Shown: positions 1 through 58,380 of the stretch, piece by piece
Position numbering within the stretch: the first letter of the stretch is position 1
Layout of the letters: each line of letters starts with the position of its first letter
IMG/VR virus record: IMGVR_UViG_3300022920_000255
Location: 1 to 58,380 of that record
Length of the DNA stretch: 58,380 bases
Reading direction: 5' to 3' (one strand)
Source: a virus
Translations under genes and position numbers: made by a program
The notes under the pieces: model-generated
What the model was told of the DNA's origin: nothing
Database searches by the model: none
Seen by the model: the letters and a program-made list of their open reading frames with translations, nothing else

Positions 1-2
1 AA

Positions 3-50
3 GAAGCAAACGCTGAACGTCAGTTGTCATTCGACATAGGAGAAGTTTAA
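3..50 (+). CDS. C-terminal fragment of an upstream gene
   Basis: An open frame enters from the left edge and stops at TAA 48-50, giving 15 residues ending in LSFDIGEV. It stops just before a promoter, as the end of an upstream gene would. It is too short to identify, and it could be chance. Confidence 0.35.
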   Translation, partial: EANAERQLSFDIGEV

Positions 51-61
51 TAATAAAAAGG

Positions 62-90
62 TTGACATTCTTTGCGAATCACTATATAAA
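62..90 (+). promoter_or_regulatory. Sigma70-type (early) promoter
   Basis: TTGACA at 62-67 and TATAAA at 85-90 with a 17-base spacer. The predicted transcript start (about 97) lies downstream of the ATG at 93, so the next gene must start at the later ATG at 129. Confidence 0.7.
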
Positions 91-128
91 GAATGTATAA
101 GTTAGATGAAAAGAAAGAGGTGTCGAAT

Positions 129-704
129 ATGACAAATAAAGTTATTCTTACAGATTGTGATGGTGTGCTACTTGATTGGGTTACACAGTTTCATGATTGG
201 ATGACAAGTAAAGGTTATGTACAAGAAGTGAGTGATATTTACGATATCAGCACAATGTACGGTATTGAAAAGCAACAAGGACGTGCGCTAGTTCGGGAGT
301 TTAACGAAAGTGCGTGGATGGGTTTTCTCCCAGCATTTCGGGATGCTCGGAGTGGAGTTGCGAAACTTGTTGAAGCTGGATATCAGTTTGTTGTTATCAC
401 TTCATTGTCTCTTGATGAAAAAGCTCGTTTGCTTCGGATCAGTAACTTGAAGAATATCTTTGGTAAAGATGTTTTCACTGATGTTATTTGTCTTGACACT
501 GGTGCTGATAAAGATGATGAACTTGTTAAGTATCAAGATAGTGAACTGTACTGGATCGAAGATAAAACTGAGAATGCTGAATGTGGATTGAAGTATGGCT
601 TGAAGCCGATTATTATCACACATGAACATAATAAAGATTGTAATAATCCAGACATTGCTCGGTGTGATGATTGGGTAGAGATTGCTGATTTAATTCTGGG
701 TTAG
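129..704 (+). CDS. HAD-family 5'(3')-nucleotidase-like phosphatase
   Basis: Predicted HAD-superfamily phosphatase of 191 residues, most like phage and bacterial 5'(3')-deoxyribonucleotidases that dephosphorylate nucleoside monophosphates. Motif I is DCDGVLLDW (nucleophile D9, acid/base D11), a motif II-like VITS lies near residue 90, and an acidic WIEDKTENAE stretch near residue 141 fits motif IV. The ATG at 129 is chosen because GAGG lies 8 bases upstream and the promoter start falls after the ATG at 93. The gene is a single-gene unit closed by the terminator at 737. The fold is fairly certain; the substrate is inferred from the family. Confidence 0.7.
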   Translation: MTNKVILTDCDGVLLDWVTQFHDWMTSKGYVQEVSDIYDISTMYGIEKQQGRALVREFNESAWMGFLPAFRDARSGVAKLVEAGYQFVVITSLSLDEKARLLRISNLKNIFGKDVFTDVICLDTGADKDDELVKYQDSELYWIEDKTENAECGLKYGLKPIIITHEHNKDCNNPDIARCDDWVEIADLILG

Positions 705-736
705 GGGTTTCTTTCTTTCTGACTAACCCAAATGTA

Positions 737-764
737 AAGGGGAGCTTAATGCTCCCCTTTTTTT
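737..764 (+). terminator. Rho-independent terminator
   Basis: Stem GGGGAGC/GCTCCCC flanked by AA/TT with loop TTAAT, followed by a run of Ts. The same hairpin design recurs at 2023 and 3843. Confidence 0.85.
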
Positions 765-771
765 ATAAATA
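764..771 (+). promoter_or_regulatory. T4-type late promoter TATAAATA
   Basis: Exact T4 late consensus octamer 39 bases before the ATG of the glycine-rich virion-type gene. It overlaps the T tract of the preceding terminator. Confidence 0.7.
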
Positions 772-809
772 TATTAAATATATTTAATCATACTTTTGGG
801 AGAGATTTA

Positions 810-1997
810 ATGAGTAAATTTAGAGGAATTAATTGGAACAACGCTAGTTTCGGTGCTAAACTCATAATCAGACGTTCTATTGATATAGCTGAATTAGGAG
901 ACTTAGGTTCAATTGCCCAAGATACTTCTGATTTACCAACACGTGGTGCGGCGCATAGAGCAGATCACGGTGGCTCAACATCAGCAACACGTAGTCACAC
1001 AGATTTTCGTAGTATCGCAGGTCAACATAGTAATGTAGTTGATACACAAGATATGGGTCTTATTTCAGAAACTACTTCAACTCATAGAATTTGGAGTTCT
1101 ACGGGTGCGATTACAGATGTTGTAACTTCTGCACCAATGACACTTGATAATCCACCAACACTTCAAGCGCATACATTCACAAGTCCAGCATCTACCAACA
1201 CGTTTACTGTTCCTGCAGGTGTTACATCAATAACGGCAGTTGCTATTGGCGCAGGCGGCGGGGGCGACTACTTCCAAGGTGCACAAACTGTTTATATGGC
1301 TACTAGTGGATGGGGCGGGGACCTATCATACGCAAATAATATTCCAGTGACACCAGGCGAAACACTAACAGTTCATGTAGGAAATACAGCTCCGGGTGAA
1401 GGTAGTTGGTTCTATGCCGGCTTCCAGAATTACAGCCCGACAGTTGGATGGGCAGGTGAAAGTAGTTGGATTAAACGTTCAGATGGTACTGTAATATTAC
1501 GTGCTAAAGGCGGTAATGGCGGCGGAACAGTTTCGCATTCTTACAACAATGATAGTAATATCGGCGATGTATCATATTCTGGTGGTAGCGGTACTACTAG
1601 CGGCACCGGCGGTGGTGGTGGTGGTGCGGCTGGTTACGCAGGTGACGGTGGGGATGGTAATCCAGCATCAAGCACAGCAAGACTACCATCTGCTAACTCA
1701 GGCGCAGGCGCAGGCGGAATGGCAAATCAAGGCGGTGGTGGTGTCGGACTTTACGGTCTAAGTAACACTGCAACATCGTCGGGTGACGGCGGCTCAGGCG
1801 GCGGCAACGCAGGCTCAGGCGGCGTCAACGCAGTTGGCGCAGATGGTGGCTTATATGGCGGTGGTGCTGGCGGCGGTACTACTTTCTACAACAAAGGGGA
1901 TAGTGGCCAGGGTGCAGTTCGTATTCTATGGAATGGAAACGCATCATTTCCTTCAACCAATGTTGGTTTAAGCGATGATGAACAATACAGCGCCTAA
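810..1997 (+). CDS. Virion adhesin-like protein: shared N-terminal module plus glycine-rich tip
   Basis: A 395-residue likely structural protein. Residues 1-110 form a module also found at 2097 and 49438 (shared features: FRGxxWNN, RRSID, ELGDxGxI, SDLPTxGAxHR, SATR, QDMG, HRIWSSTGAITD). A beta domain (about 125-200, with FTVPAGVTS and VTPGETLTVHVG) follows, then a glycine-rich stretch to about residue 380, as in glycine-rich adhesin tips of phage fibres. It has its own late promoter and terminator. Host-surface binding is inferred from the glycine-rich domain; the N-terminal module may anchor it to the particle. Confidence 0.6.
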   Translation: MSKFRGINWNNASFGAKLIIRRSIDIAELGDLGSIAQDTSDLPTRGAAHRADHGGSTSATRSHTDFRSIAGQHSNVVDTQDMGLISETTSTHRIWSSTGAITDVVTSAPMTLDNPPTLQAHTFTSPASTNTFTVPAGVTSITAVAIGAGGGGDYFQGAQTVYMATSGWGGDLSYANNIPVTPGETLTVHVGNTAPGEGSWFYAGFQNYSPTVGWAGESSWIKRSDGTVILRAKGGNGGGTVSHSYNNDSNIGDVSYSGGSGTTSGTGGGGGGAAGYAGDGGDGNPASSTARLPSANSGAGAGGMANQGGGGVGLYGLSNTATSSGDGGSGGGNAGSGGVNAVGADGGLYGGGAGGGTTFYNKGDSGQGAVRILWNGNASFPSTNVGLSDDEQYSA

Positions 1998-2022
1998 TAG
2001 AATAAAATTATTTGATGATTAT

Positions 2023-2047
2023 AAGGGGAGCTTAATGCTCCCTTTTC
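2023..2047 (+). terminator. Rho-independent terminator
   Basis: GGGAGC/GCTCCC stem (2026-2031, 2037-2042) with loop TTAAT, followed by TTTTCTT. It closes the glycine-rich gene. Confidence 0.75.
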
Positions 2048-2055
2048 TTATTTAT

Positions 2056-2063
2056 GATAAATA
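2056..2063 (+). promoter_or_regulatory. Late-type promoter GATAAATA
   Basis: GATAAATA octamer 34 bases before the ATG at 2097. It is the recurrent G-variant of the T4 late consensus in this genome. Confidence 0.6.
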
Positions 2064-2096
2064 CTATATATTGTTATGTTATTAAGGAGACTCACA

Positions 2097-3800
2097 ATGG
2101 CAAATAAATTCAGAGGTACTACTTGGAATAATGCAAGATTTGGACCTAAGATACAAATAAGACGTTCAATCGACTTAGCAGAACTAGGCGATTTCGGTGA
2201 AATAACCGAAACACCATCCGATTTACCAACAGCGGGCGCAACGCATAGATCCGGTACTAAAGGTTCAAGATCAGCAACACGTGGTTATACCGATCTACAA
2301 GGACTGTTTGATACGGTAGTTGATAATCAAGACATGGGTCTTGTAGTAGATGCAGCCACTGCACATCGTATTTGGAGTTCAACAGGTGCAATTACAGATA
2401 TAGTAACAGAAGCACCAACTGGTATTCTTGCTCCGTCGAATACAGGCGATACAGGATCAGGCGATACAGGATCAGGCGATACAGGATCAGGCGATACAGG
2501 AACAGGCGGTTTTGGAGCAGGTGATAGCAATGGCGACGGTTTAAGTGATTGGTCAGCATCTACACTAGCATATACATTAGACAATCCAAATCCTTATGGT
2601 ACAAGTACTAATGATAAGTTTGGCTATTCAGTTGCAGTCGATGGAGACTATGCTATTGTTTCTGCTATTTATGAAGATGATGCTGGTGGTACTAATTCTG
2701 GTAAAGCGTACATATTTGCTGTGGATGGTACGCTAGTTCATACATTAGATAACCCTAATGATTTTAGTTCAAGTGCCAATGATCAATTTGGTGACTCAGT
2801 TGCTATATCAGGTAACTACGCTATTGTAAGTGCATCCTATGAAGACGATGTAAGTGGTTCTACTTCAGGTAAAGCATACATATTTGATGTAACAACTGGT
2901 GCTCTAGTTCATACACTAGACAACCCGAATGCTTATGGCACAAGTGGTAATGATTACTTTGGTCGCTCAGTCTCAATATCAGGTAACTACGCTATTGTAG
3001 GTGCTTATGCTGAAGACGATGCAGACGGCAGTAATTCTGGTAAGGCGTATATCTTTGATGTTGCAACGGGTGCTCTAGTTCATACACTAGACAACCCGAA
3101 TGCTTATGGTACAAGTGCTAGTGATTTCTTTGGCGGTGCGGTAGCAATATCAGGTAACTACGCTATTGTAGGTGCTGAAATGGAAGATGATGCTGTTGCT
3201 TTTGAAAATGATGATGGTGATGAAGAATTTATTGTCGGCCTTGGTAGTGGTAAAGCATACATCTTTGATGTAACAACTGGTGCCCTAGTTCATACACTAG
3301 ACAACCCTAATGCTCATAGTAACAGTGACGATGATAACTTTGGTAATTCAGTAGCAATATCAGGCGACTATGCTATTGTAGGTTCTAACGAAAGCGATAA
3401 TGGCGGTGACTATTCAGGCAAAGCATACATCTACGATGTATCAACTGGTGCGCTAGTTCATACATTAGACAACCCAAATCCTGCTGGCTCAAGTCTTGGT
3501 GATGAATTTGGTCGATCAGTAGCAATATCAGGCGACTATGCAATTGTCTCTGCGACAGGAGAAGATGAGTCGCCGAAAACGCCGACTAATTACAATTCAG
3601 GAAAAGTATATATTTACAATGTCACTTCAGGTGCCTTAGTTGAAACATTAGATAATCCAAATGCATATGACACCGAAGTAAATGATAGGTTTGGTCGATC
3701 AGTAGCAATGTCAGACGGCCGTGTTATTGTTAGTGCATATGATGAAGATGATGCTGGTGGTACTAGTTCAGGTAAAGCATATATCTTTACAGCTGGCTGA
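2097..3800 (+). CDS. Virion protein: shared N-terminal module plus seven-bladed FG-GAP-type propeller
   Basis: A 567-residue paralogue of the gene at 810 over its first 110 residues. A linker of GSGDT repeats and a calcium-loop-like DSNGDGLSDW follow, then seven blades of about 50 residues built on FGxSVAxSGxYAIV, EDD, SGKAYIFDV and TGALVHTLDNPN, like the FG-GAP_2/integrin-alpha propeller family. Seven FG repeats are visible, which fits a closed seven-bladed propeller. The start at 2097 has AAGGAGA 7 bases upstream. It is probably a surface-exposed binding or decoration protein; the ligand is unknown. Confidence 0.65.
   Translation: MANKFRGTTWNNARFGPKIQIRRSIDLAELGDFGEITETPSDLPTAGATHRSGTKGSRSATRGYTDLQGLFDTVVDNQDMGLVVDAATAHRIWSSTGAITDIVTEAPTGILAPSNTGDTGSGDTGSGDTGSGDTGTGGFGAGDSNGDGLSDWSASTLAYTLDNPNPYGTSTNDKFGYSVAVDGDYAIVSAIYEDDAGGTNSGKAYIFAVDGTLVHTLDNPNDFSSSANDQFGDSVAISGNYAIVSASYEDDVSGSTSGKAYIFDVTTGALVHTLDNPNAYGTSGNDYFGRSVSISGNYAIVGAYAEDDADGSNSGKAYIFDVATGALVHTLDNPNAYGTSASDFFGGAVAISGNYAIVGAEMEDDAVAFENDDGDEEFIVGLGSGKAYIFDVTTGALVHTLDNPNAHSNSDDDNFGNSVAISGDYAIVGSNESDNGGDYSGKAYIYDVSTGALVHTLDNPNPAGSSLGDEFGRSVAISGDYAIVSATGEDESPKTPTNYNSGKVYIYNVTSGALVETLDNPNAYDTEVNDRFGRSVAMSDGRVIVSAYDEDDAGGTSSGKAYIFTAG
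2445..2504 (+). repeat. 15-bp tandem repeat (4 copies)
   Basis: Unit GGCGATACAGGATCA is repeated four times with one change in the last copy. It encodes the GSGDT linker between the N-terminal module and the propeller, so the linker length could vary by slippage in steps of 5 residues. Confidence 0.9.
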
Positions 3801-3842
3801 GATTTTACGCATAATACTACAACAGTACAAAAATAAAAATAA

Positions 3843-3868
3843 AAAGGGGAGCGCAATGCTCCCCTTTA
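3843..3868. terminator. Bidirectional terminator between convergent genes
   Basis: AAAGGGGAGC/GCTCCCCTTT stem with loop GCAAT. It has A-rich sequence on one side and Ts on the other, so it can serve both the propeller gene and the convergent phoH gene. Confidence 0.75.
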
Positions 3869-3892
3869 ATGTAACTAATAGTTAGTTTGTTA

Positions 3893-4642
3893 CTATTCAT
3901 CTTCTCCGTAAATTTTTAGAACTTCTACGACAGCAGGATGACGCTCTACATCCATCATATCAAATCTACTGATTGCGATGTGGTTCATGTTTGCTTGTTC
4001 GTATGCTCTTGTTAGATGCATGAAGTCAGATAGACCATTTTCGGAAAACCCTCTATCATGCTGTTTTAAATCACCGGTAACAATCATTTTAGTATTATTA
4101 CCGATACGAGTGAGTAACATTTTCATTTGCGACTTAGTAGCGTTCTGCATTTCATCTGCAATGATCCAAGCGTCTTCAAACGTTCGACCACGCATGTATG
4201 CAAGTGGTGCAATTTCTATAATGTTCTCTGCTAACATTCCTTCAATGTCTGCAACAGAAAAATGCTTCTCAAAAATATCAAATATTGGTCTTGTCCATGG
4301 CGCCATTTTTTCATTTAAGTCGCCTGGTAAGAAACCATGTTGCTCGTCTACTGATACTGCAGGACGAGTGATTACAATCTTTTTCACCTCTCTTTCCATG
4401 AATGCTTTAACCCCCATCAATGTGCATAGAAGTGTTTTACCAGTACCAGCAGGACCGATTGCGAAACAGATATTATTCGACGGATCAGCAAGTTGATACA
4501 AGTAATCTTCTTGTGCTACATTTCTAGGTAAGATTGTTGGGATAGTTTTTTGTCTAAGTGGGACAATGCCTCGATTAGAACTCTGGTGAGCATCGCGGCT
4601 GTGTTTGCTATTTTGTTTTTCAACACGTTTTTTTCGTGCCAT
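3893..4642 (-). CDS. phoH: PhoH-like ATPase
   Basis: A 249-residue PhoH-family P-loop ATPase. The Walker A is GPAGTGKT, the PhoH signature ITRPAVSVDEQHGFLPGDLNEK follows in two parts, Walker B-like IIADEMQNA, and the sensor region is VTGDLKQHD. A basic N-terminus precedes the ATPase domain. The start has a strong GGAGG in TTGGAGGCG. PhoH genes are common in marine phages; the role is unsettled (RNA-linked ATPase, phosphate starvation). It is the only complete minus-strand gene in the window. Confidence 0.9.
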   Translation of the reverse strand: MARKKRVEKQNSKHSRDAHQSSNRGIVPLRQKTIPTILPRNVAQEDYLYQLADPSNNICFAIGPAGTGKTLLCTLMGVKAFMEREVKKIVITRPAVSVDEQHGFLPGDLNEKMAPWTRPIFDIFEKHFSVADIEGMLAENIIEIAPLAYMRGRTFEDAWIIADEMQNATKSQMKMLLTRIGNNTKMIVTGDLKQHDRGFSENGLSDFMHLTRAYEQANMNHIAISRFDMMDVERHPAVVEVLKIYGEDE

Positions 4643-4702
4643 AATTTACGCCTCCAATAGAGGGACTAATATTTAGAGAACAACTTCTCCTGCCCTCACT
4701 AT

Positions 4703-4710
4703 TACTTATC
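4703..4710 (-). promoter_or_regulatory. Possible late-like promoter for phoH (GATAAGTA)
   Basis: On the minus strand this reads GATAAGTA, one base from the GATAAATA octamer, about 60 bases before the phoH start. It is a weak call. Confidence 0.3.
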
Positions 4711-4746
4711 ACCTGAGGATTGGAATATGACAACGTATATAAACTA

Positions 4747-4775
4747 TTGACAAAAAAAGTTTTATGTTGTATACT
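4747..4775 (+). promoter_or_regulatory. Sigma70-type promoter for the KDO operon
   Basis: TTGACA 4747-4752 and TATACT 4770-4775 with a 17-base spacer, 23 bases before the kdsA ATG. Confidence 0.75.
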
Positions 4776-4797
4776 TGTATTATTAGGGAGAATACAG

Positions 4798-5568
4798 ATG
4801 CGGCTAATTGCAGGACCTTGTCAACATGAAACTCTAACACGTAGTGCAGAAATTGCTAAAGAATGTAAACGTGTATGCGACAAGTATGGTATTGATTATT
4901 ATTTTAAAGCAAGTTACGATAAAGCTAATCGTACAAGTGATAAAGGTGTACGTGGTATGGGAATGGAAGCCACACTCACTGACTTCTTAGCACTTAAAGT
5001 ATTGCTCAATGTAAAAACATTAACAGACGTACATGATTACGTTCAAGTAAAAAGAATAGAACATGAGTTTAAAGATGCGGTTGATGTATATCAGATACCA
5101 GCATTTTTATGTAGACAAACAGATTTGATTAAAGCTGCGTGTGCTACAGATAAAATTGTTAATATTAAAAAAGGTCAGTTTATGGCACCTTGGGATATGA
5201 AGGGTGTATTAAGTAAATGCGCAGATGCAAAAGAAGTTTGGATAACAGAAAGAGGGACAAGTTTTGGATATAATACTTTGGTTAATGATTTTACTGGCAT
5301 CAACTACATGCTTGACAATTTTAGCAATATTGTGTTCGATGCCACTCACTCAGTCCAGTTACCAGGAGGACAAGGTTCTAGTAGTGGGGGTAATCGCAAT
5401 TACGTTGCAGGTCTTACTAGGGCTGCTTCTGCTATGGGTGTCAGTAATTTCTTTTTAGAAGTACATCCAGATCCAAACAGTTCTCCATCGGATGGACAAA
5501 ATATGTTACGCTTAGATGATTTTGAAAGGACAGTAGATGAAATCCACCGCTATTCTTATACCCGCTAG
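4798..5568 (+). CDS. kdsA: KDO-8-phosphate synthase (KdsA)
   Basis: A 256-residue 3-deoxy-D-manno-octulosonate 8-phosphate synthase, condensing phosphoenolpyruvate with arabinose 5-phosphate. Family motifs: LIAGPC at the N-terminus, FKASYDKANRTS, PAFLCRQTDL, a GTSFGY loop, VFDATHSVQLPGGQ and EVHPDPNSSPSDG. A Cys in GPC, where E. coli KdsA has Asn, is the mark of the metal-dependent class. The start at 4798 has AGGGAGAA upstream and fits the promoter. It overlaps kdsB by 32 bases. It would supply KDO for a surface sugar. Confidence 0.88.
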   Translation: MRLIAGPCQHETLTRSAEIAKECKRVCDKYGIDYYFKASYDKANRTSDKGVRGMGMEATLTDFLALKVLLNVKTLTDVHDYVQVKRIEHEFKDAVDVYQIPAFLCRQTDLIKAACATDKIVNIKKGQFMAPWDMKGVLSKCADAKEVWITERGTSFGYNTLVNDFTGINYMLDNFSNIVFDATHSVQLPGGQGSSSGGNRNYVAGLTRAASAMGVSNFFLEVHPDPNSSPSDGQNMLRLDDFERTVDEIHRYSYTR

Positions 5569-6220
5569 ATACGAAAGTGAACGCTTTCCAGGAAAGCCAC
5601 TTTGTGATTTAGGCGGTAAGCCAATGATTCAAGTAGTTCATGATCGTTGTAAGGAATCCATTTATGATGTATATGTATTAACTGATGATTCAGAGATCGC
5701 TGGTTGTGTTAAGTCTTTTGGCGGCAATGTTTTAGTAGATACCAATGTATATGCCAATGGCACCGAAAGATGTGCTGGCGCAATCAAATCTAGTATCTTT
5801 GATAATTATGACAGATTTGTTAATGTACAAGGTGATATGCCTGATGTGACATTAGAGATGATTCAAAAGACTATATGGTCTTTGAACCGCTATTCGGTAT
5901 CTACTATGGCTACTGCGATGCCAGAAAGAGAACAGAATGATCCTAATATAGTTAAGTTAGTGAGAGCAGCAGATAAGTGCTTATGGTTCGGTAGAGGTAT
6001 GGTTGGATATGGTGATTGGCATTTAGGTATTTACGGATATAGACGTAATGCACTAGAAATGTATCCTAGCTTGTTTAGTCCACGTGAAGAACGATTGGAA
6101 GGATTAGAGCAACTACGTTGGTTAAAAGGTGGCTGGGATATAGGTGTTTTCCCTTGCGAGTTTAATGGTACCGAAATCAATACACCAGAAGATGCGGAGA
6201 GATGGAATGATAGCAGGTAA
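5537..6220 (+). CDS. kdsB: CMP-KDO synthetase (KdsB)
   Basis: A 227-residue 3-deoxy-manno-octulosonate cytidylyltransferase that activates KDO with CTP. Family features are the N-terminal IPARYESERFPGKPL signature, VLTDD, NGTERCA and VNVQGDMPD (family: NvQGDEP). It is a little shorter than E. coli KdsB (248). GAAAGGA precedes the start, which lies inside the end of kdsA, so the two are translationally coupled. The Asp in place of the usual Glu in QGDEP is a small oddity. Confidence 0.87.
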   Translation: MKSTAILIPARYESERFPGKPLCDLGGKPMIQVVHDRCKESIYDVYVLTDDSEIAGCVKSFGGNVLVDTNVYANGTERCAGAIKSSIFDNYDRFVNVQGDMPDVTLEMIQKTIWSLNRYSVSTMATAMPEREQNDPNIVKLVRAADKCLWFGRGMVGYGDWHLGIYGYRRNALEMYPSLFSPREERLEGLEQLRWLKGGWDIGVFPCEFNGTEINTPEDAERWNDSR

Positions 6221-6548
6221 AGTGTGGGGCAACACTGAAATGATAGAGTCAAATGGAGCGTTAGAGTTTCATCGTATCGAAATGAATAAAGGCGGTGTAT
6301 GTTCTAAGCATATGCATGAGTTTAAATGGAATGGCTTTTATGTTGAGTCAGGTACAATGCTGGTACGAGTATGGCAAAAGGACTATGATCTAGTAGACAC
6401 TACTGTATTGAATGCAGGAGACTACACTAAAGTAAAACCTGGACTGTATCATCAGTTTGAATGTTTAGTAGATGGGGTTGCATACGAATTATACTGGGCA
6501 GAGTTTAATCATAATGATATCGTGCGTGAAACAGTCGGACACACATAA
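6207..6548 (+). CDS. Cupin-fold protein
   Basis: A 113-residue single-domain cupin. The metal-binding pattern is visible as GGVCSKHMHEFKWNGFYVESG and later KPGLYHQFECLVDG, with conserved His and Glu residues. The ATG at 6207 has GGAGA just upstream and overlaps the end of kdsB by 14 bases, so it belongs to the KDO operon. Sugar isomerase or epimerase activity is one option; the sequence does not decide the substrate. Confidence 0.65.
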   Translation: MIAGKVWGNTEMIESNGALEFHRIEMNKGGVCSKHMHEFKWNGFYVESGTMLVRVWQKDYDLVDTTVLNAGDYTKVKPGLYHQFECLVDGVAYELYWAEFNHNDIVRETVGHT

Positions 6549-6559
6549 CAAACTATTTT

Positions 6560-6567
6560 GATAAATA
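6560..6567 (+). promoter_or_regulatory. Late-type promoter GATAAATA
   Basis: Octamer 26 bases before the ATG at 6593. It opens the operon that runs to about 11825. Confidence 0.6.
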
Positions 6568-6592
6568 CATTTAATAAATTGGAGTTATTATA

Positions 6593-7108
6593 ATGTCTGA
6601 CATGAACCACGCTGATATCGTAGATAATCTACGTGATATTGATAAAAATGGTACATTACTTGATATCTTGCTAGAATTCGAAAGTGTTCTAGACAAGCAA
6701 GGCCTGTATGCATATAAGAACTGGAAACTAGGCGAAATCGCTGAAGGTCCAAATCTATCACGTTATTGGCTACACACAAAACTTATGTATCCATATAAAA
6801 AGATGCCCGATCCAAAAGGCGCAATGCGTTTAGATGCTATTGGTTGCGAAATCAAATTTAACCGTGCTACATTAAAAACACCAATTACACCAAAGTCACC
6901 ATCTGACCTAGATAGTCAAGGCAAACCAAAGATGAAATCACACGATGTATGGTTAATCGATGTTTGGATGCCTCGTAAGTTTGTAGATGAATTTTCAGAC
7001 GATAAAATTAAAATTGGCGATGATGAAGTTGACATGGAAGACTTAAACTCAGCATATGATTCAGGTTTAGACGATGAATCAAATGTTAATCAGCAGCAGG
7101 AGATGTAA
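6593..7108 (+). CDS. Conserved hypothetical protein, first gene of the lysis/ClpA operon
   Basis: A 171-residue soluble protein I do not recognise by function. The central part (YWLHTKLMYPYKKMPDP, MRLDAIGCEIKFNRATLK) looks well ordered and the C-terminus is very acidic and Gln/Asp-rich. GGAG precedes the start and the gene follows a late-type promoter, so a virion or late role is likely. No catalytic motif is visible. Confidence 0.6.
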   Translation: MSDMNHADIVDNLRDIDKNGTLLDILLEFESVLDKQGLYAYKNWKLGEIAEGPNLSRYWLHTKLMYPYKKMPDPKGAMRLDAIGCEIKFNRATLKTPITPKSPSDLDSQGKPKMKSHDVWLIDVWMPRKFVDEFSDDKIKIGDDEVDMEDLNSAYDSGLDDESNVNQQQEM

Positions 7109-7109
7109 T

Positions 7110-7520
7110 ATGAAATTCTCACAAATCATCGAAGGCGTTGAACACGGCGACCTACAATCATTGATATCATCAAACGTAAGCGTTGCAGAATTTGAACCAA
7201 AGACTGGCACAGAAAATGATGTAGTAGTAATTGGGTTCTTTTGTAAAGATGAAGCTCCTGCACAAGACTTAGCATCTTTTATAGAAAAAAGTGTTGTAGA
7301 TATTCTTGATACAGAAGTATCTCCTAACCCAGATGATAACGGTTTTTATATGGTATTTGTTGAAATCGAAAATGAAGAACTAATGAAGAAAACGTTTGAA
7401 CTATTAGAAGATGTGTCACGACTAGCAGAAATTGAAGAATGGTCTATTGATTTCTATGAAGGTTCAGAATTAAACATAGAGACAAAACAGATTGCACAAT
7501 GGCTAAAGAAACAGCGTTAG
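7110..7520 (+). CDS. Acidic hypothetical protein with capsid-targeting-like N-terminus
   Basis: A 136-residue acidic protein of unknown function. It begins MKFSQIIEG, which matches the N-terminal pattern (MKxxxLIE) shared by the putative internal-capsid proteins at 32611-40414. The start at 7110 has AGGAG upstream and lies one base after the previous stop. Its 3' end overlaps the IF-1 gene by 22 bases. Packaging in the head is an inference from the N-terminal peptide only. Confidence 0.55.
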
Positions 7521-7717
7521 AATTCGAAGGTAAAGTGGTAGAAGTCCTACCAGGAAGCCGTTTCAAAATTGAACTAGAAAATGGACATCAGATTATGGGG
7601 ACATTATCTGGTAAAATGCGCAAGAATAATATTAAAGTTATTCTATACGATAAAGTTAAAGTTGAAATGACTCCATATGATTTAACAGTAGGACGTATCA
7701 CTTTTAGGTACAAATAA
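7499..7717 (+). CDS. infA: Translation initiation factor IF-1
   Basis: A 72-residue single OB-fold protein matching bacterial IF-1 over its full length: MAKE start, [46 protein letters not shown]. The E. coli protein has 72 residues and almost the same block order. IF-1 binds the 30S A site during initiation. The gene overlaps its neighbours on both sides and has only a weak ribosome site, so its translation is probably coupled. A phage copy could bias initiation toward phage messages or replace a degraded host factor; this is inference. Confidence 0.9.
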
Positions 7718-8190
7718 TGTTTATATTATCTAATATCAAAAAATATATTATACTAGCAGGTATACTAGGTGCAGTTGCATTTGGTGCTTGGAAATATTAT
7801 ACCTATACACAAAATCAAATTAGAATTTTTGCAGAGAATGCCGCTGTTGCAAAACAAGCACAAGCACAGACTCAAGCGGCATTGGCACAGACTCAACAAG
7901 ACTTAGCACAAGTAAGAGAACAGTTTAATGTTGTCAACGATAAGTTTAATGCGGCAGAGCAAAGAGTTGATAACTTAGAACGCAAATTATCTGAAAGTGA
8001 TATAAACTATCTCGCATCACGAAGACCTGGATTAGTAGAAAAAGTTATTGACAAAGCTACTGTAAATGTGTTAAGATGTTTAGAGATAGCAAGTGGGAGT
8101 CCACTTACAGAGGAAGAAATAAATGCCACACTACCTTCAAAAATCAACAGCGAATGTCCTGACATTGCTAACCCTAACTATAGGCCTTAG
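7717..8190 (+). CDS. Inner-membrane spanin subunit (i-spanin, Rz-like)
   Basis: A 157-residue protein with one N-terminal membrane segment (about residues 10-26) and a long Ala/Gln-rich coiled coil (about 38-95), followed by VLRCLEIASGSPLTEEEINA, a C-terminal pattern typical of phage Rz-type spanins. Spanins fuse inner and outer membranes in the last step of lysis of Gram-negative hosts. The lipoprotein partner starts inside this gene in another frame, as in Rz/Rz1. The start overlaps the IF-1 stop (TAATG). Confidence 0.75.
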   Translation: MFILSNIKKYIILAGILGAVAFGAWKYYTYTQNQIRIFAENAAVAKQAQAQTQAALAQTQQDLAQVREQFNVVNDKFNAAEQRVDNLERKLSESDINYLASRRPGLVEKVIDKATVNVLRCLEIASGSPLTEEEINATLPSKINSECPDIANPNYRP

Positions 8191-8518
8191 TGCGTGTTCG
8201 GCAACTCCAGAAAAAATCGAATACACTCCAACTCCAATTGACAGACCAACATTAATTCTCCCGCCAACGCAAATATTAGATTTGAAAAAAGTTGACTGGG
8301 TTATCATTACTCCTGAAAATTCAACCGAAGAGCTAGAAAAATTAATAGCTACTGAGCAACCCGTGTCTTTGTTTTCATTAGATGCAGATGGTTACACAGC
8401 GTTGAGTATTAACATGGCACAGTTGTTAGAATTAATTTCACAGCAAAAAGCAGTCATTGTTGCATATGAAGATTATTATAATAATGCAGAAGAGCAATTT
8501 GACGCAGTTGAAGAATGA
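8123..8518 (+). CDS. Outer-membrane lipoprotein spanin subunit (o-spanin)
   Basis: A 131-residue lipoprotein. A hydrophobic signal (residues 10-24) ends in the lipobox GLSAC with acylated C25, followed by a Pro-rich stretch (PTPIDRPTLILPPTQ) typical of o-spanins. AGAGGAAG lies upstream of the start. It overlaps the i-spanin gene by 68 bases. It is longer than classical Rz1; the extra C-terminal helical part (about 75-131) is unassigned. Confidence 0.72.
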   Translation: MPHYLQKSTANVLTLLTLTIGLSACSATPEKIEYTPTPIDRPTLILPPTQILDLKKVDWVIITPENSTEELEKLIATEQPVSLFSLDADGYTALSINMAQLLELISQQKAVIVAYEDYYNNAEEQFDAVEE

Positions 8519-8892
8519 ATCCGTACACTGTCCTGGGAATCAATAAATATAGTAGTAAGGAAGAAATACGGTTAGCGTATAAACGTCTTATGAAAAAGCA
8601 TCACCCTGATAGCGGAGACGGAAATACACAAAAACTAAATGAAGCTAAGTCTGCTTATACACAACTAAAAGATAAATCTATAAGGACTGCCTTGACAGTG
8701 GACATAGTTGTCCCTATAACACAAGCAGAATTAGCTTCATGTTTAGGACAAACAAAAACATTTGAAATACACGATGTGTTCTTTGAAGTTATTGTACCAT
8801 ACGAAACTAGAATGGGTGATACAATTATAGTGAAGAATATTCTTCCAGATACGATACTAAAGATTAAGTTTAAGGAAAAACATGAGCAATAA
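8515..8892 (+). CDS. Short J-domain (DnaJ-type) protein
   Basis: A 125-residue protein with an N-terminal J domain (residues 1-57: NPYTVLGINKYSSKEEIRLAY, then HHPDSGDG with the HPD motif intact), then a short beta-rich C-terminal part resembling one substrate-binding subdomain of DnaJ (VPITQAEL, VIVPYETRMGDTIIVKN). It has no zinc domain. The start shares ATGA with the spanin stop, and the end overlaps clpA by 11 bases, linking it to the unfoldase. It should activate host DnaK and may feed substrates to the ClpA product. Confidence 0.8.
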   Translation: MNPYTVLGINKYSSKEEIRLAYKRLMKKHHPDSGDGNTQKLNEAKSAYTQLKDKSIRTALTVDIVVPITQAELASCLGQTKTFEIHDVFFEVIVPYETRMGDTIIVKNILPDTILKIKFKEKHEQ

Positions 8893-11110
8893 TCAACCAG
8901 ATAGAGTTAATCTCTCACTTGAACGTGCTGTACAAAAAGCAACCGAATTATCACATGAATATGTGACTCTCGAACATTTGCTCTACGCAATAATTGAAGA
9001 ACGTGATGTATTAGAATTATTATCTAAGATGGAAGTAAATCTTCCTGAGGTTCTAATTGAACTTGAAGAATACCTAAGTGAACGTGATGATATTACAGTT
9101 CATGGTTCAGGCTTAGCACCGAGACAAACACTTTCAATTGACCGTGTATTCAATCGTGCTGTAACACAAGTTATTTTCAGTGGTCGTTCAAAATTGCATT
9201 GTCAGGATATACTTGTTTCTCTACTAAGTGAAACTAGTTCTATGGCATATCATATTCTACGTAAGAATGGCGGCAATCGCAGTAAAGCAGTTGAGATTAT
9301 TCAACGAGATTTCTATAAGCAATCCGGTACTGGAAGTCAAGTAGCACAAGGACAAGGAACAAGTGAGAAAGTTAAGTTTGAAGACTTTTGTGAAAACTTA
9401 AACAAATCTGCGGCTGAAGGAAAGATTGATCCTGTTATTGGACGTACAAATGAACTAGTCGAATTGACAGAAGTTCTAGCAAGACGTAAGAAGAACAATG
9501 TAATCATTGTTGGTGAGCCGGGCGTAGGTAAAACTGCTATCGCTGAAGGACTTGCACTTAATATTATCAATGACGAATGTCCAGATATTCTTAAAGGTAA
9601 GATTGTATATTCACTAGACGTTACATCACTTGTTGCTGGTACAAAGTATCGTGGTGAGTTTGAAGAACGTGCTAAAGAAATCTTTGGTCAGCTTGAAAAG
9701 AAAGATGATGTAATTCTATTCATCGATGAAATTCACATGATTATGGGTGCTGGTTCAGCAGGTGGTTCAAACATTGACATCGCTAACTTGTTGAAGCCAC
9801 TACTTGCTGGCGGCAAGCTACTAGTCATTGGTGCGACAACAAGTGAAGAATACAGAGAAAACTTTGAAAAAGACCGTGCGTTACAACGCCGCTTCCAGAA
9901 AGTTGTTGTTGAACAGCCAAGCAAAGAAGACACAAAGCTAATTGTCAAAGGCCTAAAGAAGTACTATGAAGAATTTCACGGACTTGAGTATGATGAAGAT
10001 GCAATGGACCTTGCAGTTGATTTAGCAGAACGTTACATGCATGGTAAATATAATCCAGATAGAGCAATCGATGTTATTGATGTGGCTGGCGCTCGTAACA
10101 AACTACACAAGATCGAAGGTAAGATTGGTCGTAATGCTATCGAAGCCGCAGTATCAAAAATTACACGTATCCCGATGGATATGATTGACGCAAAAGAGAA
10201 TGCTAATTTCTCAAGTCTAGAAACAAATATTAAGTCTAAGTTGTTTGGACAAGACAAAGCAGTTGGCGCACTAGTAGAATCTATTCTAGTAGCAAAGTCA
10301 GGTATGCGACCGACTAACAAACCAATCGGTTCATTCTTGTTCGTAGGACCAACTGGTACTGGTAAGACAGAACTATGTCGCCAGCTTGCGGCAAACTTAG
10401 ACGTAACACTAAGAAAATATGATATGTCCGAATACATGGAATCTCACTCAGTATCGAAACTGATTGGTGCCCCTCCAGGTTATGTAGGACATGCAGAAGG
10501 CGGCGCGGGCGCAGGCAAGTTAATCAATGATGTAGAAGAAACACCTAATTGTATTGTTCTACTTGATGAAGTCGAAAAGGCTCACCCAAGCGTAATGAAC
10601 CTCTTACTTCAAGTTATGGACGATGGTCGATTGACTAGTTCAACTGGTAAAACAGCAGACTTTAGTAATGTAATTCTTGTAATGACATCTAACTTGGGTG
10701 CCGCTCAAAAATCAAAACGTGCTATCGGGTTCAGTAATGACCACGATGATGCGTCAATGCAGGCAGTTAATAAGTTCTTCTCTCCTGAGTTTAGAAATAG
10801 ACTTGATGCAATGGTAGAATTTGTTGCACTACAGCGTGAACATATCGATATGATTGTTGACAAATCTATCAACGAACTTAACGAAATGCTGGCAGATAAG
10901 AATGTACGCATTGAGTTATCTCCAGAAGCAAAAGTTTGGATGCGTGAAAAGGGTTACATCCCAGATATGGGTGCGCGACCTCTACAACGTGTTATCAATG
11001 ATAATATCAAGAAGCCACTATCAAAAGAGATTTTGTTTGGTGCATTGATTGATGGTGGAATCGCACGTGTTGAAATAGTTGACGATGCCGTGACTTTCTC
11101 ATATGTCTAA
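8882..11110 (+). CDS. clpA: ClpA-type AAA+ unfoldase
   Basis: A 742-residue two-ring Clp/Hsp100 ATPase of ClpA layout: N-domain (1-150), D1 with GEPGVGKTAIAEG (about 210) and LFIDEIHMIMGAG, D2 with GPTGTGKTELCRQL (about 490) and VLLDEVEKAHP. There is no ClpB-type middle coiled coil, and the length matches E. coli ClpA (758). An IGF tripeptide at about 615-617, where ClpA has its ClpP-docking IGL loop, suggests that it docks on host ClpP. It may redirect host proteolysis during infection. Confidence 0.9.
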   Translation: MSNNQPDRVNLSLERAVQKATELSHEYVTLEHLLYAIIEERDVLELLSKMEVNLPEVLIELEEYLSERDDITVHGSGLAPRQTLSIDRVFNRAVTQVIFSGRSKLHCQDILVSLLSETSSMAYHILRKNGGNRSKAVEIIQRDFYKQSGTGSQVAQGQGTSEKVKFEDFCENLNKSAAEGKIDPVIGRTNELVELTEVLARRKKNNVIIVGEPGVGKTAIAEGLALNIINDECPDILKGKIVYSLDVTSLVAGTKYRGEFEERAKEIFGQLEKKDDVILFIDEIHMIMGAGSAGGSNIDIANLLKPLLAGGKLLVIGATTSEEYRENFEKDRALQRRFQKVVVEQPSKEDTKLIVKGLKKYYEEFHGLEYDEDAMDLAVDLAERYMHGKYNPDRAIDVIDVAGARNKLHKIEGKIGRNAIEAAVSKITRIPMDMIDAKENANFSSLETNIKSKLFGQDKAVGALVESILVAKSGMRPTNKPIGSFLFVGPTGTGKTELCRQLAANLDVTLRKYDMSEYMESHSVSKLIGAPPGYVGHAEGGAGAGKLINDVEETPNCIVLLDEVEKAHPSVMNLLLQVMDDGRLTSSTGKTADFSNVILVMTSNLGAAQKSKRAIGFSNDHDDASMQAVNKFFSPEFRNRLDAMVEFVALQREHIDMIVDKSINELNEMLADKNVRIELSPEAKVWMREKGYIPDMGARPLQRVINDNIKKPLSKEILFGALIDGGIARVEIVDDAVTFSYV

Positions 11111-11825
11111 TATTCCGCTAATCAAGTCATCAAAACTGTATTACGGAGAGTATTCGCATAAAATCTCATACAAGAGATTATATGGGTTTCCAAATCAATC
11201 TGTTCTAAAAAGTTACAACTTTAATCTAGTAATAAGTAGTGACAGTTATGGTTGGTGGGGAGACCTACCAGAAGACGATGAAGAAAAGCAACGCAGAACA
11301 AATTGTGTACAATTTCTTAAAGGCGTCGGCAATGTAAAGTTTATGAATAGCAATTGTACCCATGTATATTTCAAATCAGAAAAAGACTTTGATAAAGCAA
11401 CTAAACGATATACTGAACTTCAACTAGAACATCATGTTCCAGTTATTGACAATCTTGTAGAAGTTATCAATGGCTTCGAAGCTAATATTGATTTAAAAAA
11501 GAATTTATATCATAAAAATTATCGATACAAAGTTAATATACGTTTCAATAAACATTTAGAAGAAAAGCTAGGTCCTTCATTATACGACATGTACGCTGAT
11601 AATTCTAACTATCGTCTTAATCCTAATATGAAACGATTTGATCCTACCCATGATGGTACAAGAACATCTTTTTCTGGTTATACCTACACATTTAGACATT
11701 CTATATATAATACCTATGCAATTTATTGCAGAGAAAAGATTGACATGGAGATGTTAACCTTTGTCGCAGGAGAGAATATCTCTAAAATCACTAAGGCAGT
11801 ACTCATTGACGAATTAGATAAATAA
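11103..11825 (+). CDS. Hypothetical protein after clpA
   Basis: A 240-residue soluble protein not recognised. It is Tyr/Asn-rich and contains SYGWWGDLPEDDEEKQRR and a His/Tyr-rich C-terminal part (YTFRHSIYNTYAIYCREK). No membrane segment or nucleotide-binding motif is seen. It overlaps the clpA stop by 8 bases and so is the last gene of that operon. Its stop codon lies inside the next late promoter octamer. Confidence 0.55.
   Translation: MSNIPLIKSSKLYYGEYSHKISYKRLYGFPNQSVLKSYNFNLVISSDSYGWWGDLPEDDEEKQRRTNCVQFLKGVGNVKFMNSNCTHVYFKSEKDFDKATKRYTELQLEHHVPVIDNLVEVINGFEANIDLKKNLYHKNYRYKVNIRFNKHLEEKLGPSLYDMYADNSNYRLNPNMKRFDPTHDGTRTSFSGYTYTFRHSIYNTYAIYCREKIDMEMLTFVAGENISKITKAVLIDELDK
11817..11824 (+). 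promoter_or_regulatory. Late-type promoter GATAAATA
   Basis: Octamer overlapping the end of the preceding gene, about 50 bases before the small gene at 11872. It opens the fibre operon. Confidence 0.6.
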
Positions 11826-11871
11826 GTATGAAGTTATACTATTAAACTACAAGTTAATGAGGACTAGTAAA

Positions 11872-12042
11872 ATGGCGAAAATCAAAGAAGAAATTCTAAT
11901 CATCAGAGTTTCAACAATCACAAAAAATGGCGAAGACAAAGAGAATCTTCTTAACGGCGAAATCTCTGCAACAATCGAACAGGTTGTAGCAGAATTGATT
12001 GGTGATGCCGCGGTAGTAGAAGTCGAAGCAGCAACAGAATAA
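11872..12042 (+). CDS. Small acidic protein, start of the fibre operon
   Basis: A 56-residue protein beginning MAKIKEEILIIRVSTI and rich in Glu and Val. GAGG upstream favours this ATG over the in-frame one at 11857. It sits 10 bases before the next structural gene. No function is recognised; a small virion or fibre-assembly protein is possible. Confidence 0.55.
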   Translation: MAKIKEEILIIRVSTITKNGEDKENLLNGEISATIEQVVAELIGDAAVVEVEAATE

Positions 12043-12052
12043 GGAATTTAGA

Positions 12053-12421
12053 ATGGCTCGTAAAACAACAACGCTTATGCCAAACAGTGGCACGAACTTG
12101 AATGTGACTGGCGATGCAGTACCGGGTGATAGTTATTATGGCTACACAGATGGTATTCATACTGTTGCAGTATACGGCCAAAACCTTACTGGAAGAATTA
12201 AAATTCAAGGAACACTGGCAACTCAACCAACAGATGATGATTGGTTCGATATTCTGTTAGCTGGTCTTCCTTACAAAGATTATTCAAACTATACTGGTGT
12301 TGAAGGTTTTACGTTTACAGCAAATCTAGTATTTCTACGTGCAATTCTTGATAGAGATGCGCTAGGAATTACAGACGTATCGACTGCCGGCTGGGTAGAA
12401 AAAATATATTTGAATTACTAA
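12053..12421 (+). CDS. Small structural-type protein
   Basis: A 122-residue beta-rich protein (IHTVAVYGQNLTGRIKIQGT, aromatic C-terminus ending WVEKIYLNY). The position directly before the large collagen-like fibre gene suggests a virion component, perhaps a fibre-attachment piece. I do not recognise the family. Confidence 0.5.
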   Translation: MARKTTTLMPNSGTNLNVTGDAVPGDSYYGYTDGIHTVAVYGQNLTGRIKIQGTLATQPTDDDWFDILLAGLPYKDYSNYTGVEGFTFTANLVFLRAILDRDALGITDVSTAGWVEKIYLNY

Positions 12422-12433
12422 AGGGACAAGAGA

Positions 12434-15400
12434 ATGAGTATTAATGCGCAACCATTTAACCCTACGTTTAAACTAATTGGCAACCTGCAAGAAGACCAGG
12501 TTCTAGTTTATGACGTTAGCGAAAATGCTTTTGTAAATGCAGCTGGTAATGGATCTGGCGGAGCATCTAACATACTAGACAATGTGTTAAACACAGGTAC
12601 TGGATTACAATTAGCAGAAATTACAGGATCAGCGATAGAAATGAAATCTATCATTGCTGGTGACAATGTTACAATCACTGATAACGGAGCGGCGCTTGTT
12701 TTTAGCGCAAGTTTCGAAGAAAGTATTCAGAGTGGTACTAACTTAGGTGTAGGCAATGGCATCTACGCTAATGTAGACGGTGCAACAAATCAATTACAGT
12801 TTAAATCCATCAGAGTAATGGGTGACTTGCAACTTGCAGATGATGGTCAAACAATCACTATCACTTATGTAGGTTCAGGCGGCAATGGTGATATAGATTT
12901 ATCAAACTATTACACAAAAGCAGAGACATTATCAGAAGAAGAAACAAATGCAAAATACTTGAGACTAGATGCGCATTCTCTACCGACTCAAGACAACATG
13001 TGGGACATTGGTTCAGCAGGCAAACGTTTTAATGATATCTATGCAGAAACACTACAAGGTACAGCGGTACTAGCAGAAAATCTTACAATCACAGGTAATG
13101 ACGGTGACGTTCTAACATACAGCGGCGGGCGTTGGGTAGCAGGTCAAGTAACATCAGAAGGTACTACGGCTACTCCAAATCTCTCATTAAATGGAAATCA
13201 ACTTACTATCGCTGGTGGCAACACAATCACTCTTCCCGTTTATCAGGATACTGATAACTTTGTAAGACTAGATGGCGACTCATTACCAACTCAAAACAAT
13301 GTGTTTGATATTGGTTCCGCAGAGTTCCGCTTTAATGATGTATATGGTGAAACATTCCAAGGTACAGCAGTTCTAGCAGATAACCTAACAGTAGCAGGCA
13401 CAGCAGGACAAGTTCTAACATATAATGGAAGTGCATGGGTTGCAGCTGATCCAACAGGTGCAGGCGGTGGAGACAATAATGGAGTCCCACAAACATTAGA
13501 ATTAAATGGCACTACAATTGCAATATCTGGCGGTAATTCTGTAGACTTATCAAGTTTAGTTACAGGTGGCGCTCAAGGTCCAGCAGGACAAGATGGCGCT
13601 GATGGCGCTCAAGGTCCAGCAGGACAGGACGGTGCTCCAGGCGTTGCGGGACAAGATGGCGCTGATGGCGCTCAAGGTATTCAAGGTGAAGTAGGCCCAG
13701 CAGGTGCAGATGGAGCAACAGGCCCAGCAGGCCCAGCAGGTGCAGATGGAGCGCAAGGCGCGCAAGGACCACAAGGACCACAAGGACTTACAGGTGATAC
13801 TGGTCCAATAGGTCCAGTTGGACCTGCCGGAACAACAGATTATAACGAACTTACTAACAAGCCAACAATTCCATCACTTGATGGTCTAGCAACACAGACA
13901 TGGGTTATCGATCAAGGCTTCTTGACAACAGATAATGACAATCAAGGTCTTGTTTTAACAGGTTCAACGCTAACAATTACAGGTAGTACTACAAGTATTG
14001 ACCTGTCAACAATTATTCCGGCACCGTTCTCTGGTTCATATGATGACTTAACAGACCAGCCAACAATCCCTACAATCCCTACAAATATTTCTGACTTTAC
14101 AAACGATGCAGGCTATATTACATCAGCCGCAGTATTCTCGGGATCTTATAATGATCTAACTGACACTCCTACGGTACCAGTAAATCTAAGTGACTTAACT
14201 AACGTATCAAGCAACACTCCAGCAGACGGTCAGCACTTAGTATTTGACGGTGCGACTAATCAGTGGAAGCCAAGTGCAGCTTCAGAAGGTAGCGACAATG
14301 GTTATGGTGATGCAGACGCACGTAACGCAATAACAAGTGGTTTAGGTTTAGCATATAATTCATCAACTGGTACAATGGCCCTTAATGCATCACTATCTAA
14401 TTTACTAGATGTTGATACAACTGGTATTACAAACGGTCAAGTTATTAAATGGAATGGCACACAGTTCGTCCCAGGCGATGATACAGTATTAATATCTACT
14501 GACCAATTAGCTGAAGGTTCAACTAATCTGTGGTATTCAGATGCAAGAGTCGATAATGTCATCAATCAAAAAACTACGACAGATATAGCAGAAGGTGTAA
14601 ATCTTTACTTTACTTCTGGCAGAGTTAATGATATACTAGATTCTAATATCATTGCAGGAACAGGTATCAATATTGTTACTGGAAATGACAATGTTAAAAC
14701 AATCTCAGCTACAGTTTCAAGTTTAGACTTTAGTAATATTACAAATACGCCGACAACTCTAGCAGGTTACGGCATTACAGATAATGTTCAGGGACCGCAG
14801 GGTGAAACAGGTGATACTGGCCCAAGTGGCCCAGCAGGTGCACAAGGTATTCAAGGACCGGTAGGCCCTAAAGGAGATACTGGTGATACTGGTTCAGCAG
14901 GCCCGATTGGCGCAACTGGTACTCAAGGCCCACAAGGGCTTAAAGGTGATACTGGTGATGCGGGAGCAGATAGTACAGTCCCAGGTCCGCAAGGCCCACA
15001 AGGCTTGCAAGGACTTAAAGGCGACACTGGCGATCAAGGTCCTGCGGGCCCAGCTGGTGCAGATAGCACAGTTGCAGGCCCTCAAGGTCCAGCTGGTGCT
15101 GATGGGGCGCAGGGTCCACAAGGGCTTAAAGGAGATACTGGTGATACTGGTCCTCAAGGTCCAGCGGGACAAGATGGTGCAAGTGGAACAACAGATTACA
15201 ACGCACTAACTAACAAGCCAACAATCCCTTCAGATGTTAATGACTTAACAGATGCAGACGGTCTATTAGGTGGCGGTGGCTCATCAATCACTTCAATTAA
15301 CGAATTGAACGATGTAAACACAGCAGGTATTCAAACCGGTCAGTTCTTATCATGGGATGGAACACGTTTCGTAGCAACAGCACAAAGTGGTGCAGACTTA

Positions 15401-15907
15401 TCACTAGAAACTCTATCAGAGTTAGGTGATGTTGCAACAGACACGCCAAACTCAGGCGATGCTCTTGTGTGGAATGGGGCATCATGGGCTCCGCAAGCAG
15501 TATCATCTGGTTCAGGTGGTAGTGGTACAACAGCAGAATACTTCAAGTTGAACTATTCAACATCGGGTGCGCTTGAAAGCATCACCAATACAACAAGTGG
15601 CGTTTCAGCAACTATTGTTTCAACAACAGGTGGAGACGTTGAAGTGACATTCAGTGGTTATACATTCCCTCCAGCAGGTGTTCTAATCTATGGTTACTCA
15701 AGAGCTACTAACGAATATAACATGACTCCACTAAACAAAGATATTACAACACGTAAAATCGCGGGAGGTGGTTCAGCAGGTTCTCCAACAGCATTCGGTG
15801 CTATGGGTTCTCTGACACTTACATTAAAACTACGTGAAGCAGAATCAGGCGCATCACGCTCTTTCGGTACACCAACCCATGCGTGGGTTATGTTCACAAT
15901 GATCTAA
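12434..15907 (+). CDS. Large tail fibre with collagen-like repeats
   Basis: A 1157-residue fibre protein. Two collagen-like Gly-X-Y blocks (about residues 378-466 and 786-916) should form triple helices. Between them lie fibre repeats of the [11 protein letters not shown] type (four copies), and near 180 and 280 two copies of a DIGSAxxRFNDVYxETxQGTAVL unit. The last 120 residues form a separate beta domain, probably the trimerisation or tip domain. It sits in one late operon with its neighbours. The host receptor is unknown. Confidence 0.85.
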
Positions 15908-15922
15908 TAGGAATAACGACAA

Positions 15923-17950
15923 ATGGCTTTCAAGACTAGTGCAATCGATTTAAATGTCCCAGCAAAAGTTCTTCCTTGTACAATTACTAGTGCTACTGCT
16001 TTAGACAGTTGGGCACATGATGATGGCAAGGGTGACCCGTGGTGGAGGGGCGCAAGTAATCCAAAAGCATATCGATGGCAACTTGAAATGACAGTGACAG
16101 CGACAGCACACGGTTCTCATTTGACAAGAACAGATAAGATGTTCAATGGCTACGATGTAGTTGTTGGGGACTTTATCGGTGGCGCGGCAGACGGTAAAGC
16201 TCTACAAATTACAAGTATTGAATCGAAAACAGCATTCACTGTTGTGTGTACAGTGGAAGATATTCTACGTTACAACACATTCAGAAGTGCATCAGGTTCA
16301 GGTATTTTTGCAGTTCCAGGCCAGGGTGTTATCTTTCAGATTAATGAAAACGGTCACCCAATGCTTGATCCACTGCCAACAGGTATCGTATCAAGTGACT
16401 TCTATGCTAACGTAAACTCTCGCTTTCAGTATCTTAATCCACAGCTAAACGTTCTTATGAAACAAGACAGTAATGGGTTTGAAGAGGGCGATGTTATCTG
16501 TTTAAATCCAGATACTGAACTATTCGAACTATCATCACCAGAGAACATTGACAGATTGGTAGGCACAGTCGTACACCCTGGTCCGGGACCGCATCAGTTT
16601 ATGATACGTCCTGCTAACGGCATTATTGATTTTGTGCCGGGTCTTCCAGGTTCTATAGGCGACTTTATCTATCCATCTATCGACTCAACAGGCGATTTAA
16701 CTACAGAAAATACTGGCGTTCCAATCTTTATGCAGTTGACTAATGCAGTTCCAAGTATCATTCGTGGCAATGTAACTGATGGTAATGCCACTGCCGGCGA
16801 TGTAATTGAAATTAATAATGTAGACGTTATGTTTACAACTAGTACATTGGGCGATGTAACAGTTCCCAATGCGGTAACAGATATCAATCAATCTACATCT
16901 CAGCACAAAGTTAGTGCAGAAGCAAGCCCTGCTCCAAATGAAGTTAGTTCTGATATGGGAACATTCGGTTCATCGTATGGTCTAGTTGGTGGATTCCCTC
17001 CGTTTGCGGCAAGTTTCAACGGATCAGTCGTTACCTTCTCAACTACAATTGCAGGACAAGCGGCATACAATCAAAATGTTGCGATTGCAGACGATATGGC
17101 AGTTGACATTAATGCGGCAAACATCCCTAACATTACGGCAAGAGCATTAAATGGAATTCTTACAATCATTCATGGTCTTGGACAAGATATTACAATTGCT
17201 AACACACAGAACGATCCAAGTGGTAACCCGTTTGCTGGTATGAATTCTATCTCAAGTATCAACACAACAAATGTTGGACAAACAGGTTCATATGTACTAC
17301 AGCTTTATCGTCAAGACGGCGGCGAAATCATCATCAAAGATAAGACTGGTTCGCCAACATTTGATTTTGGCTTAACATCAGGCCACAATGGTTCTTATGC
17401 TCTAGGTCTAAACATTGAACAAGGTATACGTAAGGCAGGGACATATGTTGTTCGCAATCTTGCAGAACGTGCTGCCTTACCCAATGTAATGATTGGTGAC
17501 CAAGCATATGTACTAGACACTGGCGAAGGCGAGTGGGGTCTATATCTTTGGGACGAAACAGATTGGACTTTGATTGCAACACAAGATAGTGCGGCGACAG
17601 ATGCAAACTCATTGTCATACACATTCACATGTCCAATTGAAGGTTTCGGAACTGCACAGACGATAATACTAGGAAGAATATCTGATAATTCAAGAATTGT
17701 TAGTGTTCTAGTAGAAGTGCTAGGATCGATGCAAGGATACTCAGGTGGTGTCCCATCACTTGAAGTTGGAACAGCAACAGATCCAGATAGATTTATGAGT
17801 GACTATGAAAATGATTTAGAATCTACAGGCTCATACACAACAACTCCAGACTTCCATTATAGCGGAGAAACAGAGTTAGAAATTAAAGCAAACCTTGAGC
17901 ATTACGATGCAACAGCAGGTGAGATTAAAGTAACAGTATCATACATCTAA
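15923..17950 (+). CDS. Structural/fibre protein, 675 residues
   Basis: A large beta-rich protein after the collagen-like fibre in the same operon (15-base gap). The N-terminal third contains WAHDDGKGDPWWRG and short virion-like beta repeats; the middle has domains like GSVVTFSTTIAG and repeated LTIxHGLGQDITIAN; near residue 500 there is ERAALPNVMIGDQAYVLDTG, a stretch seen in many phage fibre and baseplate proteins. I assign it to the virion, probably a fibre or baseplate-linked part. Confidence 0.65.
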   Translation: MAFKTSAIDLNVPAKVLPCTITSATALDSWAHDDGKGDPWWRGASNPKAYRWQLEMTVTATAHGSHLTRTDKMFNGYDVVVGDFIGGAADGKALQITSIESKTAFTVVCTVEDILRYNTFRSASGSGIFAVPGQGVIFQINENGHPMLDPLPTGIVSSDFYANVNSRFQYLNPQLNVLMKQDSNGFEEGDVICLNPDTELFELSSPENIDRLVGTVVHPGPGPHQFMIRPANGIIDFVPGLPGSIGDFIYPSIDSTGDLTTENTGVPIFMQLTNAVPSIIRGNVTDGNATAGDVIEINNVDVMFTTSTLGDVTVPNAVTDINQSTSQHKVSAEASPAPNEVSSDMGTFGSSYGLVGGFPPFAASFNGSVVTFSTTIAGQAAYNQNVAIADDMAVDINAANIPNITARALNGILTIIHGLGQDITIANTQNDPSGNPFAGMNSISSINTTNVGQTGSYVLQLYRQDGGEIIIKDKTGSPTFDFGLTSGHNGSYALGLNIEQGIRKAGTYVVRNLAERAALPNVMIGDQAYVLDTGEGEWGLYLWDETDWTLIATQDSAATDANSLSYTFTCPIEGFGTAQTIILGRISDNSRIVSVLVEVLGSMQGYSGGVPSLEVGTATDPDRFMSDYENDLESTGSYTTTPDFHYSGETELEIKANLEHYDATAGEIKVTVSYI

Positions 17951-17983
17951 TATATGTATGTATATAACGAAATTTATCCCAGT

Positions 17984-17991
17984 GATAAATA
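17984..17991 (+). promoter_or_regulatory. Late-type promoter GATAAATA
   Basis: Octamer 210 bases before the giant fibre gene, so the transcript has an unusually long leader. Confidence 0.55.
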
Positions 17992-17998
17992 ACTATGT

Positions 17999-18200
17999 AG
18001 GGAGCTTAAACTCTTTACACTTTCATTGTCTGATGTTCTCTTCCAGACGATTTTCATGAAAAACTAAAGGAAAAGCATAATATATGTTTATCTATAACTA
18101 CGGAAATTCTTTTGAAATCTGATTTCTCAGGAGTTGTCGTATTACCTCTATCTCAATTCGTGAGATAGCGGTTTTAACAAGCTATTTTAAGGAGAAATAA
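17999..18200 (+). other. Long structured 5' leader of the giant fibre gene
   Basis: About 200 untranslated bases between the late promoter and the ATG at 18201. It contains a perfect 8-bp hairpin CTATCTCA/TGAGATAG (18148-18155, 18161-18168) 33 bases before the start, and AAGGAGA as ribosome site. No open frame or tRNA is seen. It may stabilise or regulate this mRNA. Confidence 0.45.
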
Positions 18201-21200
18201 ATGGCTGATATTAAAAACTTCGGTATTCGCGGCATTGGCTCGGACGTACAGTTCGGCAAAGCAGGCGGACGTGTTGTATATGATTCAGGTAACTCACTAT
18301 TTAAAGTGACAACTGATGGTTCAACACTAGGCAACATGAATGTTGCAACACCGACACTAGACGATCACGCTGCTAACAAAGCATACGTTGATTCAGTTGC
18401 ACAAGGTCTTGACGTAAAAGACTCAGTACGTGCGGCATCAACAGGTGACGTTAATGTAGGTACACCGGCATCAACAATGGATGGTGTAAATCTAGTAGAC
18501 GGCGACCGTGTACTACTAAAAGACCAAACAACTGCATCACAAAACGGTATTTACGTTTATGCATCAACTGGTCTAACACGTGCAATCGATATGGACGCAG
18601 CTGGCGAATTCGTTGGTGCATTCTTCTTTGTTGAAGAAGGTACAGTGAACTCTGACCAAGGTTACGTTATGTCTGCAAACGGTACTATTGAAGTAGGTAC
18701 TACAGACATCGAATTCACAAAATTCACAGGTACAGGCCAAATCACAGCAGGTGACGCTCTTTCAAAGAACGGTAACACACTGAACGTAAACGTTGACAAT
18801 ACATATGTAATGGTAGACGGTTCAGACAACCTAACGATTAAAGGTACATCAACAACTGGTGAAGTACTAAAATCAGACGGTGCTGGCGGCGTAGCATACG
18901 GCGCACTAGACCTAACAAACCTGAACGCAACTTCAGGCGCTCTACCACTAACACGTGGTGGTTTAGGTGTAGATGCATCACAAACAGCAGGTAAAGCAAC
19001 TGCACGTGATAACCTAGGTCTAGGTTCAATCGCAACACAAGACGCAGATGCAGTAGCAATCACAGGTGGGACAGTAGACCTATCAGGTGGTACGCTAACA
19101 CTAGCAAACGACCAAATCTCAGGTGACAAAATCTCAGGTGGTACAATTGACTCAGCTAACCTTCAAGGTGGCACAGGCAAAACTATCTCACAGTTTGACA
19201 TCACTCTAGGTGCTGGTAAAACACTTGACGTAGACGGCGTTCTAGACGTAGACGGTGCAGCAGGTTCAGCAATTGATAACGTAGTTATCGGTGCGACAAC
19301 TTCAGCGGCTGGTACGTTCTCAACACTAGCATCAGATTCAGTTGACCTAAACGGTGGTAACATCGACGGTACAGTAATCGGTGCAACTACAGCAGCGAAT
19401 GCAAAATTTGTAGATACAGATATCTCAGGTACACTGAAAGTAGATACAATTGAAGCATTTACAACAGATGGCGACATCACATTTAACTCACTAATCGTAA
19501 CTACACAAGGTATTAACGTTGCAAACGCTGGTATTTCAAATGCAGGTACAATTAATGCAGGTACAATGTCAGTAGACACAATCATCGAAAAAACAGCAGA
19601 CACTGGTGTTGAAGTTGATGGTGTAGTTCTAAAAGACGCTGGTGTAGCGGCAACGGGTGTTTCAACATTCGCTGACCTAACTGCAACAACAGCAGACATC
19701 AATGGTGGTACAGTAGACGCAACAGTAATCGGTGCAACTACATCAGCAGCTGGTACGTTCTCAACAATGACAACTTCAGGTGCAGCTATCTCAGGTGGTA
19801 CAATTTCTGGTACAGATATTGATATGACTGGTAAAACACTAACATTCGATAATGACTCTATTTCAGGTGACAAAATCGATGGTGGTTCAATTTCAGACTT
19901 CGCATCAACAGGTATCGATGACAATGCAACTTCAACACAAATTACTGTTGCAGACGCAGAAGTATCATTCGGCGCAGACGTTGCGATTGCTGGTAACCTA
20001 ACAGTATCAGGTTCACTAACATCAGTAAACACAACAAACACAGAGATTGCAGATAACTCAATCGTTCTTAACAAAGGCGAAACAGCGGCAGGCGTAACAG
20101 CAGGCACAGCAGGTATCGAAATCGACCGTGGTACAGCAGACTCAGCAACACTACAGTGGAATGAGACTGATGACGTTTGGGAATTCAAAGTAGGTTCAGC
20201 ACTAGCAGACCTAAAAATTGGTTCACAAGCAATGGACGCAATCTCAGTTGATACAATCAACGATCTATCAGGTGCTGGTATCTCATTCGCAGATGCTATC
20301 TCAGGTTCAGATGCAGACTTCTCAGGTACAGTATCAGCAGATACAATTGCAGAACACACAGTGGGCGCAGGCGTAACAGCAGATGGTGTTATCATGAAAG
20401 ACGGCGTTGTAACAGCAGGTCTAACTTCAGAAGCAGGTGATACAGTAGACGTATCAGCAGCATCTCTAGTACTTGCAGATGACCAAATCTCAGGTGATAA
20501 AGTTGAAGGCGGTACAATTGCTGCAATCACAATCTCAGCACTGTCAGCAACATCAGCAGATGTTGATGGTGGTACAATCGACGGTACAGTAATTGGTGCA
20601 TCAGCATCAGCGGCTGGTACTTTCTCAACACTAGCTTCAGACTCAGTTGATCTAAATGGTGGTGCAATGGACGCAGTTGTAATTGGTGCAACAGCATCAG
20701 CAGCGGCAACATTCTCAACTATGACAACAGCAGGTGCTGATATCAATGGTGGTGCAATCGACGGCACAATCATCGGTGGTACAGTAGCAGCAGTTGGTAC
20801 ATTCTCAACAATGAACACAGTAAACGCACAAATCACAGGCGGCGACATCACAGGTGCAAACCTAACATCAGATGTTGTTGACTTTAACGGTGGTGCGATT
20901 GATGGTGTTGTAATTGGTGGTGCAGTTTCAGCAGCAGGTACGTTCTCAACACTAGGTTCAAACAATGTAACTCTAACAGGTGGTACAGCATCACTTGCAA
21001 CAGTAACAGCAACAGCATTGAACTCAGGTAATGCGACACTAACTGGTGGTACAACAGCAGGTATGGATATCGATGTAACAGGCCAAACTCTAGCATTAGA
21101 CGATGACCAAATCAACGGTAACAAAGTACACGGCGGTGTAATTTCATCAGCAGACCTAACAGGTTCAGCTAATGCAATGACTGGTTATGATATCACAGTA

Positions 21201-22964
21201 GGCGCAGGTCGCTCACTAGATGTTGCATCAGGTACACTAACACTTGCAGATGACCAGATTTCTGGTGATAAAGTTGACGGCGGTTCAATCTCGAACTTCG
21301 CATCAACTGGTATCGATGATAACGCAACAGCAACAAAAATGACACTAACAGATACAGCGGCAACATTCGCAGTAGCTGGTGATTTTGGTGCAAACACACT
21401 TGCAGCAGGTGCAGCATCATTCGCTTCACTAGACGTTTCAGGTGACGCAGTAATCAACGGTAACCTAACAGTTTCAGGTGCAGTAACAACTACACTATCA
21501 GAAACAGTTGCTATCGAAGATAACATCATCTCTCTAAACTCAAACGAAGCAGCAGCTCCAACGCTAGATGCAGGTTTTGAAGTAGTACGTGGTACATCAA
21601 CAAACGTATCATTCCTATGGGATGAAACAAACGACACATGGACACTAGGTTCAGAAGCACTAACAGTTGGTGACGTAACAGCGGCATCACTAGAGCTAAC
21701 AACTGAACTATCACGTTCAAATGGCGGTACAGCAACAGATACATCTGCATACGCAGATGACTCAATTGCTCTAATGTCAGGTGCAGGTGTAGCAGAACTA
21801 GCAAAAGGTGCTAACTCAACAGTACTAAAAGTGAATGCATCAGGTTCACTAGGTTACGGTAAAGTAGAACTAGCGGCATCAGAAGATGTTAATGGTGTAC
21901 TAGACATCGTAAACGGTGGTACAGGTCTATCAACAGTAGGTGCTGATAACACAGTACTAATGTCAGACGGTTCAGCAGCAGGTTACGAATATGTATCACA
22001 TGTACGTAATGGTTCAGGCGTAGCAGTAATTGATGCATCAAATGCAGCATCAGGTACAGCAGAATACCTAGACATCACAAATGCAGCAGGCAAACTAACG
22101 CTAACATCGAAGAATGCATCAGGCACAGGCGCTGTAGATATGTATCTACAAGGTCAAAATGGTGGTGACGTATTCATCGTAGGTCAATCAGGTGAAGCTC
22201 TAATTCAGGGTGAAGCAGATACAGACCTAACAGTAGCAGGTGGTGATTCATCAACAGGCGAAGCAGGCGATCTTATCCTTAAGGGTGGTAACGGCTCAGC
22301 AAATGGTGACTCAGGTGCAGTAATCATCAAAGGTGGTAACGGCGGTTCAACTGACGGCAACGTACAAGTACTTGGCGCAGATGACACAGCAATTGCAACT
22401 TTCGTAGAAACTGCATCAGCAGCAGACAACTTCGTAATGACGAACGGCACAGGTGGCGTAGAGCTATCAGCAGCAGGTTCATCAGCAGATGTTAACATCG
22501 TACTAGCACCAAAAGGTGATGGTCTGGTAGTAGCACCAGCAGGTTACGACATGTCAGCAGGCGCTGGTACAGCTTTCGTTACGAAAGACTTTGTTGAAGG
22601 TACAACAGCTGGTTCAGACGACCGTGTTCTACGTACAGCATTCGCAGCAAATGGTGGTTCATCATTCACTGTAGGTACAGTACAGAACGTTGGCGGCAAA
22701 ACTTACTACGTATCAAAAGTAACTGTTAAAGTTACAACTGCATTCGTAGGCGCAGATGAGCTAACAATCACAGACGGTACAAACACTCTAGTAGGCACGA
22801 ATGACGTTGACCTATCAGAAGGTGGTATCTTCATGATTGATCTAGGTTATGAAAACGCAACAGCAGGTGGCGCTTCGCTAACAGCATCTATCGGTAACGG
22901 TGGTTCAGCAGCTTCACCAACAGTTGGTAACGTAATTGTAACAGCAGAATACAAGCAAATGTAA
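18201..22964 (+). CDS. Giant repetitive fibre protein, 1587 residues
   Basis: The longest gene of the window. Most of it is built from degenerate repeats such as GGTIDGTVIGATTSAAGTFSTL, LADDQISGDKVDGGSIS and FASTGIDDNAT, with two copies of a VSGSLTSVNTTNTEIADNSI-like unit, suggesting a long beta-helical shaft. The last 300 residues lose the repeat and carry a separate beta domain. Codon choice is strongly uniform (GCA, ACA, TCA, CTA, GGT), which fits high expression and leaves long open frames on the other strand. Shaft function is inferred from repeats. Confidence 0.8.
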   Translation: MADIKNFGIRGIGSDVQFGKAGGRVVYDSGNSLFKVTTDGSTLGNMNVATPTLDDHAANKAYVDSVAQGLDVKDSVRAASTGDVNVGTPASTMDGVNLVDGDRVLLKDQTTASQNGIYVYASTGLTRAIDMDAAGEFVGAFFFVEEGTVNSDQGYVMSANGTIEVGTTDIEFTKFTGTGQITAGDALSKNGNTLNVNVDNTYVMVDGSDNLTIKGTSTTGEVLKSDGAGGVAYGALDLTNLNATSGALPLTRGGLGVDASQTAGKATARDNLGLGSIATQDADAVAITGGTVDLSGGTLTLANDQISGDKISGGTIDSANLQGGTGKTISQFDITLGAGKTLDVDGVLDVDGAAGSAIDNVVIGATTSAAGTFSTLASDSVDLNGGNIDGTVIGATTAANAKFVDTDISGTLKVDTIEAFTTDGDITFNSLIVTTQGINVANAGISNAGTINAGTMSVDTIIEKTADTGVEVDGVVLKDAGVAATGVSTFADLTATTADINGGTVDATVIGATTSAAGTFSTMTTSGAAISGGTISGTDIDMTGKTLTFDNDSISGDKIDGGSISDFASTGIDDNATSTQITVADAEVSFGADVAIAGNLTVSGSLTSVNTTNTEIADNSIVLNKGETAAGVTAGTAGIEIDRGTADSATLQWNETDDVWEFKVGSALADLKIGSQAMDAISVDTINDLSGAGISFADAISGSDADFSGTVSADTIAEHTVGAGVTADGVIMKDGVVTAGLTSEAGDTVDVSAASLVLADDQISGDKVEGGTIAAITISALSATSADVDGGTIDGTVIGASASAAGTFSTLASDSVDLNGGAMDAVVIGATASAAATFSTMTTAGADINGGAIDGTIIGGTVAAVGTFSTMNTVNAQITGGDITGANLTSDVVDFNGGAIDGVVIGGAVSAAGTFSTLGSNNVTLTGGTASLATVTATALNSGNATLTGGTTAGMDIDVTGQTLALDDDQINGNKVHGGVISSADLTGSANAMTGYDITVGAGRSLDVASGTLTLADDQISGDKVDGGSISNFASTGIDDNATATKMTLTDTAATFAVAGDFGANTLAAGAASFASLDVSGDAVINGNLTVSGAVTTTLSETVAIEDNIISLNSNEAAAPTLDAGFEVVRGTSTNVSFLWDETNDTWTLGSEALTVGDVTAASLELTTELSRSNGGTATDTSAYADDSIALMSGAGVAELAKGANSTVLKVNASGSLGYGKVELAASEDVNGVLDIVNGGTGLSTVGADNTVLMSDGSAAGYEYVSHVRNGSGVAVIDASNAASGTAEYLDITNAAGKLTLTSKNASGTGAVDMYLQGQNGGDVFIVGQSGEALIQGEADTDLTVAGGDSSTGEAGDLILKGGNGSANGDSGAVIIKGGNGGSTDGNVQVLGADDTAIATFVETASAADNFVMTNGTGGVELSAAGSSADVNIVLAPKGDGLVVAPAGYDMSAGAGTAFVTKDFVEGTTAGSDDRVLRTAFAANGGSSFTVGTVQNVGGKTYYVSKVTVKVTTAFVGADELTITDGTNTLVGTNDVDLSEGGIFMIDLGYENATAGGASLTASIGNGGSAASPTVGNVIVTAEYKQM

Positions 22965-23006
22965 TCTTTGATTACTAAGTAAGTATTTTAGTTTTACTAA
23001 AATGGG

Positions 23007-23035
23007 AGGGGGCTCGAAAGGGTCCCCTCTTTTTT
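23007..23035 (+). terminator. Rho-independent terminator
   Basis: Nine-pair stem AGGGGGCTC/GGGTCCCCT closed by a GAAA tetraloop, followed by CTTTTTT. It ends the giant fibre transcript. Confidence 0.9.
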
Positions 23036-23078
23036 GTGGTTGCAAGAATCATAAACTTATGATATAATTACGTTATAT

Positions 23079-23086
23079 GATAAATA
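23079..23086 (+). promoter_or_regulatory. Late-type promoter GATAAATA
   Basis: Octamer 75 bases before the next fibre gene. The leader also holds a small hairpin CAGAG/CTCTG at 23110-23125. Confidence 0.6.
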
Positions 23087-23160
23087 GATTAAGATAACAA
23101 ACTTAACGACAGAGTTAATTCTCTGACTTTATAACATACACAGAACGTTGAGGAACAAAA

Positions 23161-24462
23161 ATGGCGATTACGTTAAACGCAAAGGGTACAAGTGTACCAT
23201 ATTTCAAAATCGGAAAGAGTGGTACCACACTCTTTCAAGGTGATGAAGACCCACATGTAAACGATGGATATAATGTACAAACTAATGATATTTGGTTTGA
23301 TACCGCAGGAAAAACACTAAAATTTAGAACTTCAAGTCAGACCTGGCAAGCACTAGCAGAAGCAGATAAAATCTCAGAAATGACAGATGTTAATCTTGAC
23401 GGGTTAGCAGATGGACACTTCCTACGATATGACGGTATAAGTAATTCATGGACTACACACGCGGTTGCTGGCGGACTTGCTAATGATTGGGGTTCAATCG
23501 TAGAAGAGACTATTACAGTAGACGGTTATACAGGTGATATTTGGCAGTATGATGCACATACTAATAATCTTATTCATACTGGCCCAGTTGATATCAATGG
23601 TATATTAACAACAACTGCAATTGTATCTCCGACCATTAATAATATTAATACACAAATTTCAAATCTAAAAACTGATGATATTACAGAACAAACAAATCTA
23701 TATCATACAGAAGCTAGAGCTAGAGCGGCAATTTCAGTAAGTGGCGGGAGCCTGTCATATGATAGTACAACAGGTGTTATTAGTTACACAGATAACGATA
23801 GTAGTTACGCTACTAAAGTTGGTTACAATCTAGCAGATGAAACAGACACAGCATCAATTGTTCTAAATCCAGGAGATGCAAACACACAAGCAACATATCG
23901 TGGTGATGTAGTTGATGATAATGGAAACATTATTGTTGATGTATCAAGCGCAACTACTACATTTACTGGCGGACTAGCAGGTGATGTATATGGTGATGTT
24001 TACAACCCAACTGGTGCAAATAAAATTTTAGAAAGCGGAACTGGTAATTTAGATTCTGCCTTAACAGTTGATTCAGCGAACACCACAACATTAAATGCAG
24101 GCACTACTAATATTAGTGGCATTGCTACATTTACTGGCGGTAGTGTAGACTTTACAGGCACTCAAACAATAGGTAATTGGAATGGTGCAGTTTATGACAG
24201 AACTGGTTCTACACTTATTATCGAAGACAATGCAACACCAGGTCCTATTGTTCATGCAGACTTAGAAGGCGATGTTACTGGTGATGTTACTGGCAATTTA
24301 ACTGCTACTGATTCAATTACTCTTCCAAAAGGGACAGCGGCACAAAGACCATCTACTCCAGTAGAAGGAATGATGTGGTTTAACACAACTACAAAGAAAT
24401 TCGAAGGGTATGATGGGACAGGTTGGATCGTATTCTCGCCAGAAGATTGGGGTTCAATCTAA
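23161..24462 (+). CDS. Tail-fibre-type protein, 433 residues
   Basis: A beta-rich repetitive protein with FTGGLAGDVYGDVYNPTG and EGDVTGDVTGNLTATDSI segments, ending in a motif common at the C-terminus of phage fibres (AAQRPSTPVEGMMWFNTTTK, then FEGYDGTGW). An ISEMTDVNLDGLADGHFLRY unit near residue 75 resembles units in the fibre at 12434. It is a single gene between a late promoter and a terminator, with GAGGAAC before the start. Confidence 0.75.
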   Translation: MAITLNAKGTSVPYFKIGKSGTTLFQGDEDPHVNDGYNVQTNDIWFDTAGKTLKFRTSSQTWQALAEADKISEMTDVNLDGLADGHFLRYDGISNSWTTHAVAGGLANDWGSIVEETITVDGYTGDIWQYDAHTNNLIHTGPVDINGILTTTAIVSPTINNINTQISNLKTDDITEQTNLYHTEARARAAISVSGGSLSYDSTTGVISYTDNDSSYATKVGYNLADETDTASIVLNPGDANTQATYRGDVVDDNGNIIVDVSSATTTFTGGLAGDVYGDVYNPTGANKILESGTGNLDSALTVDSANTTTLNAGTTNISGIATFTGGSVDFTGTQTIGNWNGAVYDRTGSTLIIEDNATPGPIVHADLEGDVTGDVTGNLTATDSITLPKGTAAQRPSTPVEGMMWFNTTTKKFEGYDGTGWIVFSPEDWGSI

Positions 24463-24488
24463 TATTCACTGCAAAATTTAATGAGATT

Positions 24489-24525
24489 AAGCCCACTATT
24501 CTACGCAAATAGGTGGGCTTTTTTG
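24489..24525 (+). terminator. Rho-independent terminator
   Basis: AAGCCCAC/GTGGGCTT stem extended by TATT/AATA around a bulged G, followed by TTTTT. Confidence 0.85.
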
Positions 24526-24554
24526 CACCTTATAACATAACTACGAACTTAAAT

Positions 24555-24562
24555 GATAAATA
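24555..24562 (+). promoter_or_regulatory. Late-type promoter GATAAATA
   Basis: Octamer 30 bases before the membrane protein gene at 24592. Confidence 0.6.
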
Positions 24563-24591
24563 CAATAAGAGAGTGAGAGAGGAGACATGTT

Positions 24592-24948
24592 ATGAATAAG
24601 AATGGTTTATGGTGGAATGCACCAGAATATTTTAGCAGATGGAGACTATTCCCACGTGCATTTATTTCAATGTACATCTATTTGTTATATGATGTAGTAC
24701 AGTGGTTTATGGCATTGCCAGATCCTAACACACAGCAAGCGGGTCTTGTATCTGTATTAGTTGGTTCAGGTGCCGCATGGTTTGGTCTTTACGTTAATTC
24801 AAGTTCAACTAAGTTTGAAAGTGTTGAAGTCAGAAGCGGAAACACTACTATCAAATCAGTAGATTCACGTGACACTGCAAGAGAGCGCAGTGCAGTTTCT
24901 TCAGCAGAAAGAGCGGAAGAAAGATACTACGAAGAAGAAGGCAGATAA
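24592..24948 (+). CDS. Small membrane protein, holin-like candidate
   Basis: A 118-residue protein with two likely membrane segments (about 21-42, FISMYIYLLYDVVQWFMAL, and 52-70, LVSVLVGSGAAWFGLYVN) and a charged Arg/Glu-rich C-terminal tail (RERSAVSSAERAEERYYEEE). GAGGAGA precedes the start. Two-TM proteins with a charged tail behind late promoters are often holins, but the spanins lie elsewhere, so the lysis role is only a possibility. Confidence 0.5.
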   Translation: MNKNGLWWNAPEYFSRWRLFPRAFISMYIYLLYDVVQWFMALPDPNTQQAGLVSVLVGSGAAWFGLYVNSSSTKFESVEVRSGNTTIKSVDSRDTARERSAVSSAERAEERYYEEEGR

Positions 24949-24950
24949 AA

Positions 24951-25412
24951 ATGAAAAAGAATAACTTCAAATATCACTTGCGTGTTGGTCTAGATGAAGA
25001 ATTGAGTACACACGATATCAAAGGTATCATTACTGTACTTGAGAAAACAATCGCCAACATCTTTGAGGCATCTGAAGAAGGTACTGCGGTTATCTATCAT
25101 ACATTTAATAATAAGAACTTGTATGACTTTAGAATGAACCGCGCAGTAACAGAAGCAGAAGCAGAAGTTATTCTTTCATTAATCAACGAGTGGACTGAAG
25201 ATGACTATACAATGGAAATCACCACTAGTGAAAAATATGACTTACCAGAAGGTGAGATAGAAGCAGATATAACTGCTATGAAACATAATAGATGGCTTTC
25301 AGAGCGTGTTTCTGAAGGTTGGAGATATGGTCTAGAATTTAATGAATCAAGCAAGACGGACCCAAGACTAAGACCGTATCACGAATTGTCAGAAAAACTA
25401 AAAAATATGTAG
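24951..25412 (+). CDS. RyR-domain protein
   Basis: A 153-residue soluble protein. The C-terminal 45 residues (about 107-150: MKHNRWLSERVSEGWRYG, then KTDPRLRPYHELSEKLKN) match the ryanodine-receptor (RyR) repeat domain, which also occurs in bacterial and phage proteins, often with nucleotide-linked signalling. The N-terminal 100 residues are acidic and unassigned. It lies 2 bases after the membrane protein gene. Ligand and role are unknown. Confidence 0.65.
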   Translation: MKKNNFKYHLRVGLDEELSTHDIKGIITVLEKTIANIFEASEEGTAVIYHTFNNKNLYDFRMNRAVTEAEAEVILSLINEWTEDDYTMEITTSEKYDLPEGEIEADITAMKHNRWLSERVSEGWRYGLEFNESSKTDPRLRPYHELSEKLKNM

Positions 25413-25419
25413 TTTTCTC

Positions 25420-25448
25420 TTGACTCTAACAGCAGTATAATGTATTAT
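25420..25448 (+). promoter_or_regulatory. Sigma70-type promoter of the Fe-S/ExbB operon
   Basis: TTGACT 25420-25425 and TATTAT 25443-25448 with a 17-base spacer, 26 bases before the HscB-like start. Confidence 0.55.
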
Positions 25449-25474
25449 TAATACTGATATATATAGGTAAACAA

Positions 25475-26014
25475 ATGTCCGGAACAAAAAGAGTATATAA
25501 TCTAGAAGAAAAGAACTATTTCAAGTTCTTTGGGATCGAAGAAAAGCAAGATATTAGTGTGCGAAGTCTTACTACGCATTATAAAAAAATTGTAACCCTA
25601 CTCAAACAAGATAACAAGTTTTTAAGTAAAGATAAGGTAGCATTTGCACATCGTGCATTTGAAACACTTGCTGATCCAATCAGTCGTGCTAAATATATTT
25701 TAGAACTAAATGGTGTAGAAAATGATGTGAGAGATGGCGCATCCGCAGAAGATTTTTTGTTTATAAATAACTTGAATGCGCAGTACGATGCATCCAATAC
25801 AGTTGACGACATTCTGAATTTCATTCTAGAACTAAAAGAACAGACTTCATTCATCAAAGAACAAATTCAGTATTGTATTGATGAAACCCATAACTTTAAT
25901 ATGGCATCTGGGCTATTGAACCGGTTCTATGAAATCTCAGCAATACATGATAAAACAAAATTAAAGAAACATGAACTAGAACTAGGAATCAAACATGTTG
26001 TATTTGACAAATGA
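25475..26014 (+). CDS. HscB-like Fe-S co-chaperone lacking HPD
   Basis: A 179-residue protein of the HscB type by layout: an N-terminal J-like domain (YFKFFGIEEKQDISVRSL, HYKKIVTLL), the linker LADPISRAKYILELNGV that is diagnostic of HscB, then a C-terminal three-helix region (DFLFINNLNAQYD onward). In HscB this part binds IscU. The HPD tripeptide that stimulates HscA is missing (LLKQDNK is present there), so the protein may bind the scaffold without driving the chaperone. It overlaps the IscA-like gene by 20 bases. Confidence 0.7.
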   Translation: MSGTKRVYNLEEKNYFKFFGIEEKQDISVRSLTTHYKKIVTLLKQDNKFLSKDKVAFAHRAFETLADPISRAKYILELNGVENDVRDGASAEDFLFINNLNAQYDASNTVDDILNFILELKEQTSFIKEQIQYCIDETHNFNMASGLLNRFYEISAIHDKTKLKKHELELGIKHVVFDK

Positions 26015-26318
26015 CGCTGAAAAACGTATCATTAAATGGCTAGCAGATAACAACGCAAAATCAATTAAAATCTCAATGAAGACCGCAGGCTGTACAGGAC
26101 TAATGTATGAAGTTGTGATTGCTGATGGTTTTAATCCTACTACAGATTTTGCATCTAAATTTGATGGCTTTGATATTATTATCGAACATCAATATCTACA
26201 TGCACTTAAAGGTGCAACGTTAGATTACATAACAGAAGGTTTTAACTCACACTTTGAAATCGTTAATAATCCTAATGAGAAAGCAAAGTGTGGCTGTGGA
26301 GAAAGTTTTTCAGTATGA
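25995..26318 (+). CDS. IscA-like A-type Fe-S carrier
   Basis: A 107-residue A-type carrier (IscA/ErpA/SufA family). The three cluster-binding cysteines are present: one in KTAGCTGLMYEV and two in the C-terminal CGCGESF. The length equals E. coli IscA (107). It shares ATGA with the next A-type carrier gene. A-type carriers receive Fe-S clusters from the scaffold and pass them to client enzymes. Confidence 0.88.
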   Translation: MLYLTNDAEKRIIKWLADNNAKSIKISMKTAGCTGLMYEVVIADGFNPTTDFASKFDGFDIIIEHQYLHALKGATLDYITEGFNSHFEIVNNPNEKAKCGCGESFSV

Positions 26319-26638
26319 TATTTACAGAAGCGGCGGCTGAACGTGTTAAAGAAATTATCGTAGAACAAGATGAATCACCAGATACCTCATTGCGAGTATT
26401 TGTTGAAGGTGGTGGGTGCCATGGGTTTAGTTATGGATTCGGCTTCGAAGCTGATATAGCAGATGACGATACTATATACGAAACCAACGATGTTAAATTA
26501 GTAGTTGACAGTATGAGCATTATGTATCTAGATAGTGCAACTGTAGATTTTGTATCTAGTATACATGGTGACAGATTCGTTATTGACAATCCAAGTGCAA
26601 GCACAACATGCGGTTGCGGATCTAGCTTTTCAGTTTAA
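26315..26638 (+). CDS. erpA: ErpA-like A-type Fe-S carrier
   Basis: A 107-residue second A-type carrier, closest to ErpA: FVEGGGCHGFSYGFGFE, VVDSMSIMYLDSATVDF and the C-terminal STCGCGSSFSV block, nearly the same as E. coli ErpA. The ATG at 26315 overlaps the previous stop; an upstream in-frame ATG at 26288 would lie inside the IscA-like gene and is not favoured. ErpA delivers clusters to essential 4Fe-4S proteins. Two different carriers in one phage suggest separate clients. Confidence 0.88.
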   Translation: MIFTEAAAERVKEIIVEQDESPDTSLRVFVEGGGCHGFSYGFGFEADIADDDTIYETNDVKLVVDSMSIMYLDSATVDFVSSIHGDRFVIDNPSASTTCGCGSSFSV

Positions 26639-26652
26639 ATTAAGGAAACGAA

Positions 26653-26892
26653 ATGACAATTAAAGAAAAAATTTATGAAATCGTTGCAAGACGAACTAAA
26701 ACAAATATTTCTGATCTTGATAACGATATGAGTTTAAAAAAGGATCTTGGTGCAGACAGCATAGATACCGTAGAAATTATGTTTGATATTGAAGAATATT
26801 ATACCATATCAATTGATGATATAGATGCTGAAACGATAAATACAATTGACGATGCAATAAATATTGTAACAAAATTAGTCGAAAGTGGCTAA
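26653..26892 (+). CDS. Acyl carrier protein
   Basis: A 79-residue acyl carrier protein (E. coli AcpP is 78). The phosphopantetheine site is LGADSIDTVEI with the Ser that carries the 4'-phosphopantetheine arm; the protein is acidic with the usual four-helix pattern. It sits 14 bases after the ErpA-like gene. In bacteria ACP contacts IscS and in mitochondria it supports Fe-S assembly, so its place in this operon could be functional; lipid or LPS acylation is the alternative. Confidence 0.88.
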   Translation: MTIKEKIYEIVARRTKTNISDLDNDMSLKKDLGADSIDTVEIMFDIEEYYTISIDDIDAETINTIDDAINIVTKLVESG

Positions 26893-26909
26893 ATATTCGG
26901 AGACACACA

Positions 26910-27368
26910 ATGATATTCCTAAGATGGTGGTTATTCTTCTGCCTAACAATCTTAGTAGCAACAGTTAGTTACTACTTTGGTTTTTTCAATGAACTATATA
27001 ATAAAGATGCAACAAGATTAAGTTTCGTTATTATCGCAATATATATTGTGGCATCACTATACGTTGGTATGCTAACTAACAATCAACGTATCGGCAGAGA
27101 CTATAAAACCGGAACAAATGTATCTTGGTTTGCAAGTGAAATGCTATTATCACTTGGTATGATTGGTACCGTCGCTGGTTTTATCTTAATGTTGGGTGAT
27201 AGCTTTGGTTCTATCGATACAGCTAATCCAGAAACATTAAAAGAAGCATTAAGTTCAATGGCTCTTGGTATGAGTACAGCACTATATACAACACTAGTAG
27301 GGCTAATCCTTAGTCAGGCTCTAAAGATTCAACTTGTTAATCTAGAGTCTGGAGCGGAGAATGACTAA
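26910..27368 (+). CDS. MotA/TolQ/ExbB-like proton-channel subunit
   Basis: A 152-residue membrane protein with four likely membrane segments (about 2-21, 36-55, 76-98, 112-135). The family signature is present in TM3 (LGMIGTVAGFILML) and TM4 (ALGMSTALYTTLVGLILS), with the Thr residues that line the proton path in ExbB/TolQ. It is shorter than ExbB (244), lacking much of the cytoplasmic part. It overlaps the ExbD-like gene by 8 bases. Together they likely form a proton-driven inner-membrane motor. Confidence 0.78.
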   Translation: MIFLRWWLFFCLTILVATVSYYFGFFNELYNKDATRLSFVIIAIYIVASLYVGMLTNNQRIGRDYKTGTNVSWFASEMLLSLGMIGTVAGFILMLGDSFGSIDTANPETLKEALSSMALGMSTALYTTLVGLILSQALKIQLVNLESGAEND

Positions 27369-28023
27369 GCGTAACAATGATAGATTTAAGAGTACTACCG
27401 GTCTAAATGACTTGTTATTCAATCTTCTTGTCGGCTTTGTGTTCCTATTCATCGTAGCATTTCTACTAATTAATCCACCAACTAAAAAAGAAGACGCACC
27501 AAAAAAAGCTGAATATTTGATTATTATTGAGTGGGATGAAACTGCAAATGATGATGTTGACTTATGGGTCAGAGATCCACAAGGTGTAACAGTATCGTTT
27601 ACAAATAAGACTGGCGGACTACTCAACTTAGAAAAAGATGACCTTGGTATGTCCAACGATAAATGGCGCAAACCAGACGGCACTGTAGTTACTATCCCAA
27701 TCAATCGTGAAGTTATTACAATGCGTGGTATTGTGCCTGGTAGATATCAAGTTGCGGCGCATATCTATAGTAGAAAAATAAAATTATATACTTTACCAGA
27801 TGGCAGGAAAAGAGGTGAAAGAGATACTACACCGGGAACTATCATTGCTACGTTAGTTAAGATTAATCCTTACGGTGAAGTATATACAACAGTACGCCAA
27901 TATGATGCTAAAGGACAAGTATTCCCACTATTTAATTTTGAGATAGACGCAGATGGAAAACTTATTGCACTTGATGAAGACAAAAATAATATTGTTATGA
28001 ACAGAAACGGAGCCGGCGAATAG
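27361..28023 (+). CDS. ExbD/MotB-like subunit with large periplasmic domain
   Basis: A 220-residue protein with a short basic N-terminus, one membrane segment (about 20-40) and a periplasmic domain. The membrane start GLNDLLFNLLVGFVFLF places D17 like the proton-carrying Asp of ExbD/MotB. The periplasmic part (EWDETANDDVDLWVRDPQG onward, with a basic RKRGERD loop) has beta-sandwich character like DUF2135-type domains, not the OmpA peptidoglycan-binding domain of MotB. The natural partner is the upstream ExbB-like protein. Confidence 0.7.
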   Translation: MTKRNNDRFKSTTGLNDLLFNLLVGFVFLFIVAFLLINPPTKKEDAPKKAEYLIIIEWDETANDDVDLWVRDPQGVTVSFTNKTGGLLNLEKDDLGMSNDKWRKPDGTVVTIPINREVITMRGIVPGRYQVAAHIYSRKIKLYTLPDGRKRGERDTTPGTIIATLVKINPYGEVYTTVRQYDAKGQVFPLFNFEIDADGKLIALDEDKNNIVMNRNGAGE

Positions 28024-28677
28024 ATGGATTACATACCAGCATATAACTTTGACTTACTGCCTATATTACTAAGTATTGTATTTCTTTCAATCGTAGTACT
28101 ATGGGTGGCTATTAAAAATTATCAGAATTTTCTATTGATGTTCTTAATTATACCACTAACTATCTTTAGTGGTTGGACTGCGTACTCTACTGTTGATAAT
28201 CTATTAGGATATCCTGTATTAGATGAAGTACAGCCTGACTCATTTTACATAACACATCTAGACGACCCAATGGGAGATTTTATATTTGTTTGGTTAGTTG
28301 TACCTGGCGAGTTAAAGCCAAAATCTATTATGGTAGTTAATTCAAAAGAAAATAAAGAAGCGTTGGAAGAAGCTAAAGAACAACAAGAAAAAGGCATTCC
28401 ACAAATGCTAAGGCAAAATTTGGAAAAGGGACAAGGGCAAACTCGAGGTGGCGAACTAGAAAGCTACGACTTTCAACAGCAAGGAGTCGAAGCAATGAAA
28501 GATGAACAACGTCAGCGAGAGGAAAATGAAGAACCTCGACAGCTACCTGGAAAAGCGGGTAGAACATTAGATACTCCACCAGTTGTCGATGGACGTCCTA
28601 CATTAGATGCAAAAAGCAAATCTGAAATACCAGAGTCATATCGTTTTATTAGAGAATTTAACGTAGGCGGAAAATAA
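28024..28677 (+). CDS. Third membrane protein of the ExbB/ExbD-like cassette
   Basis: A 217-residue protein with two N-terminal membrane segments (about 11-29, 34-53) followed by a short beta region and a long charged, Gln/Glu-rich tail (about 115-217) with predicted coiled coil. The start directly abuts the ExbD-like stop, so the three genes form one translated unit. No known family is recognised. The charged tail may reach a partner that the motor works on. Confidence 0.6.
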   Translation: MDYIPAYNFDLLPILLSIVFLSIVVLWVAIKNYQNFLLMFLIIPLTIFSGWTAYSTVDNLLGYPVLDEVQPDSFYITHLDDPMGDFIFVWLVVPGELKPKSIMVVNSKENKEALEEAKEQQEKGIPQMLRQNLEKGQGQTRGGELESYDFQQQGVEAMKDEQRQREENEEPRQLPGKAGRTLDTPPVVDGRPTLDAKSKSEIPESYRFIREFNVGGK

Positions 28678-28700
28678 TTATTAAAAATAACAAAAACTAG

Positions 28701-28729
28701 TTGACAATAATATTCACTTGTTGTATAAG
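28701..28729 (+). promoter_or_regulatory. Sigma70-type promoter
   Basis: TTGACA 28701-28706 and TATAAG 28724-28729 with a 17-base spacer. It drives the three small genes that follow. Confidence 0.7.
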
Positions 28730-28765
28730 TAACATATAGTGAGTAACAAAGAAAGGTATGAGTCG

Positions 28766-28945
28766 ATGGCGCCTGTGAAAGAAAAAATATCTGAGCCACT
28801 AAGCACTATGGAATGGTGTTCTATTGGAACCCTATTGTTTGAGCTAAGTCTAATGCGATGTATTGAAAAACCTTCTAATGAAGAACAGGTAGTAATTGAC
28901 TGGATATCTAATCGTATTTCGTATCTAGAATCAAGAAAAGGCTAA
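28766..28945 (+). CDS. Small early protein, 59 residues
   Basis: Begins MAPVKEKISEPLSTMEW; helical and mixed-charge. The ATG at 28766 is preferred to the in-frame GTG at 28739, which is only about 3 bases after the predicted transcript start. AAAGAAAGG lies upstream. Function unknown; probably an early host-interaction protein by context. Confidence 0.5.
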   Translation: MAPVKEKISEPLSTMEWCSIGTLLFELSLMRCIEKPSNEEQVVIDWISNRISYLESRKG

Positions 28946-28948
28946 TAC

Positions 28949-29203
28949 ATGTCAACTAATGTTATCGATGCTAGGGAACAATTCCTTAGTAAAGCAATAC
29001 TTGATGGACTTGAACAGTTCATTGATAGAGACCCAAAGTATCATCCATATTATCTTCTAATAGAAGAAGACGGTGACCATTTTATAGAATTAAGATTACG
29101 ATGTGCAGAGTTAAATTCTGACATTGTTTTAGATAAAGCACCAACGCATATCATTGAGGAAAGAATTAAAAATGGAACATGTATCGTCAACATCAACGGC
29201 TGA
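28949..29203 (+). CDS. Small early protein, 84 residues
   Basis: An acidic soluble protein (DGDHFIELRLRCAELNSDI) starting 3 bases after the preceding stop and overlapping the next small gene by 32 bases. Not recognised. It forms an early operon with its two neighbours. Confidence 0.5.
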   Translation: MSTNVIDAREQFLSKAILDGLEQFIDRDPKYHPYYLLIEEDGDHFIELRLRCAELNSDIVLDKAPTHIIEERIKNGTCIVNING

Positions 29204-29312
29204 ACTTCGTGCTACAATGGATAAGATGCGTAAGTGGCGCAAACCTACATATGCACAGCTAATGGACTTTTTGCATATCTACTCAGAATTGTCTATTAGG
29301 AACGAAGTCTAA
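29172..29312 (+). CDS. Small early protein, 46 residues
   Basis: Starts inside the preceding gene in another frame and ends at TAA 29310-29312. It has a basic stretch (MDKMRKWRKP) followed by an aromatic helix (YAQLMDFLHIYSEL). The amphipathic composition suggests a true short gene; function unknown. Confidence 0.45.
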   Translation: MEHVSSTSTAELRATMDKMRKWRKPTYAQLMDFLHIYSELSIRNEV

Positions 29313-29321
29313 AAAAATTGC

Positions 29322-29345
29322 ATAAATAAAAGTAGAAGTTAATAA
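29322..29345 (+). repeat. 24-bp direct repeat, copy 1 (contains a late-type octamer)
   Basis: ATAAATAAAAGTAGAAGTTA plus ATAA occurs here and again at 29953-29976. Copy 1 reads CATAAATA at the octamer, copy 2 GATAAATA. Both lie before RNA genes. Confidence 0.8.
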
Positions 29346-29354
29346 AGAAAGTTC

Positions 29355-29383
29355 TTGACGAATCAAACAGAGTTTGCTATACT
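29355..29383 (+). promoter_or_regulatory. Sigma70-type promoter, distal one of a tandem pair
   Basis: TTGACG 29355-29360 and TATACT 29378-29383, 17-base spacer. It reads toward the ncRNA and tRNA array. Confidence 0.65.
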
Positions 29384-29456
29384 AAGAACATAGACAAAGA
29401 GGAATATACACTTCACTACTCGGTGAAATTATTTTCAAAAAAGTTTATAAAAAGAC

Positions 29457-29485
29457 TTGACAAACTACACTTAATACGCTATATT
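29457..29485 (+). promoter_or_regulatory. Sigma70-type promoter, proximal one of a tandem pair
   Basis: TTGACA 29457-29462 and TATATT 29480-29485, 17-base spacer. The predicted start is about 29492. Confidence 0.75.
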
Positions 29486-29491
29486 AAGTAT

Positions 29492-29608
29492 ATAAGTTAA
29501 GCAACGGGTGAGAGCGATAAATATCTCCGTGTAGATCAACGGTCAGTCTGCAACGCTATTTGACAATTTAGATACGGTCTTAGATGCAAATCGATGATAG
29601 ACAAAAGT
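29492..29608 (+). other. Transcribed leader before the structured ncRNA
   Basis: About 115 bases between the proximal promoter and the closing stem of the ncRNA. There is no open frame of note and no tRNA. The sequence is less AT-rich than ordinary spacers and may be part of the same RNA. Confidence 0.35.
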
Positions 29609-29746
29609 AAACTACTTTTCTCAGTATCCGAACAGAGGGCGGATCACCTGAAAGTTCAATACTAGTTTCAATCAAGCTAGAGCAGCAATGTCAATAAGGC
29701 TGTGCGGTACGATTGAAGATACTAGGGGTATTGCGAAAAGTAGTTT
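29609..29746 (+). ncRNA. Structured ncRNA of unknown class
   Basis: A 12-bp perfect closing stem, AAACTACTTTTC (29609-29620) with GAAAAGTAGTTT (29735-29746), encloses two nested arms. Arm A: TCAG/CTGA (29621, 29648) and ATCCG/CGGAT around AACAGAGGG. Arm B: CAATAC/GTATTG (29657, 29728), TTCAATC/GATTGAA (29667, 29711) and GCAGC/GCTGT (29682, 29699). This makes a three-way junction directly before tRNA-Asn. It does not match tmRNA, RNase P RNA or 6S RNA as far as I can see. Pairings were found by eye. Confidence 0.6.
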
Positions 29747-29750
29747 TTGT

Positions 29751-29826
29751 TCCCTGTTAGCTCAGTTGGTAGAGCAACTGACTGTTAATCAGTTTGTCGC
29801 TGGTTCGAGCCCAGCACAGGGAGCCA
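29751..29826 (+). tRNA. tRNA-Asn (GTT)
   Basis: Acceptor TCCCTGT/ACAGGGA, anticodon loop CTGTTAA, G73, encoded CCA. First tRNA of the array. Confidence 0.95.
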
Positions 29827-29834
29827 TTTATTAC

Positions 29835-29925
29835 GGAGAGGTGGCAGAGCGGTTTAATGCACTGGTCTTGAAAACCAGCGTGGGTGAATAGTCCACCGTG
29901 GGTTCAAATCCCACCCTCTCCGCCA
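29835..29925 (+). tRNA. tRNA-Ser (TGA)
   Basis: Class II tRNA with a long variable arm; acceptor GGAGAGG/CCTCTCC, anticodon loop CTTGAAA (TGA), G73, encoded CCA. Confidence 0.95.
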
Positions 29926-29951
29926 GAATAAATTATCACTATACCAAAAGT

Positions 29952-29959
29952 GATAAATA
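29952..29959 (+). promoter_or_regulatory. Late-type promoter GATAAATA inside the tRNA array
   Basis: Octamer in copy 2 of the 24-bp repeat, 18 bases before tRNA-Thr. It could give late transcription of the downstream tRNAs. Confidence 0.45.
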
Positions 29960-29976
29960 AAAGTAGAAGTTAATAA
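29953..29976 (+). repeat. 24-bp direct repeat, copy 2
   Basis: Same 24 bases as 29322-29345, ending one base before the preceding context of tRNA-Thr. Confidence 0.8.
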
Positions 29977-29977
29977 T

Positions 29978-30053
29978 GCTCCTATAGCTCAGTTGGTAGA
30001 GCAACTGATTTGTAATCAGTAGGTCCGCGGTTCAAGTCCGTGTGGGAGCACCA
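29978..30053 (+). tRNA. tRNA-Thr (TGT)
   Basis: Acceptor GCTCCTA/TGGGAGC, anticodon loop TTTGTAA, A73, encoded CCA. Confidence 0.95.
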
Positions 30054-30059
30054 TCTTAT

Positions 30060-30106
30060 GACCCAAGGTCACTGTACTGGTCTTGTCACCTGTATACACC
30101 TGGGTC
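30060..30106 (+). other. Hairpin spacer between tRNA-Thr and tRNA-Leu
   Basis: GACCCA/TGGGTC extended by GGT/ACC around a bulged A forms a stem about 9 bp long. It may guide tRNA precursor processing. Confidence 0.4.
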
Positions 30107-30117
30107 TTCCTAATAAT

Positions 30118-30202
30118 GCGCCTGTGGTGAAATTGGTAGACACGCTAGATTTAGGTTCTAGTGCTTTACGGCGTGGGGGTTCAAGTCCCTCCAGGCGCAC
30201 CA
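30118..30202 (+). tRNA. tRNA-Leu (TAG)
   Basis: Class II; acceptor GCGCCTG/CAGGCGC, anticodon loop TTTAGGT (TAG), A73, encoded CCA. Confidence 0.95.
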
Positions 30203-30219
30203 AATGTTTAACATAGCCA

Positions 30220-30299
30220 AGGTCCTAGACGTTGTGAAGCTACAGGCTTTGTATGTAGTTAGAAAGCTAGGAGACCTGTCAGTAGGGTCTAAACTGACA
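30220..30299 (+). other. Structured spacer RNA between tRNA-Leu and tRNA-Ala
   Basis: AGGTCCTAG (30220) pairs with CTAGGAGACCT (30267) with a bulge; inside, CTACA/TGTAG forms a small hairpin. A perfect 7-bp hairpin TGTCAGT/ACTGACA (30277, 30293) follows. It is not a recognisable tRNA; possibly a decayed one or a processing signal. Confidence 0.4.
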
Positions 30300-30306
30300 C
30301 TCATTC

Positions 30307-30382
30307 GGGGGTTTAGCTCAGTTGGGAGAGCGATTGCTTTGCAAGCAATAGGTCATCGGTTCGATCCCGGTAACCTCCACCA
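30307..30382 (+). tRNA. tRNA-Ala (TGC)
   Basis: Acceptor GGGGGTT/AACCTCC (one G-T pair), anticodon loop TTTGCAA, A73, encoded CCA. Confidence 0.95.
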
Positions 30383-30386
30383 TATA

Positions 30387-30475
30387 TGTCAATGCAGGTT
30401 AGCTAACAGTAACAGATATTTCAGCAGGCGTAAATATCAATTCTGTGGTAAGGTTCGAGTCCTCAATTGACACCA
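30387..30475 (+). ncRNA. tRNA-like element 1 (non-canonical)
   Basis: An 89-base element ending in CCA with a perfect 7-bp acceptor TGTCAAT/ATTGACA and a T-arm with loop TTCGAGT. The rest departs from a tRNA: the D-arm-like hairpin GTTA/TAAC has loop GCTAACAG without the GG pair, and the central hairpin GATATTT/AAATATC carries a 10-base loop (CAGCAGGCGT) in place of 7. It shares sequence with elements at 31687 and 32166. A normal anticodon cannot be assigned. Confidence 0.65.
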
Positions 30476-30483
30476 AAATACTC

Positions 30484-30539
30484 CTACTGTTATGCTGCAT
30501 CATTGTAATAGTAGGGAAGGGGCACAATGCAGGTGCTCC
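30484..30539 (+). other. Two hairpins before tRNA-Gly
   Basis: CTACTGTTA/TAATAGTAG (30484, 30506; 9 pairs with one G-T) and GGGGCAC/GTGCTCC (30519, 30533; 7 pairs, 7-base loop AATGCAG). Structured spacer of unknown role. Confidence 0.4.
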
Positions 30540-30548
30540 GAGAGATTT

Positions 30549-30623
30549 GCGGGTGTAGCTCAGTGGTAGAGCATTTCGTTGCCAACGAAAATGTCGTCAG
30601 TTCGATCCTGATCACCCGCTCCA
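30549..30623 (+). tRNA. tRNA-Gly (GCC)
   Basis: Acceptor GCGGGTG/CACCCGC, anticodon loop TTGCCAA, T73, encoded CCA. Confidence 0.95.
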
Positions 30624-30628
30624 AGATT

Positions 30629-30704
30629 GCGAGATTAGCTCAGTTGGTAGAGCGCCTGCTTTACACGCAGGATGTCAGGAGTTCAAGTCTCTTATCTCGC
30701 ACCA
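30629..30704 (+). tRNA. tRNA-Val (TAC)
   Basis: Acceptor GCGAGAT/ATCTCGC, anticodon loop TTTACAC, A73, encoded CCA. Confidence 0.95.
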
Positions 30705-30710
30705 GCTTAC

Positions 30711-30787
30711 AGAGACATAGCTCAGTTGGTTAGAGCATTCGCCTGATAAGCGAAAGGTCGGTGGTTCGAGTCCACTTGTCTCTACCA
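30711..30787 (+). tRNA. tRNA-Ile (GAT)
   Basis: Acceptor AGAGACA/TGTCTCT, anticodon loop CTGATAA, A73, encoded CCA. Confidence 0.95.
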
Positions 30788-30809
30788 TGTGACAATAAAT
30801 TACAACTAC

Positions 30810-30886
30810 GCGGTTGTAGCTCAGTTGGTTAGAGTATCGGCCTGTCACGCCGAGGGTCGCGGGTTCGAGTCCCGTCAACCGCGCCA
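30810..30886 (+). tRNA. tRNA-Asp (GTC)
   Basis: Acceptor GCGGTTG/CAACCGC, anticodon loop CTGTCAC, G73, encoded CCA. Confidence 0.95.
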
Positions 30887-30897
30887 CTTATTACTAA

Positions 30898-30972
30898 TGG
30901 AACGTAGCATAATGGTAATGCATCGCTTTTTGGTAGCGCAGAGTATAGGTTCGAGTCCTATCGTTCCAGCCA
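30898..30972 (+). tRNA. tRNA-Gln (TTG)
   Basis: Acceptor TGGAACG/CGTTCCA, anticodon loop TTTTGGT, G73, encoded CCA. One mismatch closes the anticodon stem. Confidence 0.93.
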
Positions 30973-30988
30973 CTTTATTTTATAGTAC

Positions 30989-31063
30989 GCTCCCTTCGTC
31001 TATCGGTTAGGACGTCAGGTTTTCAACCTGAAAAGAGGGGTTCGATTCCCCTAGGGAGTACCA
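30989..31063 (+). tRNA. tRNA-Glu (TTC)
   Basis: Acceptor GCTCCCT/AGGGAGT (G1-T72 wobble), anticodon loop TTTTCAA, A73, encoded CCA. Confidence 0.95.
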
Positions 31064-31068
31064 TAAAA

Positions 31069-31076
31069 GATAAATA
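31069..31076 (+). promoter_or_regulatory. Late-type octamer GATAAATA
   Basis: Lies directly after tRNA-Glu and before an early-type promoter, so the micro-ORF unit that follows may have both early and late start sites. Confidence 0.45.
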
Positions 31077-31091
31077 ATTATAAGAAAGCAC

Positions 31092-31120
31092 TTGACATTC
31101 GGTACAACATGTACTATATT
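31092..31120 (+). promoter_or_regulatory. Sigma70-type promoter of the micro-ORF unit
   Basis: TTGACA 31092-31097 and TATATT 31115-31120, 17-base spacer. The predicted start is about 31127. Confidence 0.75.
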
Positions 31121-31148
31121 AAGTGTATAACAAAGAGAAAAGAATCAC

Positions 31149-31208
31149 ATGTCAAATACTACATCATATATATTAGGATGGCCGCCAAGAGATTGGGGAA
31201 TGTTTTGA
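31149..31208 (+). CDS. Micro-ORF, 19 residues
   Basis: ATG 31149 to TGA 31206, ending GWPPRDWGMF. It is the only sizeable open frame of a short transcript bounded by a good promoter (31092) and a strong terminator (31239). The ribosome site (AAGAGAAAAG) is weak. It may be a real peptide or a leader; the unit could instead produce a small RNA. Confidence 0.4.
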   Translation: MSNTTSYILGWPPRDWGMF

Positions 31209-31238
31209 CGTGACTTTTTAACAAAAGTTATTTTAAGC

Positions 31239-31273
31239 AAGCCCCTAGTGTTAATTCATTAGGGGCTTTTTTT
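31239..31273 (+). terminator. Rho-independent terminator
   Basis: AAGCCCCTA/TAGGGGCTT 9-bp stem followed by TTTTT. Confidence 0.9.
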
Positions 31274-31275
31274 AT

Positions 31276-31347
31276 AAACACACTATGTCCCACTGCAATG
31301 GGAAGTTTTGCAGAACATAGATCCCGAGGATTGAAGTTAGTGTGTTT
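31276..31347 (+). ncRNA. Pseudoknotted structured RNA before tRNA-Trp
   Basis: Outer stem AAACACA/TGTGTTT (10 bp if ACTA/TAGT is included; 31276, 31338). Inside, CTATGT/ACATAG (31283, 31315) encloses hairpin TCCCA/TGGGA (31288, 31299) whose loop CTGCAA (31293-31298) is the exact complement of TTGCAG (31308-31313), an H-type pseudoknot. A second small hairpin ATCC/GGAT follows. The class is unknown; preQ1 riboswitches were considered but no gene follows. Confidence 0.55.
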
Positions 31348-31356
31348 TTAAAAAAT

Positions 31357-31430
31357 GAGGGTGTAGTGAAATGGTATCACGGCTGTCTCCAAAACAGCAA
31401 GTAGGAGTTCGATTCTTCTCACCTTTGCCA
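31357..31430 (+). tRNA. tRNA-Trp (CCA)
   Basis: Acceptor GAGGGTG/CACCTTT with wobble pairs, anticodon loop CTCCAAA, G73, encoded CCA. Confidence 0.9.
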
Positions 31431-31436
31431 AAATTA

Positions 31437-31513
31437 CTCGGTGTAGCTTAGTATGGTAAAGCGCCTGGTTTGGGACCAGGAGACCGTAGGTTCAAATCCT
31501 ACCACCGAGACCA
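31437..31513 (+). tRNA. tRNA-Pro (TGG)
   Basis: Acceptor CTCGGTG/CACCGAG, anticodon loop TTTGGGA, A73, encoded CCA. Confidence 0.95.
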
Positions 31514-31523
31514 AACGATACTA

Positions 31524-31552
31524 TTGACAAAATAAAATAAATATAGTATAAT
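31524..31552 (+). promoter_or_regulatory. Sigma70-type promoter
   Basis: TTGACA 31524-31529 and TATAAT 31547-31552, 17-base spacer; a consensus-like early promoter. Confidence 0.8.
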
Positions 31553-31582
31553 ATGAGTTCTATTAACTTAAAGGTAGATTGC

Positions 31583-31705
31583 ATGGAAGATGAAGAAATA
31601 GATGAAGACCAATGGTGGAAAACTTTTTTCGATGATCCATGTGATGATATAAGCGGAAGTTTACTTTACCTATGGTTTTCGTATAAGTCAATGGAGGTTA
31701 GCTAA
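31583..31705 (+). CDS. Small acidic protein, 40 residues
   Basis: Begins MEDEEIDEDQWWKTFFDDP and ends in the shared motif of the tRNA-like element family (its last codons and stop lie within GTCAATGGAGGTTAGCTAAC). It follows a consensus promoter. DNA-mimic-like acidity is notable, but function is unknown. Confidence 0.45.
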   Translation: MEDEEIDEDQWWKTFFDDPCDDISGSLLYLWFSYKSMEVS

Positions 31706-31720
31706 CAGTAACCTCCACCA
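31687..31720 (+). ncRNA. tRNA-like element 2 (short, minihelix form)
   Basis: Carries the 5' motif of elements 1 and 3 (GTCAATGGAGGTTAGCTAAC), then ends early: GGAGGTTA (31693) pairs with TAACCTCC (31709) around GCTAACAG and is followed by ACCA, like an acceptor minihelix. Its last 13 bases equal the 3' end of the phage tRNA-Ala, so it looks like a recombinant of the two. Confidence 0.5.
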
Positions 31721-31730
31721 CAACTAGTCC

Positions 31731-31885
31731 ACTGTTACCCTGCCACTTCTTGCAATGCTAGGGTATAACAGTAACGGTGAATGTTTACACTGTGAGGCAG
31801 GTTGATCGCTGCCAAGGGCATTAGGGACTTAGGACAACCTTAACCGGCTCTCCTTTGGTGTATAGCCACTTTATCCTGCCTATAC
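31731..31885 (+). ncRNA. Possible structured RNA downstream of element 2
   Basis: Hairpins ACTGTTA+CCCT / AGGG+TAACAGT (31731, 31760), GGCAG/CTGCC (31796, 31809) and GTATAG/CTATAC (31860, 31880), with an alternative long pair AGGCAGG/CCTGCCT. There is no open frame. This 155-base stretch is less AT-rich than the surrounding spacers. Class unknown. Confidence 0.4.
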
Positions 31886-31919
31886 TATGACAATAATTTA
31901 AAAAAAGTAAAAAAAGTTC

Positions 31920-31948
31920 TTGACATTTGTTCTGAATCAATATAATAT
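31920..31948 (+). promoter_or_regulatory. Sigma70-type promoter
   Basis: TTGACA 31920-31925 with TATAAT at 31941 (15-base spacer) or TAATAT at 31943 (17-base). It precedes a 54-residue gene. Confidence 0.6.
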
Positions 31949-31978
31949 CATAATATAGGTAAAACAAAAGGACCACAG

Positions 31979-32143
31979 ATGAAAGTTTACATTGGATATG
32001 ACGTGTCTTATGACGGTGGAATGGGAATTTCGCGGCACGTGGAAAAAGTTTTTGATTGTGAAGTGAAAGCCTTACTCTGGGAAGAAGAAACGCAGGCTAC
32101 CGAATATGAATGGCGCGAGTTTGCAGAAATAGACGTAGAATAA
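31979..32143 (+). CDS. Small acidic protein, 54 residues
   Basis: MKVYIGYDVSYDGGMGISRH start and a Glu-rich C-terminus (EEETQATEYEWREFAEIDVE). It follows its own promoter; AAAAGGACC is the ribosome site. No family is recognised. It ends 22 bases before tRNA-like element 3. Confidence 0.5.
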   Translation: MKVYIGYDVSYDGGMGISRHVEKVFDCEVKALLWEEETQATEYEWREFAEIDVE

Positions 32144-32165
32144 TACAAGAAGCCATTCAGAACTA

Positions 32166-32250
32166 TGTCAATGCAGGTTCGCTAACAGTAATCGACATTA
32201 CAGGCGTCATGTCGTCACTGCGGCGAGGTTCAACTCCTCGATTGACCCCA
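32166..32250 (+). ncRNA. tRNA-like element 3 (non-canonical)
   Basis: An 85-base relative of element 1: acceptor TGTCAAT/ATTGACC (first pair T-C mismatched, as initiator tRNAs also lack a 1-72 pair), T-arm CGAGG/CCTCG with loop TTCAACT, encoded CCA. The D-arm-like hairpin has GCTAACAG in its loop and no GG; the central hairpin CGACAT/ATGTCG has a 10-base loop, TACAGGCGTC. CAGGCGT is shared with the loop of element 1. Confidence 0.65.
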
Positions 32251-32256
32251 TTATAA

Positions 32257-32264
32257 GATAAATA
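32257..32264 (+). promoter_or_regulatory. Late-type promoter GATAAATA
   Basis: Octamer 26 bases before the ATG at 32290. Confidence 0.55.
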
Positions 32265-32289
32265 TATGTAGATGTTTGGGAGAAGCACT

Positions 32290-32505
32290 ATGAAATTTCT
32301 ATATATTGATGTTAAAAGACGCAAGTTAGTTGCTGTCTTTCAAAATACGATGGGAGAGAACTTCTATTGGAGCAAAGACGAAGTTCTAGAACAGAAAAAG
32401 AAACACGAAATGTTATCAAGTTGGGCAATGATACAACATTGTAATGATGCAATTGAAGCAATGAATGATTATAAACAACAAAAGCCTTGGTGGAAATTCT
32501 GGTAA
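32290..32505 (+). CDS. Small late protein, 71 residues
   Basis: Begins MKFLYIDVKRRKLVAVF and ends KPWWKFW. GGGAGAAG upstream favours this start over an in-frame ATG at 32272. It is a single gene between a late promoter and a terminator. No family is recognised. Confidence 0.55.
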   Translation: MKFLYIDVKRRKLVAVFQNTMGENFYWSKDEVLEQKKKHEMLSSWAMIQHCNDAIEAMNDYKQQKPWWKFW

Positions 32506-32529
32506 TATAACAATTATATCAACAATATA

Positions 32530-32553
32530 AACCCAGCTTCGGCTGGGTTTTTT
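32530..32553 (+). terminator. Rho-independent terminator
   Basis: AACCCAGC/GCTGGGTT stem with a TTCG tetraloop, followed by TTTT. Confidence 0.92.
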
Positions 32554-32569
32554 GTTATCTGTTTAAAAA

Positions 32570-32577
32570 GATAAATA
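32570..32577 (+). promoter_or_regulatory. Late-type promoter GATAAATA of the internal-protein cluster
   Basis: Octamer 34 bases before the gene at 32611; it opens the cluster that runs to about 38508. Confidence 0.6.
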
Positions 32578-32610
32578 CACATAAGCAATTTTAATGGGAA
32601 TTAAACTACA

Positions 32611-33957
32611 ATGAGACTATTTGATCTATTTGAGAATGAAAATACAAATCTTGTCGTTGTGTATCCGGGACGTTTTCACCCGTTTCACGTAGGACATGGT
32701 AAAGTATTTCAGTATCTAAAGCAAAAGTATAAAGGTGCACAAGTCTTTATCGCTTCATCTGGAAAAACAGATGCACATAAGTCGCCTTTTGAATTCAACG
32801 AAAAGAAAAAGATGATGATGCTTGCAGGCGTAGACCCAAATGCAATCGTACAAACACGTATCCCATATGTAGCATCAGAGATAACAGATAGATTTGATCC
32901 AGATACAACAGTAGTTGTATATGCAGTATCAGAGAAAGATATGGCAGAAGATGCAAGATTTGATTTTCCTGCTGTAGGTAAGAAACTAAAAAAAGATGGT
33001 GACCCTGCACACGTTCAACAGTGGACAGGAATGAAAGATGCACGTCCATTACGTGAACATTCTTACATTGTTACAGTTCCTACATTCACATTTAAGATCC
33101 GCGGCGAAGCAGTTAACTCTGCTACACAAATTCGTAATATGATTGCGAATGCAAATGAGCGTGAGCTAGTACAAATTCTACAAGACTTATATGGTCGTTC
33201 TGATATCCCACATGATGTAGTTGAAATCTTTAAGCGTAAGCTGGGTTCTAATACAGTAAGTGAAAACTGGGAAGAAGATTCACTATTCGAATGTCTACTA
33301 GAAGTAGAGATTATGTGGGACATGAACATACTTACAGAAGCAGATGAAGATGTACGCGGATTTGATCCAAAGACAGTTAATGCTTTGAAGAACCTAAAAA
33401 CCAAGTATCCACATGCAGATAATGTTGTAGGAGCATTAGTTGCAGATGTTGAGGATTCGCAAAAAGTAAGTAAACAAAATGACATAGAACATGATATTAG
33501 TATCGCAGCATTAGAAGATAAAATAGACCAACTTGTGCAAGAGCTACAAAAACTAAAGAAGACCGAGGGAAGTACAATGAAAATTGAAGATATTGTAAAT
33601 GAAGATATTACATTGACTGAAGACATTACGTTAGAAGATCATGAAGATTTTCATGAAATGTTTGGCGAACTTGCATATTGCGAGAATGGACTGTTTGAAG
33701 CAGAATATCAAGGACGCACTGTTAAACTAAACAAGCCAATGCAAGGTGACACTAAAAAGTTCAAAGTGTATGTAAAGAACCCAAAAGGTAACGTAGTTAA
33801 AGTTAACTTCGGTCACGGCGGCACAAGTGCTAAAGGCAAGACTATGAAAATTAGAAAGTCTAACCCAAAAGCACGTAAGAGTTTTAGAGCAAGACACAAT
33901 TGTGAAAACCCAGGACCAAAGCATAAAGCACGTTACTGGTCATGTCGTAAGTGGTAA
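32611..33957 (+). CDS. Nucleotidyltransferase (NMNAT-like) fused to a basic DUF5872-type domain
   Basis: A 448-residue fusion. The N-terminus MRLFDLFEN matches the capsid-targeting-like peptide of its neighbours. Residues 12-215 form a nucleotidyltransferase domain: VYPGRFHPFHVGHGKVF with the HxGH motif and GEAVNSATQIRNMI, the SxTxxR-type motif, as in NMN adenylyltransferases. Glu-rich linkers follow (LTEADED, VNEDITLTEDI). The last 85 residues are very basic (RKSNPKARKSFRARHNCENP) and match what I recall as DUF5872. A packaged NAD-related enzyme with a DNA-binding tail is a reasonable reading. Confidence 0.7.
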   Translation: MRLFDLFENENTNLVVVYPGRFHPFHVGHGKVFQYLKQKYKGAQVFIASSGKTDAHKSPFEFNEKKKMMMLAGVDPNAIVQTRIPYVASEITDRFDPDTTVVVYAVSEKDMAEDARFDFPAVGKKLKKDGDPAHVQQWTGMKDARPLREHSYIVTVPTFTFKIRGEAVNSATQIRNMIANANERELVQILQDLYGRSDIPHDVVEIFKRKLGSNTVSENWEEDSLFECLLEVEIMWDMNILTEADEDVRGFDPKTVNALKNLKTKYPHADNVVGALVADVEDSQKVSKQNDIEHDISIAALEDKIDQLVQELQKLKKTEGSTMKIEDIVNEDITLTEDITLEDHEDFHEMFGELAYCENGLFEAEYQGRTVKLNKPMQGDTKKFKVYVKNPKGNVVKVNFGHGGTSAKGKTMKIRKSNPKARKSFRARHNCENPGPKHKARYWSCRKW

Positions 33958-33968
33958 GGAGATAGTTT

Positions 33969-34757
33969 ATGAAACTTAATGAATTAGACAAAGGTGTAGG
34001 TGTAACACAAGCACAACTAGATGCACTAGAAAAAGTATTAGATCAAGTCTTTGCTAAAGTAGGCATTGATATTGAATTTACACGTCATTTTATTGACCGT
34101 GTTAACGATGAACGTAACATAAAACCTATTTCTATTAAAGAACTAGCAATGTTGTTTAAAAAAGAATTCATTAAGTACGGTAAACCAATTGCACAACTAG
34201 GACCAGATACACAAGCAGTAATGAAAGATTTAGAATCTGACATTAACATTCCTTTTGCGTTAAACTGGAACGGCGAAGAACTAGAACTAGTTGCTAAAAC
34301 CGTTATGCGTAAGAAAGATTTTAAATCATCTAATAAAGAATTTACAGTTGAAAGAAGTATCACAGAAGACTTCGGATCAGTTCCTCCATTAGCAGAGTTA
34401 ATCGTAATGGCAGTTGTAGCAAAAACATCTGTAAGTGTTCTAATTACTATGTTTAAAGCAGCAATAAAGACTGGTAAAGGTGTTAAGAAATTACGTAAGA
34501 TTGCAAACAATGCAGGTGTAGCACTAGATGCTAAGTTGAATCCTGATATGTATGAATCAACAAAAGAAGAATTACTTGCTAAACTGCAAGACGGCCAGAA
34601 GAAGCGTTTTTACAACGCCGCACTTGATGCAATGCATCGTTTAGTTACAACTAAAGGATCACGCCAATCTGTCGGCGGATATGCATTTGAGATATCACGT
34701 GCTTTTAATGGCATCGAAGCAAAAGAACTAGAGCAGATGTATAATGAAATTCACTGA
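33969..34757 (+). CDS. Conserved phage protein of the internal-protein cluster, 262 residues
   Basis: Begins MKLNELDKG. The first 130 residues (FTRHFIDRVNDERNIKPISI, KYGKPIAQLGPDTQAVMKDL, VAKTVMRKKDF) form a compact domain that I have seen in marine T4-like phages as an uncharacterised conserved protein. A hydrophobic stretch (LAELIVMAVVAKTSVSVLITM, about 140-160) and a basic helical C-terminus follow. It overlaps the next gene by 14 bases. The H-F-x-x-R pattern recalls RelE-like folds but this is not certain. Confidence 0.55.
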   Translation: MKLNELDKGVGVTQAQLDALEKVLDQVFAKVGIDIEFTRHFIDRVNDERNIKPISIKELAMLFKKEFIKYGKPIAQLGPDTQAVMKDLESDINIPFALNWNGEELELVAKTVMRKKDFKSSNKEFTVERSITEDFGSVPPLAELIVMAVVAKTSVSVLITMFKAAIKTGKGVKKLRKIANNAGVALDAKLNPDMYESTKEELLAKLQDGQKKRFYNAALDAMHRLVTTKGSRQSVGGYAFEISRAFNGIEAKELEQMYNEIH

Positions 34758-37110
34758 AATATCTAACACAAAGCTGACAGAAGCATTTGACAATCCTTAT
34801 CCATTCGAATTAATAGGACCTAATGACGCACAAGAGTATTCTGCACTTGCAAAGACGCCAAATGGCATGTTAAGAATGGACTTTGAAACAATAGATTACG
34901 ATAACTTCGGTATCGATTTTTCAGTTGGTAAGAGTATGGGCAAAACAGATGCAGGCGATGAGTTTAGAGTGTTTGCTACTGTAGTTGCAATGATGAAAAA
35001 ATGGATCAAGACAGTAGGCATTGAGCATGTAGAGAGTTTTGACTTTGGTGCTAACAAAGACGAACATGCTAGTGACGGTAGAGCAAAACTATACACCAGA
35101 TTTGCTAAAAAACTTGCCAGTCAACTAGGTTGGAAGTTAGAACAAACCACTACAAGAGATAATAACACAGCATTCTTTAGACTAGTTAATCCTAAACCAA
35201 TTCCACGTGAACAAGAGTATTGGGATGCACTAGATGAAAGCAAAATTAACGAAAATGTTTCAGCGTTACAAACAGAACTAGAACAGAAATACAATCTTAA
35301 ATCTTTATTCTTAGCAGATATGGGTAAGCGCAATGCTATCGAACTACACAGTATTATTGTTAACAAAGAAGAACAAGGTGAAGGCACTGGTTCAAAAGTA
35401 ATGCAAGAAATTATTGCATATGCAGATGCTAACGACAAGATTGTAGTTCTTGATCCTGGTCTATTAGACAAGCAACACGGTACCACATCACAATCTAGAC
35501 TTCGTAAGTTTTATAAAAGATTTGGGTTCATTGATAACAAGGGACGCAATAAGAACTATGAATTCAGAAACTTGATGATCCGTTATCCACAGACTAGTGA
35601 AAGTGTTAATGAAGTATCAAAAGAAGAGTTTGATGCTATTCAGAATGGATACGTTGATATTGAGTTTGATAAGAAATGGTGGCCTCTAAACGATGATTAT
35701 CCGCTAATCAAACATATCGGTAAAGCAATCGGCGCAACTAGTTGGACTAGTTGGGGTAAAGTTGGTGTCCCATGGTCAGAAACAGAAATGATCGGCGGTG
35801 GTGGCACGTATATGCTTAAAGGTGATTTCGGTCATATCTTGTTGGATGCGGCTAAGAGTTTTAGACCAGAACAAATTTTAATGGCACAAATATCAACTTC
35901 TAATCGTGGTGGCGGTGTCGGCGTTAAAGTTATGAACGCAATAAAGTCATACGCAGATCAAAAGGGTTTGCCAATAACAATATATAAAGTAACTAACAAA
36001 AAGTTCTTTGATAAGTTTGAATGGTTGACAAAAACAGGCGAAGACACATACGAATATAAACTTAATGAAAGTGTTAACGAAGGTTACAAACTACAACTAG
36101 AGCGTGACACTGATATGATGGTGTTGAACATTACTGACACAAAGACTGGTAAGCGCACAGAAGTTCGTGGAAAGAGTGGTTATGAAACTAACAACTATGA
36201 TGCAAACGATAAGCTACATCAGTTACTAGATAAGATTAGCAAAAGTGCTAACATCAGTGAACTAATGAATGGCGAAGTAGTTGGTATCAATCCAAAACAC
36301 CCAGATGGTCCAAGCGCAAAGACAGCAACAACTAAAGCATTTAATGAAGCAAAGGATGGGCTACCGGTTAAAACACTCAAAGGATTATATCATGTTGGCA
36401 CATTAGATGCATCTAAAAAGCGTGATGGGTATGAGGGCGCAGGTCTAAGTGTAAGCACACATCCTGATGCTTGGAAGCAGATTGCAAGAGGTCACGTAAC
36501 AGGTGATACGCATAGTGCTACAAAAGAAGGCAACAAATTCTTAGATGCACACGGTCTTTCAGCCGCACACAATGAACAAATCAAACAGTGGGCACTCGAA
36601 AATGACTACTTAGCACAACAAGAGACTGTCACAGTATGTTATTACGATGATGAAATGGAAGATGACCTTTGTTCAACTTTCAATTCAATGGCAGACGCAG
36701 AAGCAGAGTATGACGAAGAATTAGAACACATGGATGTGTCTGTAGACAAGGGCGGCATAGTTCCTACTGATAAACTGAAAAAAGAAACAAGACAAAATCG
36801 TATTGAATCAACAGGTGTGCTAGAATTTGTTCTACCTATATTTGCAGAACAGCAAGGACTTGATGGTGTTTGGTGGCAAGACAAACTAGACGTAAACAGA
36901 TATTCAGCACCACGTGGTGTTATTGTTCCTAGCAAGATTAAATCTTGGAAGTTTGCTGTTAACGAAACAGCAGGAGTTGGTCGTGTTGTAAAAGGTGTAA
37001 ATACAACTATTGATGTAGGCGTTGATGAAATTATCAAACAAGTTAAAAAGTTCGGCAACGATGTAGATCGTGACGGTCTACCAAAAAAGATGCTACGTAA
37101 AAAGAAATAG
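34744..37110 (+). CDS. Multidomain polyprotein-like internal protein (GNAT x2, ART-like domain)
   Basis: A 788-residue protein made of segments divided by short xxNE linkers: SKINEN (about 167), SESVNEV (284), NESVNEG (441), AFNEAK (532), AVNETA (737). Segment 2 has a GNAT acetyltransferase pattern (KEEQGEGTGSKVMQEI, LRKFYKRFGF); segment 3 a second (SNRGGGVGVKVMNAI, KKFFDKFEWL). Segment 5 starts GLYHVGTLDASKK and GLSVSTHPDAW, like ADP-ribosyltransferase-fold domains. The N-terminus (MKFTEISNTKLTEA) fits a capsid-targeting peptide. It is probably packaged, cut by the prohead protease at the linkers and injected. Confidence 0.6.
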   Translation: MKFTEISNTKLTEAFDNPYPFELIGPNDAQEYSALAKTPNGMLRMDFETIDYDNFGIDFSVGKSMGKTDAGDEFRVFATVVAMMKKWIKTVGIEHVESFDFGANKDEHASDGRAKLYTRFAKKLASQLGWKLEQTTTRDNNTAFFRLVNPKPIPREQEYWDALDESKINENVSALQTELEQKYNLKSLFLADMGKRNAIELHSIIVNKEEQGEGTGSKVMQEIIAYADANDKIVVLDPGLLDKQHGTTSQSRLRKFYKRFGFIDNKGRNKNYEFRNLMIRYPQTSESVNEVSKEEFDAIQNGYVDIEFDKKWWPLNDDYPLIKHIGKAIGATSWTSWGKVGVPWSETEMIGGGGTYMLKGDFGHILLDAAKSFRPEQILMAQISTSNRGGGVGVKVMNAIKSYADQKGLPITIYKVTNKKFFDKFEWLTKTGEDTYEYKLNESVNEGYKLQLERDTDMMVLNITDTKTGKRTEVRGKSGYETNNYDANDKLHQLLDKISKSANISELMNGEVVGINPKHPDGPSAKTATTKAFNEAKDGLPVKTLKGLYHVGTLDASKKRDGYEGAGLSVSTHPDAWKQIARGHVTGDTHSATKEGNKFLDAHGLSAAHNEQIKQWALENDYLAQQETVTVCYYDDEMEDDLCSTFNSMADAEAEYDEELEHMDVSVDKGGIVPTDKLKKETRQNRIESTGVLEFVLPIFAEQQGLDGVWWQDKLDVNRYSAPRGVIVPSKIKSWKFAVNETAGVGRVVKGVNTTIDVGVDEIIKQVKKFGNDVDRDGLPKKMLRKKK

Positions 37111-37116
37111 GTTTAT

Positions 37117-38508
37117 ATGAGTTCCTCAAATTTTAACAAAGAAGTTGAAGATATCGAAAAGGCGCCTTTGGTTAAAATAAATCCAAATGTACATGATTTA
37201 TCTAAAACAATGTGCTTTAAGACCTGGAATGATATGATTATCAGTCTACCTCAGCGCACCGTTAAGTGGTGCTGCAAGACACAATATACAGAAGAACAAC
37301 AGAAGCAACTCACATTTGACCTTGATATCTTAGAAAAAGAAGGATTAGATTTCTTTGTAAATAACCCAATACTCACACAACGTAAATATGAACTGAGTGG
37401 TGGGACACGTTCCGATGATTGTGTAGGTTGCTGGAAAACAGAAGATGCAAGTGGAAGTAGTGTACGTACCGAGTATACAAAAAACTTTGAAATACTATGG
37501 AAACGAAGATTAGAAAAAGCGGCACATCATCCAAAGAAAGCAATACAATTTCATCAAGAAATGCAACAGCATGATGGTTTTCGTTTTATTGAATTAGAAC
37601 TTACAAACAAATGTAACATGGCATGCGCATATTGTTGGGAAGGTTCTAGTACACGTTGGCAAAAAGAAACTGGTAATAGAATGCCAGATACAGATGATGC
37701 GATATTTTCAAAAGTAATTGAACTACTTAATGAATATTGGGAAGGTGATTTAGGCAAGAACAACTATGTTAATTTTAGTCTATTGGGCGGCGAACCGTTC
37801 TTTACTAATCACATGTATGAATTTTTAGAAGATTTCATCGTTAACCTAAATGATACGAAACGTACAGAACAGCGTATAGTTGTAACCGTCACTACCAATC
37901 TAAACTTTCCAAAACACAAGTTTGATAAATTTATGGAACTCGTAAAGAGAACCCCTAATATTCAATATCAAATGCAGTTGTCAAACGAAGCAGTTGGCAA
38001 GCGCAGTGAACTAATACGATGGGGATTGAACTGGAACACTTGGGATAATAATTTAGACGCATTCTTTACAGAATCGAAGAAGCATAAAAATTTAATATTA
38101 GGATTTGGTTGCGCACATAATAGTTTAAGTTATCCTTATTTTAAAGAATACCTAAAATATATCAATGAAAAAGTCATACAGCACGATTTTCAAAGAACAC
38201 TAATATTCCATACGAATTGGGTAGATAATCCAAATCATTTAGCTGTGAATATGATTGATCCTAATATGTCAGATGTTGCACAAGAAATAATCGATTATTT
38301 TGAGAATGAGTTTACTGCAAATGTATATCAGAAATCAAAATATACAAATGTATTGCGTACATTAAAAAGACATGTAGAATCCACTGCCAGTGATGAAGAT
38401 AAAGAGAATGCGTTCAAGCAATTTAAAATACTTGAAGACCGTAGAAAAATTTCATTCGTAGAACAGTTTCCACACTATAATAGTATAGTTAAAATCCCGC
38501 ATAAATAA
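37117..38508 (+). CDS. Radical-SAM protein (twitch/SPASM-like)
   Basis: A 463-residue radical-SAM enzyme. The cluster motif is ELTNKCNMACAYCWEG (CxxxCxxC, about residue 165), followed by the GGEPF motif (LLGGEPFFTN). An N-terminal extension holds more cysteines (KWCCKTQ, CVGCWKT) that could bind an auxiliary cluster. No MKxxLIE peptide is present, so it is probably not packaged although it sits inside the internal-protein cluster. The substrate is unknown; peptide modification of a neighbour's product is one option. Confidence 0.8.
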   Translation: MSSSNFNKEVEDIEKAPLVKINPNVHDLSKTMCFKTWNDMIISLPQRTVKWCCKTQYTEEQQKQLTFDLDILEKEGLDFFVNNPILTQRKYELSGGTRSDDCVGCWKTEDASGSSVRTEYTKNFEILWKRRLEKAAHHPKKAIQFHQEMQQHDGFRFIELELTNKCNMACAYCWEGSSTRWQKETGNRMPDTDDAIFSKVIELLNEYWEGDLGKNNYVNFSLLGGEPFFTNHMYEFLEDFIVNLNDTKRTEQRIVVTVTTNLNFPKHKFDKFMELVKRTPNIQYQMQLSNEAVGKRSELIRWGLNWNTWDNNLDAFFTESKKHKNLILGFGCAHNSLSYPYFKEYLKYINEKVIQHDFQRTLIFHTNWVDNPNHLAVNMIDPNMSDVAQEIIDYFENEFTANVYQKSKYTNVLRTLKRHVESTASDEDKENAFKQFKILEDRRKISFVEQFPHYNSIVKIPHK

Positions 38509-38515
38509 CATATAA

Positions 38516-38523
38516 GATAAATA
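38516..38523 (+). promoter_or_regulatory. Late-type promoter GATAAATA
   Basis: Octamer directly upstream (6 bases) of the small gene at 38529. The transcript start would lie inside or after that ATG, so it may mainly serve the gene at 38744. Confidence 0.5.
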
Positions 38524-38528
38524 CTATT

Positions 38529-38732
38529 ATGAAAATAAATGAAATCATATCCGAAACTTTCGCTGGCTCATTTGCCGGGGTGAACACTTCCTTAGGAGGT
38601 GGTGATCCTGCTGCGAGTATATATGCCAAGAAGCCTAAGGGTAAGAAGAAAAAAACTAAAATGGGTTACAGTGCAGATGTCGGTAATCTTGCATACAATA
38701 AACCAGTCAAAACACAAATGATTAAAAGATAA
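38529..38732 (+). CDS. Small basic internal-type protein, 67 residues
   Basis: Begins MKINEIISETF, the capsid-targeting-like pattern, then GGGDPAASIYAKKPKGKKKK and a basic tail. Lys-rich composition suits a packaged DNA-associated peptide. The late octamer is very close to the ATG, so translation may come from a read-through transcript; a later in-frame start is not evident. Confidence 0.55.
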   Translation: MKINEIISETFAGSFAGVNTSLGGGDPAASIYAKKPKGKKKKTKMGYSADVGNLAYNKPVKTQMIKR

Positions 38733-38743
38733 GGTAGAATAAA

Positions 38744-40414
38744 ATGAAACTGTCACAACTAATCGAGTCTTTTGTAATCTCTAATGATGAATTCGAAGAT
38801 TACCTAAACAGAGCTACGGAACAATTAACACAAGAACTACAGTCAGGTAAGAACCCACGTGACGCAGTTCATGATTTAGCATTAACATTTGCAGATCAGC
38901 ACAACAAATCATACGATGCATACACACGTATGTCAGACTCATTATCAGCAAGAATGCATACGTTAGAACTAGATGGTTCAACGTCTACTGAAATAGCTCC
39001 TGCCGATATGACGAACGGACCAGAAATGTCTGACATGGGTGCAGAACCAGAGATGATGACAGATCCAATGGGTGACATGGAAATGGAAACTCCAGCACAA
39101 GACGAAATGCCAGGTGACAGTGACATGGAAGATTATGCTGCGGTAATGGACAATGAGCCAGAAGTTGAAGAATCAGTATACGAAGGTACAAAAGGTTGTG
39201 CAGATTGTGACTGGATCAAAGATGAAACTGACGGCGACATTGATACATGTGATGAATGTGCGGCAGAAAAGCGTCAAACTAATGAATCAGAAAAGCGTTG
39301 GAAGCAAACTTCAATGTCTTCAGACGATGCAATTAAACAATACGGCAAAGAAAATGTAAAAGTTAAAAAAGGCGGACTACGCAACGGCGACGATATGGTA
39401 TCGGTATTTGTTGAATCACTAAATGAAGACGATGATGAAAAAGCACGTCAACGTGCGTTTGCTAAAGCAGACGAACCAGAACGTGGTGAGAAACCTAAAA
39501 AGGTATCTCTAAAGAAAGCACCATGGGAAGAGTCAGTAAACGAAGGCGATGATACAGTTAAAGTAGTCTTTAGAAAATTCGATAATGGTGATGTGATTGC
39601 ATTGTTCCCAGAAGAAGAACAGGGTCGTGGACTGATTGGTTCATACATGGAAATTGGTCAGCATGGTGACGCATCTAAGTCATTGATTACTGACTTAGAA
39701 CCAGCATCAAAAGAAGAATACGCAAAACTAGCCGCTGAACTAAAGCGCATTGGTTATGATATTGTTATGGCAGAGTCAGTTAATGAAGCGAAAGCATCAG
39801 TACTAGATCAACTACAAAGCATTGTAGATGACAAGCAAGCAAAGTCAATTAAGTTTGATGACGGTTCTTCAAAAGTAGACATGTTCACAGCATCAGCTAT
39901 CACGCAAGTATATGCTAAAGTAAACGATGATAACAAAGCTAAAATTGAAAAAATGCTTAACACTCGTACAGGTTTAATGAAGATTGCTAAAGTTGCAATG
40001 GGTGCATTAAAAGAAGGTAAGCTAGATGAAATTCTTCCAGCAGTAGGTGCTGTAGCAGGTGGTATTGCAAGAGCAGCAGTGTCAAAAGGCATTAAAGGTG
40101 CAGCAACACGTGCAGGTATTAAAGGTGTAGCAAGCAAACTGGCACCGAACAATGAAGCAACTGATATAGCTGATAGAATTATGCGTACAAGTTCACGTCA
40201 ATCATTCTCAGAGTATAACGAGTTTTATAAAGCACTAGATTCAGCAGCTAAAGCAGGTAAAAAAGCAGGCGACCATATTGAAGTTGGTGGCAAGAAAGTT
40301 AAATTGAAGTCTAATCCAAAGCAAATACATGACTTAACAGATGCAGAAATGGATAAGATTGATGCGTTAGCAAACCGTCTAAATGAGATGTGCGGTAAAA
40401 AATATAAAAAATAA
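38744..40414 (+). CDS. Polyprotein-like internal capsid protein, 556 residues
   Basis: Begins MKLSQLIESF. It is divided by linkers EESVYEG (about 142), QTNESE (182), VESLNED (223), EESVNEG (262) and AESVNEA (343). Segments: helical N-terminal domain, Met/Asp-rich stretch (DMEMETPAQDEMPGD), a small Cys domain (GCADCDWIKDETDGDIDTCDEC, two CxxC) and basic or Ala-rich helical parts (KGIKGAATRAGIKGVASK). The repeated linker and head peptide support packaging and cleavage by the prohead protease. No enzyme motif is seen. Confidence 0.6.
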   Translation: MKLSQLIESFVISNDEFEDYLNRATEQLTQELQSGKNPRDAVHDLALTFADQHNKSYDAYTRMSDSLSARMHTLELDGSTSTEIAPADMTNGPEMSDMGAEPEMMTDPMGDMEMETPAQDEMPGDSDMEDYAAVMDNEPEVEESVYEGTKGCADCDWIKDETDGDIDTCDECAAEKRQTNESEKRWKQTSMSSDDAIKQYGKENVKVKKGGLRNGDDMVSVFVESLNEDDDEKARQRAFAKADEPERGEKPKKVSLKKAPWEESVNEGDDTVKVVFRKFDNGDVIALFPEEEQGRGLIGSYMEIGQHGDASKSLITDLEPASKEEYAKLAAELKRIGYDIVMAESVNEAKASVLDQLQSIVDDKQAKSIKFDDGSSKVDMFTASAITQVYAKVNDDNKAKIEKMLNTRTGLMKIAKVAMGALKEGKLDEILPAVGAVAGGIARAAVSKGIKGAATRAGIKGVASKLAPNNEATDIADRIMRTSSRQSFSEYNEFYKALDSAAKAGKKAGDHIEVGGKKVKLKSNPKQIHDLTDAEMDKIDALANRLNEMCGKKYKK

Positions 40415-40416
40415 CT

Positions 40417-40446
40417 ATTGACATAAGAACACCTCTGTGTTATATT
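40417..40446 (+). promoter_or_regulatory. Sigma70-type promoter of the replication operon
   Basis: TTGACA 40417-40422 and TATATT 40441-40446 (18-base spacer; TTATAT gives 17). It reads into the terminator-like hairpin that follows. Confidence 0.65.
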
Positions 40447-40448
40447 AA

Positions 40449-40477
40449 AGGGAACTCGAATAGAGTTCCTTTTTTTA
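40449..40477 (+). terminator. Terminator-like hairpin overlapping the promoter start
   Basis: GGAACTC/GAGTTCC stem (40451, 40463), loop GAATA, then seven Ts. It can end the upstream transcript and, since it begins at the predicted start of the new one, might also act as an attenuator or 5' protective stem. Confidence 0.7.
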
Positions 40478-40499
40478 TTGACCTTATGAGGAGATTAAC

Positions 40500-40760
40500 A
40501 TGTCACTAGATAGCATTTCAAGCGAAGAAAAAGCAAAACTAAAGCAACTTGTAGACGAAGGATGTTCTGTACTACAAGAAGTAGATGACCTTAAAGGTGG
40601 TCTACGTGATACAGTGAAAGCAATCGCTGAAGAACTTGATATCAAACCCGCTGTACTCAACAAAGCAATTTCACTTGCACACAAAGCAAACCTTCAAGGT
40701 GCAAAACAAGACTTCGAAGACGTAGAAACTGTACTTGAGACTGTGGGACGCACACTATAA
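40500..40760 (+). CDS. DsbA-like dsDNA-binding protein
   Basis: An 86-residue helical, charged protein. Length, position just upstream of the polymerase and the pattern (LRDTVKAIAEELDIKPAVLNKAISLAHK, read in two parts) resemble T4 DsbA (89 residues), which binds double-stranded DNA near late promoters. GAGGAGA precedes the start. The polymerase gene starts on the base after its stop. Confidence 0.6.
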   Translation: MSLDSISSEEKAKLKQLVDEGCSVLQEVDDLKGGLRDTVKAIAEELDIKPAVLNKAISLAHKANLQGAKQDFEDVETVLETVGRTL

Positions 40761-43556
40761 ATGAGCTATGTAGACGCCTACTACAACAAAGATAAAGATA
40801 TTGTGCAAGTCGTTGAACGTATCAACGGCAAGCGCATTTATCAAGATTATCCTGCGTGGCGTACATTCTATGTACGTGACGATAGGGGATCTCATACAAG
40901 TATTCACGGTGAGAAAGTTCGTCAAGTGAAAGTCAAACGTAAGAAAGACTTGCACAAAGAACTACGTATGCATTCTGATAAGAAGATTTATGAGAGTGAT
41001 ATTAAGCCGGAGATTAGATGTCTTGCTGAAAACTATCTTGGCAAGGACTCGCCAAAGTTGAATGTAGCGTTCTTCGATATCGAGGTTGACTTCGATGCGG
41101 TGCGCGGTTTTGCTCCGCCAGAAGATCCGTTCATGCCGATTACTGCAATTACAGTAGCACTACAATGGACTGGTCAACTCGTAACATTCGTTATTCCGCC
41201 AGAGCATATGCGTGAAGGTGAGGGACTAGAAGAAGCACAACGACTATGTGATAAGTTTGAAGATACGTTTTTGTATCTTAGCGAAGCAGATTTGTTGAAT
41301 GACTTCTTAGCTCTTATCGAAGATGCAGATGTAATTAGTGGTTGGAACAGTGAAGGCTTCGATATTCCATACACTCTTAATCGCATTGTGCGTGTGTTGA
41401 GCAAGTCTCATACACGTAAGCTATGCTTGTGGGACTTGTATCCTACTCCTAAGAAACTTATTAAGTATGGAAAAGAACAAACAAGTTATAACTTACTCGG
41501 ACGTATTCACCTCGATTATCTTGAACTGTATCGCAAGTACACATATCACGAAATGCATTCATATTCACTTGATGCTATCGGTGAGTATGAACTTGGCGAA
41601 CGTAAGGTTGCATATGAGGGTACACTAGATCAGTTATACAATCAAGACTTCTATAAGTTTATTGAATATAACAGACAGGATACTGCATTACTCGACAAAC
41701 TAGACAGGAAGCTACAGTTCATTGACTTGGCAAACGAGATTGCACACGATAACACTGTTAACATTCAAACTACAATGGGTGCGGTTGCTGTGACTGAATC
41801 AGCTATCATCAACGAAGCACACAGACGTGGTATGGTTGTTCCAGATCGTAAGCGTAGATCATGGGATACAGAAGACGATGATTATGAACCTACACGTGAA
41901 GAAGAGGAAGCGGCAGAAGCACAGAAAGCGGCTGGTGCATTCGTTGCAGATCCACAGAAAGGTCTGCAAAAGTGGGTAGCGGGTATCGATATTAACTCGC
42001 TGTATCCTTCTATCATTCGTGCGTTAAACATGTCTCCAGAAACTATTACTGCACAACTTCGTCCTGACTTGACTGATGAAATGATTCAGACACGTATCAG
42101 AACTGGTCGCGGTGGTAAGAGCAAAGGCTTTGGTGCTGCACAAGCATGGGAAGATACATTCTCTACAGAAGAGTTTCGTCTGTTGAATGAAAAAGACAAG
42201 ACACAAATAATGACTCTTGATATGGAAGATGGTTCTGAACATCAGTTGACTGGTGCAGAAGTAGCAGACTTAGTGTTCAGTGGTGATTTGCCGTGGGCTA
42301 TTAGTGCAAATGGCACTGTATTCAGACAAGACGTACAAGGTATCATTCCTAGTTTGCTTGAGCGTTGGTATGCAGAACGTAAAGTACTACAAGCTAATAA
42401 GAAGAAAGCAATTGAAAAGGGCGATAAAGAAGAAATCGCTTTCTGGGATAAACGACAGCTAGTTAAGAAGATTAACTTGAACAGTTTGTATGGTGCGATC
42501 CTTAATCAAGGGTGTCGTTTCTATGATAAACGTATCGGGCAATCAACTACTCTATCAGGTCGTTGTATCACACGTCACATGGGTGCTAAGACTAATGAAG
42601 TTATCGATGGCACGTATGACTATAAAGGCAAATCAGTTATCTATGGCGATACTGACTCTATCTACTATTCAATGTATCCTTCATATCACAAAGAAATCGA
42701 TAACGGTGAGATTGAATGGGATAAAGAGATTGCTCTTACTATGTATGACGAAATTGCAGATCAAGTAAACGCAAGTTTCCCTGACTTTATGAAAGACTTC
42801 TTTAATGTCCCTCGCAAGCAAGGTGAAATCATTGCTGCAGGTCGTGAGAACTTAGCAACGTCTGCTATCTTTATTAAGAAGAAACGTTATGCTATGCTTA
42901 TCTACGATGATGATGGTGAACGCCGTGATGTCGATGGCAAACCTGGCAAAGTTAAAGCTATGGGACTTGACTTGAAACGTTCTGATACTCCAGACTATAT
43001 GCAAACATTTCTTAGTTCGTGTTTGCTTAAAGTGCTTACTGGTGGGGATCAAGATGATATTGTTGGTATGGTCAAAGAGTTTAAGAAAGAGTTTCGCAAT
43101 AAGCCGGGTTGGGAGAAAGGTACTCCTAAGCGTGTTAACAACTTGACTAAGTTCAAGAATGATGTAGCAAAATACAAGAAAGCACAGAATGCAGACTTCA
43201 AGCTACGTAGTTCAGAAGACAAGTTGCAGAAGCCTAGACTTCCGGGACACGTGAGTGCTGCATTGAACTGGAATACATTACGTGAAATGCATGGGGATCG
43301 TTATTCTATTGAGATTACAGATGGTATGAAGACTATTGTATGTAAACTCAGAGACAATCCCATGAAGATGACAAGTATTGCATATCCAATTGATGCGGAT
43401 CGAATTCCAGAATGGTTCCAAGAACTTCCGTTTGATCATGATTTGATGGAAACAACAATCATTGACAAGAAGATTGACAACTTGATTGGTGTTCTGAAAT
43501 GGGACTTGCGTAATGCTAGTAACAGTGAAACTTTTGAAGATTTGTTTTCATTCTAA
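40761..43556 (+). CDS. Family B DNA polymerase (gp43-like)
   Basis: A 931-residue replicative polymerase (T4 gp43: 898). Exonuclease motifs: FFDIEVDFD (Exo I), ISGWNSEGFDIPY (Exo II), EYNRQDTALLDKL (Exo III). Polymerase motifs: GIDINSLYPSIIRAL (A), KKINLNSLYGAILNQG (B), VIYGDTDSIYYSM (C). Both activities look intact. A Glu/Ala-rich insert (about 373-395) separates the exonuclease and polymerase parts. The protein ends in a LFSF-type tail that could contact the sliding clamp. Its stop overlaps the methyltransferase start. Confidence 0.95.
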   Translation: MSYVDAYYNKDKDIVQVVERINGKRIYQDYPAWRTFYVRDDRGSHTSIHGEKVRQVKVKRKKDLHKELRMHSDKKIYESDIKPEIRCLAENYLGKDSPKLNVAFFDIEVDFDAVRGFAPPEDPFMPITAITVALQWTGQLVTFVIPPEHMREGEGLEEAQRLCDKFEDTFLYLSEADLLNDFLALIEDADVISGWNSEGFDIPYTLNRIVRVLSKSHTRKLCLWDLYPTPKKLIKYGKEQTSYNLLGRIHLDYLELYRKYTYHEMHSYSLDAIGEYELGERKVAYEGTLDQLYNQDFYKFIEYNRQDTALLDKLDRKLQFIDLANEIAHDNTVNIQTTMGAVAVTESAIINEAHRRGMVVPDRKRRSWDTEDDDYEPTREEEEAAEAQKAAGAFVADPQKGLQKWVAGIDINSLYPSIIRALNMSPETITAQLRPDLTDEMIQTRIRTGRGGKSKGFGAAQAWEDTFSTEEFRLLNEKDKTQIMTLDMEDGSEHQLTGAEVADLVFSGDLPWAISANGTVFRQDVQGIIPSLLERWYAERKVLQANKKKAIEKGDKEEIAFWDKRQLVKKINLNSLYGAILNQGCRFYDKRIGQSTTLSGRCITRHMGAKTNEVIDGTYDYKGKSVIYGDTDSIYYSMYPSYHKEIDNGEIEWDKEIALTMYDEIADQVNASFPDFMKDFFNVPRKQGEIIAAGRENLATSAIFIKKKRYAMLIYDDDGERRDVDGKPGKVKAMGLDLKRSDTPDYMQTFLSSCLLKVLTGGDQDDIVGMVKEFKKEFRNKPGWEKGTPKRVNNLTKFKNDVAKYKKAQNADFKLRSSEDKLQKPRLPGHVSAALNWNTLREMHGDRYSIEITDGMKTIVCKLRDNPMKMTSIAYPIDADRIPEWFQELPFDHDLMETTIIDKKIDNLIGVLKWDLRNASNSETFEDLFSF

Positions 43557-44137
43557 TGGCTAAAAAGACTTACACAGAACTAGTATCCAGTTTAGGGAGG
43601 AATGCTGCATCAGATGAATGCTATACTCCTCCAGATCAAGTACTTCCATTATTACCTTATTTGGATAAGACAAAGACTTACTATGAAGCGACTAGTGGAA
43701 TATCTAGTTTGCTAGTAGAAGGTTTTAAGAAATACGATTACAACATCGTAGCAAGTAATGGGAAAGACTTCTTTGACTGTGAGCCAGATGATGTACATGA
43801 TGGGATTATAACTAATCCACCGTACAGTATCAAAGACAAGTTCATTGAGCATTGCTATGCTCTTGGCAAACCTTTTGCACTATTACTACCTATCGCAAGT
43901 TTTCAAGGAAGCAAGCGTGGCAAGATGTTCATGGAACATGGTATGAGTGCGTTAGTATACAATAACAGAGTTGACTTTACAGGTGGGGGCAGTCCTACAT
44001 TTGGTAATGCTTGGTTCATGTGGGGTATACTGCCCAATAATACTATTCATTGGGTTGATAATCCAAAGATAGGAAATACTAAAAAGAAAACTACACAAGT
44101 TGAAGAAAAATCATTTGACAACTTGTTTGACTTGTGA
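43556..44137 (+). CDS. Adenine-specific DNA methyltransferase-like protein
   Basis: A 193-residue protein with TNPPYSIKDKF, the catalytic (D/N)PPY motif IV of N6-adenine methyltransferases, and a weak motif I (YYEATSGISSLLVEGF). It is short, with no clear target-recognition domain. It is translationally coupled to the polymerase gene. It could protect phage DNA, together with the 7-deazaguanine genes downstream. It uses SAM, which the phage MetK could supply. Confidence 0.65.
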   Translation: MAKKTYTELVSSLGRNAASDECYTPPDQVLPLLPYLDKTKTYYEATSGISSLLVEGFKKYDYNIVASNGKDFFDCEPDDVHDGIITNPPYSIKDKFIEHCYALGKPFALLLPIASFQGSKRGKMFMEHGMSALVYNNRVDFTGGGSPTFGNAWFMWGILPNNTIHWVDNPKIGNTKKKTTQVEEKSFDNLFDL

Positions 44138-44143
44138 TATAAT
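44115..44143 (+). promoter_or_regulatory. Strong extended -10 promoter of the sliding clamp
   Basis: TTGACA 44115-44120 and TGA-TATAAT with TATAAT at 44138-44143; 17-base spacer and TGn extension. It lies at the end of the upstream gene. Confidence 0.8.
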
Positions 44144-44171
44144 AGTAATTAATAAAATATAGGAGAACGCA

Positions 44172-44927
44172 ATGCGTGACATTTTAAAAGATATTGTGAA
44201 GCACACACATTCGCTTGGTATCATCCAAGCAGCAAAAGTGACAACAGACAGCGAAGCAACAACACTAGATGCGATGGACGATGATCGTACTGTTGTACTA
44301 CGTGCAAAGCTACATGATCGTGTATCAGAGTTTGAAGGTAAGTTCGGTCTAGGTCGCTTGGGCGTACTGAACGGTTATCTCGGTTATGAAAGCCGCAACA
44401 CTGAAAATGAAGTTGTAGGTACACATGTAGAGATTAATCGCGTAGAGCGCAACGGCGAAGAAGTTCCAGCAGAGTTTAACTTTACTATTCCAGGTATTTT
44501 GAATTCTACATATCGTGTAATTACAGCAGAACTTGTTGACGCACAGATTAAAACAGCAAACTTCAAAGGCGCGAAGTGGGATGTTGAAGTAATGCCAACA
44601 CAACAAGCAATCAAAGATTTGCAAACTGTTGCAGGTATTCTATCAGCGTATGATCCATTGTTCACAGTACGTACAGTAGATGGCAATCTACAGTTTACAA
44701 TCGGTGATGCATCTACAGATAAAGCAGAGATTACATTTGCTCGTAATGTAGAAGGCGAACTTAAATCAGGTTGGTCATTCCCACTTTCAACAGTGTTGAC
44801 AATTCTAAAATTGGGTGATACATCATCTATGAGTATTAAAATCTCAGATCAAGGTGCAATGGCTATTCATGTTGATAGCGGAATGGGCCTGTATGAGTAC
44901 ATTTTACCTGCTAAATCTGGCAATTAA
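44172..44927 (+). CDS. Sliding clamp (gp45-like)
   Basis: A 251-residue processivity clamp. The two-domain T4 gp45-type layout and the C-terminal AIHVDSGMGLYEYILPAK block are characteristic. T4 gp45 has 228 residues. AGGAGAAC precedes the start and the promoter is one of the strongest in the window, as expected for a highly made replication protein that also serves late transcription in T4-like phages. Confidence 0.85.
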   Translation: MRDILKDIVKHTHSLGIIQAAKVTTDSEATTLDAMDDDRTVVLRAKLHDRVSEFEGKFGLGRLGVLNGYLGYESRNTENEVVGTHVEINRVERNGEEVPAEFNFTIPGILNSTYRVITAELVDAQIKTANFKGAKWDVEVMPTQQAIKDLQTVAGILSAYDPLFTVRTVDGNLQFTIGDASTDKAEITFARNVEGELKSGWSFPLSTVLTILKLGDTSSMSIKISDQGAMAIHVDSGMGLYEYILPAKSGN

Positions 44928-44970
44928 CCTAAATAAAAGTATAACAATATACAAAAGGATACAATAATAA

Positions 44971-46533
44971 ATGGTTAAAGACTTAGGTAAAAACAACATC
45001 AGTAGCGGATATGCAGTATTTCTGCCCGCTATTTCTAACTTCTATGTTCGTAAGGTATCACAACATTACGCAGGAACAACAGACATGTTCCCTCCTGAGC
45101 GTATCCCTCAGGGATTTGAACATGGACTAGATGGACTAAACATCTTAGACAAAGATAAAGGCTATGTGTACTATTCGCATGGTCTTTATTCTGCTGGTCA
45201 TGCTGAACTAGACTTAGAAAAAACTAAAATCGAAGACGGCATGATTGTTAATCGTAATAGAGAAGAAACAGTTCTAGTAGGGGATTCAGGTGGGTATCAG
45301 ATTGGTACTGGTGCTTGGAAACTAGACTGGTCTTCATTCTATGATAAAGAAGGTGATTGGGCAAAGACACGTCATGGTATTATGGCGTGGCTTGAAGAAT
45401 ATTGTGATTATTCTATGACACTTGATATTCCGGGATGGGCATGTTTGCCACAGTATCGTGATAAGAACGGTATCAAAAACTGGGATGAATGTGTAGATAA
45501 AACAATCTTCAATCACGAATACTTTATCAACAACCGCACACCAGGCAAGACTAAGTTCTTAAACACTCTACATGGTTCCAATTGGGATACTAGTGAAAAG
45601 TGGTATGAGAAGGTCAAGCACTTCAATGATAAGTCAGTATATGGCGACAGAGCATTTGAAGGCTATGCGATGGCAGGGGATCACGCAGGTGATGCGGAAC
45701 TACTACTACGTAGACTTATTCGTTTACGTGATGATGGTCTGCTTGGACAAGCAGATCAATCAGATGTTTGGATTCACACTCTTGGCATAAGCGTTCTCCC
45801 ATGGGGTGCTATGTTAACAGCAATCCAACGACAGCTACGAAAGCATGTTAATCCAAACATCACAATCTCTTTTGATGCGGCGTCTCCCTATATTACTGCA
45901 TCGAAAGGGTTGGCTTATGACTATCCTGACTTGAATGGTAACGCTTGGTCTTACAAGACTAAGAAGTTGAATTGGCGTCAAGATATCAGTAATGATAAAC
46001 AACCCTGGTTGTATGAAGGGGAAATCGGCTCACGTTTGAATATGCGAGATATCAATTACATGCAACCTGGTATGCTCAATCGCAACAAGAAAGAAGCTAA
46101 ATCAAGTTGGGATAGTCTAAGCTATATTTTAATTCAAGCACATAATGCTGAATATCATATTCGTGGTATGCAAGACGCAATACGCAGGTTCGATCATGAG
46201 TATGAAATGTTGCATGATAAACTAGATATCAACAACATGAATTTGGGTAAAACTAACGTACTATCCGATATAGTTCCAGATAGAGTTCTGTACTTCGCTA
46301 AGTTCGTAGAAAAATTGTTTGACCCAAAAACTAAAGATCCTATGCAAATGCTAGGAGACTTTAAAGCGTTTCTACGAAAATGTGAAGGATCACGTGTCCA
46401 GAACATTTCTACTACTCCTGACTTTATGGAATTTGAAGAATCAAATGTAAAGACAGAAGAATTTGTAGAAGCAGTTAAGGGAAAGAAGAAAGAATATGAA
46501 GAACCTGAAGGAATAGCAGAATTATTCGGATAA
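44971..46533 (+). CDS. DpdA-like 7-deazaguanine DNA transglycosylase
   Basis: A 520-residue TGT-superfamily protein: VLVGDSGGYQIGTG (TGT DSGGFQ-type substrate motif), MTLDIPGWA near the expected nucleophile Asp, TLHGSNWDTS, and FEGYAMAGDHAGD like the glycine-rich base-binding loop. It lacks the CxCxxC zinc site of tRNA-guanine transglycosylases, as seen in DpdA proteins that insert preQ0-like bases in DNA. FolE, QueD-like and QueE genes nearby support a DNA-modifying role. The C-terminal 150 residues are helical and unassigned. Confidence 0.75.
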   Translation: MVKDLGKNNISSGYAVFLPAISNFYVRKVSQHYAGTTDMFPPERIPQGFEHGLDGLNILDKDKGYVYYSHGLYSAGHAELDLEKTKIEDGMIVNRNREETVLVGDSGGYQIGTGAWKLDWSSFYDKEGDWAKTRHGIMAWLEEYCDYSMTLDIPGWACLPQYRDKNGIKNWDECVDKTIFNHEYFINNRTPGKTKFLNTLHGSNWDTSEKWYEKVKHFNDKSVYGDRAFEGYAMAGDHAGDAELLLRRLIRLRDDGLLGQADQSDVWIHTLGISVLPWGAMLTAIQRQLRKHVNPNITISFDAASPYITASKGLAYDYPDLNGNAWSYKTKKLNWRQDISNDKQPWLYEGEIGSRLNMRDINYMQPGMLNRNKKEAKSSWDSLSYILIQAHNAEYHIRGMQDAIRRFDHEYEMLHDKLDINNMNLGKTNVLSDIVPDRVLYFAKFVEKLFDPKTKDPMQMLGDFKAFLRKCEGSRVQNISTTPDFMEFEESNVKTEEFVEAVKGKKKEYEEPEGIAELFG

Positions 46534-46543
46534 GGAGGTATAT

Positions 46544-46723
46544 ATGACACCCGAAAAGAAACAAGCACGACTAGAAAGCCTAAGAAAAAAGCACAGAGAA
46601 CTTGACAATCATATCAAAAAAGAGTATAACTTACACTTAGATGTGAATCATTTAAAATCTGAGAAACTACGAATGAAATCAGAAATTTATGCTTTAGAGC
46701 AGGAACTTGGAGATAATGGGTAG
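46544..46723 (+). CDS. Small DUF465/YdcH-like coiled-coil protein
   Basis: A 59-residue helical protein: HRELDNHIKKEY then HLKSEKLRMKSEIYALEQEL, the HxxLD ... LKxEKLxLKxEI pattern of the DUF465 (YdcH) family. It has an excellent ribosome site (AAGGAGGT). It overlaps the next gene by 8 bases. The function of the family is unknown. Confidence 0.6.
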   Translation: MTPEKKQARLESLRKKHRELDNHIKKEYNLHLDVNHLKSEKLRMKSEIYALEQELGDNG

Positions 46724-47171
46724 TTACTATAATTATATGCTAACAGAAACTAGGAAAGCAATCATGAAAGACGATATGGAAAAACAAAAACAAAATGCAA
46801 AACGTTGGATTTGGGTTACGTTTCAAAAAGAAGGTATTCACAAGTATCCAGCCGCATTGACAGATCCTGCTCTAGCGACAGGCGATGAATATGATGTATC
46901 TTTTTTGGGATATCCGCATCGTCACATGTTTCATTTCCGTGTAGCAATTAAAGTAACACATAATGACAGAGACATTGAATTCATTCAATTCAAGCGTTGG
47001 TTAGAAAACTTGTACAAAGATAATGTTATCGAACTTGATTATAAATCATGCGAAATGATGTCTGATGATTTGTTTGATCAAATCGTTGCGAAGTATCCAG
47101 GTCGTGATATCAAAATCGAAATCTCCGAAGACGGAGAAAACGGAGCATTAGTAGAATATGACGCTCAGTGA
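46716..47171 (+). CDS. QueD-like 6-carboxytetrahydropterin synthase homologue
   Basis: A 151-residue protein whose second half resembles QueD/PTPS: PHRHMFHFRVAIKVTH aligns with the zinc-binding HGHSF block, then IEFIQFKRWLENLY (DF-x-LK block), ELDYKSCEMMSDDLFDQIV and IKIEISEDGENGALVEY (C-terminal VxETxxxxxxY block). Some usual catalytic residues differ. The ATG at 46716 with GGAG 4 bases upstream is favoured over TTG 46707. It lies in the 7-deazaguanine gene group, where a QueD step is required. Confidence 0.55.
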   Translation: MGSYYNYMLTETRKAIMKDDMEKQKQNAKRWIWVTFQKEGIHKYPAALTDPALATGDEYDVSFLGYPHRHMFHFRVAIKVTHNDRDIEFIQFKRWLENLYKDNVIELDYKSCEMMSDDLFDQIVAKYPGRDIKIEISEDGENGALVEYDAQ

Positions 47172-47682
47172 AGAAATTCAAGCGATGGTTAGGGTAGTAC
47201 CTGATCATCCGCAACCAGGTATTATGTATCAGGATATGGCTAGTATCTTTAATCATCCGTCAGGGTTGACTAAAGTTATTCAAGCATTTCAAGAACAGAA
47301 TATCATCTACGACAGAATCGTAGGATTAGATGCACGTGGCTTTCCAATGGCTGGTGCATTAAGTGCTATTACAGGCAAACCGTTTGTTATGGCACGTAAG
47401 AAAGGTAAACTTCCGGGTGAGACTATCTCAACGGAATATGAATTAGAATACGGAACAGACGAACTACACCTTCAAACTGACTCAGTGTTAGACGATGACC
47501 GTGTTCTAATAATTGATGATGTTATTGCAACTGGTGGGACACTACTAGCGGCTACATCATTGATAGAACGAATGAATGGTAACATAGTTGGTATTCATTC
47601 GATTATGGACTTGACTTTTTTAGGCGGGTCTGCTAAATTGAGAGACAAGGGTTATCCCGTGTTCTCAATTTTAAGTGAGTAA
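47158..47682 (+). CDS. apt: Adenine phosphoribosyltransferase-like protein
   Basis: A 174-residue type I phosphoribosyltransferase with the PRPP loop VLIIDDVIATGGTLLAAT and the Apt-type N-terminal part (VPDHPQPGIMYQDM, GLDARGFPMAGAL, KKGKLPGETIS). Length and motifs match bacterial Apt, which salvages adenine to AMP with PRPP. It overlaps the QueD-like gene by 14 bases. The DpdA reaction releases guanine and MTA/adenine can arise from SAM use, so base salvage fits the setting; that link is inference. Confidence 0.85.
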   Translation: MTLSEEIQAMVRVVPDHPQPGIMYQDMASIFNHPSGLTKVIQAFQEQNIIYDRIVGLDARGFPMAGALSAITGKPFVMARKKGKLPGETISTEYELEYGTDELHLQTDSVLDDDRVLIIDDVIATGGTLLAATSLIERMNGNIVGIHSIMDLTFLGGSAKLRDKGYPVFSILSE

Positions 47683-47705
47683 CTGGTAAAACGAATAGGA
47701 ATCTA

Positions 47706-48776
47706 ATGTTATATCTTATAGACTTGGAGAGTGTTGAATCCCGCTACACAAAGCAATGGAAGACACATCTCCCCACATTGTTACGAAGCAACGGTATTGA
47801 TGTTACTGTGATTGACGGTCCAACCGACATTCCAGAAGCCACTACACCTGGTGCATTTCTCAACTTTGGTGGTACAAATATCTATAAGAGCGCACAATTA
47901 GAAAAGATAGCAAAACTGATCTGTGATGGCGAAGTCAAAGATGGTGACTATTTTCTCTATACAGATGCGTGGAATCCCACTGTCATCCAGCTTAAATATA
48001 TGGCAGAATTACTTGGGATAAAACTCCGTATCGGTGGTTTATGGCATGCTGGTAGCTATGATCCGCAAGATTTCTTAGGTCGTTTAATTGGCGATGCTTC
48101 ATGGGTTCGTAAAGCGGAAATGAGTATGTACGATTGTTATGATGATAACTTTTTTGCTACTAAGTTTCATATTGATTTGTTTACAAATACATTCTGGGAC
48201 GATGACCGTGATATCGACAGGCAACTACTTCACTCTATACGACAAGTGGGTTGGCCTATGGAATACATCGAAGAGGATCTTAGTGAGTATAAGAATATGG
48301 CGAAAGAGGACATCATAGTATTCCCACATCGTATTGCTCCTGAGAAACAGCCAGAAGTTTTTGACTACATTGCTGAACAGATGCCAGAGTATCAGTTCAT
48401 TAAATGTCAGGACTTGAACTTGACAAAGCCAGAATACCACACCTTACTTGGTAAAGCTAAGTTAGTGTTTAGTGCTAACTTGCAGGAAACTCTGGGTATC
48501 TCAGTATACGAAGGTCTGCAAGTTGGTGCTATTCCTATGGTCCCAGATAGACTTTCATATAGTGAAATGTGGACTAATCACTTTAAATATCCAAGTGAAT
48601 GGACTTCTTCATTGGATGCAACAAAGAAAAACATTGAAAATATTAAAGCATATATTCATATGCAAATGTCGAAGAATAGTGACCTAACTTGGACAATGAA
48701 TGAAGAACTACGTAATGTAGAAAAGTTCTATAGTGGTAGTAAATTAATTAAAACAATTAAGGAAAATCTCGAATGA
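47706..48776 (+). CDS. GT-B glycosyltransferase
   Basis: A 356-residue glycosyltransferase of GT-B type. The C-terminal half holds the donor-binding pattern (VFSANLQETLGISVYEGLQV, an E-x7-E motif). The N-terminal half is unlike known T4 DNA glucosyltransferases. The target may be phage DNA, the modified base, or host surface sugar; the 7-deazaguanine context weakly favours DNA. It overlaps the iron-permease gene by 4 bases (ATGA). Confidence 0.65.
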   Translation: MLYLIDLESVESRYTKQWKTHLPTLLRSNGIDVTVIDGPTDIPEATTPGAFLNFGGTNIYKSAQLEKIAKLICDGEVKDGDYFLYTDAWNPTVIQLKYMAELLGIKLRIGGLWHAGSYDPQDFLGRLIGDASWVRKAEMSMYDCYDDNFFATKFHIDLFTNTFWDDDRDIDRQLLHSIRQVGWPMEYIEEDLSEYKNMAKEDIIVFPHRIAPEKQPEVFDYIAEQMPEYQFIKCQDLNLTKPEYHTLLGKAKLVFSANLQETLGISVYEGLQVGAIPMVPDRLSYSEMWTNHFKYPSEWTSSLDATKKNIENIKAYIHMQMSKNSDLTWTMNEELRNVEKFYSGSKLIKTIKENLE

Positions 48777-49363
48777 TTACTAGTTTTATATATGTAGGTA
48801 GAGAAGCAATAGAAATAATGCTACTCACCTTTATGATTATTACTGCAATAAAAATAAACAAAACACTTATAGCAACTGCATTACTAGGTATACTACTAGG
48901 TGGTATACTAGGGTATATGATAGGCGATTTCTTATATGGTTATGATACATATATGTATGCAGGATTATCAGCTATGATGTTCTACTTATTTTTTACGAGT
49001 AGCTCATTGCCCGAAAAAATTAAATTACGTATGGAATCATTAGAAAATAAATCTGCATGTTGTGCTAAGGTACTAGGACTGTTTTTAGTTTGGCTAGTAT
49101 TCTTCCGTGAAAGTTTAGAAATTTTTGTGTTTATGTTCCAGAATGTACACAATAATCTCCCATCCTGGATTGGTGCTGGAGTATCAGTTCTTTTGATAGT
49201 ACTAGTATACAACTATATGAAAGTGTACGCTAATCGCAAATTTAGACCAGAAATTAAAAAACTAATGTTTAAAGTATCTAACTATGCATTCTTAGCATTT
49301 GGTATATTCTTTGCATACGAGGCACTTAGGCATTCATCATTAGTTCATTTACATCTAATATAA
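48773..49363 (+). CDS. FTR1/EfeU-like iron permease
   Basis: A 196-residue protein with about six membrane segments. It carries two REXXE motifs, REAIE (residues 9-13, TM1) and RESLE (about 114-118, TM4), the paired iron-binding motifs that define FTR1/EfeU ferric or ferrous permeases. EfeU has about 276 residues and seven segments, so this is a compact form. It is translationally coupled to the glycosyltransferase. Together with the Fe-S genes it suggests that the phage raises iron supply. Confidence 0.7.
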   Translation: MITSFIYVGREAIEIMLLTFMIITAIKINKTLIATALLGILLGGILGYMIGDFLYGYDTYMYAGLSAMMFYLFFTSSSLPEKIKLRMESLENKSACCAKVLGLFLVWLVFFRESLEIFVFMFQNVHNNLPSWIGAGVSVLLIVLVYNYMKVYANRKFRPEIKKLMFKVSNYAFLAFGIFFAYEALRHSSLVHLHLI

Positions 49364-49379
49364 ATTTGAAGAATGCAAA

Positions 49380-49387
49380 GATAAATA
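49380..49387 (+). promoter_or_regulatory. Late-type promoter GATAAATA
   Basis: Octamer 51 bases before the ATG at 49438. Confidence 0.6.
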
Positions 49388-49437
49388 CATATGATAGAGA
49401 GTATCCCAGCTTTCTATCATATTTTGGGAGAAATAAT

Positions 49438-49740
49438 ATGGCTCGTTACAGAGGTATGATCACCAACAACATTAAGTTTGATGCAACAATCAAGGTTCGC
49501 CGTTCGATTGACTTACGTGAACTATCAGACTTTGGTTCAATCACTGATGCAGCACAAGATTTACCAACATCAGGTGCAACACATCGTAAAGCAACAGGTG
49601 GTTCAACTTCAGCAACACGCGGACACGCAGATTTACGTGATATCCACAGTGAAGCAGTAGTTGATCGCCAAGATATGGGTTCGGTTGCTGATACAGCAAG
49701 AGACACATTAGGCTATAATGATGAACCTTATCTACACTAA
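49438..49740 (+). CDS. Stand-alone copy of the shared virion N-terminal module
   Basis: A 100-residue protein homologous to the first 100 residues of the proteins at 810 and 2097 (RRSIDLRELSDFGSI, QDLPTSGATHRKATGGSTSA, QDMGSVAD), with no C-terminal domain. The ATG at 49438 with GGGAGAA upstream is chosen. Late promoter upstream. It may occupy the same particle sites as the longer proteins or compete with them. Confidence 0.65.
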   Translation: MARYRGMITNNIKFDATIKVRRSIDLRELSDFGSITDAAQDLPTSGATHRKATGGSTSATRGHADLRDIHSEAVVDRQDMGSVADTARDTLGYNDEPYLH

Positions 49741-49757
49741 TTAATTTAAAATAAGTG

Positions 49758-49786
49758 TTGACAAAATAACCCACTTGTAGTATTAT
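49758..49786 (+). promoter_or_regulatory. Sigma70-type promoter of the folE operon
   Basis: TTGACA 49758-49763 and TATTAT 49781-49786, 17-base spacer. Confidence 0.75.
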
Positions 49787-49840
49787 AATATTATGAGTGG
49801 GTTTACCATATCCATATCTAAAATAAAGGAACATAGTATA

Positions 49841-50527
49841 ATGACAAAGACTTCCGAAATAAAGGAACGCTTGATTGAAAATAATATCAGGCATTGGGCA
49901 GGGGACAATATTAGTCAAGTCCTACAACCCGGCGATAAAGACATTCTAATAGATGAAGCAACAGATGCATTCGAAAATGTACTTGATGCACTTCTTATTG
50001 ATCGTGAAAACGATCCTAACTCTCAAGGTACAGCAAAGCGTCTAGCTAAAATGTATTATAACGAGATTATGGCAGGACGTTATGATGCAGCACCTAGCGC
50101 AACAGCGTTTCCTAATGACAACGGGCATACATATAAAGGTATGCTAGTAGTTCGTAGCGAACTTAAATCAATGTGTTCGCATCATCATCAGCCAGTTACT
50201 GGGATTGCATACATAGGTATCATTCCTGGTGAGAAAGTTATTGGACTTTCGAAATATACTCGCATTGCACAGTGGTGTGCAAGACGTGGTACATTACAAG
50301 AAGAACTATGCAATGATATCATGCGTGAAATTATCAAAGCGACTGATAGTGAGCATGTAGGTGTTTATATTCAAGCAACACATGGTTGTTGTGAAAATCG
50401 TGGCATTATGGCACACAGTTCACTTACGCAAACAACTGTACTTAATGGTGGGTTCTTAGATGACCCAAGTGTTAAGAAAGAATTCTTTGACAACATCAAG
50501 CTACAACAGGAGTTTGCTCCAAGATGA
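49841..50527 (+). CDS. folE: GTP cyclohydrolase I (FolE)
   Basis: A 228-residue GTP cyclohydrolase I, the first step from GTP to dihydroneopterin triphosphate for folate and 7-deazaguanine. Zinc and active-site motifs are present: SMCSHHHQPVTGIAYIG, ATHGCCENRGI. The ATG at 49841 with AAAGGAA upstream is chosen over 49793, which sits at the transcript start. The product feeds QueD and QueE. It overlaps the next small gene by 4 bases. Confidence 0.92.
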   Translation: MTKTSEIKERLIENNIRHWAGDNISQVLQPGDKDILIDEATDAFENVLDALLIDRENDPNSQGTAKRLAKMYYNEIMAGRYDAAPSATAFPNDNGHTYKGMLVVRSELKSMCSHHHQPVTGIAYIGIIPGEKVIGLSKYTRIAQWCARRGTLQEELCNDIMREIIKATDSEHVGVYIQATHGCCENRGIMAHSSLTQTTVLNGGFLDDPSVKKEFFDNIKLQQEFAPR

Positions 50528-50718
50528 TAGATCCAAAAGTAACAAAGCTAGTAAAAGAACTTGAACAACAAATTAAGCAAGTTAACGAAACATGGGCAAA
50601 ATTACAAAAGAATAATGTATTTGTTCGTGCAGAATTTAAAGGTACACATACATATGATGAACCCAAATCAATCGTAGTAACTAAAATTACTCAAAATGTT
50701 GAATATCTGAAGGGTTAA
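50524..50718 (+). CDS. Small helical protein between folE and queE
   Basis: A 64-residue protein with an N-terminal helix (VTKLVKELEQQIKQVNETWA) and a short beta tail. It shares ATGA with folE. No family is recognised; the position suggests a role linked with the 7-deazaguanine genes. Confidence 0.5.
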   Translation: MIDPKVTKLVKELEQQIKQVNETWAKLQKNNVFVRAEFKGTHTYDEPKSIVVTKITQNVEYLKG

Positions 50719-50722
50719 AAAT

Positions 50723-51595
50723 ATGAAACTAAGATATAGCGAAGCGTTCTATTCTCTTCAAGGTGAAGGTAAGTTTGTAGGAGTACCTAGTGTATTCCTA
50801 CGCACATTTGGTTGTAATTTACGTTGTCAAAATTTCGGACTAAATAAAGATAGAGAGAAATCAAGGTATAATCCTGAGGTTGAACAACTTATTAAGGATG
50901 GAGTCCATGAGACTACAAAACGATTTGAAGACTTACCTATTATACACACAGGATGCGACACATATGCTAGTATCTATCCTGAGTTCAAGCATCTAGTTCA
51001 CGATTCAACAATCGATGAAGTAGTAGAGCATTTACTTTCTCTAACTCCCCAAGGTAAATGGACACAAGATGATGGGCAAGATGTACATCTTATTTTAACA
51101 GGCGGTGAACCGTTGTTGGCGTGGCAACGACTTTACGTAGAACTATTCGAACACCCACGTATGCAGGACTTAAAGAATGTTACATTTGAAACAAACACTA
51201 CACAACATTTACATGACGATTTCTACAACTATCTCAACAACCATGATGACCTTACAGTCACTTGGAGCTGTTCCCCGAAACTTAGTGTTTCAGGAGAACG
51301 TTGGGAAGATGCTATTAAACCTGACGTTGCTTGGGAGTACCAGTGTGTTACTGATAGCGACATGTATCTCAAGTTCGTTGTCGCTAGCCAAGATGATTTT
51401 GCAGAAGTCGAAAAAGCTGTTAGTGCTTATCAAGATGCCGGGGTACAATGTCCAGTATATCTTATGCCGTTGGGCGGACGCAGTGAAGAATATTCCCTCA
51501 ATGTTAAAGACGTGGCGGAAGCCTGCATGGCGAGAGGGTGGCGATTTACACCAAGACTACACATTTCACTCTTCGGAAATGCCTGGGGAACTTAG
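50723..51595 (+). CDS. queE: QueE-like 7-carboxy-7-deazaguanine synthase
   Basis: A 290-residue QueE-type radical-SAM enzyme: EAFYSLQGEGKFVGVPSVFL at the N-terminus and LTGGEPL are family signatures, and the C-terminus ends LFGNAWGT. The cluster motif is split: the first two cysteines are in CNLRC, but the third position reads NFG; the next Cys (HTGCDTYASIYPEF) lies about 45 residues on, after an inserted loop. Known QueE proteins also vary this spacing. It would convert carboxytetrahydropterin to CDG using SAM. Confidence 0.85.
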   Translation: MKLRYSEAFYSLQGEGKFVGVPSVFLRTFGCNLRCQNFGLNKDREKSRYNPEVEQLIKDGVHETTKRFEDLPIIHTGCDTYASIYPEFKHLVHDSTIDEVVEHLLSLTPQGKWTQDDGQDVHLILTGGEPLLAWQRLYVELFEHPRMQDLKNVTFETNTTQHLHDDFYNYLNNHDDLTVTWSCSPKLSVSGERWEDAIKPDVAWEYQCVTDSDMYLKFVVASQDDFAEVEKAVSAYQDAGVQCPVYLMPLGGRSEEYSLNVKDVAEACMARGWRFTPRLHISLFGNAWGT

Positions 51596-51661
51596 GCAAA
51601 ATGAACAACTACGTAGAGCGATGGAAGCTCCAATAGACTATGAAAAACTAAGGAAACAACT

Positions 51662-52744
51662 ATGAATCAAAACTATATTTTTACGAGCGAAAGTGTTAGC
51701 GCAGGACATCCGGATAAGGTCGCAGACCAAATCTCAGATGCTCTAGTTGATGCCGGGTTCAAAGCAGGCGATGAAACAACACGTGTTGCTGTTGAAACAC
51801 TTGTAACTACCAATCATGTAACATTGGCGGGCGAAGTAAAAAACTTTAACGTAAGCAGAGATGAAGTTAAAGAAATCGTGCGAAACAAAGTTAAAGAAAT
51901 TGGTTATGAGCAAGAAGGGTTTCATTGGGATAACTTAAATATCTACAATGAGCTACATGAACAAAGCGCAGACATTGCATTGGGAACTGATGATTTTGGT
52001 GCAGGCGATCAAGGTATCATGTTTGGATACGCATGTAACGACAACGATGCATATCTCCCAGCGCCTATATACTATGCACATGAAGTTCTTAAAGAACTTA
52101 AAACTCAAAGACAGCATGTATTAGGCCCAGATGCTAAATCACAAGTAAGTGTACAGTACGATGGCGGACGTGTACAGCGTATCGACCAAGTTGTTATTAG
52201 TACACAGCACGGAGAAGGACAAGTAGAGCAAGCAAGAAATATTAGTAAACTTGCTGCAATGAATGTATTAGGAGATTTGATTGATGATAAAACTGTATGG
52301 CACCTTAATCCTACTGGTAACTTTGTTATTGGTGGGCCCGACGGTGATGCTGGTGTTACTGGGCGTAAAATTATCGTGGATACTTATGGCGGATTTGCTC
52401 CTCATGGCGGAGGTGCTTTTAGTGGCAAAGATCCTACAAAAGTTGATAGGTCAGCAGCATACATGGCTCGCTGGCTCGCTAAAAATGTGGTAGCAGATGA
52501 AATGGCAGACTGGTGTAACATTCAGTTGTCGTATGCTATTGGTGTAAAGCAACCAACAAGTATCTATGTTGAGTCTAATGGATACAGCAAGAGTATTGAA
52601 AAGTTTATTCGTGAAAATATTGATCTAAGTCCAAAAGGGATCATTGATCGTTTCGATATGTTTAATTTTTATAACTACAGTGAGAACTGTGTATACGGAC
52701 ACTTTGGTAATAAAGATGTGCCGTGGGAAAAGATTGGATGGTAA
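51662..52744 (+). CDS. metK: S-adenosylmethionine synthetase (MetK)
   Basis: A 360-residue methionine adenosyltransferase making SAM from ATP and methionine. Signatures: SESVSAGHPDKVADQIS, FGAGDQGIMFGYA, GGPDGDAGVTGRK, GGGAFSGKDPTKVDRSAAY. It is slightly shorter than E. coli MetK (384) but with all key motifs. It directly follows queE, a SAM user; the phage also has a second radical-SAM protein and a DNA methyltransferase. AAGGAAAC is the ribosome site. Confidence 0.93.
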   Translation: MNQNYIFTSESVSAGHPDKVADQISDALVDAGFKAGDETTRVAVETLVTTNHVTLAGEVKNFNVSRDEVKEIVRNKVKEIGYEQEGFHWDNLNIYNELHEQSADIALGTDDFGAGDQGIMFGYACNDNDAYLPAPIYYAHEVLKELKTQRQHVLGPDAKSQVSVQYDGGRVQRIDQVVISTQHGEGQVEQARNISKLAAMNVLGDLIDDKTVWHLNPTGNFVIGGPDGDAGVTGRKIIVDTYGGFAPHGGGAFSGKDPTKVDRSAAYMARWLAKNVVADEMADWCNIQLSYAIGVKQPTSIYVESNGYSKSIEKFIRENIDLSPKGIIDRFDMFNFYNYSENCVYGHFGNKDVPWEKIGW

Positions 52745-52745
52745 T

Positions 52746-53087
52746 ATGAGTCATTACAAAACAAATGAAGAACAAGAAACTATCACAGTTGAAGAGTTTG
52801 TTAACGAGTGGTATAATGATAAAGACTATCTCTTAGTAGATATAAGAGAGGACGGCGAGAAGACAGAACTAGGTGCCATTAAAAATGCATTTAATATATC
52901 AATGTATGATATACCGGATCAAATTAATATGGCACCAACTTACATTGTATGTATCATGTGCTGTGATAATGGAGCACGGTCTGAGCAAGTAGTAAAATAC
53001 TTTAAAAATAATGATTATAATAATATGTTTGCATTGGTCGGAGGTATTGAAAAATTATTCGAAACTTTGCCAGAATTGAAGGTGTAA
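52746..53087 (+). CDS. Rhodanese-like sulfurtransferase
   Basis: A 113-residue single-domain rhodanese: LLVDIRED, GAIKNAFNISMYDIP, then CDNGARSEQV, where the active-site loop CxxGxRS keeps the catalytic Cys. The start at 52746 is one base after the metK stop; an in-frame longer reading would run inside metK and is rejected. Rhodaneses carry persulfide sulfur, so a link to Fe-S assembly or tRNA thiolation is possible. Confidence 0.82.
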   Translation: MSHYKTNEEQETITVEEFVNEWYNDKDYLLVDIREDGEKTELGAIKNAFNISMYDIPDQINMAPTYIVCIMCCDNGARSEQVVKYFKNNDYNNMFALVGGIEKLFETLPELKV

Positions 53088-53088
53088 T

Positions 53089-53553
53089 ATGAATATTTTT
53101 AAACCCAAGACTTGGTTTATGACTGATGAAGAAATCAAGCGAAGTGAAGCAAGACAAATCGAAAACGAAAAAGTCATGGAAGAACGTATATCTGAGATTG
53201 ATTTAGAATTTGGTCGTATCACCCAAGATGAACACGCTAAAAAAGTAGCAACCTTAAATGGCGATCCGTATGTGAAAGTTCTTAATATTGATTTAGATGA
53301 AAATGCACCTGGTGCTGGATTCTTTGAACTAGATTTCAATGAACATTTCGTAGAGTATCTAGCTAATAGTGGGTACGAAGGCATAGAGCCAGATGAAATC
53401 GTAGATAACTGGTTCAACGACTTGTGCAAGAATATTGTACTAAATGACTTAGAAGATGAAACGGGTGACCCACGTAGCTTCGATGTAGCGAGTAAAGAAG
53501 GCTTAATCATTAATCGTTTAAAAACTGATAATGGAACCGCAGAATACTCTTGA
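53089..53553 (+). CDS. Hypothetical acidic protein, 154 residues
   Basis: Begins MNIFKPKTWFMTDEEIKR, helical N-terminal half, then a beta part (DPYVKVLNIDLDENAPGAGF) and a C-terminal helical part. It starts 1 base after the rhodanese stop and its end holds the -35 of the next promoter. No family is recognised. Confidence 0.55.
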   Translation: MNIFKPKTWFMTDEEIKRSEARQIENEKVMEERISEIDLEFGRITQDEHAKKVATLNGDPYVKVLNIDLDENAPGAGFFELDFNEHFVEYLANSGYEGIEPDEIVDNWFNDLCKNIVLNDLEDETGDPRSFDVASKEGLIINRLKTDNGTAEYS

Positions 53554-53578
53554 CACCAACTCAATAAACGTGTAAGAT
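53550..53578 (+). promoter_or_regulatory. Sigma70-type promoter of the exonuclease operon
   Basis: TTGACA 53550-53555 and TAAGAT 53573-53578, 17-base spacer, 29 bases before the ATG. Confidence 0.65.
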
Positions 53579-53606
53579 AGAATCAAATTACAATAGAGGA
53601 TTATTA

Positions 53607-54608
53607 ATGGCTACTTTTATTATTGTTGACAGTCTCAACATGTTTCACCGAGCAAAGCATGTAGCACATCGTGGTGCTGATATCGATACTAAGATCGGTA
53701 TGGCGTTCCACATTATGATGTCTAGCGTTAAGATGTGCTACAATATGTTTGATGCTGATCACGCTGTATTCTGTTTAGAAGGTCGCTCATGGCGTAAAGA
53801 CTTTTACACTCCATATAAAGCACAACGTAAAGTAGCACAACAAGCTAAATCGGTGCGTGAACAAGAAGAAGATGGCATCATGTTCGGTGCGTATGACAGT
53901 CTCGTAGAGTTTGTCGAAACACGTACTAACTGCACAGTACTTCAGAATAAAGAAGCAGAGGCAGATGATATGATTGCTCTATTCATTGCATCACATCCCA
54001 ATGATCATCACATTATCGTATCAAGTGATAGTGATTATCAACAGTTAATTTGTGATAACGTAACACTATATGATGGTGTTCAAAATCGTATCATCACACC
54101 TGATGGTTACTTTAAAGATGATAAGAAGCGCACTCCGATCAAAGACAAAAAGACTAAAGAGGTTCTCCCTCCCCCCGACCCTGAGTGGTTGTTGTTTGAG
54201 AAATGTATCCGTGGCGATACATCAGATAATATCTTTTCAGCATATCCAGGTTGTCGCACGAAAGGGACTAAGAATAAAGTCGGTATGATTGAAGCATTTG
54301 AAGACCGCAATACAGGTGGCTTTAGTTGGAATAACTTTATGCTACAACGTTGGACAGATCATAACGGCGAAGAACATGTAGTGCGTGATATGTATGAGCG
54401 CAATAAGACACTTATTGACTTGACTGAACAGCCGTATGATCTTAAAGTTAAGTTCCTTGAGACTATTGCAGAACGCAGTGTTCCCAAGAATAAGACAGGG
54501 GTAGGCATGCACTTTCTTAAATGGTGTGGAATATGGGACTTACAGAACTTAGCTAAAGCTCCTGATGAAATGGCAGCTATTCTTAACAAGGGTTACCCAC
54601 ATGCTTAG
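53607..54608 (+). CDS. 5'-3' exonuclease / RNase H (T4 rnh-like)
   Basis: A 333-residue FEN-type nuclease: IIVDSLNMFHR (first metal Asp), NKEAEADDMIALF and VSSDSDYQQLI, then RGDTSDNIF, the helix-hairpin-helix-side motif. T4 RNase H (305) has the same order and removes RNA primers from lagging-strand fragments. An insert around 180-195 (Lys/Pro-rich) is present. It overlaps the next gene by 8 bases. Confidence 0.88.
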   Translation: MATFIIVDSLNMFHRAKHVAHRGADIDTKIGMAFHIMMSSVKMCYNMFDADHAVFCLEGRSWRKDFYTPYKAQRKVAQQAKSVREQEEDGIMFGAYDSLVEFVETRTNCTVLQNKEAEADDMIALFIASHPNDHHIIVSSDSDYQQLICDNVTLYDGVQNRIITPDGYFKDDKKRTPIKDKKTKEVLPPPDPEWLLFEKCIRGDTSDNIFSAYPGCRTKGTKNKVGMIEAFEDRNTGGFSWNNFMLQRWTDHNGEEHVVRDMYERNKTLIDLTEQPYDLKVKFLETIAERSVPKNKTGVGMHFLKWCGIWDLQNLAKAPDEMAAILNKGYPHA

Positions 54609-55308
54609 ATACATCTTTGATGTAGATGGGACACTTACACCAAGTAGATGTGCTATTGATCCAAAGTTTTTACGATTTATGCTGAAATTCTGCAAAGAGA
54701 ATTATGTATACTTTGCTACAGGCAGTGACGCACCGAAGACTATCGAACAAGTTGGTGATATGTTATTCAACAGTGTAACACGTTCTTATAACTGTAATGG
54801 TAACTCTGTATGGGAAAAGGGTATTAATATCCGTAATAATCCATGGAAACTTCCTGACCTTGCAAGAACTTTTTTAATTAGTTGCGAATACGAAAGTGAT
54901 TTTAGCATACGCACAGGCAATCATATCGAAGAACGTCCCGGTATGGTAAACTTTAGTGTTGTAGGACGCAATGCAGATGCAGAACAACGTGCGGCATATG
55001 TAGACTTCGAAGCGTGTAATGGAGAACGTAGAAAAATTGCAGATGCTTTTAATACAATGTTTCCAGACTTGCAAGCAACTGTAGGTGGCGAGACTGGTAT
55101 TGACATTGCTCCCACTGGATCAGATAAAAGCCAAATACTTAAAGATTTTACAAAGTCTGATACAATTATATTCTTCGGTGATGCTATCTTTGATGGCGGA
55201 AATGATTATACACTAGCACAAGCAATTAAGAAAAAAGGTGTAGGTAGAGCCCATAAAGTATCTGGTTGGGAAGAAACTTACAAAATATTGACAGATGTAT
55301 ACAGTTGA
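54601..55308 (+). CDS. Phosphomannomutase-like HAD (IIB) phosphatase
   Basis: A 235-residue HAD protein of the eukaryote-type phosphomannomutase / Cof group: motif I YIFDVDGTLTPSR, FATGSDAPKTIEQVG, a cap domain (MVNFSVVGRNADAEQR), ETGIDIAPTGSDKSQIL and motif IV FFGDAIFDGGNDY. It could interconvert hexose phosphates for sugar-nucleotide supply, or be a plain sugar phosphatase. The start at 54601 overlaps the exonuclease end. Confidence 0.78.
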   Translation: MLRYIFDVDGTLTPSRCAIDPKFLRFMLKFCKENYVYFATGSDAPKTIEQVGDMLFNSVTRSYNCNGNSVWEKGINIRNNPWKLPDLARTFLISCEYESDFSIRTGNHIEERPGMVNFSVVGRNADAEQRAAYVDFEACNGERRKIADAFNTMFPDLQATVGGETGIDIAPTGSDKSQILKDFTKSDTIIFFGDAIFDGGNDYTLAQAIKKKGVGRAHKVSGWEETYKILTDVYS

Positions 55309-55789
55309 AATAGTAAAAGATAGATTTTGGATTGTAGAAGATGCAGGAATAAAACTTGGACTTATTCGTAAGACTAGGTCTTCTGACTTTGAAGTTATCA
55401 TGCAGGATGCTCTAGCTATAGAAACTCTACCATTCGATGCTCTTACTTCAAAGTACGGAAGTAAAATTCTTGAATCCAAGCAAGTCAAAAAGATTGAAAG
55501 TGTTGAGTATGGGAAAGATTTAGATAGCGTAGATGGGGTACCTATTAAACATCACGGTCATAATAAACAATGGATAGAAATATCTGATAAGTCAGTACCA
55601 GTATATACTAAAACTGAAAATTCAAAAGTAATGTATGCTGCTGGTTATTATGGGTTAAAGTTCCCAGAAGCAGGATGGAAGAACGTATATTGTGTAAAAG
55701 CAGAGACACTAAATAACTATGATTTCATCGGCCCATTCAACTCTAAAACACAATTAGAAGCAGAGATACATCGTACTAATGTACAGTAA
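55295..55789 (+). CDS. Hypothetical protein, 164 residues
   Basis: Begins MYTVEIVKDRFWIVEDAG, a small beta N-terminal part and a C-terminal part with YYGLKFPEAGWKNVYCVKAE. I recall similar uncharacterised proteins in marine T4-like phages but cannot name a function. It overlaps both neighbours by 10-15 bases. Confidence 0.55.
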   Translation: MYTVEIVKDRFWIVEDAGIKLGLIRKTRSSDFEVIMQDALAIETLPFDALTSKYGSKILESKQVKKIESVEYGKDLDSVDGVPIKHHGHNKQWIEISDKSVPVYTKTENSKVMYAAGYYGLKFPEAGWKNVYCVKAETLNNYDFIGPFNSKTQLEAEIHRTNVQ

Positions 55790-55964
55790 TATAAAAAAAT
55801 TCATAGCAATTGTCAATCGTGCATCATTAAAAGATGAAAAGCATGTGCGTATGACAACCGCAGATGCGACTAAACTAAACACTGAGATTAGTTTATTATT
55901 GCTAGAACTAAAAGAAAGTGAGCGCCCTGCTCGTATAACAACATTAGACGGAGGAAAATTCTAA
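55779..55964 (+). CDS. Small protein, 61 residues
   Basis: Helical, basic N-terminus (MYSNIKKFIAIVNRASLKDE) and a Leu-rich helix (INxxxLLLLELKES-like). It overlaps the neighbours on both sides by short stretches. Function unknown. Confidence 0.45.
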   Translation: MYSNIKKFIAIVNRASLKDEKHVRMTTADATKLNTEISLLLLELKESERPARITTLDGGKF

Positions 55965-56284
55965 TGCCAGATTTTAACGCAGTAATGATTATCGGTCATT
56001 TCGTAGTAAGTGTATTCAATGTACCACTAGGACAACCATTGTATCAGTTCGTACCATTTCCAAATATGGAAATCTGTCAGGAACACGTACAATATCAAGT
56101 TACACCACAAACAGGACATCAAATGAGTCTTGAATATAAAATGTACAAAAATGCACAGTGTGTAACACGCGAAGAGTTTGAAGCTCAGATGAATGCTCAG
56201 AGACAACAGCAAGCTCCTGTTGCTCCACAAGATATGTTGCCTGATATAACTCCAATCATCCCAAAAGGCTGGGAGCAAAAGTAA
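55964..56284 (+). CDS. Hypothetical protein, 106 residues
   Basis: An N-terminal hydrophobic stretch (VMIIGHFVVSVFNVPLG) could be a weak signal, followed by a Cys-containing part (NMEICQEHVQYQ, KNAQCVTREEF) and a Gln/Pro-rich tail. Two cysteines could form a disulfide if exported. Not recognised. Confidence 0.5.
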   Translation: MPDFNAVMIIGHFVVSVFNVPLGQPLYQFVPFPNMEICQEHVQYQVTPQTGHQMSLEYKMYKNAQCVTREEFEAQMNAQRQQQAPVAPQDMLPDITPIIPKGWEQK

Positions 56285-56286
56285 AA

Positions 56287-56294
56287 GATAAATA
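56287..56294 (+). promoter_or_regulatory. Late-type promoter GATAAATA
   Basis: Octamer 35 bases before the ATG of the membrane-anchored protease at 56329. Confidence 0.6.
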
Positions 56295-56328
56295 CTAGGT
56301 AATAATAAATTATTTAGGAAACTAGTAC

Positions 56329-57192
56329 ATGTCATTTTTAAAAAAAGTAGTAAACTTTATCGCAGACGCAATTAAATCAACATGGATTTATACAAAACTA
56401 GAATACATCATCAAACGCCCACTCTTATTAATTCTAGTACTACTAGTCTTAGTACTTTCTTATAATCAGGGAAATATGTATTATGAACAATATGCAGCAG
56501 AATACAAGCGTTTAAATTCTGAAAAGAAAAAAGATGCAGATGATACGTCTGATAATCTAGTATTCAAAAAAGTAGACGACTTTTTATATACATTGACAGG
56601 TTCAGTTGGAGAAGGCGACTGTGATAGAATTTCACCGTTGATGCCTTCAGATTTTACTCTTATTTTAGAAAGCCCAGGCGGCAATCTAGCAGAAGGATCG
56701 TGTCTTGCGGCTCACATTAAATTAAGAAATGTTGTTACTGTTGTTCGTAATACTCCAGTAATGAACGCAGAAGGCAAAATAATCTATGCGCCAGGCGAAG
56801 TAGGCGCAGAGTTAGGAATTGACCATCTAAAGGATAAAGTAGTATGTGCATCAGCATGTGGTTTACTATTCTTAGGTGGCGATAGACGATATCTTATTGG
56901 AGATGTTTGGTTCGGTATTCACGGTCCAGGTACTCCAGCAGAATTTGTCAGCAAAATGAATCCAATGCAAGCTGAATCCGGTGCATACCGCACTGCTTCT
57001 AACTTGTTAGGATTACTAGAGCGACTGGGCGTTGAAGATCCGGAAGTTCGTAAACTATTTGTTCAGATACCAAATCAAACAATGTATTGGTTAAAGCCAG
57101 GAGACTTTGAGATTAAACCAAATCTTATTAAACTAGCTACTAACTATGTAGATTTTTGGGATCTAACAACAGCGACATTGGATCCAATCTAA
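56329..57192 (+). CDS. Membrane-anchored ClpP/SDH-like serine protease
   Basis: A 287-residue protein with a strong N-terminal membrane anchor (about 29-44, LLLILVLLVLVLSY) and a ClpP/crotonase-fold domain: LESPGGNLAEGSCLAAHIK, then KVVCASACGLLFLGGDRR with the likely nucleophile Ser, and WFGIHGPGTP with the likely His. This is the pattern of membrane-linked ClpP-like (SDH) proteases. It has a late promoter. A substrate at the inner membrane is likely but unknown. It lies 24 bases before the SbmA-like gene. Confidence 0.7.
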   Translation: MSFLKKVVNFIADAIKSTWIYTKLEYIIKRPLLLILVLLVLVLSYNQGNMYYEQYAAEYKRLNSEKKKDADDTSDNLVFKKVDDFLYTLTGSVGEGDCDRISPLMPSDFTLILESPGGNLAEGSCLAAHIKLRNVVTVVRNTPVMNAEGKIIYAPGEVGAELGIDHLKDKVVCASACGLLFLGGDRRYLIGDVWFGIHGPGTPAEFVSKMNPMQAESGAYRTASNLLGLLERLGVEDPEVRKLFVQIPNQTMYWLKPGDFEIKPNLIKLATNYVDFWDLTTATLDPI

Positions 57193-57216
57193 GTCGCTCT
57201 AACGGAGGACTAAAAT

Positions 57217-58254
57217 ATGCTAAAGAGTTTCTTTGCAACGTCCGACCGCGCTTTATATGCTTGGCTAATGCTTGCTTGGCTACTATTCATCGGTTGGTAT
57301 AACGTACAAATTCTCGTATACTACAACGCATGGAACCGAGAGTTCTATGACGCAATTCAGACGCTACAAGAAGAAAGATTTTGGCAACTGTTCTGGAGTT
57401 TTGATCTAGCACGTTTCATTGATTTTTTAACTTTTAATATGGATGAAACAACAACAGTACCAAGTTTCTTAGAAATCTTGCTTATATATGTACCGATGGC
57501 AACATACGCAACGTGGCAAACACAGCGTTATACATTTGCTTGGCGTGAAGCGAACACATACTACTATCTACGCAGATGGGAAACATCGACTGCAAAGATT
57601 GAGGGTGGTTCACAGCGTATCCAAGAAGACTTAATGATTTTCGGTAAGACACTGCAATCTCTATTCACTGGCTTTGTAAACAAGATTTTCATTCTTGCTG
57701 CATTTATCCCAGTACTATGGACGCTAAGTGAGGGTCTACCTATCTGGAACGGTCAAATCATTCCTGGCTTCTTAGTATGGGCCGCACTAACTATGAGTAT
57801 CGGTGGCACACTATTGTCATTTTTACTAGGTATTAAACTACCAGGTCTAGAATATAGAAATCAAGTTGTTGAAGCTAAGTTTCGTAAGAAGCTAGTATAT
57901 TCAGAAGATGATTTCAGTGAACGTCTAACCGCAGACTTGTTCCCAATGTTTGCAGCAGTTAAGCGTAACTACTATCGTCTATTCAACTACTACATGGGAT
58001 TTGGTGTATGGCAAACAGGCTTCTCACTACTAGCAGGTAACGTTGCTATCATCGTACTAGCACCAAGTTACTTCGCACAGTTGATTACATTCGGTGTTCT
58101 TATTCAGGTGCTTAATGCATTTGGTCGAGTAGAGGGTGCTTTGACATTCTTTATCGATAGATGGACAACGATTGTTGACTTTCAGTCAGTTATCAAACGT
58201 TTGAATGAATTCAATCGTGTACTTGATGATGCTGAAAAAGAAGCAGAAGCATAA
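57217..58254 (+). CDS. sbmA: SbmA/BacA-like peptide transporter
   Basis: A 345-residue inner-membrane protein clearly related to SbmA/BacA. Diagnostic stretches: RIQEDLMIFGKTLQSLF, GIKLPGLEYRNQVVEAKFRK, VYSEDDFSERLT, AAVKRNYYRLFNYYMGFG, VFGxVxGAxxFxIxxWTTIVDF-like C-terminus. It has about six membrane segments. SbmA (406 residues) imports peptide antibiotics using the proton gradient; this copy is shorter at the N-terminus. It shares a late unit with the protease upstream. GGAGGAC precedes the start. Confidence 0.88.
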   Translation: MLKSFFATSDRALYAWLMLAWLLFIGWYNVQILVYYNAWNREFYDAIQTLQEERFWQLFWSFDLARFIDFLTFNMDETTTVPSFLEILLIYVPMATYATWQTQRYTFAWREANTYYYLRRWETSTAKIEGGSQRIQEDLMIFGKTLQSLFTGFVNKIFILAAFIPVLWTLSEGLPIWNGQIIPGFLVWAALTMSIGGTLLSFLLGIKLPGLEYRNQVVEAKFRKKLVYSEDDFSERLTADLFPMFAAVKRNYYRLFNYYMGFGVWQTGFSLLAGNVAIIVLAPSYFAQLITFGVLIQVLNAFGRVEGALTFFIDRWTTIVDFQSVIKRLNEFNRVLDDAEKEAEA

Positions 58255-58259
58255 AATTA

Positions 58260-58285
58260 ATTGGACGGCTACTTAGTCGTCCAAT
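58260..58285. terminator. Bidirectional terminator hairpin between convergent genes
   Basis: ATTGGACG/CGTCCAAT stem with a 10-base loop, between the SbmA-like gene and a minus-strand gene. The stop codon of the latter lies within the loop. Confidence 0.6.
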
Positions 58286-58380
58286 ATTCTTCCCACTCTG
58301 GGAAGTAATCAAATACACGCTTTCCAAAGATTTCATCTAATCTATCAGTGTATCTACAAAAATTATCCCATTCATCTTGA
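58269..58380 (-). CDS. C-terminal part of a minus-strand gene (cut by window edge)
   Basis: Read on the minus strand, a frame open to the right edge encodes 36 residues (ending FDYFPEWEEYWTTK) and stops at 58269-58271. The acidic, aromatic C-terminus looks protein-like, and its stop lies inside the shared terminator hairpin. The product cannot be identified. Confidence 0.5.
   Translation of the reverse strand, partial: QDEWDNFCRYTDRLDEIFGKRVFDYFPEWEEYWTTK

Follow-up and report, generated by a model that had tools for sequence, protein, structure and literature searches.

The window, by which we mean the whole stretch of DNA analysed, is an entire IMG/VR virus record of 58,380 bases, described as a large marine phage, that also encodes a phage DNA polymerase, a tail fibre and an ATP-dependent protease. 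Within it we observed three genes, hereafter B, D and X, all on the plus strand, with B and D overlapping by 8 nt and X abutting D, and these are coupled and read as one unit. The overlapping and abutting arrangement described in the initial annotation was confirmed by the coordinates of the open reading frames. The genes of the trio and the annotated features around it were as follows.

8882-11110: ATP-dependent protease, 742 aa (phrog_4871, E 8e-254)
24951-25412: 153-aa protein with a RyR domain (PF02026, E 5.6e-10)
25995-26318: IscA-type iron-sulphur carrier gene 1 (PF01521, E 2e-9)
26288-26638: IscA-type iron-sulphur carrier gene 2, in tandem with the first (PF01521, E 1e-16)
26653-26892: acyl carrier protein, after the IscA pair (PF00550, E 3.5e-10)
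26910..27368, plus strand: B, MotA/TolQ/ExbB-type channel subunit, 152 aa (PF01618 above cut-off)
27361..28023, plus strand: D, ExbD/TolR/MotB-type subunit, 220 aa (alignments, residue counts, AF2 model, PDB match)
28024..28677, plus strand: X, third subunit, 217 aa (AF2 model, alignments, conservation)
29751-31513: array of 13 tRNA genes, directly downstream of the trio

Upstream of the IscA pair we recognised, by eye only and with no Pfam support, a J-domain HscB-like protein, and the genes from 25475 to 26892 are a possible phage Fe-S assembly set. The RyR-domain protein was retained in 8 related loci.

Features of the three proteins

B matched the Pfam family PF01618 (MotA_ExbB) with an E-value of 1.1e-6 (28.9 bits, cut-off 22.9). 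Models for ZorA, MotP and TolQ matched B weakly (E about 1e-6 to 1e-5 for ZorA), while a B profile searched against the PDB returned MotA and TolQ chains aligned over the pore helices, with weak E-values (0.01 and above). Four membrane helices were predicted from hydropathy, with a short cytoplasmic loop, about 20 residues of sequence between helices 2 and 3, and a C-terminus ending about 10-20 residues past the last helix. Three residues were highly conserved across 113 phage and bacterial homologues (T87, 99%; T128, 100%; D33, 99%); divergent B proteins of Rhizobium phages lack part of the pore motif, and one of these (L090) carries Ala at T87. Motors of this superfamily place a ring of Ser/Thr residues around the conserved Asp of the partner subunit (PMC11890865; PMC12204202), and T87 and T128 of B would face Asp17 of D. 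The earlier assignment of B as an ExbB/TolQ/MotA-type channel subunit is upheld by the score above the PF01618 cut-off and by the retention of both pore threonines.

D contains a single membrane helix (11-37) carrying Asp17, followed by a predicted periplasmic beta-sandwich domain, and the AF2 single-chain model reproduced both (pLDDT 86.8). Asp17 was present in all 59 phage D proteins and in 42 of 52 bacterial ones. In the other ten bacterial sequences, which form one related clade (L093, L094, L097, L099, L103-L107, L133), Val replaces Asp17 and Lys replaces an Asn four residues later. Some family members may therefore not conduct ions, and this clade may represent either a non-conducting motor or an altered ion path. 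No ExbD/TolR match for D was obtained in Pfam, PHROGs or NCBIfam, and no OmpA match in Pfam. Among PDB structures the D model was closest to 2qng (E 3e-4, TM-score 0.51 by target), whose function is unknown, and the PPC profile matched D only weakly (E 0.04), in agreement with a beta sandwich. A TerD-type, DUF2135-type or OmpA domain was considered and rejected, as profile support was absent. Seven residues (W58, D65, D67, D93, D94, G96, E117) were invariant across 111 phage and bacterial D sequences, which suggests a putative binding site, possibly for metal. The description of D as an ExbD/MotB-type subunit with a membrane Asp and a non-OmpA periplasmic domain was thus borne out by the phage Asp17 counts, the beta sandwich and the absence of OmpA.

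Two membrane helices were predicted for X (7-31 and 36-61, from AF2 and hydropathy), followed by a folded alpha/beta domain at about 65-150 and a charged, low-confidence or disordered tail at 150-217 (AF2 single-chain pLDDT 76). Residues G62, W90, K/R100 and G124 were conserved from phages to bacteria. No significant family was found for X in Pfam, PHROGs, NCBIfam or PADLOC, and a fold search against the PDB yielded nothing better than chance. X had been described as a membrane protein with a long charged tail, which is correct for the protein in the window but not for the family, since the long tail occurs in only part of it and most homologues stop at about 150-170 aa.

Distribution in viruses and bacteria

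The search with B gave 85 viral relatives, of which 80 were kept, representing 59 non-redundant loci. D adjoined B in all 80 fetched relatives; in the non-redundant set, B preceded D in 59 of 59 loci and X followed in 57, while the next commonest neighbour gene was observed in 21. Relative to three relatives, dN/dS was 0.07-0.11 for B, 0.10-0.15 for D and 0.16-0.31 for X, and purifying selection acts on all three genes. The constancy of D beside B and of X after them, together with the low dN/dS, indicates that the trio is more than a chance association, and the search for the same trio in other phages proposed in the initial annotation returned it in dozens of them. IscA neighbours were found in only about 10 of the 59 loci, and a fixed linkage to iron-sulphur genes as a general rule was rejected on this count.

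Cultured carriers in the phage collection were Rhizobium/Sinorhizobium phages, including T4-like Pootjesviridae and the temperate phage 16-3; named examples among the Rhizobium phages are P10VF, RL38J1, AF3 and 16-3 itself. The 16-3 trio corresponds to p038, p040 and p042 and sits upstream of the attachment site, and in the T4-like carriers the trio lies among replication genes. Neighbours in the lytic Rhizobium phages and marine contigs included DNA polymerase, clamp, late sigma, topoisomerase, helicase or tRNA genes, several of the marine ones being identified by visual inspection of the sequence.

Bacterial genomes scanned with D yielded 28 loci, including Devosia, Rhodospirillales, Salinisphaera and Oceanobacter. 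We observed D matches in 65 of 385 genomes of an alphaproteobacterial class sample (about 56, or about 15%, with E <1e-15) and in 42 of 369 genomes of a gammaproteobacterial one (about 40 strong, 11%). The B-D-X order was found in nearly all loci with callable genes in both classes, and bacterial B was also above the PF01618 cut-off. Profiles of the phage and bacterial trios matched each other mutually, and combined profiles reached E-values of 1e-86 for D and 1e-52 for X. Many Alpha- and Gammaproteobacteria carry the trio as an operon on the chromosome, a finding new here. These operons led us to reject a phage-only cassette, and the phage copy is most plausibly one that phages share with their hosts or acquired from them. 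One locus (L167:6018-7254) carries two tandem D genes with no B or X called beside them; a complete trio lies elsewhere in the same genome (L168).

In most bacterial B proteins, helices 2 and 3 are separated by additional cytoplasmic sequence that is missing from phage B, while short, phage-like B proteins were observed in three loci from genomes of 0.9-1.1 Mb and 28-29% GC. In many gammaproteobacterial loci X is followed by a lipoprotein gene of about 240 aa, DUF3108-like (one of four matches above cut-off), which the phage version lacks. Examples are listed below.

L096:11102-11833: lipoprotein gene after X
L098:11092-11856: lipoprotein gene after X
L132:2637-3380: lipoprotein gene after X

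In a tree built from the PF01618 proteins of six genomes and the B proteins of phages, every B protein of a trio fell into one clade (support 96), apart from the TolQ-, ExbB- and MotA-type paralogues encoded in the same genomes. This clade remained separate when ZorA-like proteins were added (support 86), with the latter nearest to it under midpoint rooting. The D tree grouped 16-3 with Azospirillum (support 100) and the phages L063 and L070 with the small-genome bacteria (support 86), while the main marine phage clade, as a single group of all marine phage D proteins, had a low support of 53. The placements of 16-3 and of L063/L070 show that the phage copies are not of single origin; phages acquired the trio more than once.

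Relation to known motors and possible purpose

The trio belongs to the PF01618 superfamily and would operate in the manner of Tol, Ton and Mot motors but, by defining features, lies outside Ton, Tol, Mot and Zorya. It resembles Tol and Ton in combining a ring subunit with pore threonines, a partner with a membrane Asp, a third membrane protein reaching the periplasm and, sometimes, a neighbouring lipoprotein. However, D has no ExbD/TolR match, B stands in a clade apart from TolQ and ExbB of the same genomes, and X, with its two helices and small folded domain, is not a rod like TonB or TolA. The four membrane helices of B and, in bacterial B, the cytoplasmic insert separating helix 2 from helix 3 recall MotA-MotB and PomA-PomB, although phage B is without this loop, D has no OmpA peptidoglycan-binding domain and a flagellar context is absent. 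Likeness to Zorya consists of the weak similarity between B and ZorA, whereas the long cytoplasmic ZorA tail, the OmpA-like ZorB domain and a ZorC/D/E effector are all wanting. Membership in Zorya was rejected on these features and on the separate B clade, in agreement with the initial annotation, which had set the trio apart from that system. The vWA-linked TolQ-type motors described by genomics (PMC12204202) are uncharacterised motors of 5:2 type with a conserved Asp/Thr ion path, as the trio would be, but the D axle of the trio bears a beta sandwich instead of a vWA domain and a dedicated third subunit, X, is present.

The superfamily and motor identity of the trio are well supported, and its purpose is a matter of inference. 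Given the ion path, the gene order, the selection on the genes and the bacterial relatives, an ion-driven motor with a third subunit is by far the likeliest identity, and the original proposal, an ion motor like ExbB/ExbD joined by a third membrane protein, is supported by PF01618, Asp17, the pore threonines and X. By homology, B subunits would form a ring channel with two D helices as its axle, in an assumed stoichiometry of five B to two D, the AF2 models being of single chains. Ions, presumably protons or sodium, would pass Asp17 of D against T87 and T128 of the B ring and so move the periplasmic beta sandwich of D. X, beside the motor and with a periplasmic domain of its own, may act as a coupler relaying this movement toward the outer membrane. 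In many bacteria the lipoprotein encoded next to X would form the far end; this neighbour suggests coupling between inner and outer membranes, as in Tol and Ton. On balance, and with modest confidence, we regard the trio as the phage's version of an ion-driven envelope motor that bacteria also have and that is as yet unnamed. During infection it probably energises or stabilises some outer-envelope function of the host, in an auxiliary capacity rather than as a means of lysis. A bolder reading, which we put forward tentatively as somewhat less probable than not, is that a complete rotary motor driven by ions, of an undescribed class, is encoded by viruses. It would be a 5:2 family of its own, with a third subunit, and would draw on the host ion gradient to change the envelope during infection, for example by excluding rivals or keeping the outer membrane working.

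Other purposes were weighed against this auxiliary envelope role. In superinfection exclusion, an inner-membrane motor would block or sense the entry of DNA from competing phages, in the manner of Zorya ZorAB but for the phage. The weak similarity of B to ZorA models, the position of ZorA-like proteins nearest the B clade under midpoint rooting and the temperate 16-3, with its trio upstream of the attachment site, all lend this some weight. No nuclease or ZorC/D/E-type gene recurred beside the trio in the 59 non-redundant loci, however, and the bacterial operons examined had no recognised defence gene next to them; D does not bear an OmpA domain for binding peptidoglycan, and the T4-like carriers hold the trio among replication genes. 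We consider exclusion unlikely. We judged subversion of a host motor improbable as well. Here phage B and D would mix into the B-D-X complex of the host and change or poison its action, for instance where the operon is protective. In favour of this are the commonness of homologous operons in proteobacteria and the cytoplasmic loop that most bacterial B proteins have and phage B lacks. Yet almost every phage copy retains the ion-path residues, the trio is retained whole instead of as a single subunit, and the small-genome bacteria of 28% GC have a B nearly as short.

A role for the trio in lysis, one of the suggestions of the initial annotation, is disfavoured. Membrane proteins serve lysis in phages, and two proteins with predicted periplasmic domains could reach the outer envelope as an ion-gradient-powered device for lysis or outer-membrane disruption. 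No recognised lysis cassette was observed around the trio, though, where the neighbour clusters comprised replication, sigma and unknown genes; the context of replication, late-sigma and tRNA genes and the maintenance of the same operon on bacterial chromosomes both speak against such a device. The sole lysis-type enzyme found, an M15 peptidase in two 342-kb relatives, is separated from D by about 135 and 97 kb. The endolysin search covered two families, one of them without a positive control; GH108 gave no match, but its control was silent too, and this result carries no weight. We hold a lysis device to be very unlikely. Nearly as doubtful is TonB-like uptake, in which the motor would energise an outer-membrane transporter, for example for iron. 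This would fit the two IscA-type genes just upstream (PF01521) and a SufB-like gene seen by eye near the bacterial trio of L164, but IscA neighbours are confined to the few loci noted above and the genes flanking the trio included no recognised TonB or transporter gene.

Ion-driven 5:2 motors form a small set, each member powering a major envelope process. The motor that the trio would form is unnamed in Pfam, PHROGs, NCBIfam and PADLOC and was not found in the literature searched, and a literature search on phage ExbB/ExbD-type genes returned nothing relevant. The cultured Rhizobium phages that carry the trio make its function directly testable, and the invariant membrane Asp of phage D offers a clean point mutant. 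If our reading is true, the trio would represent a further family of 5:2 motors, widespread in proteobacteria and carried by phages of several lineages.

Follow-up and report, generated by a model that had tools for sequence, protein, structure and literature searches.

The structured region at the head of the tRNA array in the 58,380-base virus record IMGVR_UViG_3300022920_000255 of IMG/VR (the whole stretch analysed here, called the window) contains a three-way-junction RNA, element B, that belongs to a family with a conserved fold and a self-complementary loop. Our preferred interpretation, for which we regard the case as evenly balanced, is that B acts in trans as a discrete homodimeric RNA of T4-type marine phages, the host of which is probably alphaproteobacterial, and that it combines a constant chassis with an exchangeable arm. 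Function in trans is suggested by the single copy per genome and by the changing neighbours, which are tRNAs or varied ORFs; the homodimer is suggested by a conserved fold in which the loop switches between palindromes, and the modular scaffold by the loss of the arm in members that keep the chassis.

All elements of the region lie on the plus strand. The initial annotation had named two good promoters at 29355 and 29457, and both were recovered as sigma-70-like sites: the upstream one (TTGACG-17-TATACT, 29355–29383) scores 10/12 and is conserved in sequence in L003, and the second (TTGACA-17-TATATT, 29457–29485) scores 11/12, directly precedes element A and has the same spacing to it in L002, L003, and L004. 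A promoter scan over 3 kb gave 14 sites, compared with 7.7 (sd 2.7) in shuffles. The position at the head of a tRNA array was likewise confirmed by ARAGORN, which found thirteen tRNAs downstream of the structured region, starting with tRNA-Asn (29751–29826) 4 nt behind the B model match, and which called no tRNA or tmRNA on 29355–29746. The idea of a single structured RNA behind the promoters held only in part: the structure is present, but the interval consists of two independent elements rather than one fold. These are element A, a member of a two-hairpin RNA family (29499–29553; match of model R2 with an E value of 3.3e-8, the window sequence being in the training set), and element B (29607–29747; 130.7 bits with model R1, the window sequence again being in the training set). 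The alignments show that the spacer between them (29554–29606) is common to L003 and missing from L057. Both of these loci carry A and B, with B directly following A in L057; in L002, L004, and L006, the stretch before the tRNAs matches 29499–29553, and the three-way junction is absent. L057 and L002 have flanks that are 94–96% identical, and they differ in that B lies between A and tRNA-Asn only in L057. The two elements also occur apart in large records, for example in that of L108, with B at 83,655 and A at 87,255.

Further features were seen in and around the array. The repeat ATAAATAAAAGTAGAAGTTAATAA lies before the promoters (29322–29346) and before tRNA-Thr (29951–29974), is also found in L002 and L003, and could be a type of phage promoter. 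A tRNA-like stretch at 30388–30475 has a GTCAAT/ATTGAC acceptor, a GGTTCGAGTCC T-arm, a CCA end, and an odd D-arm; neither ARAGORN nor Rfam called it, and L003 has no counterpart of it between tRNA-Ala and tRNA-Gly. The array itself contains, at 31092–31268, a TTGACA-17-TATATT promoter, a small reading frame of some 19 codons identified by eye (MSNTTSYILGWPPRDWGMF), and a strong hairpin of terminator type.

The minimum free energy of 29600–29750 is −49.8 kcal/mol, compared with −30.0 (sd 3.3) for shuffled sequences (z −6.05; 0/200 as low), and the fold contains the two nested arms of a three-way junction that had been noticed at the outset. The proposed 12-bp perfect closing stem is also correct, as AAACTACTTTTC at 29609–29620 pairs with GAAAAGTAGTTT at 29735–29746, and pairing resumes past a mismatch, giving a stem P1 with strands at 29609–29629 and 29726–29746. 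The P2 arm (29630–29657), supported by fold and covariation, has an 8-nt loop with the self-complementary tetranucleotide GAUC at 29642–29645, a kissing-loop contact predicted from the palindrome statistics given below. The P3 arm (29661–29725), supported in the same way, ends in the apical loop AAUGUCAAUAAG at 29687–29698 according to the fold. A UGUCAA within the P3 loop is complementary to a −35 box.

Relatives of B were collected from IMG/VR with a 16-base pattern, which yielded 74 stretches, and with a relaxed pattern, which yielded 108, 80 of them given individually. The alignment (A3) comprises the window and 80 loci and leaves out L079, L105, L110 and other copies, and L175–L187. Model R1 matched all 81 sources, that is, the window and the 80 loci, which had been chosen as pattern-bearing or known homologues; on 73 loci from the GCAATGTCAATAAGGC pattern, it separated 51 B members (at least 78 bits), six members of a sub-family B2 (23–37 bits), and 16 non-members. 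Reverse-strand hairpin echoes of B were not counted as members, and two loci that matched the first 18-base pattern exactly, L007 and L008, were rejected as apparent chance matches in unrelated sequence. As members were sought with core or chassis patterns, the apparent conservation is inflated, and conserved bases within the patterns are partly a selection effect.

In the 68 distinct rows of the alignment, 97.6% of the cells are paired, compared with 91.1% in shuffles and at most 45.1% in slid alignments. Changes on both sides occur in 20 of the 46 pairs, against 10.8 in shuffles, the covariation score reaches 0.276 where shuffles give 0.157, and 0/500 shuffles reached any of the five measures. 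Compensatory changes in homologues, which had been set as a check earlier, are thus present in B, as they are in A (11/13 pairs, see below). P1, with 21 pairs, contributes 11 of the 20 pairs changed on both sides, and its sequence is free while the pairing is kept. These changes bear on the idea that B is a MITE-like, selfish mobile DNA element with inverted repeats that merely happen to fold as P1. Variable sites, presence or absence at one site, and copies with internal deletions would suit such an element, but compensatory changes in P1 as well as in the internal helices, the switching of the palindrome, a Shine-Dalgarno sequence adapted into P1, and the single copy all argue against it, and we consider this explanation highly improbable.

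The P2 loop bears on how B molecules may associate. Positions 4–7 of the loop octamer read GGCC in 43 of the 81 rows, GAUC in 21, CCGG in 11, and GUAC in three, and the rare forms GCGC, GGCU, and UCGG occur in one row each. The tetramer is a Watson–Crick palindrome in 79/81 rows, in 14 of the 16 distinct octamers, and in five of the seven distinct tetramers, and the remaining forms (2/81 rows) are palindromic once GU pairs are allowed. In the octamer's other frames, 0–1 of 16 are palindromic; across 65 variable alignment windows, palindromes average 9% with a maximum of 40%, and 0/20,000 column shuffles reached 14/16 palindromic octamers. On a tree from which the P2 arm had been left out, the tetramer changed about 20 times, two of these changes leading to GU forms, an approximate figure as this was a quick tree from 129 columns. 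The palindrome lies outside the core patterns and one chassis pattern, and it is partly fixed in the other chassis pattern. Adjacent loop bases cannot pair with each other in one chain, and covariation that keeps the palindrome therefore points to pairing between separate copies. PMC12286853 argues in this way for L9.3 of OLE and L21a of GOLLD, which form homo-oligomers, and B displays this type of loop covariation with its five Watson–Crick palindromes. Judged from the sequences, B RNAs probably work as pairs through the P2 loop. The sub-family B2 (L061, L067, L074, L100, L115, and L131) shares the AAUGUCAAUAAG loop but sets it in another shell, and P2 was not seen there by eye, so that not every P3 core comes with the loop contact; B2 associates either by other means or not at all. 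In L067, L100, and L115, B2 sits behind promoter-like sequence.

Two chassis patterns gave 91 matches over all loci, 78 with the GUCAAUAAG core nearby and 13 without it. Of these, L196 is truncated where its contig ends, and the loop of L195 is altered. The other 11 (a second copy in L142, together with L188–L194 and L197–L199) have lost or replaced the third arm while keeping the loop palindrome and a P1 in which 20–23 of 23 positions pair; part of the palindrome was fixed by the chassis pattern itself in L142 and L188–L190. Similar flanks can enclose differing third arms: the arm is full in L170 and L176, deleted in L188 and L190, and replaced in L189. In L142 and, by eye, in L073, a second chassis with a different arm directly follows the first. 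Many B members carry, between P2 and P3, a conserved module of about 45–50 nt (..GAAUAAUUCGCCUGUGAAAUAUCAGUGUCGUGAAAACG..), seen in L063, L077, L129, L140, and others, which is a further exchangeable domain. We tentatively suggest, as a possibility that goes beyond our preferred interpretation, that T4-type phages of marine origin have a self-dimerising RNA of modular build in which a chassis of P1 and a kissing-loop P2, sometimes in tandem, bears grafted third arms, and in which the palindrome code pairs each RNA with its own kind and could keep the RNAs of co-infecting phages separate.

B matched in 28 of 30 records, in each at one forward-strand place; one of the 28 also gives a reverse-strand echo of its B, and two of them are B2 records with weak scores. 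The two records without a match are those of L067 (a B2 record) and L083 (a non-member pattern match). In a second record set, five of 17 records matched, all of them with B loci, and B was single-copy even in records of 203,815 and 275,366 bases. The distribution is patchy, as 0/12 records chosen for A carry B. What follows B varies among the 81 members: 11 have a tRNA 2–8 nt downstream, 36 have an ATG no more than 6 nt away, 14 have an ATG at 7–30 nt with its own Shine-Dalgarno sequence, 17 have something else, and three reach the contig end. The motif GGAG lies within the 3′ strand of P1 in 36/36 of the members with the close ATG, in 2/17 of the "other" class, and in 3/3 members at a contig end, and it is absent there from all 14 members with an ATG at 7–30 nt and from all 11 tRNA members, the window included. 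Whenever an ORF abuts, its ribosome binding site has thus become part of P1. The commonest ORF after B (32/50) encodes a 68-aa protein family beginning with MRTVHYVG, the gene for which is present in 44/81 B sources; this protein was rejected as an obligate partner of B, as it was not found in 20 of the 21 records searched, most of which bear B.

The ribosome binding sites inside P1 keep the main rival explanation viable, namely that B is a cis-acting leader or a riboswitch-like element, with the downstream gene's ribosome binding site masked by P1 and a ligand, a protein, or dimerisation as the switch; before a tRNA, such a leader would act on elongation or processing. Both the strict association of GGAG with abutting ORFs and the frequency of the 68-aa family fit this explanation, which we nevertheless regard as doubtful: 45/81 members lack an ORF start within 6 nt of P1, B is single-copy per record with unrelated neighbours, and the 68-aa protein was found in hardly any of the records searched for it. 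The close abutment of B to the next gene, be it a tRNA or an ATG, would also be expected of a module for processing or stability, a robust structure at the 5′ end with a cleavage site that shields the downstream RNA or sets its ends and has no function of its own, and a long P1 of free sequence with maintained pairing would suit it as well. However, a general-purpose unit of this kind should recur, yet B is single-copy, neither the loop palindrome nor the strongly conserved P3 core would be needed, and L002 has the same tRNAs as the window without B; we therefore think this explanation unlikely.

If B is instead a trans-acting homodimer, as we prefer, it would be transcribed together with the tRNAs from the tandem promoters and would fold into a chassis in which the arm P2 is combined with the long P1 closing stem, and the self-complementary tetranucleotides of the P2 loops would join two copies. 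P3 would then be an exchangeable head that offers a binding surface, most likely one that sequesters or scaffolds a factor of host or phage. Beside tRNAs, the RNase P cut at the 5′ end of the tRNA would free B, the abutting tRNA providing a ready 3′ end. In mRNA contexts, a cut inside the P1 duplex, for which RNase III is the likeliest enzyme, would release B and also free the Shine-Dalgarno sequence of the next ORF.

Element A is a second RNA family, independent of B, and its neighbour here. In the R2 match, hairpin 1 has a GGU bulge (29507–29509) and hairpin 2 a GGUYA loop. Relatives were retrieved with a gapped pattern that gave 51 IMG/VR stretches, and alignment A4 contains 24 distinct sequences, L016 and L053 having been dropped by eye. 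In these sequences, 95.5% of the cells are paired, compared with 72.5% in shuffles and at most 55.8% in slid alignments, and 11 of the 13 pairs show changes on both sides; two measures, the further pair types (470/500 shuffles as high) and the both-side pair count (69/500), do not clearly exceed the shuffles. The GGU bulge, a CG..AAAUA loop, and the GGUYA loop are conserved, all of them parts that the search pattern itself fixed. Element A occurs as a single copy in 33/35 records and as two copies in none, next to differing neighbours, either tRNAs or various ORFs, of which one looks clamp-loader-like by inspection, and in several members hairpin 2 is GC-rich and followed by T, resembling a terminator. 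A likeness of its loops to the guanidine-II riboswitch was considered and rejected, as there was no Rfam match and the loops are not constant.

The impression that the RNA fits no known class is in line with the Rfam 15 covariance search, which gave tRNAs only at the gathering score. With 29300–29760 as query and E values up to 10, the 4227 families, riboswitches, phage pRNA, 6S, and tmRNA among them, contained nothing credible, the best match in the region being RT-6 with 17.9 bits against a gathering score of 46.7, on the wrong strand; cmscan of 13 loci at E values up to 3 gave no match for A or B, the models of ROOL, GOLLD, and OLE included. B, A, and B2 as queries had no match in INPHARED. 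A blastn search with the window region hit 125 INPHARED records, and the short, weak matches in the best 20 were read as compositional and rejected; among the matches listed, the best has an E value of 7e-5 and covers query positions 88–205, the AT-rich promoter part and the start of A, and most are from Gram-positive phages. Exact patterns for B and for a narrow variant of A had 0 matches in GTDB genome contigs, a search that divergent copies escape. Searches of the alphaproteobacterial phages HTVC008M, phiM12, Cr30, and RHph_N34 gave neither A nor B, and a B match in phiM12 at an E value of 0.58 was dismissed as noise. Searches of the open-licence PMC literature turned up no recognisable description of A or B. 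On this basis, we rate B as a new family among the self-associating structured phage RNAs, with the combination of a small chassis and an exchangeable arm as its putative distinctive trait.

The source of the window is likely a T4-type phage of an alphaproteobacterial host, which we infer from protein matches to Rhizobium phages, from gp23 in related records, and from two-piece tmRNA genes. A 220-aa protein encoded upstream of the window tRNAs has INPHARED matches solely in 21 Rhizobium phages, and gp23, the major capsid protein of T4-type phages, is found in 6/19 related records, including those of the B-bearing loci L108, L110, L122, and L152; the window record, possibly a fragment, yielded no gp23. 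Two-piece (permuted) tmRNA genes occur in the related virus loci L009, L021, L030, L039, L044, L076, L170, and L176, with tags such as ANDNFA...ALAA, and often lie less than 1 kb from element A. According to PMC9004378, genes of this type are present in most Alphaproteobacteria, and their occurrence in marine phages is already on record there. The window also encodes a family-B DNA polymerase (40761–43556), and metabolic genes lie at 4720–6220, 25475–26892, and 44971–52744. Those for KdsA/KdsB-like, iron-sulphur assembly-like, TGT-like, and metK-like proteins, folE, and queE were named by eye, the acyl carrier protein gene being the exception to naming by eye; the set suggests 7-deazaguanine chemistry.

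Stable non-tRNA RNAs exist in the tRNA cluster of T4, and B resembles them by location, as a non-tRNA RNA in a T4-type tRNA cluster. ROOL and GOLLD are described in PMC12286853 as structured RNAs of phages and prophages, of unknown function and often near tRNA islands, which self-assemble into 8-mers and 14-mers, partly via symmetric kissing loops; the ROOL example of that paper has 659 nt, and GOLLD often exceeds 800 nt. B is like them in being a structured phage RNA near tRNAs with a predicted self-association, but it differs in its size of about 140–225 nt, in having no Rfam match, and in the predicted dimer through one loop. OLE is bacterial rather than phage-borne and of different size and fold, and B has no Rfam match to it. 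Short loop–loop pairing, predicted for B, is also used by other viral RNAs, the phi29 prohead RNA and the HIV-1 DIS (PMC7357161). As outlined in that source, the DIS palindrome in the genomic RNA has 6 nt and conserved purine flanks; purine flanks are common in B as well, and its core palindrome has 4 nt. The phi29 pRNA, in contrast, pairs two different loops and serves the packaging motor (PMC7357161), and B has no known link to packaging.

Few natural self-assembling RNAs are known, and those of phages near tRNA genes, ROOL and GOLLD, are very large, as summarised in PMC12286853. B, with 140 nt and a loop that switches between five palindromes, is small enough for complete study, and its family already supplies orthogonal loop variants as well as naturally occurring arm deletions. 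The covariance models of A and B would annotate about a hundred or more contigs of uncultured viruses, and B would make the function of self-assembling phage RNAs directly testable.
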